A stretch of DNA of 64,000 nucleotides from an uncultured Alphaproteobacteria bacterium (GTDB lineage Bacteria; Pseudomonadota; Alphaproteobacteria; UBA6615), in NCBI GenBank assembly GCA_943787745.1, contig CALSNJ010000001.1:186001-250000 (forward strand), given 5' to 3'. Made by a program: the position numbers and the translations under genes. The stretch's first letter is position 1. Every line of letters starts with the position of its first letter. Under the pieces are notes generated by a model. It saw only the letters and a program-made list of their open reading frames with translations. It did not search any database and had not been told where the DNA came from. Positions 1 to 64,000 of this stretch are shown in pieces.

Positions 1-366
1 GGCGCCGGTATCCCGGCCTTCTTTACCAAGACGGGTGTTGGCACCCTGATTGCTGAAGGCAAGGAAACCCGTGAGTTCGACGGTGTGACCTATCTGATGG
101 AACGGGGCCTGACTGGCGACCTGGCTATCGTGAAGGCCTGGAAAGGCGATACGGCGGGCAATGTTGTGTTCCGCAAGACGGCTCGCAACTTCAACGCCCC
201 GATGGCCACAGCCGGCAAGATTTGTGTTGTCGAGGTTGAGGAACTGGTCGAGCCGGGCCAGCTGGATCCCGATGGCATCCACCTGCCGAGCATCTACACC
301 GACCGGATCTTCCAGGGTCAGGATTTTGAGAAACGCATCGAGTTCCGCACGGTCACCGAAGACTGA
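1..366 (+). CDS. scoA: 3-oxoacid CoA-transferase subunit A (3' part)
   Basis: The reading frame is open from the first base of the window, so the start lies outside. The 121 visible residues match the C-terminal half of the alpha subunit of two-subunit succinyl-CoA:3-ketoacid CoA-transferase, which moves CoA from succinyl-CoA to acetoacetate during ketone-body or polyhydroxybutyrate use. The segments GAGIPAFFTKTGVGT and ERGLTGDLAIVKAWKGD are typical of the family. The beta subunit follows 36 bases downstream on the same strand, so the two are an operon. The substrate could be another 3-oxoacid (for example 3-oxoadipate), because subunit sequences of these enzymes are close. Confidence 0.93.
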   Translation, partial: GAGIPAFFTKTGVGTLIAEGKETREFDGVTYLMERGLTGDLAIVKAWKGDTAGNVVFRKTARNFNAPMATAGKICVVEVEELVEPGQLDPDGIHLPSIYTDRIFQGQDFEKRIEFRTVTED

Positions 367-402
367 GCGACTTGAGCTAGAGCAGAAATAAGGAGACGAA
401 AT

Positions 403-1035
403 ATGGCTTGGTCCCGCGATGAAATGTGCGCCCGTGCAGCACTTGAACTCGAAGACGGCTTTTATGTGAATCTCGGCATTGGAATGCCGACCAAAGTGGC
501 GAATTTTATCCCTGACGACATGAACGTAACCTTCCAGTCGGAGAACGGCATGCTGGGTATGGGGGCGTTCCCGCGCGACAATGAGGTCGATGCCGATCTT
601 ATCAACGCCGGTAAGCAAACCATTACAGAACTGCCGGAATCGGTTTATTTCGACAGCGCTCAGTCTTTTGCGATGATCCGCGGCGGACATATCAACATGT
701 CGATCCTCGGCGCGCTTCAGGTCGCCGAGAACGGCGATCTTGCGAACTGGATGATTCCGGGCAAGATGGTCAAGGGCATGGGTGGTGCCATGGATTTGGT
801 CGCGGGCGTCAAACGCGTGATCATTCTGATGGACCACAATGCCAAAGACGGTTCGGCCAAGCTGCTCAAGTCCTGCGACTTGCCGCTGACGGGTGCCGGT
901 GTTGTTGATGACATCATCACCGAGCTGGGCGTCTTCACGATCGGTGAAGGTGGCGTTCACATCAAGGAGCTGGCACCTGACGTCACGGTTGATGAGGTTC
1001 GTGAGAAGAGCGAAGCCACGATCGTAACCCAGTAG
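403..1035 (+). CDS. scoB: 3-oxoacid CoA-transferase subunit B
   Basis: 210 residues, the usual length for the beta subunit. The glycine-rich NLGIGMPT stretch (residues 23-30) is followed by SENG, whose Glu47 is at the place of the catalytic glutamate that carries the CoA thioester in this family. An aaggagac-type ribosome binding site sits just before the ATG. It pairs with the alpha subunit encoded immediately upstream to form the heteromeric cytoplasmic transferase. A hairpin follows the gene at 1079-1108 and probably ends the operon. Confidence 0.95.
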
Positions 1036-1078
1036 TATTTCGACAGGTCGACGCGTGTCTGACGCGTTCGCTAGTTTG

Positions 1079-1108
1079 AAGGGCCTCGTGCATTTACGCG
1101 GGGCCCTT
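1079..1108 (+). terminator. hairpin terminator after scoAB
   Basis: AAGGGCC and GGCCCTT arms with further partial pairing enclose a short loop, followed by tcctttg. It lies between the CoA-transferase operon and the first EamA gene. The T-run is weak, so termination strength is uncertain. Confidence 0.6.
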
Positions 1109-1128
1109 TCCTTTGACGGATCCAGCCT

Positions 1129-2040
1129 ATGAACCGTGACGCAGTCCTCGGTGTTCTTGCCAGCCTTGGCGTGCTGGTCCTGTTTTCGGGCTTTCTGGTG
1201 GTTTCGCGCTTTGGCGCGACCTCGACACTGACCGTGTTCGATATGGCGGCGTTGCGGTTTGGCGTGGCGGGCATCTGCACCATTCCGTTCTTCTTTTTGG
1301 TTCGCTGGCCGCCGATTCCGCTTTGGAAAGCGGCCGTGATCGCGACGACGTCTGGTGCGCCTTTCACCCTGTTTGTGTTTGGCGGGATGTCTTATGCGCC
1401 CGTGGCCCATGGCGGAATTGTGATCAACGGTGCCATGCCGGTGTTTGCCGCCTTGCTCGCCTGGGCCGTGTTTGGTGTGAAGCTGGGCGGCTGGCGGATC
1501 GCAGGGGTCCTGATGATTGTCGCCGGCGTCGCGGCGACGGGATGGGATGCCTTGTCTTTCGGGGAACCCGGACAGTGGCGGGGGCATCTGCTGTTTCTCG
1601 GGGCAGCAGCGTGCAATGCAACCTTCCTGACATCGGTGCGCGGATGGGGCCTGACGGCGTTTCAGTCTTTGATTGTGGTCAATGGCTTTAACCTCGCGCT
1701 CTATGTGCCGATCTGGTTCTTCGTGCTGCCGAGCAATCTGGCTGGGACACCCTGGCCGGAGATCGCACTGCAAGCGGTCTATCAAGGTATTGTTGCGGCA
1801 TTTGTCGCTTCCATTCTGATCGCCCATGCTGCGCGCATGCTCGGCGGGATGCGCCAGGCGGCGATGATGTCGGGTGCGCCGGCGCTGGCGCTTCTGATTG
1901 CAATTCCCGCTCTTGGCGAGATTCCCTCGATCATCAGCATTATTGGTGTGTGTGTGGTGACAGCAGGAATTCTTGTCGCACTCGGGCCGGGATTGTTGTC
2001 GGGGAGTGCTTCGCCACAAGCGGGAGCCTCTAAATCGTGA
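1129..2040 (+). CDS. EamA-family (DMT) permease 1
   Basis: 303 residues with about ten hydrophobic segments arranged as two EamA repeats, as in drug/metabolite transporters of the inner membrane. The conserved phrases SRFGA near the N-terminus and PVAHGGIVINGAMPVFAALL in the first repeat are typical of the family. The substrate cannot be predicted; family members export amino acids, nucleosides or other small metabolites. Its stop overlaps the GTG start of a second EamA gene (gtga at 2037-2040), so the two are translationally coupled and might work together or be a tandem duplication. Confidence 0.88.
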   Translation: MNRDAVLGVLASLGVLVLFSGFLVVSRFGATSTLTVFDMAALRFGVAGICTIPFFFLVRWPPIPLWKAAVIATTSGAPFTLFVFGGMSYAPVAHGGIVINGAMPVFAALLAWAVFGVKLGGWRIAGVLMIVAGVAATGWDALSFGEPGQWRGHLLFLGAAACNATFLTSVRGWGLTAFQSLIVVNGFNLALYVPIWFFVLPSNLAGTPWPEIALQAVYQGIVAAFVASILIAHAARMLGGMRQAAMMSGAPALALLIAIPALGEIPSIISIIGVCVVTAGILVALGPGLLSGSASPQAGASKS

Positions 2041-2957
2041 GCGAATTACGGCCAGGATTTGCGGTTGGTCTGGCCTGTGGCCTGGTGGTGCCTTTCATCT
2101 GGGGCGGCTGGATCGTGGCGTCCCGGTTCGGTGTGCTGAACGCGCTCACCCCCTATGACGTTGCCGCGCTGCGGGTCGGCGTGGGCGCGATCATTGTCTT
2201 GCCGTTGTTGTTGACCCGCGGTCTGGCGGGGTTGCCGCTGTGGAAAGGTGCGGTGCTGTCCTTTGGTGTGGGGGCACCCTTTGCGCTGGCGTCATTTGGC
2301 GGCATGTCATTGGCGCCGGTTATTCATGCCGGGGTACTGACCAATGGGACCATGCCGATCTTTGCGACCATTGTCGGTTATCTCTGGCTACGTGAGCGTC
2401 CGACCCGGGTTCAGGCCGGGGGCATCGTACTGATCGTGGTCGGCGCGCTGATGCTGGGCGGGGACAGTTTTACGGTTCATGCGCCCGCCGATCAGTGGTT
2501 CGGAGATTTGCTTCTGATCGGGGCCGGGGCGTGTTTTGCGATATATATGACCGCGCTGCGGCGCTGGAATGTCAGCATCCTGCAGGCGGTGATCGCGGCG
2601 CCGACCATCAGCACGGCGGTCTACATTCCGATCTGGCTGTTGTTTCTGCCTTCGGCGATCGTCCCCGCTCTCTTTGGAGATGCGCCCTTCCCGCCATGGT
2701 CAGAAGTTGCCCTGCAGACAGTCTACCAAGGCGTTGTTGCCAGCTTCATCGTGGTGATGCTGATCACCCGGGCGACCAAGTCGATCCGGGCGACGACCAT
2801 GGCGGTGTTCCTTGCCGGTGCACCCGCGTTGGCCGTGTTGCTGGGTATCGTGCTGCTGGGTGAAGTTCCGACGCTGACTGCATCGGCCGGGCTGATGGTC
2901 ACCACGGCAGGGATGGTGCTCGCGATCGGGCGTAGGTCGCCTGACACATCGCGCTAG
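2037..2957 (+). CDS. EamA-family (DMT) permease 2
   Basis: 306 residues, again about ten membrane segments in two EamA halves (FIWGGWIVASRFG near the start, HAGVLTNGTMPIFATIVGYL in the first half). It begins with GTG inside the stop codon region of permease 1. The two proteins share layout and many short motifs, which suggests an old tandem duplication. Its last four bases overlap the last four bases of the convergent methyltransferase gene on the other strand. Confidence 0.87.
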   Translation: MSELRPGFAVGLACGLVVPFIWGGWIVASRFGVLNALTPYDVAALRVGVGAIIVLPLLLTRGLAGLPLWKGAVLSFGVGAPFALASFGGMSLAPVIHAGVLTNGTMPIFATIVGYLWLRERPTRVQAGGIVLIVVGALMLGGDSFTVHAPADQWFGDLLLIGAGACFAIYMTALRRWNVSILQAVIAAPTISTAVYIPIWLLFLPSAIVPALFGDAPFPPWSEVALQTVYQGVVASFIVVMLITRATKSIRATTMAVFLAGAPALAVLLGIVLLGEVPTLTASAGLMVTTAGMVLAIGRRSPDTSR

Positions 2958-4216
2958 GCCGTCGGCAGGCGCAGCATCAGTTTGTTGATGCCGTTCATCA
3001 CACGATACAGCGCATCGAACTGGCCCTTGAAGGTGTCGTAGTCGATTTCCGAGCGCTTCTCCTGTACCGCCTTGTGAATCTCGGCAAGCGTGCGGTTTCC
3101 GTCACACAAGCCGATGATCATGCGGGCGAGAGCGGGAACCATCATGTTGACCTTCATGCCGTCGATGGAAACCGTGATTGTTCCCCCGGCGGGCATTTGC
3201 TGTCCTGCCTCTTCGGCGCTCTGGTTCAGCAGAACCGGGATCGCATCAGGTGAGTCTGTGTTTGGCGGGGTTACGTCGTTACTGCTGCGTACCGCATAAA
3301 AGATATGTTTCTTGATATTGCCGGTGAACAATTCGGCAAAACTGGCCCGTGCGATCGGGTCGAGACCTTCGAGGCGCTTGAGTACCCGCGGGTCGCGCAC
3401 CAGCCAGTCCGGATCGTAGCGGAAGGGTTCGATGAAAGTGATAAGTTTGAGGTCAGCGCCCTTCACCCAGTCCACAACCTGAGGCACCGTGTAGGCGCGA
3501 TCGCGTGAATGGAGAAACAGATCGTAGACTCCTGGATCGCCGCCTCCGATATGATCTCGCAGAGACCCGTTCCGGTTTAGCCAGGCTGTCGATGGCACGG
3601 CATTGGCCAGACGCTTGGCCATATCGACGCGCTGGTCGTCTGGCATCTCGTCGCTGGCTGCGACCAACCGCAACATATCTTGCATGTGATAGACGCCGAT
3701 CCGGCCGTACTCACCATAGACCATGATTCCGAGCCCACCATCGGGTGCGAGTTGATTTGCCAGAGCGGCGAGGCCCGCATCGGGGTCCTCGAGATGGTGC
3801 AGCACACCGCAGCAATCGATGTAGTCCCAGGGGCCCGGCGCGTGATCTCCGCATTCGAGCAATGAGCCTGAGATGAATTGAATGTTTGTGAGTCCGCGAA
3901 TCTCGGCCCGCTTGCGGGCGATGGTCTGACTGGGCCCGCTGAGGTCGAGATGCGAGACTTCTCCGGGAATACCCAGATCCCTCATTTGCTGTGCCAGCAT
4001 GATTGCAGCGTCACCAGTGCCGCCACCCGCGACCAGTGCCCGGAAGGGTTTTGACAGGTCGCGCTGCCCCCCGAATATATAGTGGTTTACTTCATTGAAC
4101 TGGCTTGGCGAGCCGGTGATCAACCGTTTGCTTTCGTCGGCGGGGTCGCGCTCGGGATAGGGGTAGGCTTCGTACTGGGATTGAACCAGTCGGTCCCGGG
4201 AGGTGCTGTCTGGCAT
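2954..4216 (-). CDS. class I SAM-dependent methyltransferase with C-terminal helical domain
   Basis: 420 residues from the ATG at 4216, chosen because the upstream extension is low-quality and this start sits 16 bases after the preceding gene with an agcagga motif before it. The SAM-binding motif I reads RALVAGGGTGDAAI, followed by an acidic motif (SHLDLSG) and DYIDCCGVLHHLEDP. The final 100 residues (PALARMIIGLCDGNRTLAEIH) resemble a winged-helix or PqqD-like module. The N-terminus (YEAYPYPERDP) is a known feature of a family of proteobacterial methyltransferases with unknown substrate. It is the last gene of an operon with the oxidoreductase and asparaginase genes. Confidence 0.85.
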   Translation of the reverse strand: MPDSTSRDRLVQSQYEAYPYPERDPADESKRLITGSPSQFNEVNHYIFGGQRDLSKPFRALVAGGGTGDAAIMLAQQMRDLGIPGEVSHLDLSGPSQTIARKRAEIRGLTNIQFISGSLLECGDHAPGPWDYIDCCGVLHHLEDPDAGLAALANQLAPDGGLGIMVYGEYGRIGVYHMQDMLRLVAASDEMPDDQRVDMAKRLANAVPSTAWLNRNGSLRDHIGGGDPGVYDLFLHSRDRAYTVPQVVDWVKGADLKLITFIEPFRYDPDWLVRDPRVLKRLEGLDPIARASFAELFTGNIKKHIFYAVRSSNDVTPPNTDSPDAIPVLLNQSAEEAGQQMPAGGTITVSIDGMKVNMMVPALARMIIGLCDGNRTLAEIHKAVQEKRSEIDYDTFKGQFDALYRVMNGINKLMLRLPTA

Positions 4217-4232
4217 GGGCTTTGTCCTGCTC

Positions 4233-5216
4233 TTATCCGTCGATATCGATGACCAGACGGCCGGTCGACTGACGGCTTTCCAGCATTGCGAGGGCCTGCG
4301 GTACCTCAGCCAGCGGGAATATCTTTGACACATGCGGCTTGAGTTTACCGGCTTCCCACCAGGTGGCGAGTTCGGCAAACCCGGCGCGGAATATTTCCGG
4401 CTCCTTGGTTCGATAGGCACCCCAATAGACGCCGACAATCGAGATGTTCTTCACCAGCAGATAATTGGCCGGAAACGTTGGAACGTCCCCGCTGGCAAAC
4501 CCGATGACCAGCAAGCGTCCGCACCAAGCCATGGAGCGCATGGCAGCCTCGGCCAGCTCACCGCCAACCGGGTCATAGACGACATCAACGCCTTTACCGT
4601 CTGTCAGCTTGCGGAGTTCGGCGCGCAGATCGGCCTCGGTGTAGTTGATTAGATGATCCGCGCCGCGTTGGGCCGCGAGCGCGAGTTTCTCACTTGTCGA
4701 GGCCGCCGCGATCACGGTGGCACCGATGGCTTTGGCGCATTCGATTGCGGTCAATCCAACGCCGCCGCCCGCGCCGAGTACAAGAACAGTCTCACCGGGT
4801 TTCAGATTTGCACGATGCACCAGCGCGAGATGCGAGGTGCCGTAAGCCACGGGAAATGCAGCCGCCGTGGGAAAGTCCATTCCCTTTGGGAGGGCAAATA
4901 CCGTTGAGGCGTTGCAAACGGCTTCTTCCGCGAAACCGCCCGACGAAACAACAGCCATGACTTTATCGCCCGGTGCGAATGCGGTCACATCATCAGCAAC
5001 TTCGAGAATTTCTCCCGCGCCTTCCAGTCCCGGTGCGAAGGGGAAAGCGGGCTTTTCCTGATAGTTTCCGCGTACGAGCACGGTGTCGGCGAAGTTCACT
5101 CCTGCCGCGCGCATCCGAATGCGGACTTGTCCGGGCCCCATCTCGGGCGCGGGAAGCTCTCCGAGTTTGAGCGTCTCGGGGTCACCCCAGGCTTCACAAA
5201 CGATAGCGCGCATCAA
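4233..5216 (-). CDS. NADPH:quinone oxidoreductase-like zinc-free MDR enzyme
   Basis: 327 residues of the medium-chain dehydrogenase/reductase superfamily, QOR branch. The N-terminal GroES-like domain contains GVNFADTVLVRGNYQ, and the Rossmann motif reads VLVLGAGGGVGLTAIECAK (about residues 145-163). The cysteine and histidine ligands of zinc alcohol dehydrogenases are absent. Family members reduce quinones or enones with NADPH; the true substrate is unknown. An ATG-ATG pair starts the gene after a ggagac motif. Gaps of 16 bases on both sides place it in the middle of a three-gene operon. Confidence 0.9.
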   Translation of the reverse strand: MMRAIVCEAWGDPETLKLGELPAPEMGPGQVRIRMRAAGVNFADTVLVRGNYQEKPAFPFAPGLEGAGEILEVADDVTAFAPGDKVMAVVSSGGFAEEAVCNASTVFALPKGMDFPTAAAFPVAYGTSHLALVHRANLKPGETVLVLGAGGGVGLTAIECAKAIGATVIAAASTSEKLALAAQRGADHLINYTEADLRAELRKLTDGKGVDVVYDPVGGELAEAAMRSMAWCGRLLVIGFASGDVPTFPANYLLVKNISIVGVYWGAYRTKEPEIFRAGFAELATWWEAGKLKPHVSKIFPLAEVPQALAMLESRQSTGRLVIDIDG

Positions 5217-5232
5217 ACAGGTCTCCGTTTCT

Positions 5233-6291
5233 TCAGAAATTCAGGGCTGTGCCCGGTTGTAACGACCCCACCTCACGACCCGACCAGTTGGTCTGTATCG
5301 GGTCAAGCCGGTCTTTAAGTGCTGTGCATTGGTCATCGGTCAGCGCGCCGATTTGTTCAAGGGTATGGATCATCGCCAGTTCGGCAGCGCGCTCCGCGCC
5401 ATCATCGATTTTAATGGCAACCCCGAGACCGAGCGCAGGCAGGATTGCGATGAAAACGCCTTCCGCTCCGCCCTTTACCAGGACATCGGGTCCCGCGATG
5501 TTCATCACGTCGGTCGCGAAGGTGTTGCTGCCGTGAACGTAGAATGGCTCGGCCGCCATCGCTGCCCGAATCCGCGCGGCGGCGTTCTGGCGTATCTCGG
5601 GCTGGTCCGAGGGATCCGCCATCCGTGCCATGGCGAGCGCGAGATTTCCCAGTGGCATCGCCCAGACAGGCACCGAACAACCGTCGATCCCGCGGGGTGC
5701 CCGACTCAGGTCGCAACCGGTCATGGACTCGAAAACGCCGAGAATACGCTGTTGCACAGGGTGTGTGATCGCGGTGTAGCCGGCGGGGTTTTCGCCCTTG
5801 TGCAGGGCAGTGGCGATCATTCCGGTGTGTTTGCCCGAACAATTGTTGTGGAGCGCATGTGGTGGCTCTCCGGCCCGGATGATTTCGTGTTCGGCTGCTC
5901 TGCTCGCGGGTGGTTGCGCCCCGCATTCAAGCATTTCGGGTGTCCCATTGGCTTTTTCGAGTGCGGCACGCACGGCTGTGACATGGCGGGCTTCACCAAG
6001 ATGGGAGGCACAGGCGAGGGCGATTTCAACATTGCCGAAGCCGAATGCGTCCGCAGCACCTGTTTCGATCAGGGGCAGCGCCTGGACCGGCTTGATTGAT
6101 GAGCGCGGGTACATTTCGCGCGTAACGTCTCCGATGGACCGCACGACAGTGCCGTCCGGGGCGACCACTGCGATGGCGCCACGATGGCGGCTTTCGACCA
6201 TGGTGCCCCGAACCACCTCGACCAGAATCGGGTTTGCTGTCTCACCGTCGCTTGGTGACATATGTTCGTGGGGATTTATCAGGTCATCCAT
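5233..6291 (-). CDS. asparaginase of the Rhizobium-type (AnsA/asparaginase II, PF06089) family
   Basis: 352 residues from the ATG at 6291, which has an aaggtgag ribosome binding site five bases upstream. The product matches the thermolabile asparaginase family first known from Rhizobium etli: ILVEVVRGTMVESRHRG at the N-terminus, SSIKPVQALPL, then HNNCSGKHTGM and DGCSVPVWAMPL. These enzymes hydrolyse L-asparagine to aspartate and ammonia in the cytoplasm. It is the first gene of the minus-strand operon and is divergent from the RNA methylase gene at 6364; the shared 72-base gap must hold both promoters. Confidence 0.9.
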   Translation of the reverse strand: MDDLINPHEHMSPSDGETANPILVEVVRGTMVESRHRGAIAVVAPDGTVVRSIGDVTREMYPRSSIKPVQALPLIETGAADAFGFGNVEIALACASHLGEARHVTAVRAALEKANGTPEMLECGAQPPASRAAEHEIIRAGEPPHALHNNCSGKHTGMIATALHKGENPAGYTAITHPVQQRILGVFESMTGCDLSRAPRGIDGCSVPVWAMPLGNLALAMARMADPSDQPEIRQNAAARIRAAMAAEPFYVHGSNTFATDVMNIAGPDVLVKGGAEGVFIAILPALGLGVAIKIDDGAERAAELAMIHTLEQIGALTDDQCTALKDRLDPIQTNWSGREVGSLQPGTALNF

Positions 6292-6363
6292 TTGGCTCAC
6301 CTTGCCTCGCTCACAGAGGCCATGCAAGTTAGGCTGAAGCACGGAAAACGGAGCAGTCTTTAC

Positions 6364-6915
6364 ATGTCTGAGAACAGGATGCGCGGCTATTATGGTGTCG
6401 GCGTCGAAGGTATTTCAAAGCCGATGAATGTGGGCGCAATCATGCGGACAGCGCATGCGTTCGGTGCGAGCTTTGTCTTCACGATTGGTGCCGTCTATTC
6501 CAAGCGGGAGGGCGGTCGATCAGATACCTCGGACGCGCCCGAGCATTTGCCATTGCATGAGTATAACGGTCTAGATGATTTCACCCTGCCGCGTGGCTGT
6601 GAGCTGGTTGGCGTGGAACTGACCGATGATGCTGTCGATTTGCCAAGTTTTCGGCACCCGCGACAGGCCGCCTACGTTCTCGGACCGGAGCGCGGCTCCC
6701 TGTCTCCTGAGCTTGCCGACCGTTGTGCCCATGTCGTCAAGATTCCGACACGTTTCTGCGTCAATGTCGGCGTCGCAGCCGCGATCGTCATGTACGACCG
6801 GACGCTCACCCTGGGACGGTTCCCCGTGCGCCCTTTGTCGCCGGGTGGACCGGTTGAAGCTCTTCCGGAACATGTGCATGGCGGTCCGGTTTTTCGCGGT
6901 CAGAATTCGTCCTAA
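6364..6915 (+). CDS. TrmH/SpoU-family RNA 2'-O-methyltransferase
   Basis: 183 residues from the ATG at 6364, with ggag upstream. The three SPOUT motifs are visible: motif 1 KPMNVGAIMRTAHAFGA, motif 2 AYVLGPERGSLS, motif 3 FCVNVGVAAAIVMYDR. The asparagine of motif 1 binds SAM/RNA and motifs 2 and 3 form the trefoil knot. Members methylate ribose 2'-OH in tRNA or rRNA. The protein is a minimal SpoU catalytic domain with no extra RNA-binding domain, so the target site is not predictable. Asn 20 and neighbours of motif 1 are intact. Confidence 0.88.
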   Translation: MSENRMRGYYGVGVEGISKPMNVGAIMRTAHAFGASFVFTIGAVYSKREGGRSDTSDAPEHLPLHEYNGLDDFTLPRGCELVGVELTDDAVDLPSFRHPRQAAYVLGPERGSLSPELADRCAHVVKIPTRFCVNVGVAAAIVMYDRTLTLGRFPVRPLSPGGPVEALPEHVHGGPVFRGQNSS

Positions 6916-6991
6916 AAAGGACGAACAATAACAAGACCTTGAACACGGACCGGCTTGGCATGACTCGGATTGGATTGTTAGGAATTCCGGT

Positions 6992-7519
6992 ATGATACGC
7001 GCACGAAATCTCTTTCTCTGGTTGTTTGCTCTCGTCCTTGGTGTTGCGGCAGCAATTCCCCAACCTTCGCATGCACAGGATGCCGAGCTGATTGGCCGCT
7101 TTGGGGATTGGGACGCCTATACCAGGGGCGCCGCCGGGAGCCGTTTCTGCTACATGGTTTCCAAGCCGAAGGAAGCGAGTTTGCGCTCGCGGCGCGGGGA
7201 GATTTTTTTCCTCGTGTGGCACAGGCCGGACCAGAAGGAATTCGACGTGGTGCAGGTCGATATCGGTTATCCGTTCAAGGACGGCTCCGAGGCCGAAGTG
7301 CGGGTCGGTGGAGACTCCTGGAACCTATTCACCCGTGATGAGAGCGCCTGGACGTACAAGCCAGCCGATGACAAGGCTCTGGTGGCAGCATTGCGCAAGG
7401 GTTCACGCATGAGCGTAAAAGGTGTGTCAGGCCGTAACAATCCAACGACGGATTCCTACTCCCTTAAGGGCACCAGCGCGGCTTATTCGGCCATCGGCAA
7501 GGCCTGCGGGCGTAGCTAG
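6992..7519 (+). CDS. secreted IalB-like (invasion-associated locus B) protein
   Basis: 175 residues. A signal peptide is clear: two arginines, a hydrophobic core (LFLWLFALVLGVAAAI) and an ASHAQ-like cleavage site near residue 28. The mature part starts with a GRFGDWDAY segment and has CYMVSKPKE, matching the IalB family (PF06776) that is widespread in Alphaproteobacteria as small periplasmic or outer-membrane-associated proteins. Despite the name, an invasion role is only shown for Bartonella. Two cysteines (in FCYMV and near the end, KACGRS) may form a disulfide. Confidence 0.8.
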   Translation: MIRARNLFLWLFALVLGVAAAIPQPSHAQDAELIGRFGDWDAYTRGAAGSRFCYMVSKPKEASLRSRRGEIFFLVWHRPDQKEFDVVQVDIGYPFKDGSEAEVRVGGDSWNLFTRDESAWTYKPADDKALVAALRKGSRMSVKGVSGRNNPTTDSYSLKGTSAAYSAIGKACGRS

Positions 7520-7525
7520 ACAATA

Positions 7526-7807
7526 TTACTCTGCTGCGCCGTGCAGCGGGTAATCCTTCTCGGGATCAATGCCGGCCTCCTCGACAAATTTCTTTGCCTG
7601 TCGGACCTGATCGGGTGACATGCTGTGCTGCGGATGTGCGAACTCGGCAAAGTGCCCGTTCAGACGCACGCCGATGCGGCCACCATGGCGTTGTTCAATC
7701 TCGCCACCCAATTCACCGTACACAGCTTCAACGGCCTTTGGTGAAATATTGGCGCTTACGGGATGGGCGAAGAGTGCGTGAAGTGTTTTGCGGTGTTTAT
7801 GGTTCAT
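7526..7807 (-). CDS. orphan HicA-like small protein
   Basis: 93 residues, start ATG at 7807. The sequence KHRKTLHALFAHPV...VEAVYGELGGEIEQRHGGR...VRLNG resembles a family of small proteins placed in the HicA toxin superfamily (double-stranded-RNA-binding fold). The usual catalytic histidine of HicA in its Gly-Ser-His context is not seen; the corresponding stretch reads GGRIGVRLNG. No HicB antitoxin gene is adjacent: neighbours are an IalB-like gene (convergent) and rlmN (divergent). I infer a non-toxin role or a relic. Such proteins have often been misnamed hexulose-6-phosphate synthase in databases. Confidence 0.65.
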   Translation of the reverse strand: MNHKHRKTLHALFAHPVSANISPKAVEAVYGELGGEIEQRHGGRIGVRLNGHFAEFAHPQHSMSPDQVRQAKKFVEEAGIDPEKDYPLHGAAE

Positions 7808-7917
7808 CAGAGGTCTCCTTTGTTATCCTTCAGGCTACCCATTGCTGTGGGTTTGGGCATTGATCTATCTCACGGTCTTTGTTGCCTTTCCGGTGCTGCG
7901 CGACTATGTGATGCCCG

Positions 7918-9048
7918 ATGCCCATAAACCCTGAGATATTTGCCGCTCCCGTTGCGGATGCCGACGCCCCGGTCAATCTGATCGGCATGGATCGTGATGA
8001 TATATTCGCGGTCTTGTCCGAGATGGGCGAACCTCGCTTCCGGGCCGACCAGATTTTCAAGTGGGTCTACGGCCGCGGTGTAAGCGATTTTTCCGAGATG
8101 ACGAATATCGCCAAGCCTTTGCAGGCGCGGTTGGCCGAACGGTTCATGATCGCCCGTCCGGGGATTGCGCGTGATCTGGCATCCGAAGACGGAACCCACA
8201 AATGGCTCCTCGATCTTGGCGATGGCAATGAAGTGGAATGCGTCCACATCCCTGAAAGTGATCGTGGCACGCTGTGCGTCTCCAGTCAGGTGGGATGCAC
8301 CCTGAACTGTCGTTTCTGTCATACAGGGACACAGCGTCTGGTGCGCAATCTGGGGCCGACCGAGATCGTTGGCCAGATCATGCTCGCACGCGATCATTTG
8401 GGTGAATGGCCGACGGCGGAACGCCGCACGATCTACGAGCGTGAATTGTCCAACATCGTCATGATGGGCATGGGGGAACCGCTCTATAATTTTGAGAACG
8501 TGGCCAAGGCCCTCAAGATCGTCATGGATGATGCCGGGATTGCGATCTCGCGGCGCCGGATCACGCTTTCCACGGCAGGGGTTGTGCCGCTGATCGAGCG
8601 CTGTGGCGAGGAGCTGGGTGTGAACCTGGCCGTCTCGCTGCATGCGGTGCATGATGAATTGCGTGACGAGATCGTTCCGATCAATCGGAAGTATCCGATT
8701 GCCGAGCTGCTGGAGGCCTGCCGCAACTATCCCGGCCTCAAGAATTCCCGCCGGATCACCTTTGAGTACGTGATGCTCAAGGATGTGAATGACAGTGATG
8801 CGGACGCCCGCGAGCTTGTCCGTATCATTGCCGGCATTCCTGCCAAGGTGAATCTGATCCCGTTCAATCCGTGGCCGGGTGCGCCCTATGATCGTTCAAC
8901 CAATGCGCGGATAGAGGCCTTTGCCGAGATTGTCCGCAATGCAGGTTACCCTTCGCCGGTTCGGACACCGCGTGGAGAGGATATCATGGCCGCGTGCGGG
9001 CAGCTGAAATCGGATAGCGAGCGCCCGCGGCGGGCAGCTGCGGAGTAG
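7918..9048 (+). CDS. rlmN: 23S rRNA (adenine2503-C2)-methyltransferase RlmN
   Basis: 376 residues. The radical-SAM motif CxxxCxxC is at Cys127, Cys131 and Cys134 (CTLNCRFC), and the two catalytic cysteines of RlmN fit Cys120 and Cys360 (IMAACGQL). MGMGEPLYN and [10 protein letters not shown] are family signatures. The enzyme methylates A2503 of 23S rRNA and A37 of some tRNAs using a methyl-cysteine intermediate and an iron-sulfur cluster. It is transcribed away from the HicA-like gene; I chose the ATG at 7918 because the conserved N-terminal helix starts soon after. Confidence 0.96.
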
Positions 9049-9178
9049 ACTTCAAGCTTTCGTGTGGGCGCACCGCCCCGCTTGTCAGAAGATGCCACGC
9101 GTACTACCGTCGCGGGTGGGGAGTGAGGAAAACTCGCTCAAGGTTCGAAGATCAACCCTTCTGGGGGACCGAGCCGAC

Positions 9179-9442
9179 ATGATTGATGATTTTATTCTGG
9201 GACTTGCGATCGCCATTTTTGGCGGCGTTCTGGCGTTGATGGGCCTGCCGTCGCGTTTCCGGTCGCGTCTTCCTTCCCTGCCTGTACAGCAAGTCAACAA
9301 GACAAGCCGCGCGGTTCGCACCGTGCTCTCGCTTCTGGCTTTGGTCATCGGGTTGCCGATTGCCTTTACAGGTCTGGCCATGGTCTGGGCAGCTCTGGCC
9401 GGCGTCACGATTGTGTTGCCCTGGATGACGCTCTCGTCATAG
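9179..9442 (+). CDS. small two-helix membrane protein, unknown function
   Basis: 87 residues from the ATG at 9179, preceded by a good ggggga ribosome binding site. Two hydrophobic segments are visible, about residues 4-22 ([18 protein letters not shown]) and 48-80 ([20 protein letters not shown] and following). No known domain recognised. It lies between rlmN and argG on the same strand. Codon use looks like that of its neighbours. Confidence 0.6.
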
Positions 9443-9527
9443 TCAGAACCTTGGGTTGCCTGCTTGCTCCGCGGGCCTGCACGACTATACTCCGCCGCGA
9501 TTTTCCAGAACGGACGGAACTTGTGAC

Positions 9528-10754
9528 ATGACTTCGGGTGACGTGAAAACGCGCGACGTGAAAAAAGCGGTGCTTGCCTATTCAGGTGGCCTCGATACAT
9601 CGGTCATCCTGAAATGGCTCGTGGAAACCTATGACTGTGAGGTTGTGACCTTTACGGCTGATCTCGGGCAGGGTGAGGAACTGGAACCGGCACGGGCGAA
9701 AGCCGAAATGTTCGGGGTTAAGGAAATCTATATCGAGGATTTGCGCGAAGAATTCGTGCGCGACTATGTCTTCCCGATGTTCCGTGCCAACGCAGTCTAT
9801 GAAGGCGTCTACCTGCTCGGTACGTCGATCGCACGGCCGTTAATTGCCAAACGACAGATCGAGATTGCACATGAGACCGGTGCCGATGCCGTCTCTCATG
9901 GGGCCACGGGTAAGGGCAATGATCAGGTTCGGTTTGAGCTCGGTTACTACGCGCTTGATCCTGACATTACTGTCATCGCACCCTGGCGCGAGTGGGATCT
10001 GACCTCGCGCACCAAGTTGATTGATTTTGCCGAGAAGCATCAGATTCCGATTGCCAAGGACAAGCGCGGGGATGCGCCGTTCTCGGTGGACGCCAACCTG
10101 TTGCATATTTCGGCCGAGGGAAAAGTCCTCGAGGATCCGTGGGTCGAGCCTGAGGAGTACATTTATTCCCGATCGGTTTCCCCCGAAGATGCGCCCGACA
10201 AGCCGACCTATATTGAGATGGATTTTGAGCGGGGAGACCCGGTTGCCATCGATGGTGAGAAACTCTCCCCGGCCATGCTGCTTACCCGCCTGAATGAACT
10301 GGGCGGGGCCAATGGCATTGGTCGTCTCGACCTGGTCGAGAACCGTTTTGTCGGCATGAAGTCGCGCGGTGTCTATGAAACCCCGGGCGGCACCATCCTG
10401 CTGGCAGCCCATCGCGGCATGGAATCGATCACGCTGGATCGCGAAGCAATGCATCTCAAGGACGAGATGATGCCGCGCTATGCCAAGCTTGTTTACAACG
10501 GGTTCTGGTTTGCACCGGAGCGCGAGATGATTCAGGCGCTGATCGACAAAAGCCAGGAACGCGTTTCGGGTACAGTCCGCATCAAGCTCTACAAGGGCAA
10601 TGTCACCGTCGTTGGCCGCAAGTCGAGCGAAAGCCTCTATTCACTCGACCACGTCACCTTCGAAGACGACCAGGTCTATGACCAGCGCGACGCGGAAGGC
10701 TTCATCAAGCTGCAGGCGCTGCGTCTGCGTCTGGCCAAGGCGCTGCGGGATTAG
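9528..10754 (+). CDS. argG: argininosuccinate synthase
   Basis: 408 residues from the ATG at 9528, the usual length for type I ArgG. The N-terminal ATP pyrophosphatase P-loop reads [10 protein letters not shown], followed by [16 protein letters not shown] and IAPWREWDL, all diagnostic. It condenses citrulline and aspartate to argininosuccinate in arginine biosynthesis. No other arginine genes are adjacent. It faces the convergent NnrU-like gene, with only three bases between the two stop codons. Confidence 0.97.
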
Positions 10755-10757
10755 GCT

Positions 10758-11459
10758 TTAACCCAGGCCGGGCCAGGCGGGTGCACCCATGACGAAGGGG
10801 TGGGCCGCCACGAGCGCCAGATAGATCGCGATGCTGAGCAGCACGCGCCACCAGCCGATCCCGGCCCAGTCCATCGTCGTCCGCCTGGTGAGAAGCGCGC
10901 CGAACGGCACGGCGCTTGTGGTCAGCATCACCGGCCCCCAATCCGCGCCGTAGTGAAACTCCCGCCGCTTGTCGATATGCCACATGCCGCCGGCTGACAG
11001 GATGAGCATGCCGGCGAACAGGATGACGGACCGGCTGTCTCCATTGACGATCAGATGGACCAACGCCCAGAGCGACATGCCGTTCAGGAAGGGGTGCCGG
11101 GTGACCCGCATGATCCCGCGGGTCAGGTCAGGTCCGGGCTCGTCGAGCTTGGTTCCCGCCAGCGTGGGGGATGGCGTACTCAAACCGCAGACGATCAGGA
11201 AAACCGCAATGGGCATGGTCACGGCTGGCAACCACAACAGGGCAGGCGGTGTGCGCCAGACGATATCGATCGGCGCGTTGATATAGGCCAGAATCATCCA
11301 GACGAAGATGATGACCATCAATGCGGAATAGGCGGTCAGAAACCGGGTCTCCCCCAGCTTGCCGACCAGCGCCATGCGAACCGGCTGGCTCGACAGGGCA
11401 AAATGCCCGACGACAAACAGCACGGTCGATGCAAACAGGGCGTTCAGACTGTCAATCAT
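10758..11459 (-). CDS. NnrU-family integral membrane protein
   Basis: 233 residues from the ATG at 11459. About six hydrophobic segments; the family signature HFALSSQPVR at the N-terminus and GIMRVTRHPFLNGMSLWAL in the middle match NnrU (PF07298), a relative of isoprenylcysteine methyltransferase-like and methyltransferase-fold membrane proteins first found beside nitric oxide reductase genes. No denitrification genes are nearby, so a denitrification role is not supported here. The ATG follows a gagagat motif. Confidence 0.85.
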   Translation of the reverse strand: MIDSLNALFASTVLFVVGHFALSSQPVRMALVGKLGETRFLTAYSALMVIIFVWMILAYINAPIDIVWRTPPALLWLPAVTMPIAVFLIVCGLSTPSPTLAGTKLDEPGPDLTRGIMRVTRHPFLNGMSLWALVHLIVNGDSRSVILFAGMLILSAGGMWHIDKRREFHYGADWGPVMLTTSAVPFGALLTRRTTMDWAGIGWWRVLLSIAIYLALVAAHPFVMGAPAWPGLG

Positions 11460-11539
11460 GATCTCTCCCCGATAGACTCTGATTATCTGGTCTTCACAGG
11501 GGAGTCGTCCACCCGTTACGGACGTGTTAGTGAACCGAT

Positions 11540-11896
11540 ATGACTGACACAAAAGATCCCATCGCAGACGCGATTCTTTCACAGCTCGCTTTTGGCAAGC
11601 CCGGCGGCTCGATTTCTCCCGAAGAGGTGGCCCGTGCGGTTGCTGAAGCAAAGCGCAATCCCAAGGATCCCCACGATCTCTGGCGCAAATATCTGCCGGC
11701 GGTCAAGCAGCAGGCGGTGCATCTGGCCCGCGCCGGGCAGATCGAGCTTTTGCGCAAGGGAAAGCCCGTCGACGACCCCGCCCGGGTCAAGGGCGTGGTG
11801 CGCTACCGGCTGCCGGAATCCGGTGCCACACCGGAATCGTCTGAAACACCTGAGGCACCCGAAATACCGGAAATACCTGAGCTGCCTGAGGCTTAG
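11540..11896 (+). CDS. DUF3253 domain protein with proline/glutamate-rich tail
   Basis: 118 residues. Residues 8-95 match DUF3253 (PF11625), a small winged-helix-like domain: [11 protein letters not shown], a [12 protein letters not shown] segment and [20 protein letters not shown]. The last 24 residues are a low-complexity tail of repeated PE(I/T/A)PE units. Function unknown. It is divergent from the NnrU gene and convergent with folD; its stop overlaps the folD stop by four bases. Confidence 0.75.
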
Positions 11897-12807
11897 AACT
11901 TTGGTGGCGTAATGCCGTTCTGACGGCAGGCGGCTGTGACCGTATTGGCCAGCAGACAGGCAATGGTCATTGGGCCAACGCCACCCGGCACGGGTGTGAT
12001 GGCACCGGCAACTTCGACCGCAGAGTCAAAGTCGACGTCCCCGACCAGTCGGGTCTTGTCGGGGTCTTCCGTGGTCGGCGCGTCAATACGGTTGATGCCC
12101 ACATCGATGACGGCTGCACCCGGCTTGATCCAGTCTCCCTGAACCATTTGTGGGCGGCCCACGGCGGCCACAAGAATGTCAGCACCGCGACAAACCTCGG
12201 CGAGATTCTTTGTGCGCGAGTGCGCGATGGTCACGGTGCAGCTCGCCTGGGTCAGCAGTGCGGCCATTGGTTTGCCGACGATGTTCGAGCGTCCAAGCAC
12301 GACCGCATTGAGGCCGGACAAATCACCAAGCCGGTCTTCGAGCATCATCTTGCAGCCCAGCGGCGTACACGGAACCATGGCGGCATCGGGGCCATCCATC
12401 TGTCCCGTGGCAAGGCGACCGGTGTTGATCACATGGAACCCGTCGACATCCTTGGCTGGTGCGATTGCATCAATCACCGCGTTTGGATCGATCTGGTCGG
12501 GCACCGGCAGCTGAACGAGGATGCCGTGGACGGTCGGGTCGTTGTTGAGCTTGTCGACCAGTGCGAGCAATTCGTCCTGAGTGGTGCTGGCATCGAGACG
12601 GTGATCGCTGGCGGTGATTCCGGCTGCCGCGGCTGCCTTGCCCTTGTTGCGGACATAGACCTGACTGGCCGGGTCTTCACCTACCAGAACGACAGCCAGT
12701 CCGGGAACGAGGCCGTGCGCATCTTTGAGGGCAGCCGTTTCTGTGCCGATACGTTCGCGCAGGGCTTCGGCGAAGGCCTTGCCGTCGATGATCTTGTCAT
12801 TGCTCAT
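11893..12807 (-). CDS. folD: bifunctional methylenetetrahydrofolate dehydrogenase / methenyl-THF cyclohydrolase
   Basis: 304 residues from the ATG at 12807. [13 protein letters not shown] contains the catalytic lysine, followed by QLPVPDQID, the NADP-binding [15 protein letters not shown], and near the C-terminus [15 protein letters not shown]. FolD interconverts 5,10-methylene- and 10-formyl-tetrahydrofolate for purine and formyl-Met synthesis. It follows the DUF167 and YggT genes on the same strand, with a 40-base gap, so the three may be one operon. Confidence 0.96.
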
Positions 12808-12847
12808 GATCTTGCTCTCCGTGACGGGCACGAGGCGTGCCTGCCCT

Positions 12848-13171
12848 TTACACATTGCTCTTGCGCAACGCCTCTAGCATGGGCGCCAGAGTCGCGGCAT
12901 CGCCGGGAATCAAAATCGATTTTGATCGTGCGGTTGTGCCCGATGCCACCGACAGGGATGTCGGGGGCAGATGCAGCGCCTTGGCGAGCAGTTTGAGGAC
13001 GGCGATGTTCGCCTTTACGTCCTCGGGAGGGGCGGTCACGGCGATTTTGAGGGCGGGTCCGTCGGGCAGGTCGATCAGGCCCTGAAGGGCATTCCGGCTG
13101 GCGCGTGGCGTTACCAGGACGCGCAGAAGGATCCCGCCGGGCTGGCGGGACCAAACCGGGGTATCACTCAA
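12848..13171 (-). CDS. DUF167 (YggU-type) protein
   Basis: 107 residues. The DUF167 core is clear: [17 protein letters not shown], then [20 protein letters not shown] and a C-terminal [11 protein letters not shown], which in the family forms a small alpha/beta fold of unknown function. YggT lies four bases upstream and folD 40 bases downstream. The yggT-yggU neighbourhood is conserved in many Proteobacteria. Confidence 0.88.
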
Positions 13172-13175
13172 TTGC

Positions 13176-13466
13176 TTAGCGAAGGCCCAGAATGTTGGGC
13201 AGCAGGTTGCGCAGGAAAACGAGGACCAGGATCAGGATCATTGGCGAGAGATCAATTCCTCCAACGGACGGAATGACCGAGCGGATACGCCCCAGGACGG
13301 GTTCGGTGATCCGATAGAGAAAATCTCCGATCGTGTAGACGAACCTGTTTGAGGTATTGATCACGTTGAACTGGACGAGCCAGCTCAGGACGACCGAGAT
13401 AATCAACGCCCACATATAAAGCGCGATGATTGTATCGATGAGTTGCCAGACGGCGAACATGGGCAA
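13176..13466 (-). CDS. YggT-family membrane protein
   Basis: 96 residues with two hydrophobic segments (about residues 8-30 and 66-90) and the family phrase FLYRITEPVLGRIRSVIPSVGGIDLSPMIL. YggT proteins sit in the inner membrane and have been linked to turgor and osmotic-stress tolerance and to division or segregation gene clusters, but the biochemical role is unknown. First gene of a yggT-DUF167-folD operon. Confidence 0.9.
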   Translation of the reverse strand: MPMFAVWQLIDTIIALYMWALIISVVLSWLVQFNVINTSNRFVYTIGDFLYRITEPVLGRIRSVIPSVGGIDLSPMILILVLVFLRNLLPNILGLR

Positions 13467-13613
13467 GCTCTTTGGTGATTGATGCGACGCAAGCGCCGGA
13501 AATGGTTCAATTTGTTGCGCGCGAGACTAGCCAGCGACCGGGCGGCTGTCCAGTAACGCAACAGTGCCCGGATGCGACGAAATCGCCGGATGGATTTCCC
13601 GCTCCTCCACGAC

Positions 13614-13643
13614 TTGACACAGGTGCATGGCCGCTCACATATT
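13614..13643 (+). promoter_or_regulatory. sigma-70-like promoter for tRNA-Ala
   Basis: TTGACA at 13614-13619 and CATATT at 13638-13643 are 18 bases apart and lie 55 bases upstream of the tRNA. The -35 box is a perfect match; the -10 box matches four of six. Confidence 0.5.
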
Positions 13644-13697
13644 CCGCCGCGCCGCGCAGGTGACTCAAGGCCTGCGCCTGCCGTTTTCGGCATCGGT

Positions 13698-13773
13698 GGG
13701 GCCGTAGCTCAGTTGGGAGAGCGCTACGTTCGCAACGTAGAGGTCAGGGGTTCGATTCCCCTCGGCTCCACCA
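13698..13773 (+). tRNA. tRNA-Ala (anticodon CGC)
   Basis: A complete cloverleaf is readable. The acceptor strand GGGGCCG pairs with CGGCTCC with a G3-U70 wobble, the identity element of alanine tRNAs. The anticodon stem CTACG/CGTAG encloses loop TTCGCAA with anticodon CGC, which reads GCG codons. The T-arm is AGGGG-TTCGATT-CCCCT and CCA is encoded (13771-13773). The 3' 26 bases recur at 16042. Confidence 0.96.
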
Positions 13774-13816
13774 TTTTTATCAACGTCTCCAATGACTTAG
13801 ATGAAATTCGACGAAA

Positions 13817-13834
13817 CCCCCGCAGTTCCGGGGG
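13817..13834 (+). terminator. hairpin after tRNA-Ala
   Basis: CCCCCG and CGGGGG arms around a six-base loop, followed by ctttgg, 44 bases after the tRNA. Suits a tRNA terminator although the T-run is short. Confidence 0.6.
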
Positions 13835-13849
13835 CTTTGGCGCGTCTGA

Positions 13850-14015
13850 CTTAGAATGTCTTGGACGTTTCCGAGACATTCTGCCGGATATGGTACTTCG
13901 TCTCTGGAGGCCGAATTCCCAGCCAATACTTTTGGGGAAATCAGGTGGTAACCGTACGAATGCCGTTGGGCAGATTCGTGACTTCGCGCGTGATCGACCG
14001 AACTTCTTACGCGAG
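13850..14015 (-). pseudogene. decayed second copy of the His-rich secreted-protein gene (intact copy at 16125-16769)
   Basis: Read on the minus strand, 13951-13998 gives ITREVTNLPNGIRTVTT and then a stop. This aligns with ITREVTELANGIRTVTRS in the intact gene at 16125-16769. A second patch at about 13866-13900 gives HIRQNVSETS against HAAEVSDMA of the same protein, with the stretch between them shortened. A TAA lies in frame just before the first patch. I infer a truncated, non-coding relic. Both copies lie on the minus strand just downstream of a tRNA-Ala 3' end. Confidence 0.6.
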
Positions 14016-14033
14016 CGCGCATCTCCGACAGAG

Positions 14034-14660
14034 CTACTCGTAAAGGCGAATGCTCGAAACCTTTAGGTCAGCCGAGAACGCCCGCCCGATTGCCACCAGT
14101 CCGAGCCGTTTAAGGCGCTGCGTATCGAGGGGTGAATCGAGCCGGTGTGGTGCGAATGCATCGAATGGCAGGTCGATCGTTTGCCAGCGCGCGCCGGCAG
14201 TGAAATGCGCCCGGTAGGACTGCCAGGGTCGCGTTGCGTCCGGAGTTCGCAGGTGTAGTGAATATTGTTGGCCATTGCCGCGAACCACAATGCGAAGGCC
14301 GCGATACGCGGATGCGTCGAGCACATCCCCGGACGCGTTCAGGTCGAGAGCGGCCTGGACAAACCCGCCGTTGTTCTCCAGGCGAACATCGCCGCGCAGG
14401 CGAATTAAGGCCTGCCCGTCGGATACGTCGTGTTCGACACGCACGTCCGAAACGCCACCCATGACGCGGTCGCTCACCCCGCGCCATTCTGTACCCAGCG
14501 CAGAGACCAATCTCTCGTCTGAAAAATCGTCGATCAGCATCGTGTCGCTCACTGCCTCCGCGCCGCTCACCATGAAAAGCGGCAGGGCGACGCAAAAAAT
14601 ATACGCCAACATGGTCATGGTCTGCCGAGGTTTGCCGATAGGGCAACGTGACAAGGTCAT
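14034..14660 (-). CDS. CIA30-domain secreted protein
   Basis: 208 residues from the ATG at 14660. A signal peptide runs to about residue 37 (MLAYIFCVALPLFMVSGAEA). The mature protein matches the CIA30 / NADH:ubiquinone oxidoreductase intermediate-associated protein 30 fold, a galactose-binding-like beta sandwich: LIDDFSDE, WRGVSDRVMGGVSDV, LENNGGFVQAALDL and YRGLRIVVRGNGQQY. In bacteria these proteins are exported or periplasmic and their role is not established; a complex I role is known only for the mitochondrial relative. Last gene of a three-gene operon with the DCC-family and RibF-like genes. Confidence 0.85.
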   Translation of the reverse strand: MTLSRCPIGKPRQTMTMLAYIFCVALPLFMVSGAEAVSDTMLIDDFSDERLVSALGTEWRGVSDRVMGGVSDVRVEHDVSDGQALIRLRGDVRLENNGGFVQAALDLNASGDVLDASAYRGLRIVVRGNGQQYSLHLRTPDATRPWQSYRAHFTAGARWQTIDLPFDAFAPHRLDSPLDTQRLKRLGLVAIGRAFSADLKVSSIRLYE

Positions 14661-14695
14661 CGCAGTTGCTTTCGTTTTTTTGGTCCGGTCGTGGT

Positions 14696-14977
14696 TCAGG
14701 GCGCCCCGCAATTTGCCCCATGCCGGCGCGTGACCCAGCGCTGCAGGTAGGGGCGAAGGGGAAGGAATAGATTGTAGAGATGTTCGAGGACCCAGAGCGC
14801 CGGCGCGGTCCGGGCGAGTTTGCCCGCGAGTTGGAAGCGTGGCAGCGCGGACCACAAGTATGCGAACGCGGCGGCCCCATCGACCCAGGCGATGCCGGAT
14901 GCACCTTCTTGTTTTTGGTAGAATTCGATCTCACGCGCGCAGAGTGGGCAGGCGCCGTCGAAGAATACGCGGGGCAT
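14696..14977 (-). CDS. shortened DCC-family (DUF393) thiol-disulfide oxidoreductase-like protein
   Basis: 93 residues from the ATG at 14977. The N-terminus VFFDGACPLCAREIEFYQKQ holds the DxxCxxC motif (Cys11, Cys14) that names the family, and the C-terminal half GAAAFAYLWSALPRFQLAGKLA is also typical. Between them, where family members usually have some 40 residues (the segment after WVD), the two halves are joined directly (AWVDGAAAF). Usual length is about 125-140. This looks like an in-frame internal deletion. It may still fold, or be on the way to decay. Neighbours are a CIA30 gene 35 bases downstream and a RibF-like gene 20 bases upstream. Confidence 0.75.
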   Translation of the reverse strand: MPRVFFDGACPLCAREIEFYQKQEGASGIAWVDGAAAFAYLWSALPRFQLAGKLARTAPALWVLEHLYNLFLPLRPYLQRWVTRRHGANCGAP

Positions 14978-14997
14978 GGTTTCGACTTTCCTATTAC

Positions 14998-15855
14998 TCA
15001 GGACACAAATTCCACAATCACTTTGTTGGAACTTATGGGCGGAATGTCCTTGGGCAGCGCCAATATTTGTTTGTCCGCTTCCATCTTGGCCAGAGTTGCG
15101 CGGCAAGTGATGCCATCGATACGAACCTGGTACGCTCCCTCTTTAAGGTCCGTATAGCCAGAGAGGTCAAAGGAAGTTTCTCCGTCCAGAGAACAAGGGT
15201 TTTCCAGAACAGTCCAGGGTCTTCCGAGCAGCCTTGCGGCAGCTAACATCTCACCTTTACCAAGAAGATTCCGGATCAACGATGAGGATACTACCTCGCC
15301 CCCGAACCGGATCTGTTCAATCGCCGAGATGCCGATACCTCTTTGGGCACACAACTCCTGCAACATCTCCGTGTTGCCTGCCTGACGGCAACCAAATTTA
15401 AAATCTGTGCCGACGACCACGTGTGACGCTGATAGAGATTTTCTCAGAACTTCATCTACAAACTCAACTGGTGTCAGCGCGGCAAAATCCAAATCAAAGT
15501 GCTGACTGACACAAAACCCTGTTCCCAAATTTGCGAGGTCTCGCGTCTTCTGTAGAGAAGTACCAAGCCGGAAATTCACCGCAGAGGCATCGAACAGTTC
15601 CCGTGGATGAGGGTCAAATGTCAGTATTGCAGGACGACAAGACGTCTCGGTAGCGACCTGAACCGTCTTTTCGATCAGCTTTTGGTGACCAATGTGCAGT
15701 CCGTCAAAATTGCCAATGGCATAAACACCTCCATGCCATTTCTCGGATACCTCGTGATGGCCCATGAAAACGGGCATTGGCGCGCGTTCATTGCTTACGC
15801 GAACTGTGTTGGCATCCGCCAATGGACCTGGGCGTTTGGCTGAAGAATATTGCAT
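14998..15855 (-). CDS. RibF-like FAD synthetase domain protein lacking the riboflavin kinase domain
   Basis: 285 residues from the ATG at 15855, which has a ggggat motif six bases upstream; ATGs at 15900 and 15777 are alternatives. The nucleotidyltransferase domain is clear: YAIGNFDGLHIGHQKLI (HxGH-type motif), ILTFDPHPRELF, VVVGTDFKFG and SSLIRNLLGKGEM, as in the FMN adenylyltransferase half of RibF. The riboflavin kinase half, normally about 120 residues with a PTAN motif, is replaced by about 80 residues ending in KVIVEFVS that I do not recognise. The GC content looks lower than that of neighbours. It may supply FAD or another adenylylated product, or be a divergent paralog of a housekeeping RibF located elsewhere. 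Confidence 0.8.
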   Translation of the reverse strand: MQYSSAKRPGPLADANTVRVSNERAPMPVFMGHHEVSEKWHGGVYAIGNFDGLHIGHQKLIEKTVQVATETSCRPAILTFDPHPRELFDASAVNFRLGTSLQKTRDLANLGTGFCVSQHFDLDFAALTPVEFVDEVLRKSLSASHVVVGTDFKFGCRQAGNTEMLQELCAQRGIGISAIEQIRFGGEVVSSSLIRNLLGKGEMLAAARLLGRPWTVLENPCSLDGETSFDLSGYTDLKEGAYQVRIDGITCRATLAKMEADKQILALPKDIPPISSNKVIVEFVS

Positions 15856-16041
15856 TTTAAATCCCCGTCTTTTGCACCTGTTACGTGAAATGTTGGGCAT
15901 TGGTTCACGGTAAGATTTGGCAACCTACGGTTCTTCGCTTCTTCTCAGCTTTGGTGGGAGAGTTCTCCGTTGGGATCTGTCATCGTAACTCGCTGTAATA
16001 TTTAGAGAAATATTGGGGATGTGTTGGACCGAGGTTCGTGC

Positions 16042-16067
16042 TTCGATTCCGCTCGGCTCCACCATTT
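16042..16067 (+). repeat. truncated duplicate of the tRNA-Ala 3' end
   Basis: Twenty-six bases, from the T-loop through CCA and into a T-run, match 13751-13777 of the intact tRNA-Ala almost base for base (one substitution in ttcgattccSctcggctcc, where S is C in the tRNA and G here). The similarity weakens after that but gtctcc recurs in both flanks (13785, 16075). No 5' half of a tRNA is present. Such 3' ends are typical scars of integration at tRNA genes or of segmental duplication. Confidence 0.75.
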
Positions 16068-16124
16068 TCTCACGGTCTCCGAAAATCTGAATGCCTGGTG
16101 GTCGCGTCCGGGATGCTGGAAGGC

Positions 16125-16769
16125 TTAACGCCTTGGGGACATGCCGGCGCGTTCCATCATCATCTCGTGAACTGCCTGCATGCCACGGTCTGCCATGTCC
16201 GAAACCTCCGCAGCATGGGTCTGGAGCGCGGTGACGATTTCCGGGTCGTCCGAGGTCTGGACCACGACAATTCCTTCTTCGGTCACATCAATTTCGGATT
16301 GAATGGTTTCGCCGCGCATGAAAAAGATGTCCAGTGTCGGGCTTTGAATCATGATTTTCGGGTCATCACCGTTCTCAACCCGGCCAATCATTCCGACCAC
16401 GTGGCTGACGAGGTTGGTCATCACGTCCGCGTCTGAAGACCGGGTGACCGTGCGGATGCCGTTGGCCAATTCGGTCACTTCGCGCGTGATGGTTTCGAAA
16501 TTCCGGAACAGCACAGCCAGTTCTGCACTTTCCTCGGGTGTTGCGTTCTGGCCGCGCAGGCCCGGCATATTCACTTCGTCATGCCCGGTGCCATCTGCAC
16601 CATGTCCATGTCCATGTCCATGTCTGTGCCCGCTGCCCGGGCCATTGTCCTTCATCTGTGCCAGCGACGTACTTTGCGACAAATCATAAATCCCGCCGGT
16701 CAACAGCAACGCGGCAGCAAGGGCTGTTCTGATAAGAAGTCTGGAGAATTTGGAAGCTTGGATCGTCAT
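16125..16769 (-). CDS. secreted histidine-rich protein, unknown function, behind a MerR-type promoter
   Basis: 214 residues. A signal peptide (RTALAAALLLTGGIYDLSQS) ends near residue 38. It is followed by a short low-complexity stretch of alternating His and Gly (residues 48-57, HRHGHGHGHG), a likely metal-binding tether. The rest (about 70-214) is a soluble, mostly helical domain without a family I recognise (TREVTELANGIRTVTRSSDA, MIGRVENGDDPKIM, QAVHEMMMERAG). The promoter at 16826-16856 is of MerR type, so a metal or oxidative signal is plausible. A decayed copy lies at 13850-14015. Confidence 0.8.
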   Translation of the reverse strand: MTIQASKFSRLLIRTALAAALLLTGGIYDLSQSTSLAQMKDNGPGSGHRHGHGHGHGADGTGHDEVNMPGLRGQNATPEESAELAVLFRNFETITREVTELANGIRTVTRSSDADVMTNLVSHVVGMIGRVENGDDPKIMIQSPTLDIFFMRGETIQSEIDVTEEGIVVVQTSDDPEIVTALQTHAAEVSDMADRGMQAVHEMMMERAGMSPRR

Positions 16770-16825
16770 CTTTGTGTCCTGATACCGTCACAGCGGCCGA
16801 GCGTGATCGCGTCGGGCGGACCCAG

Positions 16826-16856
16826 TTTATAGAGCTTCCTCTTACAGGAAGGTCAA
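16826..16856 (-). promoter_or_regulatory. MerR-family-type promoter with 19-bp spacer
   Basis: On the minus strand the sequence reads TTGACC at 16856-16851, then a 19-base spacer, then TATAAA at 16831-16826. The spacer contains the inverted repeat TTCCT..AGGAA. A 19-bp spacer with a dyad inside is the hallmark of promoters activated by MerR-family regulators such as CueR, ZntR or PbrR. It lies 57 bases upstream of the ATG of the histidine-rich protein. No merR-like gene is in the window. The rest of 16857-17076 shows no gene. Confidence 0.75.
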
Positions 16857-17014
16857 GACATGCGAGCATCATGGCCTATTTGATTGTTGGTCACAGCAGA
16901 GGGGACCATGCACTGTCAGTCCCGATTAACGAATATCGTTCGATTTCCTCTGCAACTTGGAAGTAGCCCTGTTTAACAGGGTGTCTCACGGAGACGAGTT
17001 CGCTCCTGCCTCCA

Positions 17015-17040
17015 GGCACCACCATTTTTCGCAGTGTCTC
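17015..17040 (+). repeat. weak third tRNA-3'-end-like sequence
   Basis: The segment aggcaccaccatttttcgcagtgtctcc shares the ccaccattttt core and the gtctcc flank with the two sites at 13764 and 16055, but the T-arm part is degraded. It lies just before a pseudogene. Tentative. Confidence 0.35.
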
Positions 17041-17076
17041 CAGTAAAATATAGATATACCGTCGAGCCCGGTTAAG

Positions 17077-17473
17077 ATGGCGGCCATGGAACGTCACCTC
17101 GCCGCAATCCTCGCTCCGATATGGTGGGATCCAGTCGTCAGATGCAGGACGACGAGGTCCGGACTCTCGAGAACCTCAATCTTGTTCGCAGGACGATTGT
17201 GAATCCCGAAACAACCACCCATCGGGGCCGCTTTACTGGCATATGGCGCATCTGCAGTTGGAAGAATCCGTCGCCGCGTATGGCCACGCGGTCGGCCTGA
17301 AGCCCGAACATGTCGACCTGGGCGATTTGGAAAACGCCCGGAAACATGTCTAGAGCCTGCTCGCCGCCCGGCCCGAGTTTACCATCGAGAACTGTGCACT
17401 GACCCAGAATTGTCTCGATCGGAATCGCTTAGCGCGTGATCGCGCCAGCTTGATCAGCGCGGGCCTTCCCTGA
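17077..17473 (+). pseudogene. class III adenylate/guanylate cyclase pseudogene (with C-terminal TPR remnant)
   Basis: The first frame opens at 17077 with MAAMERHLAAILAP, the typical start of TPR-containing bacterial adenylate cyclases. After a one-base shift near 17116 it continues as DMVGSSRQMQDDEVR, then TLENLNLVRRTIVNPETTTHRGRF, the start of the cyclase catalytic domain. The catalytic domain then ends abruptly. A third frame from about 17225 gives PLYWHMAHLQLEESVAAYGH, which is TPR-like, a TAG at 17348, then PEFTIENCALTQN and a final AGLP before TGA at 17471. Several hundred residues of a normal protein are missing. Frameshift, stop and deletion together mark it as dead. Confidence 0.75.
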
Positions 17474-19999
<2,526 letters not shown>

Positions 20000-20001
20000 G
20001 C

Positions 20002-20057
20002 CCGTCAAGGAATCTCATACGCGTTGTGCGAATGCGTATGAGATTCCCCCATTGACG
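20002..20057. terminator. long inverted repeat after katG
   Basis: GGAATCTCATACGC (20009-20022) and its exact complement (20034-20047) form a 14-bp stem with an 11-base loop. Outer CCGTCAA / TTGACGG arms extend it. There is no T-run. It lies between the convergent katG and MFS genes and probably terminates both or protects mRNA ends. Confidence 0.65.
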
Positions 20058-20104
20058 GTGGAGCAGCTCGGATAGCGCCTTAGGTCTGTCGGGGCGGCGC
20101 GCCC

Positions 20105-21340
20105 TCACGCATAAGCGCGCTGAAATCTAGGTGTGCGTACGATCAGGCTGGCGATTATGGCGAGATTGCCGAGGTTGAAAACGACCCCGATCAGAAACGC
20201 GGTGCGGTAGGCGCCCGTCGCGTCGAACACCGCGCCGCCGAGCCAGGAACCCAGCGCCATACCGGCGCCGGCGCAGAGCAGCACCAGTCCGGTGCGTCGG
20301 CCGGCCTCGGCTGCGGGTAGCAATTCGCGGACGATCACCGGATAGCAGGGCAGGATGCCGCCATAGCCGAGCCCGAACAGAGCGGCGGCGATATAAAGCC
20401 CCGGCAAGCTTTCAACAAAGGCAAGAGCTGTGAGCAGCAGCGCCTGTCCCGAAGAAAAAACAAAGATCGCGCGCAGGCCACCGAAGCGTCCGCCAAGAAA
20501 TCCGACGCCGAAGAAACTGGCGAGTGCCGAGCAGGCGAGCATCAGGGACAGGGTTTCCGCGCCGCGTGCCGGATCGTAGCCGAGATCGCTCACATGGCTG
20601 ACAATATGTGCCAGCGGCAGAGACATACCGACACAGCAGCCGATGGCGGCTGTCGACAGCGTCACCTGCACAGCGCGCGCTGACATGTGCGCGCGTTTGG
20701 GTGCGGGCGGCACAATTTCGTTGCGTGGGTCGGCGCGCCGCGCCGCTGGTGCAGGGGGTGTCTGGCGGAGGATCAGGGCCAGCGGCAACATCGTCGCCAA
20801 GGCAAACAGGCCGTAAACCAACGCCGTCTGCCGCCAGCCGACCGTGGCAATGAGATGGTGAAAAACCTGCGGCCAGATCATTCCGGCAAGACCCTGGCCC
20901 GAGCCGACAACGCCGACGGCGAAGCTCCGGTTGTGCTCAAACCAGCGGCTGATATTGGCGGTCAGCGGCGCGAAGAGGGTCGATCGGCCGAAGAAGCCAA
21001 GCATCCCGCCATAGATGAGGTAGAGCTCAAACGGGCTTGAGGTGTAGCTGGTGAGAATGCCGCCGAGGCCGATCATGGTGGCGCCGACCACCGCGGGGAT
21101 TCCCATGCCGCGTCGGTCAAGACACCAGCCCATAAAGATGCCGCCAATACCGGCCCCGGCATATTGCAGTGCATAGGCGATCGAAGGCACGGCGCGGGGC
21201 CAGTTAAATTCGGCGGCGATGGGTTTGAGTGCGATGACAATGAAATAGATGCTGCCCGTCCCGATCAGCATGAACATCAGGGAAGCGATGAGCACGATGG
21301 TCCGTCGGCGTATGGCGGGATCGGAAATGAGGCTTGGCAT
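20105..21340 (-). CDS. MFS transporter
   Basis: 411 residues from the ATG at 21340, with about twelve hydrophobic segments. The cytoplasmic loop between helices 2 and 3 reads GWCLDRRGMG, the usual MFS motif A position. The N-terminal half (IVLIASLMFMLIGTGSIYFIV, FNWPRAVPSIAYALQYAGAG) resembles oxalate/formate or monocarboxylate antiporter-like permeases, but the substrate is unknown. The gene is flanked by the katG hairpin and is divergent from rsmJ. Confidence 0.85.
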   Translation of the reverse strand: MPSLISDPAIRRRTIVLIASLMFMLIGTGSIYFIVIALKPIAAEFNWPRAVPSIAYALQYAGAGIGGIFMGWCLDRRGMGIPAVVGATMIGLGGILTSYTSSPFELYLIYGGMLGFFGRSTLFAPLTANISRWFEHNRSFAVGVVGSGQGLAGMIWPQVFHHLIATVGWRQTALVYGLFALATMLPLALILRQTPPAPAARRADPRNEIVPPAPKRAHMSARAVQVTLSTAAIGCCVGMSLPLAHIVSHVSDLGYDPARGAETLSLMLACSALASFFGVGFLGGRFGGLRAIFVFSSGQALLLTALAFVESLPGLYIAAALFGLGYGGILPCYPVIVRELLPAAEAGRRTGLVLLCAGAGMALGSWLGGAVFDATGAYRTAFLIGVVFNLGNLAIIASLIVRTPRFQRAYA

Positions 21341-21531
21341 TGTCTTTCCGATTGCTGGCGGGATTCTATGACGGGTGATCTGCACCGGTGTACGTAGACT
21401 GCCACATGGCGCTGGTTTTGGACCAATGCACGAGGAGACCGGCTGGGTTGCGGAGGTCTGCAGAAAGAGTGTCGAGGATCAGGCTATATTGGGGGCGCGT
21501 TCGAAACTGAATGCCGCGTTTAAGGAACAGG

Positions 21532-22161
21532 ATGTCAGACAAAGCCAAAACAGCTGAAGCAGGCAAGCTGGTCTGTGATTTCACCGGCGGAGCGGTGGGG
21601 CACCGGTTTCGGTTTGGCGGCGGGCGTGGTCAGGCTTTGCCCAGGGCTGTCGGGATGAAGAGTGGAAACACCCCCATGGTGGTGGATGCAACGGCCGGCC
21701 TCGGCCGGGACGCCTTCTTGTTGGCCTCGCTGGGCGCAGAGGTCACTCTGATTGAACGTTCTCCCGAGATGCACAGACTATTGGCAGAAGGTATGGAACG
21801 TGCCCGCAAAACGGGTGGTGATGTGGCAGGTGTCATTCGCCGCATGACTTTGCTCCATGGGGATGCCAAGGACCTTTTGCCGGGGCTTTCGCCTGAAGTG
21901 GTACTGGTCGATCCGATGCACCCGGCGCGCAAAAAATCTGCTCTTGTGAAGCATGAAATGCGCCTGATCCGCGAGATAGTCGGTACGGATGAGGATTCTG
22001 TCGAACTTATGCAGGCCGCGTTGTCTGCTGCCAGAAAGCGGGTGGTCTTGAAGTGGCCCCTGCGGGCCGATCCGATGGAAGGTATCGGTCCGGCGTCCCA
22101 TCAGATCAGAGGAAAATCCACCAGATACGATGTGTTTATGGTGGCCGGTGGACGGGCATGA
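21532..22161 (+). CDS. rsmJ: 16S rRNA (guanine1516-N2)-methyltransferase RsmJ
   Basis: 209 residues from the ATG at 21532, preceded by aggaacagg. The SAM-binding motif is VVDATAGLGRDAFLLASLGA, followed by the very characteristic VDPMHPARKKSALVKHEMR with the catalytic-pocket DP residues; near the end GKSTRYDVFMV. These match RsmJ of Enterobacteria. The enzyme methylates G1516 of 16S rRNA in the small subunit. It lacks the N-terminal extension of the E. coli protein, which is normal for alphaproteobacterial versions. Confidence 0.9.
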   Translation: MSDKAKTAEAGKLVCDFTGGAVGHRFRFGGGRGQALPRAVGMKSGNTPMVVDATAGLGRDAFLLASLGAEVTLIERSPEMHRLLAEGMERARKTGGDVAGVIRRMTLLHGDAKDLLPGLSPEVVLVDPMHPARKKSALVKHEMRLIREIVGTDEDSVELMQAALSAARKRVVLKWPLRADPMEGIGPASHQIRGKSTRYDVFMVAGGRA

Positions 22162-22296
22162 ATGGCTTTGGGGCAGCTTTCAGGGGTCGCCAAATGACCT
22201 GTCGCGCCCCTTGGTGCGTATGACGTACTAATCCAAACTTCACGGCAGAACCTGTCCGCCCCGCACAACCATATACGGCTTGGAATTTTAACTATC

Positions 22297-22827
22297 ATGC
22301 GCATCGAAGAGCTCTCCATCGGGGAAAACCCGCCCGAAGATGTCAACGTCATCATCGAAGTCCCGGTCGGCGGGCAGCCAATCAAGTACGAATTGGACAA
22401 GAAGTCCGGGACCCTGGTGGTCGACCGGTTTCTCTATACGCCGATGACCTATCCGGGCAATTACGGCTTCGTGCCGCACACATTGTCAGAGGATGGTGAT
22501 CCGATTGACGTGCTGGTCTGTAACACCCGTCAGCTCATACCGGGATGTGTCATCAACGTGCGTCCCATCGGCGCGCTCCTGATGGAAGATGATTCCGGCA
22601 AGGACGAGAAGATCATCGCTGTGCCTTCGGCACATCTGACCAAGCGATATGAGGCCATCCACAATTTCGACGATCTGCCGGACATCACCTTGCAGCAAAT
22701 CCAGCACTTCTTTGAACACTACAAGGATCTGGAACCTGGGAAATGGGTGCAGATCGGTGACTGGATGAATGCCGAGGTTGCTCAAAGTCTGATCGTTGAA
22801 GCAATTGCGAGAGGGAAAGACGCCTAA
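22297..22827 (+). CDS. ppa: soluble inorganic pyrophosphatase
   Basis: 176 residues, the length of bacterial family I pyrophosphatases. [23 protein letters not shown] contains the DxxDVLV-type metal-binding cluster, and [14 protein letters not shown] is near the C-terminus. It hydrolyses pyrophosphate made in biosynthetic reactions. The stop overlaps by four bases the stop of the cupin gene on the minus strand. Confidence 0.97.
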
Positions 22828-23270
22828 CTGTTCGGCTGTGCCTGAGCGGCCTCCTGCATGCGTTGCAGTTGCTCCCAGCCGAGATAGTCGGTGAACCCGT
22901 CATCGTCGAAATAGAGTATGGGCCCGTCGCAGGTGAACAGATACTCGGTGTCTTCGAGCGCGGTGGTCTCGTCGTGTATCATGCCGTTGGTCTCATAAAG
23001 GAAGTCGCCAGCCTCGAATATGGTGTCGCGGACCTGTAGCTTGCCGGAGAGAATAAAGGCCTGCGCAGCCGTCAGGTGCTTGTGCCGCCGGGCGACGTGG
23101 CCTTTTTTCCAACGGAAAAGTACCGCCCAACGGCCGGTCTCCGCACTGAACCACAAAATCTTCATGTAGCCCGTGCCCGGGGTGGTCTCGATCCAGTCCA
23201 GCTCGGACGAGCGGGTCACGGTATCAGTCAGTTCAGAATTTACCGGGCTGATGTCTTGCGGGAATGCCAT
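22824..23270 (-). CDS. cupin-domain protein (2,4'-dihydroxyacetophenone dioxygenase-like)
   Basis: 148 residues forming one cupin. [19 protein letters not shown] carries the metal-binding histidines and the conserved second cupin motif is [14 protein letters not shown]. The pattern is like the DAD/ChrR-type cupins. Whether it is a dioxygenase is not known. It is the last gene of a three-gene operon with a small unknown protein and a PEP-mutase-family enzyme. Confidence 0.78.
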
Positions 23271-23304
23271 GGTCGATTTCCTTCTGTCGATATTTCGATG
23301 CTTG

Positions 23305-23655
23305 TTAACCTGGGACTGCCGGAATCTCTCTTCGCAGATCTGGTTCGTTGTGTATGAACGTGATGTTCAAGGATGCAGTGACATCGATTGGCTTGGGTGC
23401 GTGCTTCCCAACCAATGTCTGAATCTTGGTGATGCTGTCGTCATCCAGTTTGACGCCCGCAGCGATGATGCGGTTTCGAAGTTCTTCAAGATTTTGCGAT
23501 GGCACTGAAAATTGAATGGTGATGGCGATGTTCGAAAACATCGTGTGATCGATGACCCAACCGTCGGTGCCTGAAATGGCAGCGCCGACGTCAGCCGTGA
23601 CCTGATGTCGGTTCGCCTTGGTGACCCCCGAGATCATCAGAAATTCTTGTTTCAT
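23305..23655 (-). CDS. conserved small protein, unknown function
   Basis: 116 residues, no signal peptide or membrane segment. I do not recognise a family. The central part (FSNIAITIQFSVPSQNLEELRNRIIAAG) suggests a beta-alpha arrangement as in ferredoxin-like or ACT-type folds, which is inference. It is 11 bases downstream of the PEP-mutase-family gene and 34 bases upstream of the cupin gene, so it is probably cotranscribed and might regulate or chaperone them. Confidence 0.55.
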   Translation of the reverse strand: MKQEFLMISGVTKANRHQVTADVGAAISGTDGWVIDHTMFSNIAITIQFSVPSQNLEELRNRIIAAGVKLDDDSITKIQTLVGKHAPKPIDVTASLNITFIHNEPDLRREIPAVPG

Positions 23656-23666
23656 GCCGCTTGCTT

Positions 23667-24524
23667 TCAGTCCTTGTAGCGGTCCTCGATGGCGGACCAG
23701 CGGGGCATGTCGACGATATCGAGATATTCCGGGAAGCTCAGCCCCGTGTTGGCGAGCTTGAACTCGCCGCTTTTGATGTCGGCCAGCGTGTCGCGGATTG
23801 TGCGGGCGGTGAGCATCAGGGTCGTGATGCCGTAGCTGGCGATGCTGTAGCCGATCTCGCCCAACTCTGCGGGCGGCAGCAGCGGGGTGACGCCGCCTTC
23901 GATCATGTTGGCGAGTTGGGGTACGGGCAGCTCCTTGCAGATGCGCTGCATGTCCTCGATCGACGTGGGTGCTTCCACGAACAGCGCGTCGGCACCTGCT
24001 TTCATATAGCGCTCGCCGCGCCGCAGCGCTTCGTCGATGCCATCAGTCGCAATCGCATCTGTCCGCGCGATGATAAAGGTGTCGGGGTTGAGTCGCTCAC
24101 CGGCGCAGGCGCGTAGTTTTTCTTCCATTTCCTCGACCGGAACGATGTGCTTGCCTGCCATGTGGCCGCAGCGTTTCGGTGCGAGCTGGTCCTCGATGAA
24201 GATCGCCTGTGCACCGATCTTCTCGTAGTGGTTCAATGTGTAGACGGCGTTTTTGACGTCGCCATATCCTGTGTCGACATCGACCAGACAGGGCAGGTCG
24301 GTGACCGCGAGGATGTCGCGGACGCCGGCCGAAATCTCGCCGAGCCCCAGCAGACCGATATCAGGAACGCCGTAACGCGCGCCGACGATCTGAAAGCCAC
24401 CGATCATGAAGGCATCAAAGCCGGTCTGCTCGATGATCCGCGCGGTTAGCGCGTCATGGGCCCCGGGGATGACGAGAGGTGAGCTCTCATTGGCGAGCTG
24501 GCGGAAGGTTTTCTTATCGGTCAT
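23667..24524 (-). CDS. isocitrate lyase / PEP mutase superfamily enzyme
   Basis: 285 residues forming the beta-barrel of the ICL/PEPM superfamily. It has GAHDALTARII, the metal-binding DVDTGYGD, EDQLAPKRCGHMAGK (the flexible KKCGH-type loop, here KRCGH), and FVEAPTSIEDM. Members include 2-methylisocitrate lyase, oxaloacetate decarboxylase and carboxyvinyl-carboxyphosphonate phosphorylmutase. The sequence alone does not pick one. First gene of an operon with the small unknown gene and the cupin gene. Confidence 0.85.
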   Translation of the reverse strand: MTDKKTFRQLANESSPLVIPGAHDALTARIIEQTGFDAFMIGGFQIVGARYGVPDIGLLGLGEISAGVRDILAVTDLPCLVDVDTGYGDVKNAVYTLNHYEKIGAQAIFIEDQLAPKRCGHMAGKHIVPVEEMEEKLRACAGERLNPDTFIIARTDAIATDGIDEALRRGERYMKAGADALFVEAPTSIEDMQRICKELPVPQLANMIEGGVTPLLPPAELGEIGYSIASYGITTLMLTARTIRDTLADIKSGEFKLANTGLSFPEYLDIVDMPRWSAIEDRYKD

Positions 24525-24734
24525 GTCGTCCTCATTGATGAAGATTATCAGGGAGCGAGTGGGTCGCGTGCCAGATCAGCTGCAGTATCCTGACAGTTTT
24601 CATACCATCGGTGCATACAATAGTATATTAATTAAAACTAATACATGTATGGCAGGGCCCTGATTTCTATCGGTGGTTGATAACATATTGTTTTATTTGC
24701 TAAAATTTCGTGCCTGTCTCTTCCGCAGAATATT

Positions 24735-24752
24735 TTTTCGTGTTAACGAAAA
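24735..24752. promoter_or_regulatory. palindromic element upstream of the RTX gene
   Basis: TTTTCGT and ACGAAAA flank GTTA in an AT-rich leader 45 bases before the ATG. The region 24525-24796 has no gene. The dyad may be an operator or an mRNA hairpin; no known family is implied. Confidence 0.3.
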
Positions 24753-24796
24753 GTTTATTATTCGTCAAAATAAGAGCTTTTTCGGGGAGAGCAATC

Positions 24797-27700
24797 ATGG
24801 CCAAAAGCAAGAAAATCAAGGGCACGAAGTCGGACGACAACATTCAGGGTACGGGTGGCGTTGATAAGATTGATGCGCGCCATGGTGACGATGTTGTTCA
24901 CGCGGGCGGCGGATCCGACAAGGTCAAGGGCGGCAAGGGCGAAGACACTCTTTATGGCGAGGCCGGAGATGATTATCTCGATGGCGGCAAAGACAATGAT
25001 TATCTCGATGGCGGCGCGGGCAATGATCGCCTGAAGGGCGGCCAGGGCGAAGATGAACTGCAGGGTGGATTGGGCGACGATACGCTGACTGGCGGATCTG
25101 GCGCTGACACGCTGTTTGGTGGTGAAGGCAACGACAAGCTCTTTGGCGACGGTTCGGGCAGCGGCTCGGGTCGCGGTTCAGGGAGTGGTGAGGCCAGCTT
25201 CAATGATTATCTGGATGGCGGTGCGGGCGACGATCTGATCGTTGGCGGTGCTGGAGATGACACGCTGCTGGGCGGCGAAGGCAATGATTCGCTGTATGGC
25301 GATGGCATGGGTTCAGGCTCGGGAAGCCATGGCGGTCGCGGTAGTGGTTCGGGTTCTGGCGGGCGCTCTGGCCACGGCAGTGGTTCTGGTGGCGGCAGAG
25401 GCAAGAAGGGCAAGGGTTCCGGCTCGGGTTCTGGCAGCCATGATCATCATGGCAGTGGCTCTGGTGATGGCGAAGGTGTCACCTTCAACGATTACCTTGA
25501 TGGCGGCGCGGGCGATGACCTGGTGTTTGGTCAGCAGGGTGATGACACCGGTTACTGGTACATGCAGGAAAACCTGGGTGCCACGGACGCCTATGATGGC
25601 GGTACGGGCACGGACGCGCTTGTGTTTGCGCTTACCTATGGTGAAGCAGCAGATGCGGGTGTGCAGGCAGACCTTGCCGGTTTTGATGCGTTTTTGGCGC
25701 TCAACAGCAACCCGAACACCGACAATGGTGCGACCTATAACTTCACTTCGTTTGCCACGCTCGATCTGACCGATTGGGAAGGCTATTCGGTTGAGCTGAT
25801 CAACACGGGCCCGACGGCCAATGCCGATACGGGTGCGACCGACGAGGACACGGTTCTCGTGGTCAGCGATGTTGCAGATGGCCTTCTTAACAATGACACC
25901 GATCCCGATCATCTCGATGTTCTGACGGTCACGGGCTTTGATGCGACCAGCCAGTTTGGCGCGGGCGTCACGGTTAATCCGGATGGCACCTATAGCTACG
26001 ATGCGACGTCGGCAGCCTTCCTTCAGGCGCTTGCGGTTGGCGAGACGGCGCTCGATACATTCAGCTACACGATCTCCGATCTTGCGGGCGTGGAATCCAC
26101 ATCGACGGTCACGATTGAAGTGACCGGCGTGAACGACGCACCGATGATCACGGACGGTGGTGATATTGCGGGCGACGTTCAGGAAGACGTGACGCTGACG
26201 TTCACGGGCGATCTGGACTCCACGGATGTGGACAACGGTGCGACGGCGGAATGGTCTGTTGCCAACAGTGCGGGCACTTATGGCTCACTGGCTGTTGATG
26301 GATCGACGGGCACTTGGACCTACACGCTTGATAACAACGCGACCAACGTTCAGGCGCTCGCAGCAGGCGAGAGCCATGACGAGGAGTTCACGGTTGTTGT
26401 GACCGATGACCAGGGCGCGACGGACACGCAGACTGTCACCGTGACGGTGACGGGCACGAATGACGCGCCGATCATCACGGATGGTGGTGATGTTGCGGGC
26501 GATGTTCAGGAAGACACGACGCTGACGTTCACGGGCGATCTGGACTCCACGGATGTGGACAACGGCGCGACGGCGGAATGGTCTGTTGCCAACAGTGCGG
26601 GCACTTATGGCTCACTGGCTGTTGATGGGATCACGGGCACGTGGACCTACACGCTTGATAACAACGCCGACAATGTTCAGGCGCTCGCAGCAGGCGAGAG
26701 CCATGACGAGGAGTTCACGGTTGTTGTGACCGATGACCAGGGCGCGACGGATACGCAGACCGTTACGATCACGGTGAACGGCACCAATGATGCACCTGTG
26801 ATTGCGTCGAGCGCGACTGCCAGCATCACAAACAGTAGCTTTGAGACGGATTTGAGCGGCTGGACCGTAACTGGCAATGGCGTGGACAGAGTTGGAGGCT
26901 GGGAAGCTTCAGATGGCTCGGTCAGCTTGGATCTGAACGCTTTTAATCCGGGTGGTATCCAGCAGTCGATCGCAACGGAAGCGGGTGCCACCTACACGGT
27001 AACCTTTGACCTTGCCGGGAATCCGGGTCAGCAAACCATTAAAACATTGGATGTATCGGCTGACGGAACGTCCCAGACCTATAGCTTCGACAATGCGGGT
27101 ACATCCGCCACGAATATGGGCTGGGTGACCCAGAGCTTCACTTTTGTTGCTGTCGACGACTCAACGCTTTTGTCTTTCGACAGTCTTGTGCCATCCGGCG
27201 CGTGGGGGCCGGCACTCGATAACGTGCAGATCACCCGTGACGGATACAATGTTCAGGAAGACGCAACGCAATCCGTTAGCGGCGATCTGGACTCCACCGA
27301 TGTGGACAATGGCGCAACGGCGACCTGGTCTGTTGCTGGCAGTGGCGCCGGCACTTATGGCGATATGTCAGTCGATTCCAACGGAACATGGACTTACGGG
27401 CTGCGAAATGCTGATGCGAACGTGCAGGCACTTGCTGTTGGCGAGACCCATGATGAGACTTTCACGATTGTCGTCACCGACGACAAGGGTGCAACCGACA
27501 CGCAGACTGTCACGGTCAAGGTAACCGGCACGAATGACGCGCCGGTTGCACAGGATGTGACGCTTGAGGTGAACCAACTCGGCAATGGAGGGTTCGATTC
27601 ACTGCCCGACTTCGACGGTTGGAATGTGGATCTTTCTTTGACGAACGCCACTCTTCCGAATGGTTCCAGCTTTTACTACAGCACTGCGGTCGTCGATCGC

Positions 27701-30556
27701 AGCGGGACGGCAATATCAGGTGATGATGCGGTCGCCGTGTTGGAATTCGGGGCTCAGGTTCCGACACCTGGGGGCACGGGTTTTGGTCCCACGATCACGA
27801 GTGATGCATTCGATGGTCAGGCAGGCGATACCGTTCGCTTCGTATACGAGCTTTCGTCGAGTGGCGATTATGCGAGAGGCAATGGTTACATTCGCGATGC
27901 GGACACTGGTGCCATCGTCCAGACCATTTTCGATTACCAGACACCTTTCAGCGGTTCGACAGGTGTCCAGCAGGTTGACTTGACGCTTGCGCAGAGCGGC
28001 GAGTTCATCATCGACTTCCGTGTTGGATCCTATGACGCAACCTTCGGCTATTATGTCGGAGCAAAGCTGGAGCTTGGGTTTGCGGGAATTATCCGTGATG
28101 GCCTGTCGGAGGACACGCCATTCACCTTCGCCGGCGAGGAGTTCCTGTCGGGTGTGACCGATATCGACGGCGGCGCCCCGGTGCTTCACAGCGTTTCTGC
28201 GACAAGCGCCAACGGTGCGAGTGTCGTGATCGTTGCCGGGGATGTGGTTTACGACCCCTCCGGTGCGCTCGATCATCTGGCAGCAGGCGAAGAACTGATT
28301 GATACCTTCGAGTTTACCGTTTCCGATGGGAATGGTGGCTTCGATACCGCGACAGCCAGCATCAAGGTGATCGGCGAAAACGATGGCCCTGTTGCGGTCG
28401 CTGACAGCAACTCTGGTTCAGAGGGCAATGAGAGCATTGCTTCAGTTGCCATCACAGGCGATGTGCTGGCTAATGACACTGACGTTGACAGTGCGAGCAG
28501 TGGTTTCACGGTCACAACTGCCGGCGTCATCACAGGCAGCTACGGCACATTGACGCTGAATGCCGATGGTACGTATTCCTATGCAATCGACGACAGCAAC
28601 GCTGCTGTTGATGCCTTGAATGTAGGCGACAGCCTGACGGAATCATTCAACTACACGATGAGCGACAATCAGGCGGGCAACCCGTTGACGTCGTCATCGA
28701 CTTTGGAGATCACGATCAATGGCACGAATGACGCGCCGGTTGCACAGGATGTGACACTTGAGGTGAACCAACTCGGAAATGGTGGTTTTGATCTTGCGCC
28801 CGACTTCGGCGGGTGGAATGTGGATACCTCCCTATCGAACATGACCAGTGGGTTCGGGAATGCAAATATCGATCGCAGTGGTAATTTGCTCGGTGGAGAC
28901 GATGCCGTCGCCGTCTTGGAGTTTGGAGGGCAAGTCCCTAGCCGTTATGGGACAGGTGAAGGCCCAACGATCACAAGCGATCCCTTCGATGGCCAGGCAG
29001 GTGATACGGTTCGCTTTGTCTACCAGCTGTCGTCTGGTGGCGATTATGCGAGAGGCAATGGTTACATTCGCGATGCGGACACCGGAGCCATTGTCCAGAC
29101 GATCTTCGATTACCAGACACCATTCACTGGTTCGACCGGTGTGCAGCAGGTTGATCTGACGCTTGCCCAGAGTGGTGAGTTCCTGATCGACTTCCGCGTC
29201 GGTTCCTACGATGCGACCGGCGGATATTATGTCGGTGCGAAACTGGAGCTCGGATTTGCGGGAATTATCCGCGAAGGGGTTTCGGAGGATGAGCCGTTTA
29301 CCTTTGTGAGCTCGGAGTTCCTTTCCGGGGTGACCGATGTTGATGATGGAACAGCCGTTCTGGACAGCGTATCTGCAACCAGCGCGAACGGTGCCAGTGT
29401 TGTGATCGTCGGCGGGGATGTGGTCTACGATCCGTCTGGCGCCCTCGACCATCTGGCGGCGGGAGAGCAACTGGTTGATACCTTCGAATTCACTGTCTCT
29501 GACGGGAACGGTGGCTTTGATACCGCAACAGCCAGCGTTACCGTGATCGGTGAAAACGATGCACCTGAGGCAGAAGCGGATAAAACAGCGATCATCGCCG
29601 ATGATGCGGGTGAGGTTTCACTTAACATCCACGCTCCGACCGATGTTGATGGCGACACTCTTGCTGTGACGGTGACAGGAGTGCCCACGGGCGTTGGGCT
29701 GGTTCTGCTCAACGGCAGTACGGTTGTGAATGGTCAGGTGATGAGCGTGGCTGATCTCGTCAGTTTGACCTTTGATGCATCTGGAACTCCGGGCGCCAGT
29801 GGTGGCTTTAGCTACTCGGTGTCAGACGGGAATGGCGGTGTGGACGCGGCGAATATCTCGATTGATCTGATAGACGGGGTAACCTCAACCTTCGAGTATG
29901 TTGGCTCGTACAGGGTTTCGGACGGACCAATTTGGACGAGTAACCCGGAGGTCTATTCCGCCAAGGAAGCTGCAGCTTTGGTCTTTGGGGGGCAAGCCGC
30001 CGACTACACTATCTCCATCACCGATTCGACCGATCCGGGAACCGTAACGGGTACCGGTTGGTACGATGCTTGGGGTGCGCCATGGTCGGTACGTGATGAT
30101 GATTTCCAGTTGGACAGCGGCGGCGCGGGCTACAACAATCCGGGTGGTTCGAATAGCGCGATATCGGCCTATGTTCGCGACCATGTTGACACCACCAAGG
30201 TCAATTATGCATGGCGCTCTGGCGAAGAAGGCGTGGACCAGACTTTAACGGGTGGCGCGGGAAGTGACGTCTTGGTTGGCGGCGCCGGGGATGACAGCCT
30301 CACAGGTCTGGGGGGCGATGACCTCTTCGTGTTCAGGGACGGTTCCGGTGATGACACCATTACTGATTTTACGGCTGGTATTGGTACTGACGATAAGATT
30401 GATGTCAGTGATTTCGGTCTTAACAATCTCGCCGATCTCCTTGCTTCGTCGAACGATGTTGGTTCGAATACCGTTATCAATCTGGATGGAAATGATAGCC
30501 TGACCCTCATCGGTGTTCAGGAGTTCCAACTGCACGAGGACGATTTCCTGTTCTAG
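24797..30556 (+). CDS. giant RTX/VCBS repeat protein, probably type I-secreted adhesin or matrix protein
   Basis: 1,919 residues from the ATG at 24797, which has a ggggaga site. Residues 18-165 are RTX calcium-binding nonapeptides (GGxGxDxLxGG), interrupted by Gly-Ser-rich inserts at about 118-132 and 169-227, a third RTX patch following at 230. Then come VCBS-type repeats (starts about 336, 455, 564, 815, 1199) ending in NDAP. Between them lie a DUF642-like domain (675-814; NSSFETDLSGW) and two copies of a larger module (917-1198 and 1313-1590). The C-terminus has RTX repeats again (1816-1860) and ends HEDDFLF, typical of type I secretion signals. No HlyBD/TolC genes are nearby. Surface adhesion or biofilm is the usual role of such proteins. 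Confidence 0.85.
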   Translation: MAKSKKIKGTKSDDNIQGTGGVDKIDARHGDDVVHAGGGSDKVKGGKGEDTLYGEAGDDYLDGGKDNDYLDGGAGNDRLKGGQGEDELQGGLGDDTLTGGSGADTLFGGEGNDKLFGDGSGSGSGRGSGSGEASFNDYLDGGAGDDLIVGGAGDDTLLGGEGNDSLYGDGMGSGSGSHGGRGSGSGSGGRSGHGSGSGGGRGKKGKGSGSGSGSHDHHGSGSGDGEGVTFNDYLDGGAGDDLVFGQQGDDTGYWYMQENLGATDAYDGGTGTDALVFALTYGEAADAGVQADLAGFDAFLALNSNPNTDNGATYNFTSFATLDLTDWEGYSVELINTGPTANADTGATDEDTVLVVSDVADGLLNNDTDPDHLDVLTVTGFDATSQFGAGVTVNPDGTYSYDATSAAFLQALAVGETALDTFSYTISDLAGVESTSTVTIEVTGVNDAPMITDGGDIAGDVQEDVTLTFTGDLDSTDVDNGATAEWSVANSAGTYGSLAVDGSTGTWTYTLDNNATNVQALAAGESHDEEFTVVVTDDQGATDTQTVTVTVTGTNDAPIITDGGDVAGDVQEDTTLTFTGDLDSTDVDNGATAEWSVANSAGTYGSLAVDGITGTWTYTLDNNADNVQALAAGESHDEEFTVVVTDDQGATDTQTVTITVNGTNDAPVIASSATASITNSSFETDLSGWTVTGNGVDRVGGWEASDGSVSLDLNAFNPGGIQQSIATEAGATYTVTFDLAGNPGQQTIKTLDVSADGTSQTYSFDNAGTSATNMGWVTQSFTFVAVDDSTLLSFDSLVPSGAWGPALDNVQITRDGYNVQEDATQSVSGDLDSTDVDNGATATWSVAGSGAGTYGDMSVDSNGTWTYGLRNADANVQALAVGETHDETFTIVVTDDKGATDTQTVTVKVTGTNDAPVAQDVTLEVNQLGNGGFDSLPDFDGWNVDLSLTNATLPNGSSFYYSTAVVDRSGTAISGDDAVAVLEFGAQVPTPGGTGFGPTITSDAFDGQAGDTVRFVYELSSSGDYARGNGYIRDADTGAIVQTIFDYQTPFSGSTGVQQVDLTLAQSGEFIIDFRVGSYDATFGYYVGAKLELGFAGIIRDGLSEDTPFTFAGEEFLSGVTDIDGGAPVLHSVSATSANGASVVIVAGDVVYDPSGALDHLAAGEELIDTFEFTVSDGNGGFDTATASIKVIGENDGPVAVADSNSGSEGNESIASVAITGDVLANDTDVDSASSGFTVTTAGVITGSYGTLTLNADGTYSYAIDDSNAAVDALNVGDSLTESFNYTMSDNQAGNPLTSSSTLEITINGTNDAPVAQDVTLEVNQLGNGGFDLAPDFGGWNVDTSLSNMTSGFGNANIDRSGNLLGGDDAVAVLEFGGQVPSRYGTGEGPTITSDPFDGQAGDTVRFVYQLSSGGDYARGNGYIRDADTGAIVQTIFDYQTPFTGSTGVQQVDLTLAQSGEFLIDFRVGSYDATGGYYVGAKLELGFAGIIREGVSEDEPFTFVSSEFLSGVTDVDDGTAVLDSVSATSANGASVVIVGGDVVYDPSGALDHLAAGEQLVDTFEFTVSDGNGGFDTATASVTVIGENDAPEAEADKTAIIADDAGEVSLNIHAPTDVDGDTLAVTVTGVPTGVGLVLLNGSTVVNGQVMSVADLVSLTFDASGTPGASGGFSYSVSDGNGGVDAANISIDLIDGVTSTFEYVGSYRVSDGPIWTSNPEVYSAKEAAALVFGGQAADYTISITDSTDPGTVTGTGWYDAWGAPWSVRDDDFQLDSGGAGYNNPGGSNSAISAYVRDHVDTTKVNYAWRSGEEGVDQTLTGGAGSDVLVGGAGDDSLTGLGGDDLFVFRDGSGDDTITDFTAGIGTDDKIDVSDFGLNNLADLLASSNDVGSNTVINLDGNDSLTLIGVQEFQLHEDDFLF
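26142..26795 (+). repeat. 327-bp tandem VCBS repeat
   Basis: Two adjacent units of 327 bases (109 residues, offset 26161 to 26488) are nearly identical at DNA level, including long exact stretches such as that around aacagtgcgggcacttatgg. The low divergence suggests recent duplication or ongoing gene conversion. Confidence 0.85.
27541..29560 (+). repeat. 1,194-bp spaced duplication of the large carbohydrate-binding-like module
   Basis: Module copy 1 (27541-28390) and copy 2 (28735-29560) share the phrases GDTVRFVYELSSSGDYARGN / GDTVRFVYQLSSGGDYARGN and RDADTGAIVQTIFDYQTPF exactly or nearly. The copies are offset by 1,194 bases, with a VCBS domain between them. More diverged than the 327-bp repeat. 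Confidence 0.8.
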
Positions 30557-30579
30557 AGTTTCCGCATGAGAATGAGAAA

Positions 30580-30606
30580 GGGGCCTCCTTGGGAGGCCCC
30601 TTTTTT
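30580..30606 (+). terminator. rho-independent terminator of the RTX gene
   Basis: GGGGCCTCC, a 3-base loop, GGAGGCCCC and then TTTTTT form a textbook intrinsic terminator 24 bases after the stop. Confidence 0.95.
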
Positions 30607-30702
30607 ATGATCTCTATTTCACGATGATGCAGCTCAGGCCGTTCGTGATACGATTTTCTGCAGATTGCAAATGAGTGGAGTCCGCTTGTCTTTCGCATTG
30701 AC

Positions 30703-31326
30703 CTAGCGCAGCGGCGAGAATGGTGCCGCAAACAGCAGTTTGTTGTCCTGGGTGACAATCGCGCCCTTGGGTGACCCCTTCGGCGGCCAGACACCCTTCG
30801 CCAAGCCGTCCTCACGCACCTGCTGGCGATGTTCGAAGCTCTTGTAGGGCCAGATGTGGACGTATTTGTTGAGGTTACCGACATCGGTGTGCATCGCCAT
30901 GGCGCAGGGGGAGAGTTCCTTGCGCGCCTCAATGGCGTCTTCCCAGCCCTTGATGATGCCGGGCATCGTGCCGTTGTTGACCGTGTAATAGCGGTACTCG
31001 AACAGCGGTCCGTGTTCCCCGCTCAGGAACTCGGTCATGAACGGGAAGGGCCGAAAGATCTCGCTGTTCATGTCATGGATCATATCGGTGACGGCGGGCG
31101 GCCAGACACCGCTCGCGACCGCTTCAGCGCGGATGGCGTCGCGCTCTCCGATGTCCTTGTAGCCCCAGATGTGCATGACCTCGTTGAGCGGCCCGACCTC
31201 GGACGTGAAAAAAGCGGCCAGCGGTGACAATTGTTTGCGGCCGTTCTCGTAAGCCTCTCCGAACGCATCCAGAAAACTCGGAACCATGCGTGGCTTCAGA
31301 CGGTAGGTGCGGACTTCGTAGATCAT
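30703..31326 (-). CDS. NIPSNAP-family protein with two NIPSNAP domains
   Basis: 207 residues from the ATG at 31326, after a cgccccggggggaac leader. The first NIPSNAP domain begins at YEVRTYRLKPRMV and contains GPLNEVMHIWGYKDI; the second begins at FEYRYYTVNNGTM and contains GNLNKYVHIWPYKSF, so the protein is an internal duplication. Bacterial NIPSNAP proteins are ferredoxin-fold (dimeric alpha-beta barrel) proteins of unclear function often found in catabolic gene clusters. Last gene of the minus-strand operon with the Rieske, amidohydrolase and hydrolase genes. Confidence 0.82.
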   Translation of the reverse strand: MIYEVRTYRLKPRMVPSFLDAFGEAYENGRKQLSPLAAFFTSEVGPLNEVMHIWGYKDIGERDAIRAEAVASGVWPPAVTDMIHDMNSEIFRPFPFMTEFLSGEHGPLFEYRYYTVNNGTMPGIIKGWEDAIEARKELSPCAMAMHTDVGNLNKYVHIWPYKSFEHRQQVREDGLAKGVWPPKGSPKGAIVTQDNKLLFAAPFSPLR

Positions 31327-31493
31327 GTTTGTTCCCCCCGGGGCGTGGATGTTTTGATTGTGCCTCGTTTTGTGGAAATGAGGGTAAGGGTTTAGGGCCG
31401 TCGACGGCAAGATCACGGAAGATTTGGTGTTGTTGGGTCTGTGACGGTTGGGCGTTGCTCTGATGGCCAGGAAGACTAATCAGAAAAGGTGGT

Positions 31494-31811
31494 TTATGTG
31501 AGGAGCCACACATAACGACCGCGGACCTCAAGCTGAATCGGGGGAAGGGCTTCCCCTTTGCAGGGTCCGAAGACACATTTTCCGTCCAGATCGAACAGGG
31601 CACCATGGTTGGCGCAACGCAGGTACTTGCCGTCCGGACTCATATAATCGTCGGCATTCCAGGGCAGAGGCACACCCATATGCGGACAGGCATCTGCAAA
31701 ACCGCGCACGGTGTCGTCGTCCCGGTATACGATAATCTTGCGACTGGTTTTCCCAAGATCGACACGATAGCCGCGGGCCGTCCGGTCGGGGATTTCGGCA
31801 AGGGCCCCCAA
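31494..31811 (-). CDS. small Rieske [2Fe-2S] protein
   Basis: 105 residues from a TTG start; the only upstream in-frame stop lies at the end of the amidohydrolase gene, so a slightly longer form cannot be excluded. The Rieske ligands are CPH near residue 42 and CxxH in LRCANHGALFDL, as in ferredoxin-type Rieske proteins. The C-terminal part ends IQLEVRGRYVWLL. No signal peptide or membrane anchor is seen, so it is probably a soluble electron carrier for an oxygenase or dehydratase. It lies between the amidohydrolase and NIPSNAP genes. Confidence 0.85.
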   Translation of the reverse strand: MGALAEIPDRTARGYRVDLGKTSRKIIVYRDDDTVRGFADACPHMGVPLPWNADDYMSPDGKYLRCANHGALFDLDGKCVFGPCKGEALPPIQLEVRGRYVWLLT

Positions 31812-31865
31812 CCGGACCGGTCTCGCCGACCGGGTTGTGTTGCGCGAATTGGCGATGGGTTCGTC

Positions 31866-33140
31866 CTAGGCGGCTTGTCGAATCCATTCGGGCAGAAGGT
31901 CGGACACGGGCTGATACAGTTTGCCCTTGCGCATCGTCACGACGGGTGTGAACCGGCGCGTTCCCTTGAACTTAACGCCAGCGCCGTCTGCGAAAGTGTA
32001 GCGACCGGACGTCATTTTCAGAACAGAGATATCGGCGGTGCGGCCGGTCTGGAGGCTGCCCATCGTGTCTGATTTGCCCATCATGGCAGCGGCGTTGGAC
32101 GTTACCATGGCGACAACATGTTCGAGCGGGATACCGATGGCCATCATTTCGGCCATGCAATGAACAAGGCTGAAAGTCGGGGAGAAGGGGACGGTATCGT
32201 CCACCACATCGGGTTCCTCATCGGGTCGGAACTGACCATTCACGTTGTAAGCGGATTCTGCGCGCGCATTGTAACCGTGCAAATCGGCACCGAGTGTGTC
32301 GGGAATGATACCGGCCTCCATTACCGCAACAGCGTTCTCGTAGCTGAAATGCGAACCCCGACCGACATCGAGCTTCATGCCCCGATTGACGGCTTCCAGC
32401 AGGACCGGGTGGACCTTGCCCTTTGAGACGAAGCCGCCGTCGTGACGTGTAAACGGATGGGCCAGAATGTCACCCTCACTGAGTACCGGCACGATCTCGC
32501 TGACGAGTTTTTTGATATCGACAGCCTTGCCGTTCTTTTCCGGCCAGAGTGTTCCAAGATGGATGTACAGCGGTAGCCCGGTGGCTTTTGATGCCTTCTT
32601 GGCTTTTTTCAGGGATTTCATGCCCCAACGGGAGTAGCCGCCGGGTTCGGCATGGATTTTGAGGCCGCAGATCAGGTCCGGGTTCTCGGCATAACTCTGC
32701 TCGATGGCCCCAACATCAATTCCGACCGGTCCATACAGGTCGACATATTTGTGTCCGTAGAGCCCGCCCGCCAGATAGGACGACAGGAAGCATCGGACAT
32801 CGGTTTTGGCCGGCTCGGCGATAAATTTGTCAAACCCGCCAACCGTCAATGGGCTGGGTCCGCCCTGATCGCAAACCGATGTGACACCGGAATAAACACC
32901 CACAGCGTCGGGGTTGAGGCCAAATTCACCGCTGACATGTTCGAAGATATGCCCGTGTGTGTCGATCAGGCCGGGCAGGACGAGATGACCTTTGGCATCG
33001 ACGATTTTCTTGCCTTGTTTGGCAGACAGGTTCTTGTCGATGGCAACGATTTTACCGCGATTGACCGCGATGTCGGCGACACCGTCGGTACCTGTGGCGG
33101 GATCAATGACGCGGCCGCCTTTGATGATGGTTTCAAACAT
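31866..33140 (-). CDS. metal-dependent amidohydrolase / dihydroorotase-like
   Basis: 424 residues from the ATG at 33140. The amidohydrolase metal site begins LPGLIDTHGHIFEH (HxH). Further residues that may bind metal are in LKIHAEPGGYS and YIHLGTLWPEKNG, then HPFTRHDGGFV and LGADLHGYN. A Lys in this position is typical of the binuclear dihydroorotase/hydantoinase-like subgroup that contains poorly characterised D-amino acid or N-acyl hydrolases. The C-terminal part has the typical composite beta-sandwich with GRTADISVLKM. It is in an operon with an alpha/beta hydrolase (20 bases upstream) and a Rieske protein (54 bases downstream). Confidence 0.83.
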   Translation of the reverse strand: MFETIIKGGRVIDPATGTDGVADIAVNRGKIVAIDKNLSAKQGKKIVDAKGHLVLPGLIDTHGHIFEHVSGEFGLNPDAVGVYSGVTSVCDQGGPSPLTVGGFDKFIAEPAKTDVRCFLSSYLAGGLYGHKYVDLYGPVGIDVGAIEQSYAENPDLICGLKIHAEPGGYSRWGMKSLKKAKKASKATGLPLYIHLGTLWPEKNGKAVDIKKLVSEIVPVLSEGDILAHPFTRHDGGFVSKGKVHPVLLEAVNRGMKLDVGRGSHFSYENAVAVMEAGIIPDTLGADLHGYNARAESAYNVNGQFRPDEEPDVVDDTVPFSPTFSLVHCMAEMMAIGIPLEHVVAMVTSNAAAMMGKSDTMGSLQTGRTADISVLKMTSGRYTFADGAGVKFKGTRRFTPVVTMRKGKLYQPVSDLLPEWIRQAA

Positions 33141-33160
33141 GTGTCTGGCTCCTGAGCATG

Positions 33161-33952
33161 TCAATTTGTGGCCGCATAGTGTTGCGACAGGAAAGTATCG
33201 ATTGTTTCGTAGAACGCTTCGGGTTGTTCGGCCGGGATGATGTGTCCGGCCCCGGGCATCTCGACCAGCTCTGCGCCCGGGATATGTGTTGCAACTTCGC
33301 GCACAGCATTGGGCGGTGTCAGGGTGTCTTCGAGGCCGGCGATCACGAGGGTGGGGAGATCGAGTTTTTCGAGGCCGCTGCGATAGTCAAAGTCACTGAG
33401 TGCGGCCATCGCCGAGATCAGTGGTTCTTGGGGTTGCGCGGTACGGGCTTGGATGAAGGTATCGATATAGTCCGGATTTGCGGTGCGGAACCCTTCGGAA
33501 AAGATCGATGTTGCAGCAATTTCGGCACCTGCGCGCGCACCGCTCTTGCGCATGCTTTCAAGACGATCAGACATATTTGCAGACGTGTCCGGTGACGCGC
33601 GGCACGTGGTGCTGACAAGCACCAGGCACGAGACGAGCTCGGGCGCCGCGATGGCCAGTGCCTGCGCCACCATTCCGCCCTGAGACAGGCCGACAATGCA
33701 GCCGGGTAAGGCTGAGACCGCTTTCAATGCACCCGCCCAATCATCCGCAAAATGCGTCATGGTGTAAGGGCCGTCCGGTTTATCGGACAGGCCGTGCCCG
33801 CGGCTGTCCCCGGCGAACGTGCGGTACCGGCCCGCATATCGGTTGAGCGCGGGCAACCACATTTCGTGGTCCCAGCCCAATCCATGGATGAAGGTCAGCG
33901 GTGGTCCATCGCCGGCGGAGACCATATGCATGTTGATGCCATTGGTTGCCAC
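33161..33952 (-). CDS. alpha/beta-fold hydrolase
   Basis: 263 residues from the GTG at 33952; an upstream frame is open to 34081 but lacks family similarity and includes low-quality sequence. The oxyanion HG motif is FIHGLGWDHEMW. The nucleophile elbow is GLSQGG (Ser), followed by an acid near TLVIAGLEDTLTPP and a histidine in MPGAGHIIPAEQPEAFYE. The pattern is like 3-oxoadipate enol-lactonase (PcaD) and similar hydrolases of aromatic catabolism. First gene of the minus-strand operon, divergent from the cyclase operon. Confidence 0.83.
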   Translation of the reverse strand: MATNGINMHMVSAGDGPPLTFIHGLGWDHEMWLPALNRYAGRYRTFAGDSRGHGLSDKPDGPYTMTHFADDWAGALKAVSALPGCIVGLSQGGMVAQALAIAAPELVSCLVLVSTTCRASPDTSANMSDRLESMRKSGARAGAEIAATSIFSEGFRTANPDYIDTFIQARTAQPQEPLISAMAALSDFDYRSGLEKLDLPTLVIAGLEDTLTPPNAVREVATHIPGAELVEMPGAGHIIPAEQPEAFYETIDTFLSQHYAATN

Positions 33953-34204
33953 GGACCTGGCAGTTGCGTGTCTGGAAGGGGCAAGGGTGTTCAATATCTG
34001 CTTCCCGGACTCGGCGTGTTTCCGTCGCCCGATCGCGACTGAAACAAAGTTGGCTATCACGGGAAATTCAGCAATTTCCATGCCATTGGAAATCGCTGGA
34101 ACTCTGGGTGCCGAAGGCCAGCCGGGCGAAATTGTGCCGCGCGATTGGGCAGCGGATGCTCAGGAAGTTTGCAGAGGTCGTTATTATAAGTACTGCATTG
34201 TGGT

Positions 34205-34217
34205 TCAATAGTATTGA
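34205..34217. promoter_or_regulatory. candidate IclR-type operator
   Basis: TCAATAGTATTGA is a perfect 6-1-6 palindrome lying 28 bases upstream of the -35 box. It resembles the half-sites of IclR-family operators (for example GTTCGATNATCGNAC of PcaU/PobR). The regulator would be the IclR gene at 38288. Confidence 0.4.
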
Positions 34218-34244
34218 GATGCGGTGTTTGTGGCTGAAAACGAA

Positions 34245-34273
34245 TTGACTGCATAATGGTGCAAACGTATCGT
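34245..34273 (+). promoter_or_regulatory. sigma-70 promoter of the cyclase operon
   Basis: TTGACT (34245-34250), a 17-base spacer, and TATCGT (34268-34273). Transcription would start near 34280 and leave an 80-base leader before the ATG at 34363 with its AAGGTGG ribosome binding site. Confidence 0.5.
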
Positions 34274-34362
34274 TATTGGGAATTTGGAAGGGTGCCCGGG
34301 TCAGTGCTGTGGCACGTTTCAGCGTCTTTTCGAAAAAATCAGAAAACCTAAAGGTGGGAAAA

Positions 34363-35199
34363 ATGATCAATGTTCGCGGCATAGATTTTCAGGAAAATCT
34401 CAACAACGACATGGGGGTTGAGTTCTACAACCTCTCACATCGCTTCGGTTATCAGTGCCCCAACTGGCCCTATTTCCGGGATGTGCAGATCGAGCGCATC
34501 CACTACATGGCCAAATCAGGTGTGCTCAGCCAGCGCATCGATACGACCATGCATGTCACCACTCATATTGATGCGCCGGCCCATGTGGTTCAGGGCACCC
34601 CCTTCATTGACGAGGTGCCGCTGCCGCACTTCTTCGGGTCCGGACTTGTGGTTTCGATTCCCAAGAAAAAGTGGGAGCAGATCACCGGTGACGACCTTGA
34701 GAAAGCCTGTGGCCATGCCATCCGCAAAAACGATGTGCTGATCATCAACACCGGCTGGCACAAGGTCTACGAAGACGGGGACTACTTCCCTTATTGCCCG
34801 GGCCTCGTGCCATCCGCGGCCGACTGGATGATCGAGAAAGGTGTGAAGGTTGTGGGTCATGACACCCAGGCCAATGATCACCCGCTGGCGACCGCGATTG
34901 GTCCGCACCGCAATGGTCCGCTGCTGCCGCATCTGGCAGACGAGTACAAGGAATGGTCGGGCGGTATCGCCTGGGATGAGGCTTTCCCGGAGTGGGAGCC
35001 TGTCCACAACAAGATCTTCAATGCCGGTATCCTGGGTATTGAAAACGTTGGTGGTGATCTCGATGCCGTAACCGGTAAGCGCGTGACCTTCGCCTTCTTC
35101 CCGTGGAACTGGGACCGTGGCGATGGCTGCATCATCCGGCTGGTCGCCATGGTCGATAAGGATCAGGGCTACCGGATCGAAGCGGGCGAGACGTTCTAA
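34363..35199 (+). CDS. cyclase-family metal-dependent hydrolase (kynurenine formamidase-like)
   Basis: 278 residues from the ATG at 34363 with an aaggtggg ribosome binding site. The cyclase/KynB-like motif HxxTHxDAPxH is present as MHVTTHIDAPAHVVQG, plus VLIINTGWHKV and a C-terminal FFPWNWDRGDGCIIR. The superfamily binds a metal and includes kynurenine formamidase, isatin hydrolase and polyketide cyclases. Isatin hydrolase is an attractive analogue because of similar length and context but cannot be confirmed. First gene of the plus-strand operon; its stop and the next ATG overlap (taatg). Confidence 0.85.
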   Translation: MINVRGIDFQENLNNDMGVEFYNLSHRFGYQCPNWPYFRDVQIERIHYMAKSGVLSQRIDTTMHVTTHIDAPAHVVQGTPFIDEVPLPHFFGSGLVVSIPKKKWEQITGDDLEKACGHAIRKNDVLIINTGWHKVYEDGDYFPYCPGLVPSAADWMIEKGVKVVGHDTQANDHPLATAIGPHRNGPLLPHLADEYKEWSGGIAWDEAFPEWEPVHNKIFNAGILGIENVGGDLDAVTGKRVTFAFFPWNWDRGDGCIIRLVAMVDKDQGYRIEAGETF

Positions 35200-35549
35200 T
35201 GCTGGTCAACCGTTACGCCGATGCCAAGGCCTATGAATCGCCCAATCATTGGGATGTTAAGGCCTTGCGCATTCAGGGGTTTGAGGACGGTGGCCCGGAA
35301 AACCAATGGGTGGGACTCTCGCAGTTCCTGCCCGGTGGTGGCGCGGGCCCCGACTCAACGCCTTTCGAGAAGGTCTATGTCGTTCTCGAAGGTGAAATGA
35401 CTGTCACGATCGATGGTCGCGATACCGTTCTGGGCGCAATGGACAGCTGCACGATCCCGGCTGGCGAAGTCCGTAAAATTGAAAATCGGTCGAACCACCT
35501 CTGCAAAATGCTGGTGGTGATGCCTTATCCCGAAGGAGGACGGCCATGA
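35199..35549 (+). CDS. cupin protein
   Basis: 116 residues, single cupin. It has FLPGGGAGPDSTPFEKVYVVLEGEM and the second-motif SCTIPAGEVRKIENRSNHLCKMLVVM. The metal-binding histidines of motif 1 are partly replaced (PDSTPFEKVYVV), so it may be a binding or isomerase-type protein and not a dioxygenase. Starts at the last base of the cyclase stop codon and overlaps the next gene by four bases, so the three are tightly coupled. Confidence 0.78.
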   Translation: MLVNRYADAKAYESPNHWDVKALRIQGFEDGGPENQWVGLSQFLPGGGAGPDSTPFEKVYVVLEGEMTVTIDGRDTVLGAMDSCTIPAGEVRKIENRSNHLCKMLVVMPYPEGGRP

Positions 35550-36334
35550 GCATGTCCGACCCACTCTCCATGTTTAACGTCAGCGGCAAGGTTGCCCTGA
35601 TTACCGGCGTTTCCGGTGCTTTTGGCGCTGTTGCGGCGCGTACATTGGCAGCGGCTGGCTGCAAGCTGGTGTTGGCAGCTGGCAATGCTGAGGCCCTGGC
35701 CGCGATTGCCGAGGAATGCAGCGGGACCGATGTGAAGGCGCTCAACGCCCGCCCCAATACCGAAGATGATTGCAAGGCGATGGTCGATGCAGCGGTCGAA
35801 GAGTTCGGTTCGCTCGACATCCTGGTGGTTGCCAGCGGCATGAACAAAACCGACAAGATCGACGAGATGTCGCCGGAAACTTTCACGGGTGTGATGGATG
35901 CCAATGTGACCCAGTCCTGGTTGCTGGCGCGTGCGGCAACCGCGCAAATGAAGGTGCAGGGAACGGGCGGCAAGATCGTTCTTGTGTCGTCGGCGCGCGG
36001 CATTCTGGGGCATCCGGCCGGTTACACCGCTTACTGCGCCTCGAAGGCTGCTGTGGACGGTATTACCCGGGCGCTGGGGTGTGAGCTTGGACCGACGGGG
36101 ATTACGGTGAATGCCATTGCGCCCACCGTGTTCCGTTCTCCCCTGACCGAATGGATGTTTGAGGACACACCCGAAGCCAAGAAGGTGCGCGACGGATTCC
36201 TGACCCGCGTTCCCATTGGGCGCTTGGGTGAGCCGGAAGATCTGGCGGGACCCTTGTTGTTCCTCGCCTCCAAAGCATCGGACTTCTATACCGGCCATAC
36301 GCTCTACGCCGATGGCGGCTACACGTCAGGATAA
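35546..36334 (+). CDS. short-chain dehydrogenase/reductase
   Basis: 262 residues with the Rossmann motif TGVSGAFG (residues 20-27), an active-site YxxxK (YCASK), and a Ser in SSARGI upstream. The usual NAG motif reads ASG here, a mild departure. The C-terminus FYTGHTLYADGGYTSG is typical of SDRs that bind NAD(P). It begins inside the stop region of the cupin gene. The substrate is probably an intermediate of the same pathway as the cyclase and cupin genes. Confidence 0.88.
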   Translation: MSMSDPLSMFNVSGKVALITGVSGAFGAVAARTLAAAGCKLVLAAGNAEALAAIAEECSGTDVKALNARPNTEDDCKAMVDAAVEEFGSLDILVVASGMNKTDKIDEMSPETFTGVMDANVTQSWLLARAATAQMKVQGTGGKIVLVSSARGILGHPAGYTAYCASKAAVDGITRALGCELGPTGITVNAIAPTVFRSPLTEWMFEDTPEAKKVRDGFLTRVPIGRLGEPEDLAGPLLFLASKASDFYTGHTLYADGGYTSG

Positions 36335-36337
36335 GTC

Positions 36338-37261
36338 ATGACGGATTCAAAAAAGATCGCGATGATCGGTGCCGGTCTCATGGGGCATGGCATCGCCCTT
36401 ATCATGGCGCGTGCCGGACATCATGTGACGCTCTCTGATCCCGACGCCGATATGCGTGCTTCATTGCATGCGCGTGTGCAGGCGAGCATGGAAGGGCTGG
36501 GGGCAACGCCGGATCAAGTCCAGGATTCGCTGTCGCGCATCACCACTCATGACTCTCTCGGGGAAGCGCTTGAAGGTGTGGAGTTTGTCTTCGAAGCCGC
36601 CCCGGAAAAAGTGGAGCTCAAGCGCGCGATTTTCCAGGAGATCGAATCTCATGTTTCGGAAAGCTGTGTTCTGGCGTCCAACACGTCGGTCATCCAGATA
36701 TCCAGTATTATGTCGGTTCTCAAACACCGCGAACGTGCTGTGGGAACCCATTGGTGGAACCCGCCGCATCAAATTCCCCTGGTCGAGGTCGTCAAGACCG
36801 AGTGGTCTGATCCCGATGTCGCCATGTCGATGATGAATCTGCTCGAGGATGCGGGAAAGACGCCGGTTCTGGTTGAGAAGGATGTCCCCGGTTTTATCGG
36901 GAACCGGCTCCAGCATGCGCTTTGGCGTGAAGCTGTCAGCCTCGTTGAGCGCGGCATCTGCGATGCCAAATCCGTCGATACGGTTATCAAGGCGAGCTTC
37001 GGGCGACGGCTGGCTGTACTGGGTCCGCTCGAAAATGCCGATCTCGTTGGCACCGATCTGTCGCTCGATATTCATGAGAATGTCCTGTTCGACCTTGAAG
37101 ACCGAAACGGTCCGTCACCCTATCTCGAGAAACTGGTCGCCGAGGGCAAGCTCGGTATGAAGTCCGGCGAGGGCTTTCAGAAATGGACGCCGGAAGAGGC
37201 CGATGAAGTGCGCGCGCGCGTCACCAATCATCTGCAGCGTCTCGAAAAAATCCTCGATTAG
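36338..37261 (+). CDS. 3-hydroxyacyl-CoA dehydrogenase-family oxidoreductase
   Basis: 307 residues. The NAD-binding motif GAGLMGHGIA (residues 11-20) starts the protein, followed by EAAPEKVELK, SNTSVIQISSI and the C-terminal helical domain with GFIGNRLQHALWREAVSLVE. It is the short FadB-C-terminal/lambda-crystallin type, often L-gulonate or 3-hydroxyacid dehydrogenase, rather than the multifunctional enzyme of beta-oxidation. Three bases after the SDR stop. Confidence 0.87.
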   Translation: MTDSKKIAMIGAGLMGHGIALIMARAGHHVTLSDPDADMRASLHARVQASMEGLGATPDQVQDSLSRITTHDSLGEALEGVEFVFEAAPEKVELKRAIFQEIESHVSESCVLASNTSVIQISSIMSVLKHRERAVGTHWWNPPHQIPLVEVVKTEWSDPDVAMSMMNLLEDAGKTPVLVEKDVPGFIGNRLQHALWREAVSLVERGICDAKSVDTVIKASFGRRLAVLGPLENADLVGTDLSLDIHENVLFDLEDRNGPSPYLEKLVAEGKLGMKSGEGFQKWTPEEADEVRARVTNHLQRLEKILD

Positions 37262-37300
37262 GCTTCCATTAAAAACACGAAGAAAAAGGGGTGAGGCAAC

Positions 37301-38275
37301 ATGGCTGATTTGACCAAGACACCGAAGATCGCGCTTGAAGAGCACTTCATGGAAGAGAGCTTCATCGACTATTTCAACACGACCTCGATCAACATCAGCC
37401 CACAGCTTTTTGGCAAGGCACTTGATGTACTTCAGGATTTTGGCGCGCGGCGGTTGGAATCGATGGATGTGATAGGCATTGAAAAGTCCGTTCTGTCGCT
37501 TGCGGGTCCGGGGGTTCAGGCCGAGAAACGGACCGACACTGCGGTGCGAAAAGCACGTGAGGTGAACGACTTTCTCGCCGAGAAGATGGCCGCACAACCG
37601 GACCGGTATGGTGGATTGGGGCATATTGCGCTTCAGGACCCCACAGAAGCCGCCGACGAGCTTGAGCGCTGCATGCGCGATCTGAACATGTCCGGCGTCA
37701 TGATCAATGGTCAGACCAATGGCAGTTATCTTGATGATGACCGCTATTCACCTGTCTGGGAGCGGGCGGCAGACCTGGGCGCGCCTATTTATATCCATCC
37801 GAACAACCCGCCCGAGCAGGTCCATATGTATAGCGGGCATCCCGAACTGTTTGGGCCGGTTTGGTCCTGGACTGTCGAGACGGCGACCCATGCTTTGCGT
37901 CTTGTGTTCTCGGGGGTGTTTGACCGTTTTCCCGGCGCAAAACTCATCCTTGGCCATATGGGGGAGACGATTCCATTCCTGCTGTGGCGCTTTGACAGCC
38001 GCTGGGAGATCTCCAACCGTGGAGAGATGACACTCGAGCTGAACCCGTCCGACTATTTTAAGCGGAATGTATGGTTCACGACGTCGGGTGTCTGTGCGGA
38101 CGCTCCGCTGCGTTGTTCGATTGATACAGTTGGCCTCGACCGGGTCATGTTCTCTGTGGACTACCCATTTGAGCGGCCCCTCGAAGCCGGTGAGTGGATC
38201 GAAGCCGCCCCGCTGACTGATGATGAACGCCAGAAAATCTGCTACGACAACGCCAAGGCTTTGCTAAAGCTATAA
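37301..38275 (+). CDS. amidohydrolase-family aromatic (ACMSD/resorcylate-type) decarboxylase-like
   Basis: 324 residues. KIALEEHF at residues 9-16 and YIHPNNPPEQ provide metal ligands of the ACMSD/gamma-resorcylate decarboxylase group, followed by ILGHMGETIPF and FSVDYPFERP (Asp). Members remove a carboxyl group from hydroxybenzoates or carboxymuconate semialdehydes without oxygen. The usual EEH start of non-oxidative decarboxylases is conserved. A second amidohydrolase of a different type lies on the other side of the operator. Confidence 0.85.
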   Translation: MADLTKTPKIALEEHFMEESFIDYFNTTSINISPQLFGKALDVLQDFGARRLESMDVIGIEKSVLSLAGPGVQAEKRTDTAVRKAREVNDFLAEKMAAQPDRYGGLGHIALQDPTEAADELERCMRDLNMSGVMINGQTNGSYLDDDRYSPVWERAADLGAPIYIHPNNPPEQVHMYSGHPELFGPVWSWTVETATHALRLVFSGVFDRFPGAKLILGHMGETIPFLLWRFDSRWEISNRGEMTLELNPSDYFKRNVWFTTSGVCADAPLRCSIDTVGLDRVMFSVDYPFERPLEAGEWIEAAPLTDDERQKICYDNAKALLKL

Positions 38276-38287
38276 TGTCGGATTGGC

Positions 38288-39061
38288 TCAGGCATCGGGC
38301 TTCGAAAAAATTTCCTCGATGCGTTCGAGTGCGGCCTTCAAATGTGCTTCGACCAGCTCCTGTTTTTCTGGAAACCGGCTCGTAGGTATCGGCACGGAGA
38401 TGGCGTGCAGTTCGTCGCTATGATCGGTGAACGCGATGCCAATCGCTGACACGCCCGGCATGTGGTCGTCTTCGTCATAGGCCAGGCCACTTTCCGCACA
38501 AGCGTCCAGTCGTTTTGAAAAAAGCGACCATGTTTCACCTGGCTCGCGGGTTTCCCATTCTCGTTCTGTAAGTTCGCGGGCTTTCTCTCTTGGCAGCATT
38601 GCAAGTACGGCGCGACCGTTTGCGGTTGTGGTCAATGGGAAGACCTCCCCGATGGCAGAGACAGTTCGGAGTCGATGTCGTCCGGGTACCTGATCAAGAA
38701 AGATCATGTTGTTGCCACGTAGAACCGACAAGTCCACGGTTTCGTTGACCGTTTCAGACAGGTCGTTCAGTACGGCACGGCACAATTCGACAACGCTGTA
38801 GCGCGTGGCTTCGGACAAGGCGACGATCTCAGGACCCAGTCGAATATTGCCCCGGCCGCGAGATCCGATGACCAGTCTCTCGGCTTCCAGCGCAAACACG
38901 ATGCGTTGCACGGTTGAACGCGGCAAGTCCACGCGTTCCGCGATCTGGGCAAGACTCATTCCGGATGTGTTTTCCCGCAGCGCACGAAGAATTGCGGCCG
39001 CACGGGCGATCACCTGAATGCCGGTTCGTCCTGTCGTGGACCCGTTGTCTTTCAAGCTCAA
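38288..39061 (-). CDS. IclR-family transcriptional regulator
   Basis: 257 residues from the TTG at 39061 (GGAAGG motif upstream; ATG at 39142 or TTG at 39055 are possible). The winged HTH is VIARAAAILRALREN...MSLAQIAERVDLPRSTVQRIVFAL, and the effector domain contains LRTVSAIGEVFPL and GLAYDEDDHMPGVSAIG. IclR proteins regulate catabolic operons and often sense an aromatic acid. It is convergent with the plus-strand pathway operon and is the natural candidate to bind the palindrome at 34205. Confidence 0.9.
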   Translation of the reverse strand: MSLKDNGSTTGRTGIQVIARAAAILRALRENTSGMSLAQIAERVDLPRSTVQRIVFALEAERLVIGSRGRGNIRLGPEIVALSEATRYSVVELCRAVLNDLSETVNETVDLSVLRGNNMIFLDQVPGRHRLRTVSAIGEVFPLTTTANGRAVLAMLPREKARELTEREWETREPGETWSLFSKRLDACAESGLAYDEDDHMPGVSAIGIAFTDHSDELHAISVPIPTSRFPEKQELVEAHLKAALERIEEIFSKPDA

Positions 39062-39325
39062 ATTTCCTTCCTTATTGCCGCTGTCTGGATTTCTGCTCTT
39101 ACAGACATGGCTTTCAATACAAGTCAGGCGTCTGGTCGGCAATAGAAGTGGGGTGCGGTTTGAGCCGCGTGTTGCGTGTGACCTTCAATTGTTGGAACCC
39201 TGCTATGCTCGGCGAGCCGTTCTACTCGTGTAGTGGATTGTTAGCCTTGGTTATTGGAACTCGTGGTAAGCGAGTGATGACCTGACATTGTGGCTGTGTG
39301 CCACTATCAAGAAAGCGATCAGATT

Positions 39326-40690
39326 ATGGAAAGCGCACTCCCCAGCCTAATGCTGGCGTTCATATTGCTTGCTGCAAACGCCTTTTTTGTTGCGGCCGAG
39401 TTTGCGCTGGTGAAAGCCAAAGGGTTTCGCATAGAGAGTGCGGCAGAAGCAGGCAGTAAGGCAGCCCAGCGGACCGTCCGGATACAGAAGAACCTCGAGC
39501 CTTATCTGGCTGCCTGTCAGCTGGGTATTACGATGGCGTCTCTCGGCTTGGGGTGGGTAGGTGAGCCGACTGTCGCCGCGTTGTTAACACCGGTCCTTGA
39601 ACCACTCGCGCTGAGCGAGAATACGCTCCACACCGTCGCGTTTATTGTCGGTTTTCTGGTGTTTTCGTCCTTGCATATCGTGGTGGGTGAACAGGTTCCC
39701 AAAACGCTTGCGATCCGGAAACCGGAAGCGATGTCGCTCGCGATCGCATTGCCGTTGCAGATCACCTATGTGGTGTTCTTCCCTCTGACCTGGGTTCTGA
39801 ACAAGGCGTCTGCCACAATCCTTCGCTGGATGGGGGTTGAACAGGCATCTCACGCGGACATTCTGACCGACACGGAAATTCGCGGCCTCGTGGATGTCTC
39901 GGTTGACCATGGCCACCTTCACTCCGACACAGCGGAGATGATCCACAATGTCTTCAAGTTTGATGAGAGATCTGTCGCCCGCGTCATGATTCCGCGCATT
40001 GAAACCGATGTGCTGCGGTTGGATGCCGCGCCGGAGAAGAATCTTTCCATCATGCGGGACAATGGTCATTCCCGTTACCCGGTGGTCGATGGGGATGATG
40101 ACAACTTGGTCGGCATGGTTCTGATGGTCGATCTGACACACGCCCTGTTGAACGGTGAGGGCGCGCCCTGGTCAAAGCTCGAGAGCTTTATACGTGAGCC
40201 TTTGGTGGTGCCCGAAACGCTCAAAGTATCGCGTCTGTTTGATCAGATGCGTGAGAAACGCGCGCATATGGCCTGTGTTGTCGATGAGTATGGAACCTTT
40301 GTGGGGCTGGTGACGCTGGAAGATCTTCTGGAGGAGATCGTGGGTGAAATCGCCGATGAAACCGATATCGCTGAACAGGTGTTTCCTGTCGATAAGCATG
40401 AGGACCACTGGGTTGCACATGGGCTTGCATCCCTTGCCGATATTGAGCGGGAAACCGGTTTCACGGTCGCCGACACCTTCGAGGCCAATACGATCTCTGG
40501 TTTCTTGATGTCCAAACTGCAGCGTATTCCCGAAATGGGAGATATTGTGGAAGAGGAAGGGTTTCGTTTCACGGTCCAGGACATCAAAGGCCGCCGGGTG
40601 CAGCGTGTTCGCATTGATCAACTTCTTGAAGTTGCCGAGGTCATACCGCCCGAAACATCTTCGGGAGTAGATTCTGAAGGCGATCATTGA
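39326..40690 (+). CDS. CNNM/CorC-type hemolysin-like membrane protein
   Basis: 454 residues from the ATG at 39326. An N-terminal DUF21/CNNM membrane domain (about residues 1-190, e.g. LMLAFILLAANAFFVAAEFALVK and FIVGFLVFSSLHIVVGEQ) is followed by two CBS domains (about 205-325) and a CorC_HlyC domain at the C-terminus. The family takes part in magnesium or cobalt homeostasis. The older label hemolysin is misleading. A following enoyl-CoA hydratase gene starts 46 bases later. Confidence 0.88.
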   Translation: MESALPSLMLAFILLAANAFFVAAEFALVKAKGFRIESAAEAGSKAAQRTVRIQKNLEPYLAACQLGITMASLGLGWVGEPTVAALLTPVLEPLALSENTLHTVAFIVGFLVFSSLHIVVGEQVPKTLAIRKPEAMSLAIALPLQITYVVFFPLTWVLNKASATILRWMGVEQASHADILTDTEIRGLVDVSVDHGHLHSDTAEMIHNVFKFDERSVARVMIPRIETDVLRLDAAPEKNLSIMRDNGHSRYPVVDGDDDNLVGMVLMVDLTHALLNGEGAPWSKLESFIREPLVVPETLKVSRLFDQMREKRAHMACVVDEYGTFVGLVTLEDLLEEIVGEIADETDIAEQVFPVDKHEDHWVAHGLASLADIERETGFTVADTFEANTISGFLMSKLQRIPEMGDIVEEEGFRFTVQDIKGRRVQRVRIDQLLEVAEVIPPETSSGVDSEGDH

Positions 40691-40736
40691 TACCGATGTC
40701 GCAAATCATGTTTCGAGAAAATCCCAGGAGAACTTC

Positions 40737-41525
40737 ATGACCACGGACCGCATTATCAGCAAGCGCGAAGGCGCTGTCGGGTACATCACCTTCAACAATC
40801 CCGAGCGCCACAACGCGATGTCGCTGGATATGTGGCGTGGTGGTGAAGCTGCGATCCGCGAATTTTGTGATGCCGGCGATATTAGGGTGATCGTCCTGAC
40901 AGGCGCTGGGGAAAAGGCCTTTGTTGCGGGGGCCGACATCTCGAAGTTTGGCAAGGAGCGTGACTCCCAGGCCGCAGTTGATGAATACGGAGCAGCCGTG
41001 AAATCCTTTCAGGATACTCTGACGATCGCACCGATCCCGACAATCGCAAAAATTGGTGGCTATGCCATTGGTGGCGGACTGGCGATCGCGTTGTGCTGCG
41101 ATATCCGGATTGCGTCGGATGATTCACGGTTTGCCGTTCCGGCGGCCAAGCTCGGTCTTGGATATGCGGCTGCGGGCATTGAACGCCTGATGCAGATCGT
41201 TGGCCCCTCCTTTGCCATGGAAATATTTTACACCGCACGTCAGTTTGATGCTGCAGAAGCACAGACCATGGGGCTGGTGAACCGGGTCGTTCCGCGGGCA
41301 GAGCTTGAAAGTATTTGCGACGACTACGTGAAACGCATTTCGGGCAACGCACCCCTGACCATCCGTGCGGTCAAGACTGCGGTCACGGAAAACCTGAAGG
41401 CCCACGCGGATCGAGACCTGAAGCTTTGCGCAGAACAGGTCGCTGCATGTTTTGCCAGCGAAGACTACAAAGAGGGCCGCACAGCGTTCATGGAAAAGCG
41501 TCCGCCGCAGTTCACCGGCAAATAG
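40737..41525 (+). CDS. enoyl-CoA hydratase / crotonase-family enzyme
   Basis: 262 residues of the crotonase fold. It has VGYITFNNPERHNAMS at the start, AFVAGADISKFG (oxyanion hole), the glycine-rich IGGYAIGGGLAIALCCDIRIAS, and then FAVPAAKLGLG. The first catalytic Glu of true hydratases is not clearly present, so an isomerase or thioesterase role is possible. A hairpin (CCGAGGCT / AGCCTCGG, 41539-41557) follows. Confidence 0.85.
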   Translation: MTTDRIISKREGAVGYITFNNPERHNAMSLDMWRGGEAAIREFCDAGDIRVIVLTGAGEKAFVAGADISKFGKERDSQAAVDEYGAAVKSFQDTLTIAPIPTIAKIGGYAIGGGLAIALCCDIRIASDDSRFAVPAAKLGLGYAAAGIERLMQIVGPSFAMEIFYTARQFDAAEAQTMGLVNRVVPRAELESICDDYVKRISGNAPLTIRAVKTAVTENLKAHADRDLKLCAEQVAACFASEDYKEGRTAFMEKRPPQFTGK

Positions 41526-41538
41526 CTCGCAGTCAGGC

Positions 41539-41557
41539 CCGAGGCTTTAAGCCTCGG
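41539..41557. terminator. bidirectional hairpin between crotonase and CBS genes
   Basis: CCGAGGCT and AGCCTCGG arms with a three-base loop, no T-run, between two convergent genes. Probably a two-way terminator. Confidence 0.6.
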
Positions 41558-41578
41558 AGACCTGTCCTCACCTGTGGC

Positions 41579-42007
41579 TCAGCTCGAGATGTACTCGCGC
41601 AATGCGTTTGCCTCGAGTTCGGTCTCGCGAATTCGATGTTTCACCACGTCCCCGATGGAAACAATGCCGATCATTTCGTCATCTTCCAGTACAGGAAGGT
41701 GGCGAATACGGCGTTCGGTCATGGTTTCCATCAGATGCGCGATGTTGTCGGATTTCTGACAGGTCACAACTGCGCGAATCATGATTTCGGCAACCGGGCG
41801 TTCAAGGGTTGGTGCGCCACCCTGGGCAATCTGGCGAATGACATCACGTTCGGAGACGATGCCATCGACACGTGATCCGTCAGCGCTGACCACAAGTGCG
41901 CCCACGCCAAGATCATCCAATCGTTCACAGACCTCAGCCACGGACCAGTTCGGTCGTGCGGTCTCAACGGCGTTGCCTTTGCTTCGAAGAATTGCGTCCA
42001 CGTTCAT
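41579..42007 (-). CDS. two-CBS-domain protein
   Basis: 142 residues from the ATG at 42007. Two CBS modules, about residues 18-62 and 77-127, with GALVVSADGSRVDGIVSERDVIRQIA and RHLPVLEDDEMIGIVSIGDVVKH as the adenosine-nucleotide-binding parts. Stand-alone CBS pairs sense AMP/ATP and regulate partner proteins; the partner is unknown. The gene is a convergent neighbour of the crotonase gene and lies downstream of the ccm cluster on the same strand, with a 148-base gap. Confidence 0.87.
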   Translation of the reverse strand: MNVDAILRSKGNAVETARPNWSVAEVCERLDDLGVGALVVSADGSRVDGIVSERDVIRQIAQGGAPTLERPVAEIMIRAVVTCQKSDNIAHLMETMTERRIRHLPVLEDDEMIGIVSIGDVVKHRIRETELEANALREYISS

Positions 42008-42155
42008 CGGCTTTCCTTTCATTGGAAGGTCCACCGTTGTGGTTCGGTAACATGCTGGCACCGACCCACACCGGTGCACATCTCTGTCTGCGTCAGAGTG
42101 TCGCATATCGTGTCGGTTTTGGCGAGCCTTTGCGCGAAACGCCGGAATTCGTGCG

Positions 42156-42575
42156 TCAGTCGATTGACTGTTCCGGGGTGGTGGCCAGGCATATTTCTTC
42201 GGCTGCAGTACGGGTTTTATCGTCAGGGTCGATCGGGCAGTGCCTGGCGATAAAGGCGCAGGATTCAAGAACCCGCGCGGTGCGTGGTTCTGTCATCGGA
42301 CGTGCCGGTCGTGCTTCATCCTGGCGAAGATTGATGATCCGTTCGCCCCGCAGCAGCACCGTATTCTCATGCTGAACGCAGTCCACACCACCGGTACGCA
42401 ATAAACTGAAGGCCGTTGAAGCGAGAATCACGGTGCCGAGTCCGACGATCAGTTTGGCGCGTCGCGGCCCGAGCCTTGGAAAACGCCAGCGCAGACCGCG
42501 ATAGACCCCGTAGACAATACCGCCTGCAACAGCGGCGCTCGCGAGCAGGCGCAGCAGGCTGAGGAGATCATCCAT
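42156..42575 (-). CDS. small membrane protein downstream of ccmI, unknown function
   Basis: 139 residues. Two hydrophobic segments, about residues 8-25 and 41-58, are followed by a soluble tail with three cysteines (VDCVQHENTVLLRGERI, ESCAFIARHCPID, AEEICLA). No family recognised. It starts directly next to the ccmI stop (base 42575/42576), so it is part of the ccm transcript. Confidence 0.6.
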   Translation of the reverse strand: MDDLLSLLRLLASAAVAGGIVYGVYRGLRWRFPRLGPRRAKLIVGLGTVILASTAFSLLRTGGVDCVQHENTVLLRGERIINLRQDEARPARPMTEPRTARVLESCAFIARHCPIDPDDKTRTAAEEICLATTPEQSID

Positions 42576-43880
42576 CTATTGGCTTGTGTCGTTTGTACCG
42601 CCAACAGCTTGTAGTCGATCAATGGCTTCGCTCACCATGCGATGGACTTCGCTATCAGGCGGCACAAGTTTGCGTAGCCGGATGAACCGCGCAAGTGCGG
42701 TTTCATTGTCTTCGGCTTCTGCGGAGGCGAGTGCGCCACGTAACAGAGTCTCGCGATCATCGGGCTGGAGCGCGAGAGCGCGGTCATAGGCACTCGCTGC
42801 AGCCGTGTGGTCACCCAGGACCGTTCGTGATCGGGCAAGTTGGCGCCAGCCCTCGACATCATCAGGTTTGTCCTCGAGACGCGCGGCGAGGTTTTCGACC
42901 ATTCCCCGGATCATATTGTGTCGATCCTCGGGAGACATCTCCTGCGCTGCTGCTATGTCGTCGCCTGTCGGCCCGCGGCCCGCGAATGGTCCTGCTGCGA
43001 CCTCGGCGTTGCGGCGCGGCAACCATTTTGCCGGATCTTCGCCGAGATCGCTTGCCGTTTCGAGAATCCGTGCTTCTACAGCCGGGTACCAGGGCGCATC
43101 TGGCGGCGCGGTGCTGGCCAGAGCCGACCAGGCGCGAAGAGCGTTTTCTTCACGTCCCTCCTGATATTCGGCCAGCGCGAGAAAATATCGCGAGCGGGGG
43201 TCACTCGGGTTGCCGGCGAGAGCGAAATTGAACGCCTGTCGGGCTTCGGCGGTGACCGCGCCATCGGCCTGTCGTGTCACGGCTTCGCCGTAGGCTGAGG
43301 CGATATCGGCCCGGTCCGGTGCGAGACCCCGTGCCCGTCCGAGGGCTTCCACAGCGCCGTTGATGTCGCGGGAGACAAGCTGGAAACGCCCAAGGTCAAA
43401 CCATACATCCGGATCATCGGGCGCCGCATTGGCGCGGCGTTCGGCCTCTTCGAGCCGTGCACGAGCCTGAGCAACCATGCCATTCACTTCGGGAGCAACC
43501 GGCGTGCGTTCTGCGAAGGGCATATTGGGGAGGTCGGGTGAACCCTGATTCATGTAGAGCGGCAGGCTAACCAGTGGCACCGCCAGCAGGAGCAGGATGG
43601 CCATGGTCAGGTGGCGTCTTACCCGGGGCGCTGTGGCGGCATCCGTACCACGAGAAGCTGCGAGCAAGCGGCGTTCGATCTCTGTCCTTGCTGCTTCGGC
43701 CTGACTGGCATCCACCAATCCACGGGCCAGGTCTTTTTCAAGTTCTTCGAGCTGGTCCAGATAAACCGCCGCGTCATAAGCATCGCGTCCATCGGGTACG
43801 GATTTCGGACGCAGCAACGGCCAGCCGATCCAGATCAGTGTGATGCCAGTGAGTGCAACAAGAACGAACCACAACATCAT
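42576..43880 (-). CDS. ccmI: c-type cytochrome biogenesis protein CcmI
   Basis: 434 residues. An N-terminal membrane helix, WFVLVALTGITLIWIGW, is followed by the CcmI start (YLDQLEELEKDLARGLVDA), a second helix (LTMAILLLLAVPLVSLPLYM), and a long TPR domain with FDLGRFQLVSRDINGAVEAL and similar repeats. CcmI presents apocytochrome c to the CcmF/CcmH heme-ligation complex in the periplasm. Overlaps ccmH by four bases. Confidence 0.92.
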   Translation of the reverse strand: MMLWFVLVALTGITLIWIGWPLLRPKSVPDGRDAYDAAVYLDQLEELEKDLARGLVDASQAEAARTEIERRLLAASRGTDAATAPRVRRHLTMAILLLLAVPLVSLPLYMNQGSPDLPNMPFAERTPVAPEVNGMVAQARARLEEAERRANAAPDDPDVWFDLGRFQLVSRDINGAVEALGRARGLAPDRADIASAYGEAVTRQADGAVTAEARQAFNFALAGNPSDPRSRYFLALAEYQEGREENALRAWSALASTAPPDAPWYPAVEARILETASDLGEDPAKWLPRRNAEVAAGPFAGRGPTGDDIAAAQEMSPEDRHNMIRGMVENLAARLEDKPDDVEGWRQLARSRTVLGDHTAAASAYDRALALQPDDRETLLRGALASAEAEDNETALARFIRLRKLVPPDSEVHRMVSEAIDRLQAVGGTNDTSQ

Positions 43881-44509
43881 CGTGGTCGTTCGCTTTCGTC
43901 TCTATCGGTCCCGTTGGTCGCCAAATCGGGCAGGTCACCTTCCGAATTTTCGGCCGGTGGCTGGAATCCATCGGCGAGTTCGGCGCGGAACTGACTTCTG
44001 TTTTCCGACGGGGGCGGCGTTGAGGCGGCAATACGTTCTACGAGCGCATCGAGTTCGGCCCGGTCGTCGGGCGAAAGCGGAGCAGGTCCCAGCCCGGCGG
44101 CTTTTCGAATCTGGTAGTTGCGGAAAAACATCACGGCCAGAGTGGCAATCAGGAAAGCCATCAAGGGCGGGGCAAGCCACAGCATATAGGTGTTGGGTTG
44201 CCACGGCGGGCGCAACAGAACGAAATCGCCGTAACGCGCAACGATGAATTCTACCACTTGCTCGTCGTTGTCTCCGGCCACCAGTCGTTCGCGAACCAGC
44301 AAGCGCAGGTCCCGTGCGATTTCTGCATCGGAATCATCAATCGACTGGTTCTGGCAGACCACACAGCGCAACTCGGTTGAGATGTCGCGTGCGCGGGCCT
44401 CCAGAACGGGATCGTCAAGCACTTCGTCCGGCAGCACGGCCCAAGACGGGCCGACCGGAACGGCCATGGCGATTGCGGCCAGAATCAGGAGTGAGAGAAG
44501 CTTGTTCAT
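43877..44509 (-). CDS. ccmH: cytochrome c biogenesis thiol oxidoreductase CcmH
   Basis: 210 residues. Signal anchor at the N-terminus, then LRCVVCQNQSI with the CxxC of CcmH (Cys49, Cys52), and a C-terminal membrane helix near WLAPPLMAFLIATLAVMFF. The protein keeps the apocytochrome CxxCH cysteines reduced for heme attachment. A hydrophilic tail of about 75 residues after the helix is longer than in E. coli CcmH-N. Overlaps the dsbE stop region by four bases. Confidence 0.93.
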   Translation of the reverse strand: MNKLLSLLILAAIAMAVPVGPSWAVLPDEVLDDPVLEARARDISTELRCVVCQNQSIDDSDAEIARDLRLLVRERLVAGDNDEQVVEFIVARYGDFVLLRPPWQPNTYMLWLAPPLMAFLIATLAVMFFRNYQIRKAAGLGPAPLSPDDRAELDALVERIAASTPPPSENRSQFRAELADGFQPPAENSEGDLPDLATNGTDRDESERPR

Positions 44510-45054
44510 CTGCCTTCCGCTTTGCGCAAACTTGGCAGGATTTTCTTATCCAGTGCGTCCTGCGTGATCGGGCCCACATGTTTGTAGGTGATCACGCCGT
44601 TGGCATCGATGATGAAGGTTTCAGGCACGCCCGTCACCCCCCAGTCGAGCGAGGCGCGCGCATCCGCATCGGCCCCCACCGCGATATACGGGTTGCCATG
44701 GCGACGCAGCCAGTTGGTCGCGGCCTCGGGCTGGTCGCGATGGTTGATTCCGAAGACGGGGATTCCCTGTGCGGCCAGCTCTGTGATCAGCGGGTGTTCG
44801 GCCAGGCATGGCACGCACCACGAGGCAAAGACATTGACGATCGATACTTTGCCTTTGAGGTCCGACGTGGCGAAACCACCGGGGACCGTATCGTTGATGG
44901 CGGGCAAATTCATTGTCGGGGCAGGCTTCCCGACCAATGGAGACGGAAGCCGTGTCAGATCGTCATTCCGTTCTGAATCTGTCAGCAGGGCGATCATGAT
45001 TCCCACGAGACCGGCGAAGATCGCCACCGGCAGGATAACAATCAGCCGCCGCAT
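44506..45054 (-). CDS. dsbE: periplasmic thioredoxin CcmG/DsbE
   Basis: 182 residues. N-terminal membrane anchor (LIVILPVAIFAGLVGIMIALL), thioredoxin fold with active site WCVPC (Cys80, Cys83) in VSIVNVFASWCVPC, and VPETFIIDANGVITYKHVG near the end. It reduces the CcmH/apocytochrome disulfide on the periplasmic side. Part of the ccm operon between ccmF and ccmH. Confidence 0.95.
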   Translation of the reverse strand: MRRLIVILPVAIFAGLVGIMIALLTDSERNDDLTRLPSPLVGKPAPTMNLPAINDTVPGGFATSDLKGKVSIVNVFASWCVPCLAEHPLITELAAQGIPVFGINHRDQPEAATNWLRRHGNPYIAVGADADARASLDWGVTGVPETFIIDANGVITYKHVGPITQDALDKKILPSLRKAEGR

Positions 45055-45059
45055 CGAAG

Positions 45060-47072
45060 CTACTCAGCTGCCGCTGGCTGTGGTCGTGCTGCCTTTGCAA
45101 CTCGACCGCGTCGCGGAACCCCGACCCGGTGTCGCCGGTCTGTCAGCGACAGGCTTCCACCAAAGACCATGACCATCGCGCCGAGCCATATCCAGGGGAC
45201 GAGCGGGTTCACAAAGAAGCGCACGGTCCAGGCATTGGCGGTTTCCGGTGTGCGGCCGGGCTCACCGATCACACCGTAGAGATCGGCCAGAATGGTTGTG
45301 TAGATCCCGGCTTCTGTCGTGGTTTGGCTGGCGATCGGGAAGAAACGCCGCTCAGTGGTCAAGGTTGTGACCGTGCGGCCTTCATCGCTGATTTTCAGCA
45401 AGCCACGCTCATAATTGTAGTTGGGGCCGCTGCCACGTGTGACTTCGGTCAGAGTGACCGTGTAGCCGGCACCTTCTGCGCTTTCCCCAGGGACAAGCGT
45501 GGTGATCAATTCTGTGCGCCACGCTGAGGATCCGGTGATCCCGACAATCATGATGGCGAGCCCAAGATGGGCCAGCGTCATACCGCTGGCTGCACGCGGC
45601 TGACCCCTGAGGCGCCGCCAGCTCTCGGCAACCGGAATTGTGAAGAGCTTGATCCGTCCGGCCCATTCGGCCAGCGTTCCTGCCGCAAGCCAGGCAGCCA
45701 GACCCATGGCGAAGGGTGCGAGACCTGGACCATCCGGGACAAGAACAAATGTTGCGACAATTGCGAGAACGGTCGCGATGGCGGCGGGGATAAGTTTGGG
45801 AGCTGCTATCCGCAGGTTTCCGCGTTTCCAGGCCATCATGGGCCCGGCGGCCATCATGATTACAAGCGGCACCATGATTGGGCCAAAGGTCGCGTTGAAG
45901 AATGGCGGTCCGACGGACACTTTGGCCGATCCCCCCGACAGGGCTTCAAGGATCAGGGGATAGAGTGTGCCGAGCAGCACCGTCCCGGCGGCAACTGCCA
46001 GAAGCATGTTGTTGGCGACAAGCGCGCCTTCACGACTGACGGGAGAAAACAGTCCGCCGCCCTTCATGCCCGGCGCACGAATGGCAAACAAGGTCAGCGC
46101 GCTACCGATTGTCAGGACGAGGATCGCGAGGATGAACACGCCGCGCTCGGGATCGGTGGCGAAGGCGTGGACTGAGGTCAATACACCTGATCGCACGAGG
46201 AAGGTGCCAAGCAGGCTCATGGAGAAGGTCACGATGGCAAGCAGGATGGTCCAGCTTTTCAATGCGTCACGCTTTTCCACGACAATGGCGGAATGGAGCA
46301 GCGCAGTGCCGAAGAGCCATGGGATGAAGCTCGCATTCTCAACCGGGTCCCAGAACCACCAGCCGCCCCAGCCGAGTTCGTAATAGGCCCACCAGCTGCC
46401 CAGCGCGATTCCGGCTGTCAGGAAGGTCCAGGCGGCCAGCGTCCAGGGGCGAACCCAGCGGGCCCAGGCGGCATCGACCTTGCCCTCAATGAGGGCCGCC
46501 ACAGCAAATGAAAATGCCATCGAGAAACCGACATAGCCCAGATAGAGAAGCGGCGGATGGAAGGCGAGACCGGGATCCTGCAACAACGGGTTCAGCCCGG
46601 TCCCGTCTAGCGGGGCGGGAGACAGGCGCGCAAAGGGGTTCGACGTGAAGATCACGAAGGCCAGAAACCCGATTCCAATCATGGCCTGAACTGCCAAAAC
46701 ACGGGCTTTTAGGCTTGGTGGCAAATTGCGTCCAAACAGGGCAACGGCGGCGCTGAACATGGCGAGCACGAGTACCCAGAGGAGCATCGAGCCTTCATGG
46801 TTCCCCCATACACCACTGACCTTGTAGAGCATTGGTTTGAGGGAATGGCTGTTCTGGAAGACGACGGCGAGCGAGAAATCCGAGGTTACAAAACCATGGG
46901 TCAGGGCGGCAAAGGCAATGAGCAAGGCTGCGGCCTGCCCGATGGCGGTGCGACCGGCCAGTGCCATCAGCGCCGTGTCGCCGCGGGCCGCGCCCCAAAG
47001 AGGCAGGGTGGCCTGTACGACGGCGAGCACCAGCGCGAGGATCAGGGTGAACTGGCCGATTTCAGCAATCAT
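45060..47072 (-). CDS. ccmF: cytochrome c heme lyase subunit CcmF
   Basis: 670 residues with about 14-15 membrane segments. The heme-handling WWD region is GWGGWWFWDPVENASF, flanked by conserved histidines (NHEGSMLLW; HSAIVVEKRDALKSW). CcmF with CcmH and CcmI attaches heme to the CxxCH of apocytochromes. Its start overlaps the ccmE stop by four bases. Confidence 0.96.
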   Translation of the reverse strand: MIAEIGQFTLILALVLAVVQATLPLWGAARGDTALMALAGRTAIGQAAALLIAFAALTHGFVTSDFSLAVVFQNSHSLKPMLYKVSGVWGNHEGSMLLWVLVLAMFSAAVALFGRNLPPSLKARVLAVQAMIGIGFLAFVIFTSNPFARLSPAPLDGTGLNPLLQDPGLAFHPPLLYLGYVGFSMAFSFAVAALIEGKVDAAWARWVRPWTLAAWTFLTAGIALGSWWAYYELGWGGWWFWDPVENASFIPWLFGTALLHSAIVVEKRDALKSWTILLAIVTFSMSLLGTFLVRSGVLTSVHAFATDPERGVFILAILVLTIGSALTLFAIRAPGMKGGGLFSPVSREGALVANNMLLAVAAGTVLLGTLYPLILEALSGGSAKVSVGPPFFNATFGPIMVPLVIMMAAGPMMAWKRGNLRIAAPKLIPAAIATVLAIVATFVLVPDGPGLAPFAMGLAAWLAAGTLAEWAGRIKLFTIPVAESWRRLRGQPRAASGMTLAHLGLAIMIVGITGSSAWRTELITTLVPGESAEGAGYTVTLTEVTRGSGPNYNYERGLLKISDEGRTVTTLTTERRFFPIASQTTTEAGIYTTILADLYGVIGEPGRTPETANAWTVRFFVNPLVPWIWLGAMVMVFGGSLSLTDRRHRVGVPRRGRVAKAARPQPAAAE

Positions 47073-47512
47073 TGCTGGGTTGCCCCGTCACGCCATTGGC
47101 CGCTTTCGCGCAGTGCCTCGGCGACTTCCTTCGGCATATAGGTCTCGTCATGTTTGGCGAGAACTTCGCGCGCAATGAAGCTGCCATCCGCGTTTAGTGT
47201 GCCCTCGGCGACCACGCCTTGCCCCTCGCGGAACAGATCCGGAAGGACGCCGGTGTAGCTGGCCGGAATGACCTGGTTCAGGTCGGTCACCCGGAAATGG
47301 GTCGTGCTGCCTTCTTTGCGGACACTGCCTTCCTCGACGAGACCGCCAAGACGGAACAGGGTGTCGGGCGGCGTGCCGCGTTCGGCGAGATCGGACGGCG
47401 TATAAAAGAAGACAAGACTGTCTTCAACGGCGGTTAGGACCAGTGCGGCGGCAGCACCCAGCAGGCCAAGCGAGGTGAGTACCACCATCAGACGTCTGTG
47501 TTTGCGTTTCAT
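47069..47512 (-). CDS. ccmE: cytochrome c maturation heme chaperone CcmE
   Basis: 147 residues from the ATG at 47512. N-terminal membrane anchor, beta-barrel OB fold, and the heme-binding HDETYMP (His121, Tyr125) that carries heme covalently in the periplasm. The start overlaps the ccmD stop by four bases. Confidence 0.95.
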   Translation of the reverse strand: MKRKHRRLMVVLTSLGLLGAAAALVLTAVEDSLVFFYTPSDLAERGTPPDTLFRLGGLVEEGSVRKEGSTTHFRVTDLNQVIPASYTGVLPDLFREGQGVVAEGTLNADGSFIAREVLAKHDETYMPKEVAEALRESGQWRDGATQQ

Positions 47513-47712
47513 GCCTCGGGCTCCCGGTGACCGGCGCGTGATCGACGATGGGGCGCCTGGGCTTCGGCCTTGTGAAGGGCGATCTCGCTCGCCCGCAACC
47601 CACGCATGCTGGCGACAGCCATCGCGGTGAGGATAAATGCGGCCACGCCCAGCGCAGGCCACACGAAGGCGGCATAGCCGCCCATATCTAGAAACTTCGT
47701 GATGTCTTCCAC
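47509..47712 (-). CDS. ccmD: heme exporter accessory protein CcmD
   Basis: 67 residues from the GTG at 47712; ATG at 47688 is an alternative start. A single membrane helix, YAAFVWPALGVAAFILTAMA, is followed by a basic/glutamate-rich tail, as in CcmD, which releases holo-CcmE from the CcmABC exporter. The tail (HKAEAQAPHRRSR) is somewhat long. Confidence 0.75.
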   Translation of the reverse strand: MEDITKFLDMGGYAAFVWPALGVAAFILTAMAVASMRGLRASEIALHKAEAQAPHRRSRAGHREPEA

Positions 47713-47845
47713 GTTTCCGGAACCGTCCCTGTAAGACGCGCGGCAAGACGCGACGAAAACACTATCCCTTTTACCGTGCGGCGCGTGATTAGCCCAGAGA
47801 GCATCACGCCACATTGATGTGGCGCCGTCTCTGCAGCTTGATGTT

Positions 47846-48229
47846 CTACTGGGTGACGCTTTCTAGGTACTCAATCACGGCTTCGCGCTGTTCTTCCTTT
47901 TTCAGGCCGGGGAATGCCATGCGGGTTTTCGGCACAGCTTTGCGCGGATTTTCGAGATAATCTGACATTGTATCCTCAGTCCATACGATGCCCGATGCTT
48001 TCATGGCGTCTGAGTATTTGTAGCCGATGTCACGTTGTCCCGCGGTGCTCCCGAAAATATTCCAAAGGTTCGGACCAACCTTGTTCCGGCCACCTTCATC
48101 GACAGTGTGGCAGGCAACGCAGCGCTTGAAGACTTTTTCACCGGCGGCAACATCATCATCTGCCAGCGCAAGGACGGGCATGGTCAGGGCGGTCAGGGAA
48201 ACAGCGGCAGATAAAATCAGGGATTTCAC
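47846..48229 (-). CDS. small soluble c-type cytochrome
   Basis: 127 residues. Signal peptide with ALA-D cleavage near residue 23, then a CxxCH heme site at Cys37, Cys40 and His41 (CVACHTVDEGGRNKVGPNLWN) and a Met ligand candidate in PKTRMAFPGLKK. Class I cytochrome of the cytochrome c2/c550 type, a periplasmic electron carrier. It splits the ccm genes: ccmABC lie upstream and ccmD onwards downstream on the same strand, so its maturation machinery is around it. Confidence 0.93.
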   Translation of the reverse strand: MKSLILSAAVSLTALTMPVLALADDDVAAGEKVFKRCVACHTVDEGGRNKVGPNLWNIFGSTAGQRDIGYKYSDAMKASGIVWTEDTMSDYLENPRKAVPKTRMAFPGLKKEEQREAVIEYLESVTQ

Positions 48230-48322
48230 GGTTCGTAATCCTTCAGCAGGGTTCTTTGTTCTGGGCCGTAAATAGGAGTTTGGAAGCCTTCCTGCAACGT
48301 GCGAAAGGTCGCGTCGGTGTGC

Positions 48323-49042
48323 TTACTCCGCGGCTGAAAGTCGCAGTGCACGGGCTCTTGCGGCGTTCAGGTCGGACCGCATGCGGACCAGAAGCATGGT
48401 GATGAAGTAGAGCAGAAAGGCCAGCGCCATCAGCAGCAGCGGGGTCAGCATGGCGGGATCGATGGCCGGTGCGTCCAGCCGTGTCACGCTGGCAGGCTGG
48501 TGCAGGGTGTTCCACCAATCGACTGAGAACTTGATGATCGGAATATTTACGAACCCGACCAGTGCCAGAACGGCGGCCGCGCGGGCGCCGCGTTGCGGAT
48601 TGTCGAAGGCGTTGGTGAGGGCGATATGACCCAGATAGAGGAAAAACAGCACCAGCACTGACGTCAATCGGGCGTCCCAGACCCACCAGGTGCCCCAGGT
48701 GGGTTTGCCCCACAGGCTTCCGGTGATCAGCACAATCAGGGTGAATCCCGCACCCAGAGGTGCAGCTGCACGTGCTGCGATATCGGCCAGCGGATGTTTC
48801 CAGATCAGTGCGATGGCGCTCATCAGGGCGATAAAGGTGTAGCAGCCCATCGCGATCCAGGCGGACGGGACATGGACATACATGATCCGCACCGTGTCAC
48901 CCTGCTGGTAGTCGGCCGGCGAGGCGAAAAGCGCAAAATACAGGCCGACAACGAACAATATGATTGTCGCCGCGGTCGACCACGGCAGCACTCGTGCGGC
49001 GATGCGTGAAAACCGGGCTGGATTTGCGAAGCGATGAAACAA
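48323..49042 (-). CDS. ccmC: heme exporter membrane subunit CcmC
   Basis: 239 residues from a TTG at 49042; no ATG or GTG exists between here and the ccmB stop. Six membrane segments. YVHVPSAWIAMGCYTF and WGTWWVWDARLTSVLVLF with the tryptophan-rich heme-handling motif identify CcmC, which loads heme onto CcmE. The ribosome binding site is poor, which may suit translational coupling to ccmB. Confidence 0.93.
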   Translation of the reverse strand: MFHRFANPARFSRIAARVLPWSTAATIILFVVGLYFALFASPADYQQGDTVRIMYVHVPSAWIAMGCYTFIALMSAIALIWKHPLADIAARAAAPLGAGFTLIVLITGSLWGKPTWGTWWVWDARLTSVLVLFFLYLGHIALTNAFDNPQRGARAAAVLALVGFVNIPIIKFSVDWWNTLHQPASVTRLDAPAIDPAMLTPLLLMALAFLLYFITMLLVRMRSDLNAARARALRLSAAE

Positions 49043-49073
49043 GGGTTCGTGTCCGTGATTTGTTCGGGTGATG

Positions 49074-49739
49074 TTACTCGATTGCCTGGCGAAGTGCAGC
49101 CGCTGTTGCCCAGGGTGCGAGCGCCAGTGCAGCCAGCAGGAAACCACCCAGGACCATGAGTTGGGGCGCAATGGGCCGTCCGGCAATTGCGCCATCAATG
49201 GCGCCGGCGCCGAAAATCAACACCGGGATGTAGAGCGGCAGAATCAGAAGAGCGAGCAGGACGCCACCGCGACGTGCCCCAAGTGTGAGTGCGGCGCCAA
49301 TGCCGCCGACCAGACTGAGGATCGGGGTGCCCAGCAGCATCGAGGCCACCAAAGCGCCAAATGCGTTGGCGGGAACATTGTAAAGCAAGGCCAGGATCGG
49401 CGCCGCGATCAGCAGCAACACGCCGGTGGTAAGCCAGTGGGCGACCGCCTTGGCAAGCGCGAGCGTCCCCAGTCCCACGGGAGAAAGGTAAAGCAGGTCG
49501 AGACTGCCATCCTCATGGTCGCTGGCGAACATACGTTCGAGCGAAAGCATCGCGGCGAGCAATGCCACCACCCAGATGATGCCGCCGCCGATCCGCGGCA
49601 ACATGGCTGGGTCGGTACCCACGCCGAAGGGGAACAACACAGCTGCGAGCACAAAGAACACCACAGCCATGACGGCATCAGTGCCGCCACGCAGGGCGAG
49701 GCCGAGTTCTCGGCGAATAAGAAGCCCAAGCCCGATCAT
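49074..49739 (-). CDS. ccmB: heme exporter subunit CcmB
   Basis: 221 residues with about six membrane segments; LIRRELGLALRG at the start and DHEDGSLDLLYLSPVGLGTLALAK are typical of CcmB. It forms an ABC-type complex with CcmA. Overlaps the ccmA stop by four bases. Confidence 0.94.
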   Translation of the reverse strand: MIGLGLLIRRELGLALRGGTDAVMAVVFFVLAAVLFPFGVGTDPAMLPRIGGGIIWVVALLAAMLSLERMFASDHEDGSLDLLYLSPVGLGTLALAKAVAHWLTTGVLLLIAAPILALLYNVPANAFGALVASMLLGTPILSLVGGIGAALTLGARRGGVLLALLILPLYIPVLIFGAGAIDGAIAGRPIAPQLMVLGGFLLAALALAPWATAAALRQAIE

Positions 49740-50392
49740 CGCGCGAACTCGCTCTGCGACGTCTGCAAGGTCACATGATCGGCATGATCTGCGAGCAACT
49801 CGTCGAGACGCCCGCCATGGGTTGAGATAATGGCTGTGCCTTCGTTGGAGAGGTGCGCCAGAATTGTGTTGGCCAGCATTGAAACGGCGCCCGGATCGAG
49901 ACCCGTCGCCGGCTCATCGAGGAGCCAGAGGGTCGGCCCGGAGGGGGAATTCTGACCTGCAGCCAGGCGTGCCAGGTTGAGACGGCGTTTCTGTCCGGCC
50001 GAAAAGTAACGCGCCGGAACATCTGCGAGGTGCTCGATCGAAAACTGGTAGAGCGCGGGTTCGACGGACGGGTCCAAGCCATAGAGCTGCGCCCAGAATC
50101 GCAGGTTTTCCGTGGCGGTCATGGATGGCTTGAGCGGATCCGAATGCCCGATATAGGCAACCCGCGCCCGATGGGCATCGGGGTCTTGGGCAATGTCGGT
50201 GCCTTCCCATTCGATATGTCCCCCGGCGGCAGGCAACAATCCGGCAAGCACGCGCAGCAGGCTCGACTTGCCACTGCCATTGGCGCCGGACAACAGGATG
50301 GCGCGGCCGGGATTGACCGCGAGGTCCAGTCCCGCGAACACGGCTCGTTCCCCGCGGATGCACGAGAGATTGTGGGTGGTCAGTCCCTGCAC
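49736..50392 (-). CDS. ccmA: heme exporter ATP-binding subunit CcmA
   Basis: 218 residues from the GTG at 50392; the frame is open to 50488 but the upstream part is not family-like. Walker A is GANGSGKSSLL, the Q loop and signature (YFSAGQKRRLNLARL) and Walker B (LWLLDEPATGLDP) follow. It powers release of holo-CcmE. First gene of the ccm cluster; a hairpin (50505-50538) precedes it. Confidence 0.93.
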   Translation of the reverse strand: MQGLTTHNLSCIRGERAVFAGLDLAVNPGRAILLSGANGSGKSSLLRVLAGLLPAAGGHIEWEGTDIAQDPDAHRARVAYIGHSDPLKPSMTATENLRFWAQLYGLDPSVEPALYQFSIEHLADVPARYFSAGQKRRLNLARLAAGQNSPSGPTLWLLDEPATGLDPGAVSMLANTILAHLSNEGTAIISTHGGRLDELLADHADHVTLQTSQSEFAR

Positions 50393-50504
50393 GGCGTTCT
50401 GCTTTGCGTCTTCAAGGTCATTGCGGGGCGAAACTAGAGCAAGCGCGACCGAAAGAGAATGACATCCGGTCACCCATACCCAAAGCACAAGGCAGGGTAA
50501 AGGA

Positions 50505-50538
50505 AAAGACCGCCGACTGGGGGGTGTCGACGGTCTTT
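50505..50538. terminator. hairpin between DUF1127 gene and ccmA
   Basis: AAAGACCG(C)CGAC and GTCG(A)CGGTCTTT arms form a near-perfect stem with an eight-base loop. On the minus strand it ends in a T-rich run (ggtcttttcctt), so it terminates the DUF1127 transcript before the ccm operon. Confidence 0.7.
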
Positions 50539-50622
50539 AAGGGCCTTGATCAACTTTGATCCAAGGGGATCAGATCAAAGCTTCGGAGGCTGTCCAGGAA
50601 CGTTGATGGGGGACGTTCCCGG

Positions 50623-50961
50623 TCAGCCTCTAATATTGGGAGCCACTTTGGCGACATCTGGTTCGCAATGCGGCGGAAATGTGGATTCTCGCATTTCCCG
50701 CCATTTCCGCTGTTGCGCAGCTGCAGCGCGGTTCTCTGCGGCATCACATATCTCCGCGATTATCAGCTGATTGACGCCGATATCACGCAGTATACGACTG
50801 TCGAGGATCTGGAGTTCGCGGCGCCATTTTGCTGTCGCGCGGCGTGCCAGCCATACGTCATGGGCAAGCGCGAGCAGCCGCAGGGCGGGGTTGGAGCGCG
50901 CGAGCGACGAGGTTGGCACCGGGCGCACGCGTCGTGGCGATATTCTGTGTTCTACAAACAT
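50623..50961 (-). CDS. DUF1127-domain protein
   Basis: 112 residues. The DUF1127 core is ARRATAKWRRELQILDSRILRDIGVNQ (about residues 39-65), a small Arg-rich helical domain. DUF1127 proteins bind RNA or control metabolism in other Alphaproteobacteria (phosphate and growth phase). The N-terminal 30 residues are low-complexity and the C-terminus KVAPNIRG is short. Divergent from the LysR gene. Confidence 0.78.
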   Translation of the reverse strand: MFVEHRISPRRVRPVPTSSLARSNPALRLLALAHDVWLARRATAKWRRELQILDSRILRDIGVNQLIIAEICDAAENRAAAAQQRKWREMRESTFPPHCEPDVAKVAPNIRG

Positions 50962-51181
50962 GTTCCGATCCTTCCATTGGTTCGCTCACGGGCTTCGATG
51001 AAACGCCTGGTCGGGACACATGCTGGTTTTGCGCGTTGTGTCGGACGGAGTGCGTTTCGAAACCTGAGGATTGATTGACGTGTGATGCGGGCCATCTTCT
51101 GTGTCCTTTGCGTCTTGCCCATGGACAATAGAAATGACGCAACACACCACATAAATCTAACGAATAGTATTTATTGTATAG

Positions 51182-51196
51182 ATCAAAATATTTGAT
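51182..51196. promoter_or_regulatory. LysR-type operator before the LysR gene
   Basis: ATCAAAATATTTGAT is a perfect palindrome of the ATC-N9-GAT (T-N11-A) form that LysR-family proteins bind. It lies 12 bases upstream of the LysR start, suggesting autoregulation and control of the divergent DUF1127 gene. Confidence 0.6.
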
Positions 51197-51207
51197 ATAT
51201 TGGCTGC

Positions 51208-52074
51208 ATGAACGAAACCCTAGATCTCGCCCATTTGCGTACCCTGCTGGCTGTTGTTGATGAGGGCAGCTTTTCCCGTGCCGCCGAACAGGTGCACCGC
51301 ACCCAGTCGGCAGTCAGCATGCAGATCAAGCGTTTGGAGGAGACCGTGGGGAAGGATCTTTTCCAGCGGATCGGGCGGCGTTCAGAACTAACGCGCGAGG
51401 GTACAGCGCTGACCGATTACGCGCGGCGCATCCTGCGTTTGCATGATGAAGCTCTGACGGCGATTGCGCGCCCGGATATTGCCGGTGCCGTGCGGTTGGG
51501 GGTGCCCGACGACTATATGAGCGGTTTTCTGCCGGAAGCGCTTTCGGAGTTTGCAGAGACCTATCCCCATGTTGAGGTCGAATTGCGTTGCGAAACCAGT
51601 GGCAAGATCTCGAAAGCGCATGAAGCTGGCGAAATTGATATTGGCCTGGTCACAATCGCCATGGTCAGCCAGCAATGTCGGTTGGTGCGGCGCGAGCCGG
51701 TCATCTGGGCGACATCAGGTCGTCACGTCGTGCATGAGCGCGATCCGGTGCCCCTTGCCGTGTTTGAAACGGGCTGTATTTTCCGCAAATGGGCCGGTGA
51801 TATGCTTGATGAGGCGGGACGGGCTTTCAGAATTGCCTACTCCAGTGAGAGTCTTGCCGGGCTTGTTACGGCTGTGGAGGCCGGACTGGCGGTCACCCTG
51901 CTGCCCAAGAGCAGTATGCCTCCCGGATTTCGTGAACTGACGCCAGATGAAGGCTTTCCGCGGCTGCCGGTCGTGGATATTGGATTGATTCCGCCGCGTG
52001 CTGATGCCGGTGGGGCGGTTCATGCTTTGGCGGATCACATCTCCGAACATGTGACCCGGGACATCACGTCTTAG
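51208..52074 (+). CDS. LysR-family transcriptional regulator
   Basis: 288 residues. N-terminal winged HTH ([40 protein letters not shown]), then a two-lobed effector-binding domain with [18 protein letters not shown]. Its target is probably the divergent DUF1127 gene, given the shared region with an ATC-N9-GAT site. Effector unknown. Confidence 0.92.
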
Positions 52075-52214
52075 GATTTGTGCGCGTTCGCGCCTTGGAG
52101 TCCCGGGGCGTTTGTCCTATAACCCGGGCGCATTTGATGCCGGTCGGGTCACCACCCTCGCATCAGCCTTTGAGCAACAATTTTACCCCCGTGATCGGGG
52201 AAGGAGATGTGTCG

Positions 52215-54878
<2,664 letters not shown>

Positions 54879-54918
54879 TCGGGTCTCACTGTCAATTGAT
54901 TGGTACGTGACGGACAGC

Positions 54919-55731
54919 ATGCCCATAGTCTTGCGCATGTTGTCCGCCACCAATCATTTCAAGCAATCGCATATCGCGTTGCGCCGTATTTTCGGCGCGG
55001 CGCTGATTCTTGTGACGTTCTCCTTTGGTGTTGTGCCCCCTGCCGGTGCGCAGGATCCGGTTACCGTGGTGGAGTTGTTCACCTCACAGGGTTGCCCGGC
55101 CTGTCCACGTGCTGACGAGTTGCTTGGCGAGTTGGCGGAACGCGAAGATATTCTCGCGCTGAGTTTCCATGTTGATTACTGGGACTATTACGGCTGGGCG
55201 GATCCGTTTGCCCGTGAGGTCAACTCCCAGCGTCAGCAAAGGTATTTGGACCAGCGCGGCCTGCCTTATGTTTACACGCCCCAGATCGTGGTGGACGGAA
55301 AGTGGCAGGCCTCGGGCAACAAACCCAAGGAAGTCATTGCAAATATACTCGCAGCCCGCAGTCAGCAGGACGGCCATGTCTCCGTCGGGCTCGAGCGCTT
55401 ATCTGAGGGCCTGGTCAGAATCCGTGTCCCGGAAACAGATGCCCGATATCGCGGTGAAGCCGATATCATGATTGTGCGATTTGATGACAAGCATGTCACT
55501 GAAGTGACACGCGGCGAAAACCGGGGCAAGACGATTGTAAATCATCATGTGGTCCGCTTGATGCGACCGGTGTCGCGCTGGAATGGCGAGCCCGTAGACC
55601 TCGTGATTTCGTTGCAGGAACTCGACGGCGCCGATCCTGCCTATTGTGCGATATTCATCCAGGAGCGTGGGCAGGGCCGTATCCTTGGCGCAACCTCGAT
55701 CGACATGCGCGCGGTTTTGCCGCGCGGGTGA
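54919..55731 (+). CDS. DUF1223 thioredoxin-fold secreted protein
   Basis: 270 residues from the ATG at 54919 (alternative 54937). A signal peptide or anchor (IFGAALILVTFSFGVVPPAGA) is followed by the DUF1223 core: VVELFTSQGCPACPRADELLGEL with CxxC, HVDYWDYYGWADPFA and YTPQIVVDGKWQ. The family is a predicted periplasmic disulfide or electron-transfer protein; function is unknown. Same strand as acnA, 40 bases later. Confidence 0.85.
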   Translation: MPIVLRMLSATNHFKQSHIALRRIFGAALILVTFSFGVVPPAGAQDPVTVVELFTSQGCPACPRADELLGELAEREDILALSFHVDYWDYYGWADPFAREVNSQRQQRYLDQRGLPYVYTPQIVVDGKWQASGNKPKEVIANILAARSQQDGHVSVGLERLSEGLVRIRVPETDARYRGEADIMIVRFDDKHVTEVTRGENRGKTIVNHHVVRLMRPVSRWNGEPVDLVISLQELDGADPAYCAIFIQERGQGRILGATSIDMRAVLPRG

Positions 55732-55737
55732 CCGCCT

Positions 55738-57435
55738 CTAGTCCGCGCTTTCTCTAAGGCTGATAATTCCCAGCTTGGCGAGCCAGAGTATCGCGCGCAG
55801 CGCGGGGGTCCGCGGTGCATCGGAGCTGTCCAGCAAGGTGCCAACCGTTGTCGTTGTGCCCGGCTTGGGCAAATTGTTCAGCAGTTCCCGCATTTTCGGT
55901 GCGTCAGGAACCAGGCCCGCAACCGCGCTATTGATGTCGAAGCGAATGAGGGCCTCGAGCTCGGCATCTGTGCCCCATCGTTCGATGACATGGTCGTCGG
56001 TAATTGTGGATGTCGGATAGCCGGCAAATGTTCGGAATGGATCATCGCGCAATGGGTCGTTGGACTGACCGCCTTGGCGTGGCGCCGTCTCGCTGTCCTT
56101 GACCCGGCGTTCGGCAAGTTCGCGCCACAGGGCCTCGTATTCCGGAATAATGATCGACCAGTCATACTTCTCGACAGCATGTTTTCGGCCAGCTGCGCCC
56201 ATTTTCTTGCGAAGGGCATCATCGCCAATCAGACGGGTATAGGCTTCGCCCACTTTCGTTGCATCGACATAGGTAAATTGGGCTGTGCGGCCGATATAGC
56301 CGCCATAGCTGTAGCGCGTGCTGCGATATCGTGCCGCGATGTCATCGCCGCTGCCGGATGGCGGGGCGACGGTCGGGATTGCAATTCCCTGCACGCCGTC
56401 GTCAAGCGTGTCTCGGTAGCCGTTCCAGTCCGTGATCACGACCGGCAACCCGGCGGCCATGGCTTCCACCGGCGTCAGGCCGAAAGTCTCCTGAATATTG
56501 TCGGAGAGCGATGTGAAAATATCGGCTGCCGACCAACACTTCTTGCGGATTGTGGGGTCTCTGCCATCAACAAAATGCATGCGCACGTCCGGGCAGAGCG
56601 TTTTGGCGAGGCGTTCGATCTGGTCGCGCTCGGTGTCGCTCTCGAACCAGCCCGCCATTATGAGATGGACCTTGCGACCGGTTCGTTCCTGGGCAATCTG
56701 AAGGCCCCGGAACATCGGAAGAGGGTGTGCTTTGGCCGTGGCTGAAAGACGTCCCAGAAACAGGGCGGCAACAGCATCAGCATCGATGCCCTGATCCCGC
56801 CGGAAGTCGCCGCGTGCGTGTTCGTCATGCGTAAAAGTGTCGGGGTCAACACCCAGAGGTATCACGGGCAACTGCAGACGGGCTGGTGGCGGGCCATCAT
56901 ATCCGATCCGGGACTGGAGATATTCCTGCCAATTTTCCAGAACGGTCTGGACCATGTCGCGGACCGCAATGGATGTGCAGATCACCGCGTCCCAGCTCTG
57001 CAATGGAGCTGTTGCGAAAGTTCCGATGGCATCCATGACCGTGTCGCTGGCTGTGGTGTGAGTAATTCCACAAATGCTCCATGCCCGCTGATCGTGTCGA
57101 CGGCGTAGCCAGGCCTGATCGCTGATGGTGGGGCTGGGGTAGTAGAGGCACCCGGTTTGAGCGATGCGTTCGGGATTGTCGAGAGGGATCCAGCGTGCAC
57201 TTGTTATGGGCCGGTTGTTTTCGAGCGCCGAAGCGCGGACCGATTCTGCAAAAGTCTCTGCAGCCTTTCGATCCGGCGCCATGCAAACAAGATCACGTTC
57301 TCCAGCGTAGCGCGCATAACCAGCGAGAAAACTGGCGCCGGCAGATTGTCGACCCATCAATCTCCGCCCGGCCATGCTGTAGCCATCGGGCATGTAATAG
57401 ATGACGGCAGATGGGTCGTTATTCGTATCGTCCAC
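55738..57435 (-). CDS. group 4-type glycosyltransferase
   Basis: 565 residues from the GTG at 57435, chosen because the following VIYYMPDGYSMAGRRLMGRQ is typical of family starts; an ATG at 57519 would add 28 residues of unusual sequence. The GT4-like C-terminal domain shows the EX7E region near DNIQETFGLTPVEAMAAGLPVV and a donor-binding MAGWFESDTERDQIE. The N-terminal domain is unlike common families. A further 90 residues after the Rossmann core (EALIRFDINSAVAG) form an extra C-terminal part. Divergent from the helicase gene. Confidence 0.82.
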   Translation of the reverse strand: MDDTNNDPSAVIYYMPDGYSMAGRRLMGRQSAGASFLAGYARYAGERDLVCMAPDRKAAETFAESVRASALENNRPITSARWIPLDNPERIAQTGCLYYPSPTISDQAWLRRRHDQRAWSICGITHTTASDTVMDAIGTFATAPLQSWDAVICTSIAVRDMVQTVLENWQEYLQSRIGYDGPPPARLQLPVIPLGVDPDTFTHDEHARGDFRRDQGIDADAVAALFLGRLSATAKAHPLPMFRGLQIAQERTGRKVHLIMAGWFESDTERDQIERLAKTLCPDVRMHFVDGRDPTIRKKCWSAADIFTSLSDNIQETFGLTPVEAMAAGLPVVITDWNGYRDTLDDGVQGIAIPTVAPPSGSGDDIAARYRSTRYSYGGYIGRTAQFTYVDATKVGEAYTRLIGDDALRKKMGAAGRKHAVEKYDWSIIIPEYEALWRELAERRVKDSETAPRQGGQSNDPLRDDPFRTFAGYPTSTITDDHVIERWGTDAELEALIRFDINSAVAGLVPDAPKMRELLNNLPKPGTTTTVGTLLDSSDAPRTPALRAILWLAKLGIISLRESAD

Positions 57436-57577
57436 GCTCAAGTTCCGGCTCCATCTCGTCCACTGCAATGATACCGCGACTAAGCCATCGGGGGGCGTGG
57501 ACAGCAACCCCATTTTCAATCTAATTCATCCACGGGGTGGTGGTTGCAATCCCCTGCGGGAGTAGGGATGCTGGGGT

Positions 57578-60124
57578 ATGTCGTTTCATCAGAAGCCTCC
57601 CGTCAAAGCTGTCCTGGGACCTACCAACACGGGGAAAACCTATCTCGCAATTGACCGGATGTTGGGTCATGAAAGCGGGATGATCGGGTTTCCGCTGCGC
57701 TTGCTGGCACGGGAAAACTATGACCGTGTTGTCGCCCTCAAGGGGGCGGGTGCTGTCGCGCTGATCACAGGTGAGGAGCGCATCGTACCAGCGAATCCAC
57801 GCTATTTCCTTTGTACGGTCGAGGCGATGCCGCGGGACCGCACAGTTGCGTTTCTTGCGATTGATGAAGTTCAGCTTTGTGCAGATCCCGAACGCGGACA
57901 TGTCTTCACCGATCGCTTGCTCCACGCCCGCGGAACACAGGAAACCATGTTTCTGGGCGCTGAAACCATGGCCCCGATCATTCGTCGATTGGTCCCGGAT
58001 GCGGTGTTTGAGCGCCGCGAGCGTTTCTCCAGATTGAGCTATAGCGGTTTCAAGAAACTGACACGGCTGGCACCCCGAACGGCGATCGTGGCGTTCTCGG
58101 CGGCCAACGTATACGCGGTGGCAGAACTGCTTCGCCGCCAGCGTGGCGGCGCAGCAGTCGTACTGGGGGCGCTCAGTCCCCGCACGCGAAACGCGCAAGT
58201 GGCTATGTATGAGGCCGGCGAAGTTGAATATCTGGTTGCAACGGATGCGATCGGAATGGGCCTCAATATGAACATCGCCCATGTCGGGTTCTCGTCACTG
58301 ACCAAATATGACGGCCAGGGTTTTCGTCGTCTATCCGCCGCCGAGATCGCACAAATTTCCGGCCGTGCTGGCCGCTATATGCAGGACGGAACTTTTGGTC
58401 CGACAGCCGAACTGGACCCTTTTGAGCCCGAGCTCGTCGAGGCGATCCAAAATCATGAATTCGAGGCCATTCGCGGACTGTATTGGCGCTCAAGCGCACT
58501 CGATTTCAATTCGACAGATGCGCTGCGGCGCAGTCTGGACACCCGCCCTCCTGCTCCGGAACTGCGCCGAGCCCGTGCTGCGGATGACTACAATGCGCTG
58601 CTGGCGGCCAGCGCTCATGCCGATATACAAGACACAGCATCGAACCCCGAACTGGTTCGCCTGCTTTGGGAGGTTTGTCAGATTCCTGACTTCAGTGGCG
58701 ACCTGTCAGGCAACCACCATCGTCTAGTCGGGCGCATCTATCGGTTTCTGACCAACTCAAAGGCCGTCATTCCAGCGGAATGGATCGAGCGATCCATTGG
58801 ACAGTTTGATCGCACCGATGGCGATATAGACACGTTGATGGCGCGTATTTCGGGTGTTCGCACGTGGTCTTACATAACGCATCGCCGAAATTGGCTGGAT
58901 GATCACGAGGGATGGCAGTCCCGGACGCGAGCGCTTGAGGACAAGCTTTCTGATGCCTTGCATGATCGACTGACTCAGCGTTTTGTGGACCGGAAAGCGG
59001 CGGTGCTGACACGTCGTCTGCGCGAGAACAAGGAATTGCTTGCGGGCGTCGCCGAAGATGGCAAGGTTACGGTTGAAAGCGAAGAAGTGGGAAGACTTGA
59101 TGGTTTTAGATTTGTACCAACCGATGAAGACGTTGCCGCGAGTGCACGTCTGATGGCGGCGGCCAACAACGCTGTACGCGAATCCATTGGAGCACGGATA
59201 GCGGCGCTGGCAGGGTCGGATGACGCTGCGTTTGTGCTTGACCATGCCGCAGCCCAGATCAAGTGGCAGGGCGCGCCGGTTGCGCGGATTGCAGCGGGGG
59301 CGGATATCCTTCACCCGGCGGTTGAGGTTCTGCCCAGCGAATTGCTTGATGCGCCGTTGCGCGAAGAAGTGCGCAAGCGTCTGCAAGGGTGGCTGGATGC
59401 ACATCTGGGCACCGAACTGGCGCCGCTCTTTGTGCTTGCGCAGGGGGAGTTTTCCGGCGCGGCACGCGGATTGGCGTTTCGTCTTGGTGAAGGCCTGGGG
59501 TGTGCTCTTCGGGCGCGCGGCGATGATCCGAGCGCGCATTTGGGGGAGGATGACAAGAAGGCCATTGCCAAAGCCGGCGTGCGAATTGGCGTTGCGACGG
59601 CTTATCTGCCCGCGATGCTGAAGGGGCGAGTCATGGCGCTCAAGGCAATGTTGTTCCGCATTTGCCATGGAAATGATCAGCCACTTCCCGATGGTGGTGC
59701 GACGGCGATGCCATGTTCGGAACTTGTCGATACCAACTGGTATCTGTCGTTAGGGTTTTGCCCGGCAGGTCCCATTGCCATCCGGGCGGATGAACTCGAG
59801 CGTATGCTGGCTGTGCTCCGGCGCGGGACGAAGGAAGGTGAGTTCGCGGTTAATCCGGACATTCTTTCCCGGATCGATGCGCCCGCCGATGTTTTTGCCC
59901 GCATGTTGCGCAGTCAGGGTTATGACGTGCGTGAGGCGGAAGACGGGATCAAGGTTACGCGCCGCCCACGGGCCAAACGCAAGCCGCCCCGCGCAAAAGA
60001 CGGGCCAAGACAGGCGGGTGCGAAGCCCGTCCGAGGCAAGACGAAGCCCAAGAAGTCCGAACCTGTTTTTGACCCGGACTCGCCTTTTGCCAAACTGCAG
60101 GAGCTCAAGGAGCGCATGCGTTGA
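57578..60124 (+). CDS. SUV3-like ATP-dependent RNA/DNA helicase
   Basis: 848 residues. Walker A GPTNTGKT (residues 14-21), DEVQ at 96-99 (a DEVQ in place of DExH), and the C-terminal helicase domain with ATDAIGMGLNMN and IAQISGRAGR. The layout matches SUV3, the RNA helicase of the mitochondrial degradosome, which came from an alphaproteobacterial ancestor. The C-terminal part is Lys/Arg-rich (residues ~800-848). The next gene (S4 protein) overlaps by four bases, so the two are an operon. Confidence 0.92.
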   Translation: MSFHQKPPVKAVLGPTNTGKTYLAIDRMLGHESGMIGFPLRLLARENYDRVVALKGAGAVALITGEERIVPANPRYFLCTVEAMPRDRTVAFLAIDEVQLCADPERGHVFTDRLLHARGTQETMFLGAETMAPIIRRLVPDAVFERRERFSRLSYSGFKKLTRLAPRTAIVAFSAANVYAVAELLRRQRGGAAVVLGALSPRTRNAQVAMYEAGEVEYLVATDAIGMGLNMNIAHVGFSSLTKYDGQGFRRLSAAEIAQISGRAGRYMQDGTFGPTAELDPFEPELVEAIQNHEFEAIRGLYWRSSALDFNSTDALRRSLDTRPPAPELRRARAADDYNALLAASAHADIQDTASNPELVRLLWEVCQIPDFSGDLSGNHHRLVGRIYRFLTNSKAVIPAEWIERSIGQFDRTDGDIDTLMARISGVRTWSYITHRRNWLDDHEGWQSRTRALEDKLSDALHDRLTQRFVDRKAAVLTRRLRENKELLAGVAEDGKVTVESEEVGRLDGFRFVPTDEDVAASARLMAAANNAVRESIGARIAALAGSDDAAFVLDHAAAQIKWQGAPVARIAAGADILHPAVEVLPSELLDAPLREEVRKRLQGWLDAHLGTELAPLFVLAQGEFSGAARGLAFRLGEGLGCALRARGDDPSAHLGEDDKKAIAKAGVRIGVATAYLPAMLKGRVMALKAMLFRICHGNDQPLPDGGATAMPCSELVDTNWYLSLGFCPAGPIAIRADELERMLAVLRRGTKEGEFAVNPDILSRIDAPADVFARMLRSQGYDVREAEDGIKVTRRPRAKRKPPRAKDGPRQAGAKPVRGKTKPKKSEPVFDPDSPFAKLQELKERMR

Positions 60125-60510
60125 CGCCGGAGAGTGCGCCGATTGAAACTCTGCGTCTCGACAAGTGGCTCTGGTACGCACGCTTTTGCAAAACCCGTAG
60201 CCTCGCCACGGCAATGTGCCGGAATGGTCAGGTGCGGGTGAACAAGGAACCAGTGCGAAAGTCCAATCAGCCGGTGCGGGTCGGGGATGTCCTCACCTTT
60301 GCGCAGGGGCCCTGGATCCGGGTTATCCGAATTGCGGTGCTTGGCGAACGACGTGGTCCGGCGCCCGAAGCACAAAGCCTATACGAAGATATTTCGCCCC
60401 CCATGCCGCCCCGTGAAAAACGGGTCCCGGTCAGTGGTCTGCGGGAGGCGGGTGCGGGCCGTCCGACCAAACGTGAACGTCGGGCCATCGACCGCTTGCT
60501 CGACAACTAG
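60121..60510 (+). CDS. S4-domain RNA-binding protein (HslR-like)
   Basis: 129 residues from a TTG that overlaps the helicase stop. The S4 domain LRLDKWLWYARFCKTRSLATAM is at the start, with RVNKEPVRKSNQPVRVGDVL. The C-terminus is Arg/Pro-rich. HslR (Hsp15) recycles stalled 50S subunits with attached peptidyl-tRNA. The start codon and start region of the helicase operon couple the two proteins. Confidence 0.88.
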   Translation: MTPESAPIETLRLDKWLWYARFCKTRSLATAMCRNGQVRVNKEPVRKSNQPVRVGDVLTFAQGPWIRVIRIAVLGERRGPAPEAQSLYEDISPPMPPREKRVPVSGLREAGAGRPTKRERRAIDRLLDN

Positions 60511-60576
60511 GCGTGGTTTTTTTTGATCACACCTCCGTGGTTGTTTGTGCGCGTCCTCGTCGTGTAGATAGGTTTC

Positions 60577-61044
60577 ATGTTTGATCGATTGAAGGAAATA
60601 TTCGGCGGAGATACCGAATCGTCTGATGGTCCGCGTGAGCGCGCTGTTGATGATCTGCAACTCGCATCGGCGGCACTTCTTGTTGAAGCCGCCCGGATGG
60701 ATGATGACTTTGGGCAGGATGAGCACGCCGTCATTGAGCGACTCCTGCGCGAGCGGTTTTCACTCAGCGTTGAGGATGCCGACCGGCTTGTCGGGGCCGC
60801 GAACAAGGTGTCTGCGGATTCCGTTGAGTTGTTCGGGTTTACGAGCAAGATCAAGGATGCGTTCGATGAAGAAGAACGCATTCAGATGATCGAGATGCTT
60901 TGGGAGGTTGTTTTTGCCGATGGGAAGTTGGACGATCTTGAGGCAAACCTGTTGCGAAGGGTCGCGGGCCTCCTTTACGTTACGGATCGGGACAGTGGGG
61001 ATGCCCGCAAACGGGTGCTTGACCGCGTAAGCTCAGCTTCGTAA
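60577..61044 (+). CDS. TerB-family protein
   Basis: 155 residues, TerB/TerB-like domain: helices with [39 protein letters not shown], and [20 protein letters not shown], the DxDG-type acidic loops. Such proteins are linked to tellurite-like stress in other organisms but stand-alone copies are of unclear function. It lies between the S4 gene and fdxA on the same strand. Confidence 0.85.
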
Positions 61045-61082
61045 GTCGATCTCCAAGAAGAAGGCCAAAAGGATTAAAGAAT

Positions 61083-61421
61083 ATGCCGTACGTCGTTACC
61101 GAAGCCTGCATCAAGTGCAAGTACACCGACTGTGTTGAAGTCTGCCCGGTTGATTGTTTCTACGAGGGTGAGAACATGCTGGTCATTCATCCTGACGAGT
61201 GCATCGATTGTGGCGTCTGTGAGCCGGAATGCCCCGCTGAGGCAATTATTCCTGATGTTGAGCCCGAGGCCGAGAAGTGGCTGGAGCTGAACCGGGATTA
61301 TTCAGAGAAATGGCCGAACATCACCTCCAAGAAGGACGAAGCGCCCGAAGCAGACAGCTTCAAGGGTGAAGACGGCAAGTTCGACAAGTTCTTTAGTGCG
61401 AATCCAGGCAGCGGCGACTAG
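61083..61421 (+). CDS. fdxA: 7Fe ferredoxin FdxA
   Basis: 112 residues. The N-terminal cysteines fit a 3Fe-4S plus 4Fe-4S ferredoxin: Cys9, Cys17 and Cys50 for the 3Fe cluster; Cys21, Cys40, Cys43 and Cys46 for the 4Fe cluster ([19 protein letters not shown] and [11 protein letters not shown]). The C-terminal part [13 protein letters not shown] is usual. Cytoplasmic electron carrier. A hairpin at 61490-61511 follows and ends this transcript. Confidence 0.95.
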
Positions 61422-61489
61422 TTGCTGAGTCTCCGTTGTGTCGGGGACCTACCAAAACGCCTGATTTTCTGTTATACTAGAGTATCGGT

Positions 61490-61511
61490 AGGGACGGCTT
61501 CGGCCGTCCCT
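61490..61511 (+). terminator. intrinsic terminator after fdxA
   Basis: AGGGACGGC, the tetraloop TTCG and GCCGTCCCT, then cgtttt. A strong stem with UUCG loop, 69 bases after the fdxA stop. Confidence 0.9.
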
Positions 61512-61620
61512 CGTTTTGTAATATGCGCAATTGATGGACGTAGAGGGCCTGTTTTCTGGTGAAACTGCAGGTTCTTCGACGGGTCCGGTAGATGCGAGAC
61601 ACTTTTTGACGGATTTGAAT

Positions 61621-62397
61621 ATGGCGAAAGCAGCAACGGCGAAGAAAAAACCGGATAGCAAGACAAAGACCGCGGCAAAGAAACCTGCTGCGAAGGCGGC
61701 AGCCGCAAAGAAAGCGGCCCCGAAGGCGGCCGCGAAGAAACCTGCAGCCCCCAAGGCGGCCGCGAAGAAACCTGCAGCCCCCAAGGCGGCCGCGAAGAAA
61801 CCTGCAGCCCCCAAGGCAGCAAAAGCAGCAGCACCCAAATCCAGCGCGGCAAAGCCAGCTGCGAAGGCCGAGGCGAAAGCACCGGCCAAGCGGGCGCCTG
61901 CAAAGCGGGAAAAGCTCGAGTTTTCAGAAGGCGATTTCGTGGTTTATCCGACCCATGGCGTTGGTCAGGTGACCGGTGTGCAGAATTTCGAGATCGCTGG
62001 TGAGAAATTGAAGCTCTTTGTGATCAGTTTCGAACGCGAGCGGATGACCCTCAAGGTGCCGATCACCAAAGTGAAGGAATCCGGGCTCCGGAAATTGGCG
62101 AGCCGAAAGGTGATCGACAATGCGCTGAAGGCACTCAAGGGGCGTGTGCGTGTGAAGCGGACAATGTGGAGCCGACGCGCGCAGGAGTATGAGGCCAAGA
62201 TCAACTCCGGCGATCCGGTCCAGATTGCCGAGGTTGTTCGCGACCTTCATCGAAATGAAGATCAGCCAGACCAGTCCTACTCTGAGCGCCAGATGTACCA
62301 GGCAGCACTTGACCGGTTCTCGCGTGAACTGGCCGCGGTCGAAAGCACCTCGCCCGAAGAGGCTGTCGAGAAACTGGAGAACATCCTTTCATCATAG
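61621..62397 (+). CDS. carD: CarD-family RNA polymerase regulator with histone-H1-like tail
   Basis: 258 residues from the ATG at 61621. The first 95 are almost only Ala, Lys and Pro (PAAPKAAAKK repeats) as in histone H1-like tails. The CarD/CdnL domain starts near 100: FSEGDFVVYPTHGVGQVTGV, KLFVISFERERMTLKVP, LKGRVRVKRTMWSRR, and helical LENILSS end. CarD binds the RNA polymerase beta subunit and promoter DNA. The long basic N-terminal tail is unlike the short CdnL of most bacteria. Confidence 0.88.
   Translation: MAKAATAKKKPDSKTKTAAKKPAAKAAAAKKAAPKAAAKKPAAPKAAAKKPAAPKAAAKKPAAPKAAKAAAPKSSAAKPAAKAEAKAPAKRAPAKREKLEFSEGDFVVYPTHGVGQVTGVQNFEIAGEKLKLFVISFERERMTLKVPITKVKESGLRKLASRKVIDNALKALKGRVRVKRTMWSRRAQEYEAKINSGDPVQIAEVVRDLHRNEDQPDQSYSERQMYQAALDRFSRELAAVESTSPEEAVEKLENILSS
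61711..61818 (+). repeat. tandem 30-bp repeat in the carD tail
   Basis: The 30-base unit beginning cctgcagcccccaaggcggc is exact at 61741-61770 and 61771-61800, with diverged copies on both sides. Each unit codes for PAAPKAAAKK. Length-variable in close relatives is likely. Confidence 0.9.
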
Positions 62398-62418
62398 TCC
62401 GCTCGAGCGGGACGAACG

Positions 62419-62451
62419 AAAAGGCCAGTCCCCAGCGGAACTGGCCTTTTT
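62419..62451 (+). terminator. intrinsic terminator after carD
   Basis: AAAAGGCCAGT and ACTGGCCTTTTT arms enclose a ten-base loop 22 bases after the stop. Confidence 0.93.
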
Positions 62452-62527
62452 CTTTGCCGTGGTCCTGACTTCGCAGCTTGCTCCGACGCGAAACGCTAAT
62501 TCATCCTGCGCGGACAAGGAGCTTTGA

Positions 62528-63352
62528 TTGTCTCAGATGATTGCTAATGGCGAGAAACTCGCTCTGCTGCGCGGCGCGCAGCGGGTTTGGGCGATTTCAT
62601 CTGTTCACGGAGAAGCGGAAAGATTGCGCGCTTTGCACGAGGCAATCTCCAGACAGTTTCAGCCCGGTGACCGTCTCGTCTATCTGGGAAACATCCTCGG
62701 CCATGGCCCCGATGTGACCGATGCCGTGGATGAAGTGCTGGCATTTCGTCGCGCGGTTATTTCGGCACATGGCATGTTTGCCGCTGACGTTGTTGTCTTG
62801 CGCGGTGCGCAGGAAGAGATGTGGCAAAAATTGCTGCAACTTCAGCTGGCTCTCAATTCCGGTGAGGTTTTCGACTGGATGATGGAACAGGGTGTGGGGG
62901 CCACGCTCAAAAGTTATGGGGGGGATGTTTCCGCCGGCCGTGTTGCGGCGCGTGCTGGTGCGGCTATGTGTGCACGGTGGACGGCGAGCCTTCGGGATCA
63001 AATTCACGGCCGTTCCGGACACACGCAACTCATGTCGGCGTTGCGGCGTGCGGCGGTGAACCTGTCCCCAGACGGGCAGCCACAGTTGCTCTTTGTCAAT
63101 GCCGGGATTGATCCCCAGCGCCCGTTGGAAGCGCAAAAAGACAGTTTCTGGTGGCCTCCGGATCAACTGGAAACAATGGAAGGCCCTTACGGTGAGTATG
63201 CACGGATCGTCGCCGGGTATGACCGGCAGATGCGCGGCGTTACCGAAACCCCGTTCACAGTATCGGTGGATGCCGGTGCGGGTCGCGGGGGCGCGCTTCT
63301 GGCGACATGTGTTGAGAGTACAGGCGCGTTGGTAAAAACCCTCGAAGCCTGA
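62528..63352 (+). CDS. metallophosphoesterase-fold protein with degenerate metal ligands
   Basis: 274 residues from a TTG at 62528; aaggag six bases upstream supports it over the ATG at 62537. The layout follows PP2A/Ap4A-hydrolase-like phosphatases: motif I GDxH is ISSVHG (Asp lost), motif II GDxxDxG is LGNILGHG (Asp and Asp lost), motif III GNHE is RGAQEE (Asn and His lost), and a final LLFVNAGIDPQRP resembles the VHAG motif but has Asn in place of His. Four of the usual ligands are missing, so catalysis is unlikely and a binding or regulatory role is possible. Confidence 0.75.
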   Translation: MSQMIANGEKLALLRGAQRVWAISSVHGEAERLRALHEAISRQFQPGDRLVYLGNILGHGPDVTDAVDEVLAFRRAVISAHGMFAADVVVLRGAQEEMWQKLLQLQLALNSGEVFDWMMEQGVGATLKSYGGDVSAGRVAARAGAAMCARWTASLRDQIHGRSGHTQLMSALRRAAVNLSPDGQPQLLFVNAGIDPQRPLEAQKDSFWWPPDQLETMEGPYGEYARIVAGYDRQMRGVTETPFTVSVDAGAGRGGALLATCVESTGALVKTLEA

Positions 63353-63360
63353 CGTCTCTC

Positions 63361-64000
63361 TTATTCGACGATCACTTTGACAGTCTGGCCCGGGAATGGC
63401 TGGCTACCCGGCTGCAGACCGTTGAGAATGCGAAACCACTCTTCTTTTGGGCCGGGCATTGGCATGTTGCGGGACAAGCTGCTGACAGTGTCCCGACGCC
63501 CGACCACTTTCGTGGCAACCCGCCACGGCTTGTACCGATTGCGATCCGCCCGGTTCAGTTTCCGGAAGCTGAACGTGGTCCGGCGGAAGTCTTCGGTCAG
63601 CGCAGCTGTTTGTGCGGCAGGTGAGAGAAACACAAAACGATAGACCTTGTTCGCGCTGTGCCGGATCGCCACGAGTTGGGCGTTGAACGTGCCGCTGCGA
63701 TTTCGGATGACCGCTCCCCCGGTGGCCCCCTCCATGCCATTCACATCGATCCGCTGAACGTTGCTGAGGCTGGTGTTCTTGGCCCAGACATTTGTGAGAT
63801 AGGCCGACATGCTTCTCCCGGCAGGTGCCTGGGCGCCGCTGAAAATAATATTGGCATCATTTGGTCCCTTGGCGACGACCTGCTGCGTTCCGTTGAACAG
63901 TCTGAAATCCCTTGGAACCTCAAACAGAAAGTCGAGAGGCTGGTGAACAAAAACCTGCCCGCGGATCAATCCTTCTTCAGGTGAATCCCCAAAAACGATG
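63361..64000 (-). CDS. C-terminal part of an M48-family-type metalloprotease (partial, runs off the window)
   Basis: The frame runs off the right edge on the minus strand, so only about 213 C-terminal residues are seen, and the protease core is outside. The visible part begins DSPEEGLIRGQVFVHQ, then FLFEVPRDFRLFNGTQQVVAKGP, a family-typical RFVFLSPAAQTAALTEDF and a LysM-like end (RRDTVSSLSRN, RILNGLQPGSQPFPGQTVKV). This matches the C-terminal extension of alphaproteobacterial M48 proteases (BepA-like). The identification rests on the C-terminus alone. Confidence 0.7.
   Translation of the reverse strand, partial: IVFGDSPEEGLIRGQVFVHQPLDFLFEVPRDFRLFNGTQQVVAKGPNDANIIFSGAQAPAGRSMSAYLTNVWAKNTSLSNVQRIDVNGMEGATGGAVIRNRSGTFNAQLVAIRHSANKVYRFVFLSPAAQTAALTEDFRRTTFSFRKLNRADRNRYKPWRVATKVVGRRDTVSSLSRNMPMPGPKEEWFRILNGLQPGSQPFPGQTVKVIVE

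Follow-up and report, generated by a model that had tools for sequence, protein, structure and literature searches.

The promoter at positions 16826-16856 of the window (the whole 64,000-nucleotide stretch of DNA analysed here, C1:186001-250000) is very probably under CueR and copper control. It lies on the minus strand in front of a gene for an exported, His-rich protein. This gene appears to belong to the copper response as a lineage-specific member not listed before, and not to mark a new type of switch. The switch itself is textbook; it is the target family that is without description in the libraries searched. This unnamed family, carried by many Rhodobacteraceae and by metal-resistance plasmids, would gain a concrete candidate role in envelope copper handling, and the locus would provide a clean example of a copper regulon acquiring an unlinked member in one lineage.

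Promoter architecture

Read from 16856 to 16826 on the minus strand, the sequence is TTGACC TTCCTGTAAGAGGAAGCTC TATAAA, consisting of a -35 element (16851..16856), a 19-bp spacer (16832-16850) and a -10 element (16826..16831). An earlier note on this DNA had described a MerR-type promoter with a dyad-bearing 19-bp spacer, leaving the strand unstated, and this description holds for the minus strand. The combination TTGACC-N19-TATAAA occurs once in the window, at this site, and in none of 100 dinucleotide shuffles. The dyad ACCTTCCTGTAAGAGGAAGCT in the spacer region agrees with the CueR/HmrR dyad ACCTTCC-N7-GGAAGGT at 13 of 14 positions, and the predicted operator, ACCTTCC-TGTAAGA-GGAAGCT (16833..16853, minus strand), overlaps the -35 element and fills the spacer. 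The ATG of the His-rich gene, at 16769, lies about 57 bp past the -10 element and is preceded by a likely ribosome-binding site, AGGA (16777..16780, minus strand), 7 nt to its 5′ side. Three sequence features by which a CueR-regulated promoter is recognized are present: the 19-bp separation, the dyad between the two elements and a CueR protein in the genome. An Rfam search found no RNA element at the promoter.

Spacers of 19 bp are too long for sigma70, and apo-CueR keeps such promoters inactive until the metal-bound protein kinks the spacer and both hexamers become engaged (PMC9909328). The same CueR/HmrR signal and 19-bp rule, as well as unlinked CueR targets such as cueO and cytochromes, were reported by Permina et al. 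2006 (PMC1526738).

The window holds a further box-like site, at 42010-42030, with two mismatches. It was rejected as a chance occurrence, since its end almost touches the ATG-side of a CBS-domain-like gene, just 5′ of the start codon, and its upstream flank shows no -35 and -10 elements in promoter arrangement. The segment 17080-17360, which separates the promoter from katG, reads, by eye, like a broken adenylate-cyclase gene.

The probable regulator and its predicted sites in the genome

The earlier note had seen no MerR gene nearby and had called for a distant regulator as well as for a genome search for merR genes and for the motif. The genome (3.27 Mb in seven contigs, 97.9% complete) encodes three clear MerR-family (MerR_1) proteins, at C1:272108, C2:205119 and C2:320225, all outside the window, and only one of them is a metal sensor. 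The protein at C1:272108, 69 kb from the promoter, scores 171 bits against the NCBIfam CueR equivalog TIGR02044 (cut-off 147). Aligned to the solved E. coli CueR, it keeps both metal-loop cysteines (CHGDDRPDC versus CPGDDSADC) and carries Ser, not Cys, at the dimerization-helix position equivalent to E. coli Ser77 (KSGDV aligned to HSADV). Its gene heads a cueR-copA operon, with the copper P-type ATPase gene copA directly 3′. Judged by sequence, this regulator is CueR, the only metal-sensing MerR protein found in the genome. Neither the protein at C2:320225, which adjoins an IHF-like gene, nor that at C2:205119, which adjoins a thioesterase-like gene, passes a metal-sensor cut-off, and both were therefore dismissed as regulators. 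Distant control, which the earlier note treated as remarkable, is less unusual than it supposed, as unlinked CueR targets are normal and include E. coli cueO and Salmonella cueP.

In genome-wide pattern searches, ACCTTCC-N7-GGAAGGT with at most one mismatch is found in two places only, the 16826-16856 promoter and the cueR-copA promoter. The stricter pattern TTGACCTTCC-N7-GGAAG, again with at most one mismatch, returns the same two places, and its reversed control returns none. The cueR-copA promoter, TTGACC-TTCCAGTTACTGGAGGGTC-TATCTG, likewise has a 19-bp spacer, and the two boxes lie 69.2 kb apart on one contig. Elsewhere in the genome, a cytochrome c gene (C2:736580; L111:1431-1467) is preceded by a half-degenerate CueR box, TTGACC-TTCCAGCGGGGTAACCCTG-TAAACG, in which the 19-bp spacing and the left half-site are intact and the right half is weakened; relatives carry the full box. 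Across 24 family genomes the strict pattern gives 39 matches (2 for the reversed control); the majority precede cueR or copA, and in several cases the next gene is an unlinked one for a secreted cytochrome c. The predicted CueR regulon in this genome would then consist of cueR-copA plus the His-rich gene, with the cytochrome c gene as a possible further member.

In the proposed mechanism, apo-CueR, encoded in the cueR-copA operon at a distance of 69 kb, would occupy the dyad in the absence of copper, while the over-long spacer leaves the -35 and -10 elements out of phase. On binding Cu(I), or Ag(I) or Au(I), CueR would kink the spacer and allow RNA polymerase to open the promoter. Rising Cu(I) would induce copA together with the His-rich gene: the CopA pump would clear the cytoplasm, and the exported His/Met-rich protein, to judge from its composition and gene context, may hold copper in the envelope and so serve a protective function.

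The target protein and its relatives

The gene (16125..16769, minus strand) encodes 214 amino acids with a signal-peptide-like N-terminus and a His-rich stretch, GSGHRHGHGHGHGADGTGHD, at residues 45-64 (16578..16637, minus strand), whose side chains are putative copper ligands; the secreted His-rich product named in the earlier note is therefore borne out. Four His (63, 123, 185 and 201) and five Met (68, 127, 197, 203 and 204) are invariant in the family. Searches of Pfam and NCBIfam returned no family above cut-off, the named periplasmic copper-protein models included, which places the gene outside the usual copper genes, as had been supposed. The AlphaFold model has a confident core (pLDDT at least 90 for 118 residues) made of two alpha-beta-beta-alpha units. 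Because the two halves are detectably alike in sequence (hhalign E 2e-6 and blastp 9e-8, each a one-pair comparison), this (alpha-beta-beta-alpha)2 domain probably arose by duplication. Fold searches against solved structures gave no confident match, the best being Z 4.9 to unrelated proteins and a Foldseek E of 0.05 or worse, and a family-profile sequence search of solved structures found nothing credible. Neither an enzyme fold or catalytic motif in the protein nor a phage homologue was found. From composition and gene context, it is somewhat probable that the protein binds or buffers periplasmic copper.

Rhodobacteraceae, along with a small number of further alphaproteobacterial records, contain orthologues at 55-72% identity. 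Plasmids of Neotabrizicola, Mycolicibacterium, Mycobacterium and Acidithiobacillus carry distant homologues, which are surrounded by genes for resistance to arsenic, cadmium and mercury. No closer orthologue in intact form came to light in 24 order and family genomes or in 385 genomes of the class. Among the 24 family genomes the gene is absent, apart from a promoter-less C-terminal remnant in a same-genus relative (L071:10558-10707), the sole same-genus homologue found, which retains the last 51 codons and holds the same position beside a FAD-synthetase-like gene. No operon partner of the His-rich gene is conserved across all loci.

The CueR box does not accompany the orthologues. At 41 orthologous loci (485 kb) no box was found with at most two mismatches, and it is also absent at two further orthologues and at the plasmid homologues. 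Absence of the motif from orthologous promoters, which the earlier note had named as grounds for refutation, is what these 41 loci show. All 20 orthologue-bearing genomes searched for the box contain it elsewhere, mostly at copper genes, with many copies before copA, copper chaperones, a DUF411-like protein or cytochromes (gene names by eye). Since these genomes have boxes at other genes, the absence at the orthologues argues for a lineage-specific gain and not for a false site. As far as the sequences tell, the CueR site at the His-rich gene was gained in this lineage or retained here alone.

The surroundings of the gene contain repeated tRNA sequence. The 3′ end of tRNA-Ala(CGC) followed by TTTT, 27 bp of which 26 are identical (TTCGATTCC[C/G]CTCGGCTCCACCATTTT), lies at 13751-13777 and again at 16042-16068. 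The copies are 2.3 kb apart, and the second is 57 bp from the stop of the His-rich gene. They have the look of termini of an integrated segment, which suggests past mobility. A 21-codon fragment of a second copy of the family, SITREVTNLPNGIRTVT, lies at 13944-14006 on the minus strand, a relic 170 bp past the tRNA-Ala, and is nearer to the Rhodobacteraceae consensus than is the intact gene. A fuller account can be offered only tentatively, at slightly less than even chances. The protein would represent a so far undescribed family of envelope proteins that handle metals, combine a His/Met-rich N-terminus with a duplicated alpha-beta-beta-alpha domain and are found in Rhodobacteraceae and on metal-resistance plasmids. 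In this lineage the gene, which lies beside duplicated tRNA-Ala ends and possibly came with a mobile segment, would have been placed under CueR.

Alternative explanations concern either the role of the protein or the control of its gene. CueR could control the gene while the protein serves sulfur or redox metabolism or general envelope metal stress, with copper as a mere signal. In nine Rhodobacteraceae loci (L050-L053, L059-L063) the gene lies inside an Rrf2/Crp/YeeE/rhodanese/persulfide-dioxygenase/SulP cluster, a link to sulfur metabolism, and the plasmid homologues adjoin arsenic genes, merA, cadmium/LspA and TlpA-like genes. Because of these two contexts, copper may not be the general ligand of the family. 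However, the richness in His and Met and the operator that the gene and the copper pump have in common are consistent with a role in copper handling, and the search for an enzyme fold or catalytic motif was negative, so that this alternative appears rather unlikely, if the most serious of those considered.

That the box is fortuitous or decayed and has no regulatory effect is improbable. It is missing from all orthologues examined, and the same genome shows decay of a CueR-like box in front of its cytochrome c gene, but the site at 16826-16856 has the correct strand, a suitable distance to the gene, a spacer of exactly 19 bp and a good -10 element, and in all 3.27 Mb only cueR-copA offers another such place. 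Control by another MerR-type sensor, for zinc, lead/cadmium, mercury or SoxR-like redox signals, draws on a promoter architecture common to the whole MerR family, and is more improbable still. Among the three MerR_1 proteins CueR alone passes a sensor cut-off, and zinc, lead, mercury and SoxR regulators were not found, so control by these was rejected; an assembly about 98% complete could lack such a gene, but this is unlikely. The dyad is of the CueR/HmrR type and differs from the signals published for ZntR and MerR. Since CueR is the sole metal-sensing MerR protein found and the dyad is CueR-type, the predicted inducer is copper. The metal or redox stimulon of the earlier note is accordingly kept as to metal and narrowed to the CueR ligands Cu(I), Ag(I) and Au(I), while zinc, lead and redox drop out.

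Comparison with known copper systems

A close counterpart of the His-rich gene, as a predicted CueR target, is E. coli cueO. PcueO (TTGACCTTCCCGTAAGGGGAAG) and PcopA of E. coli match the operator pattern exactly, and PcueO is nearly identical to the promoter at 16826-16856. Both cueO and the His-rich gene have the TTGACCTTCC-N7-GGAAG operator of the CueR regulon, a 19-bp spacer, a location unlinked to cueR and an exported product. The product in E. coli, however, is a multicopper oxidase, whereas here it is an unnamed His-rich protein.

Salmonella CueP offers a parallel as a CueR-controlled periplasmic copper protein, as is predicted for the protein described here, and as a lineage-specific addition to the regulon (PMC8966772; PMC13201067). 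In contrast to CueP, for which both control and biochemistry are known, the His-rich protein is without a match at family level in Pfam and NCBIfam, and its role is read from composition and context.

A CueR box, a 19-bp spacer, an exported product and a location away from cueR are also combined in unlinked cytochrome c genes, which were predicted as CueR targets in Vibrio (PMC1526738) and are found here in relatives. They differ in that the product is a haem protein, and in this genome their box is degenerate. The alphaproteobacterial HmrR-ActP copper system has a near-identical operator and an orthologous regulator; here, however, cueR precedes copA, and the regulon has an extra, unlinked target.
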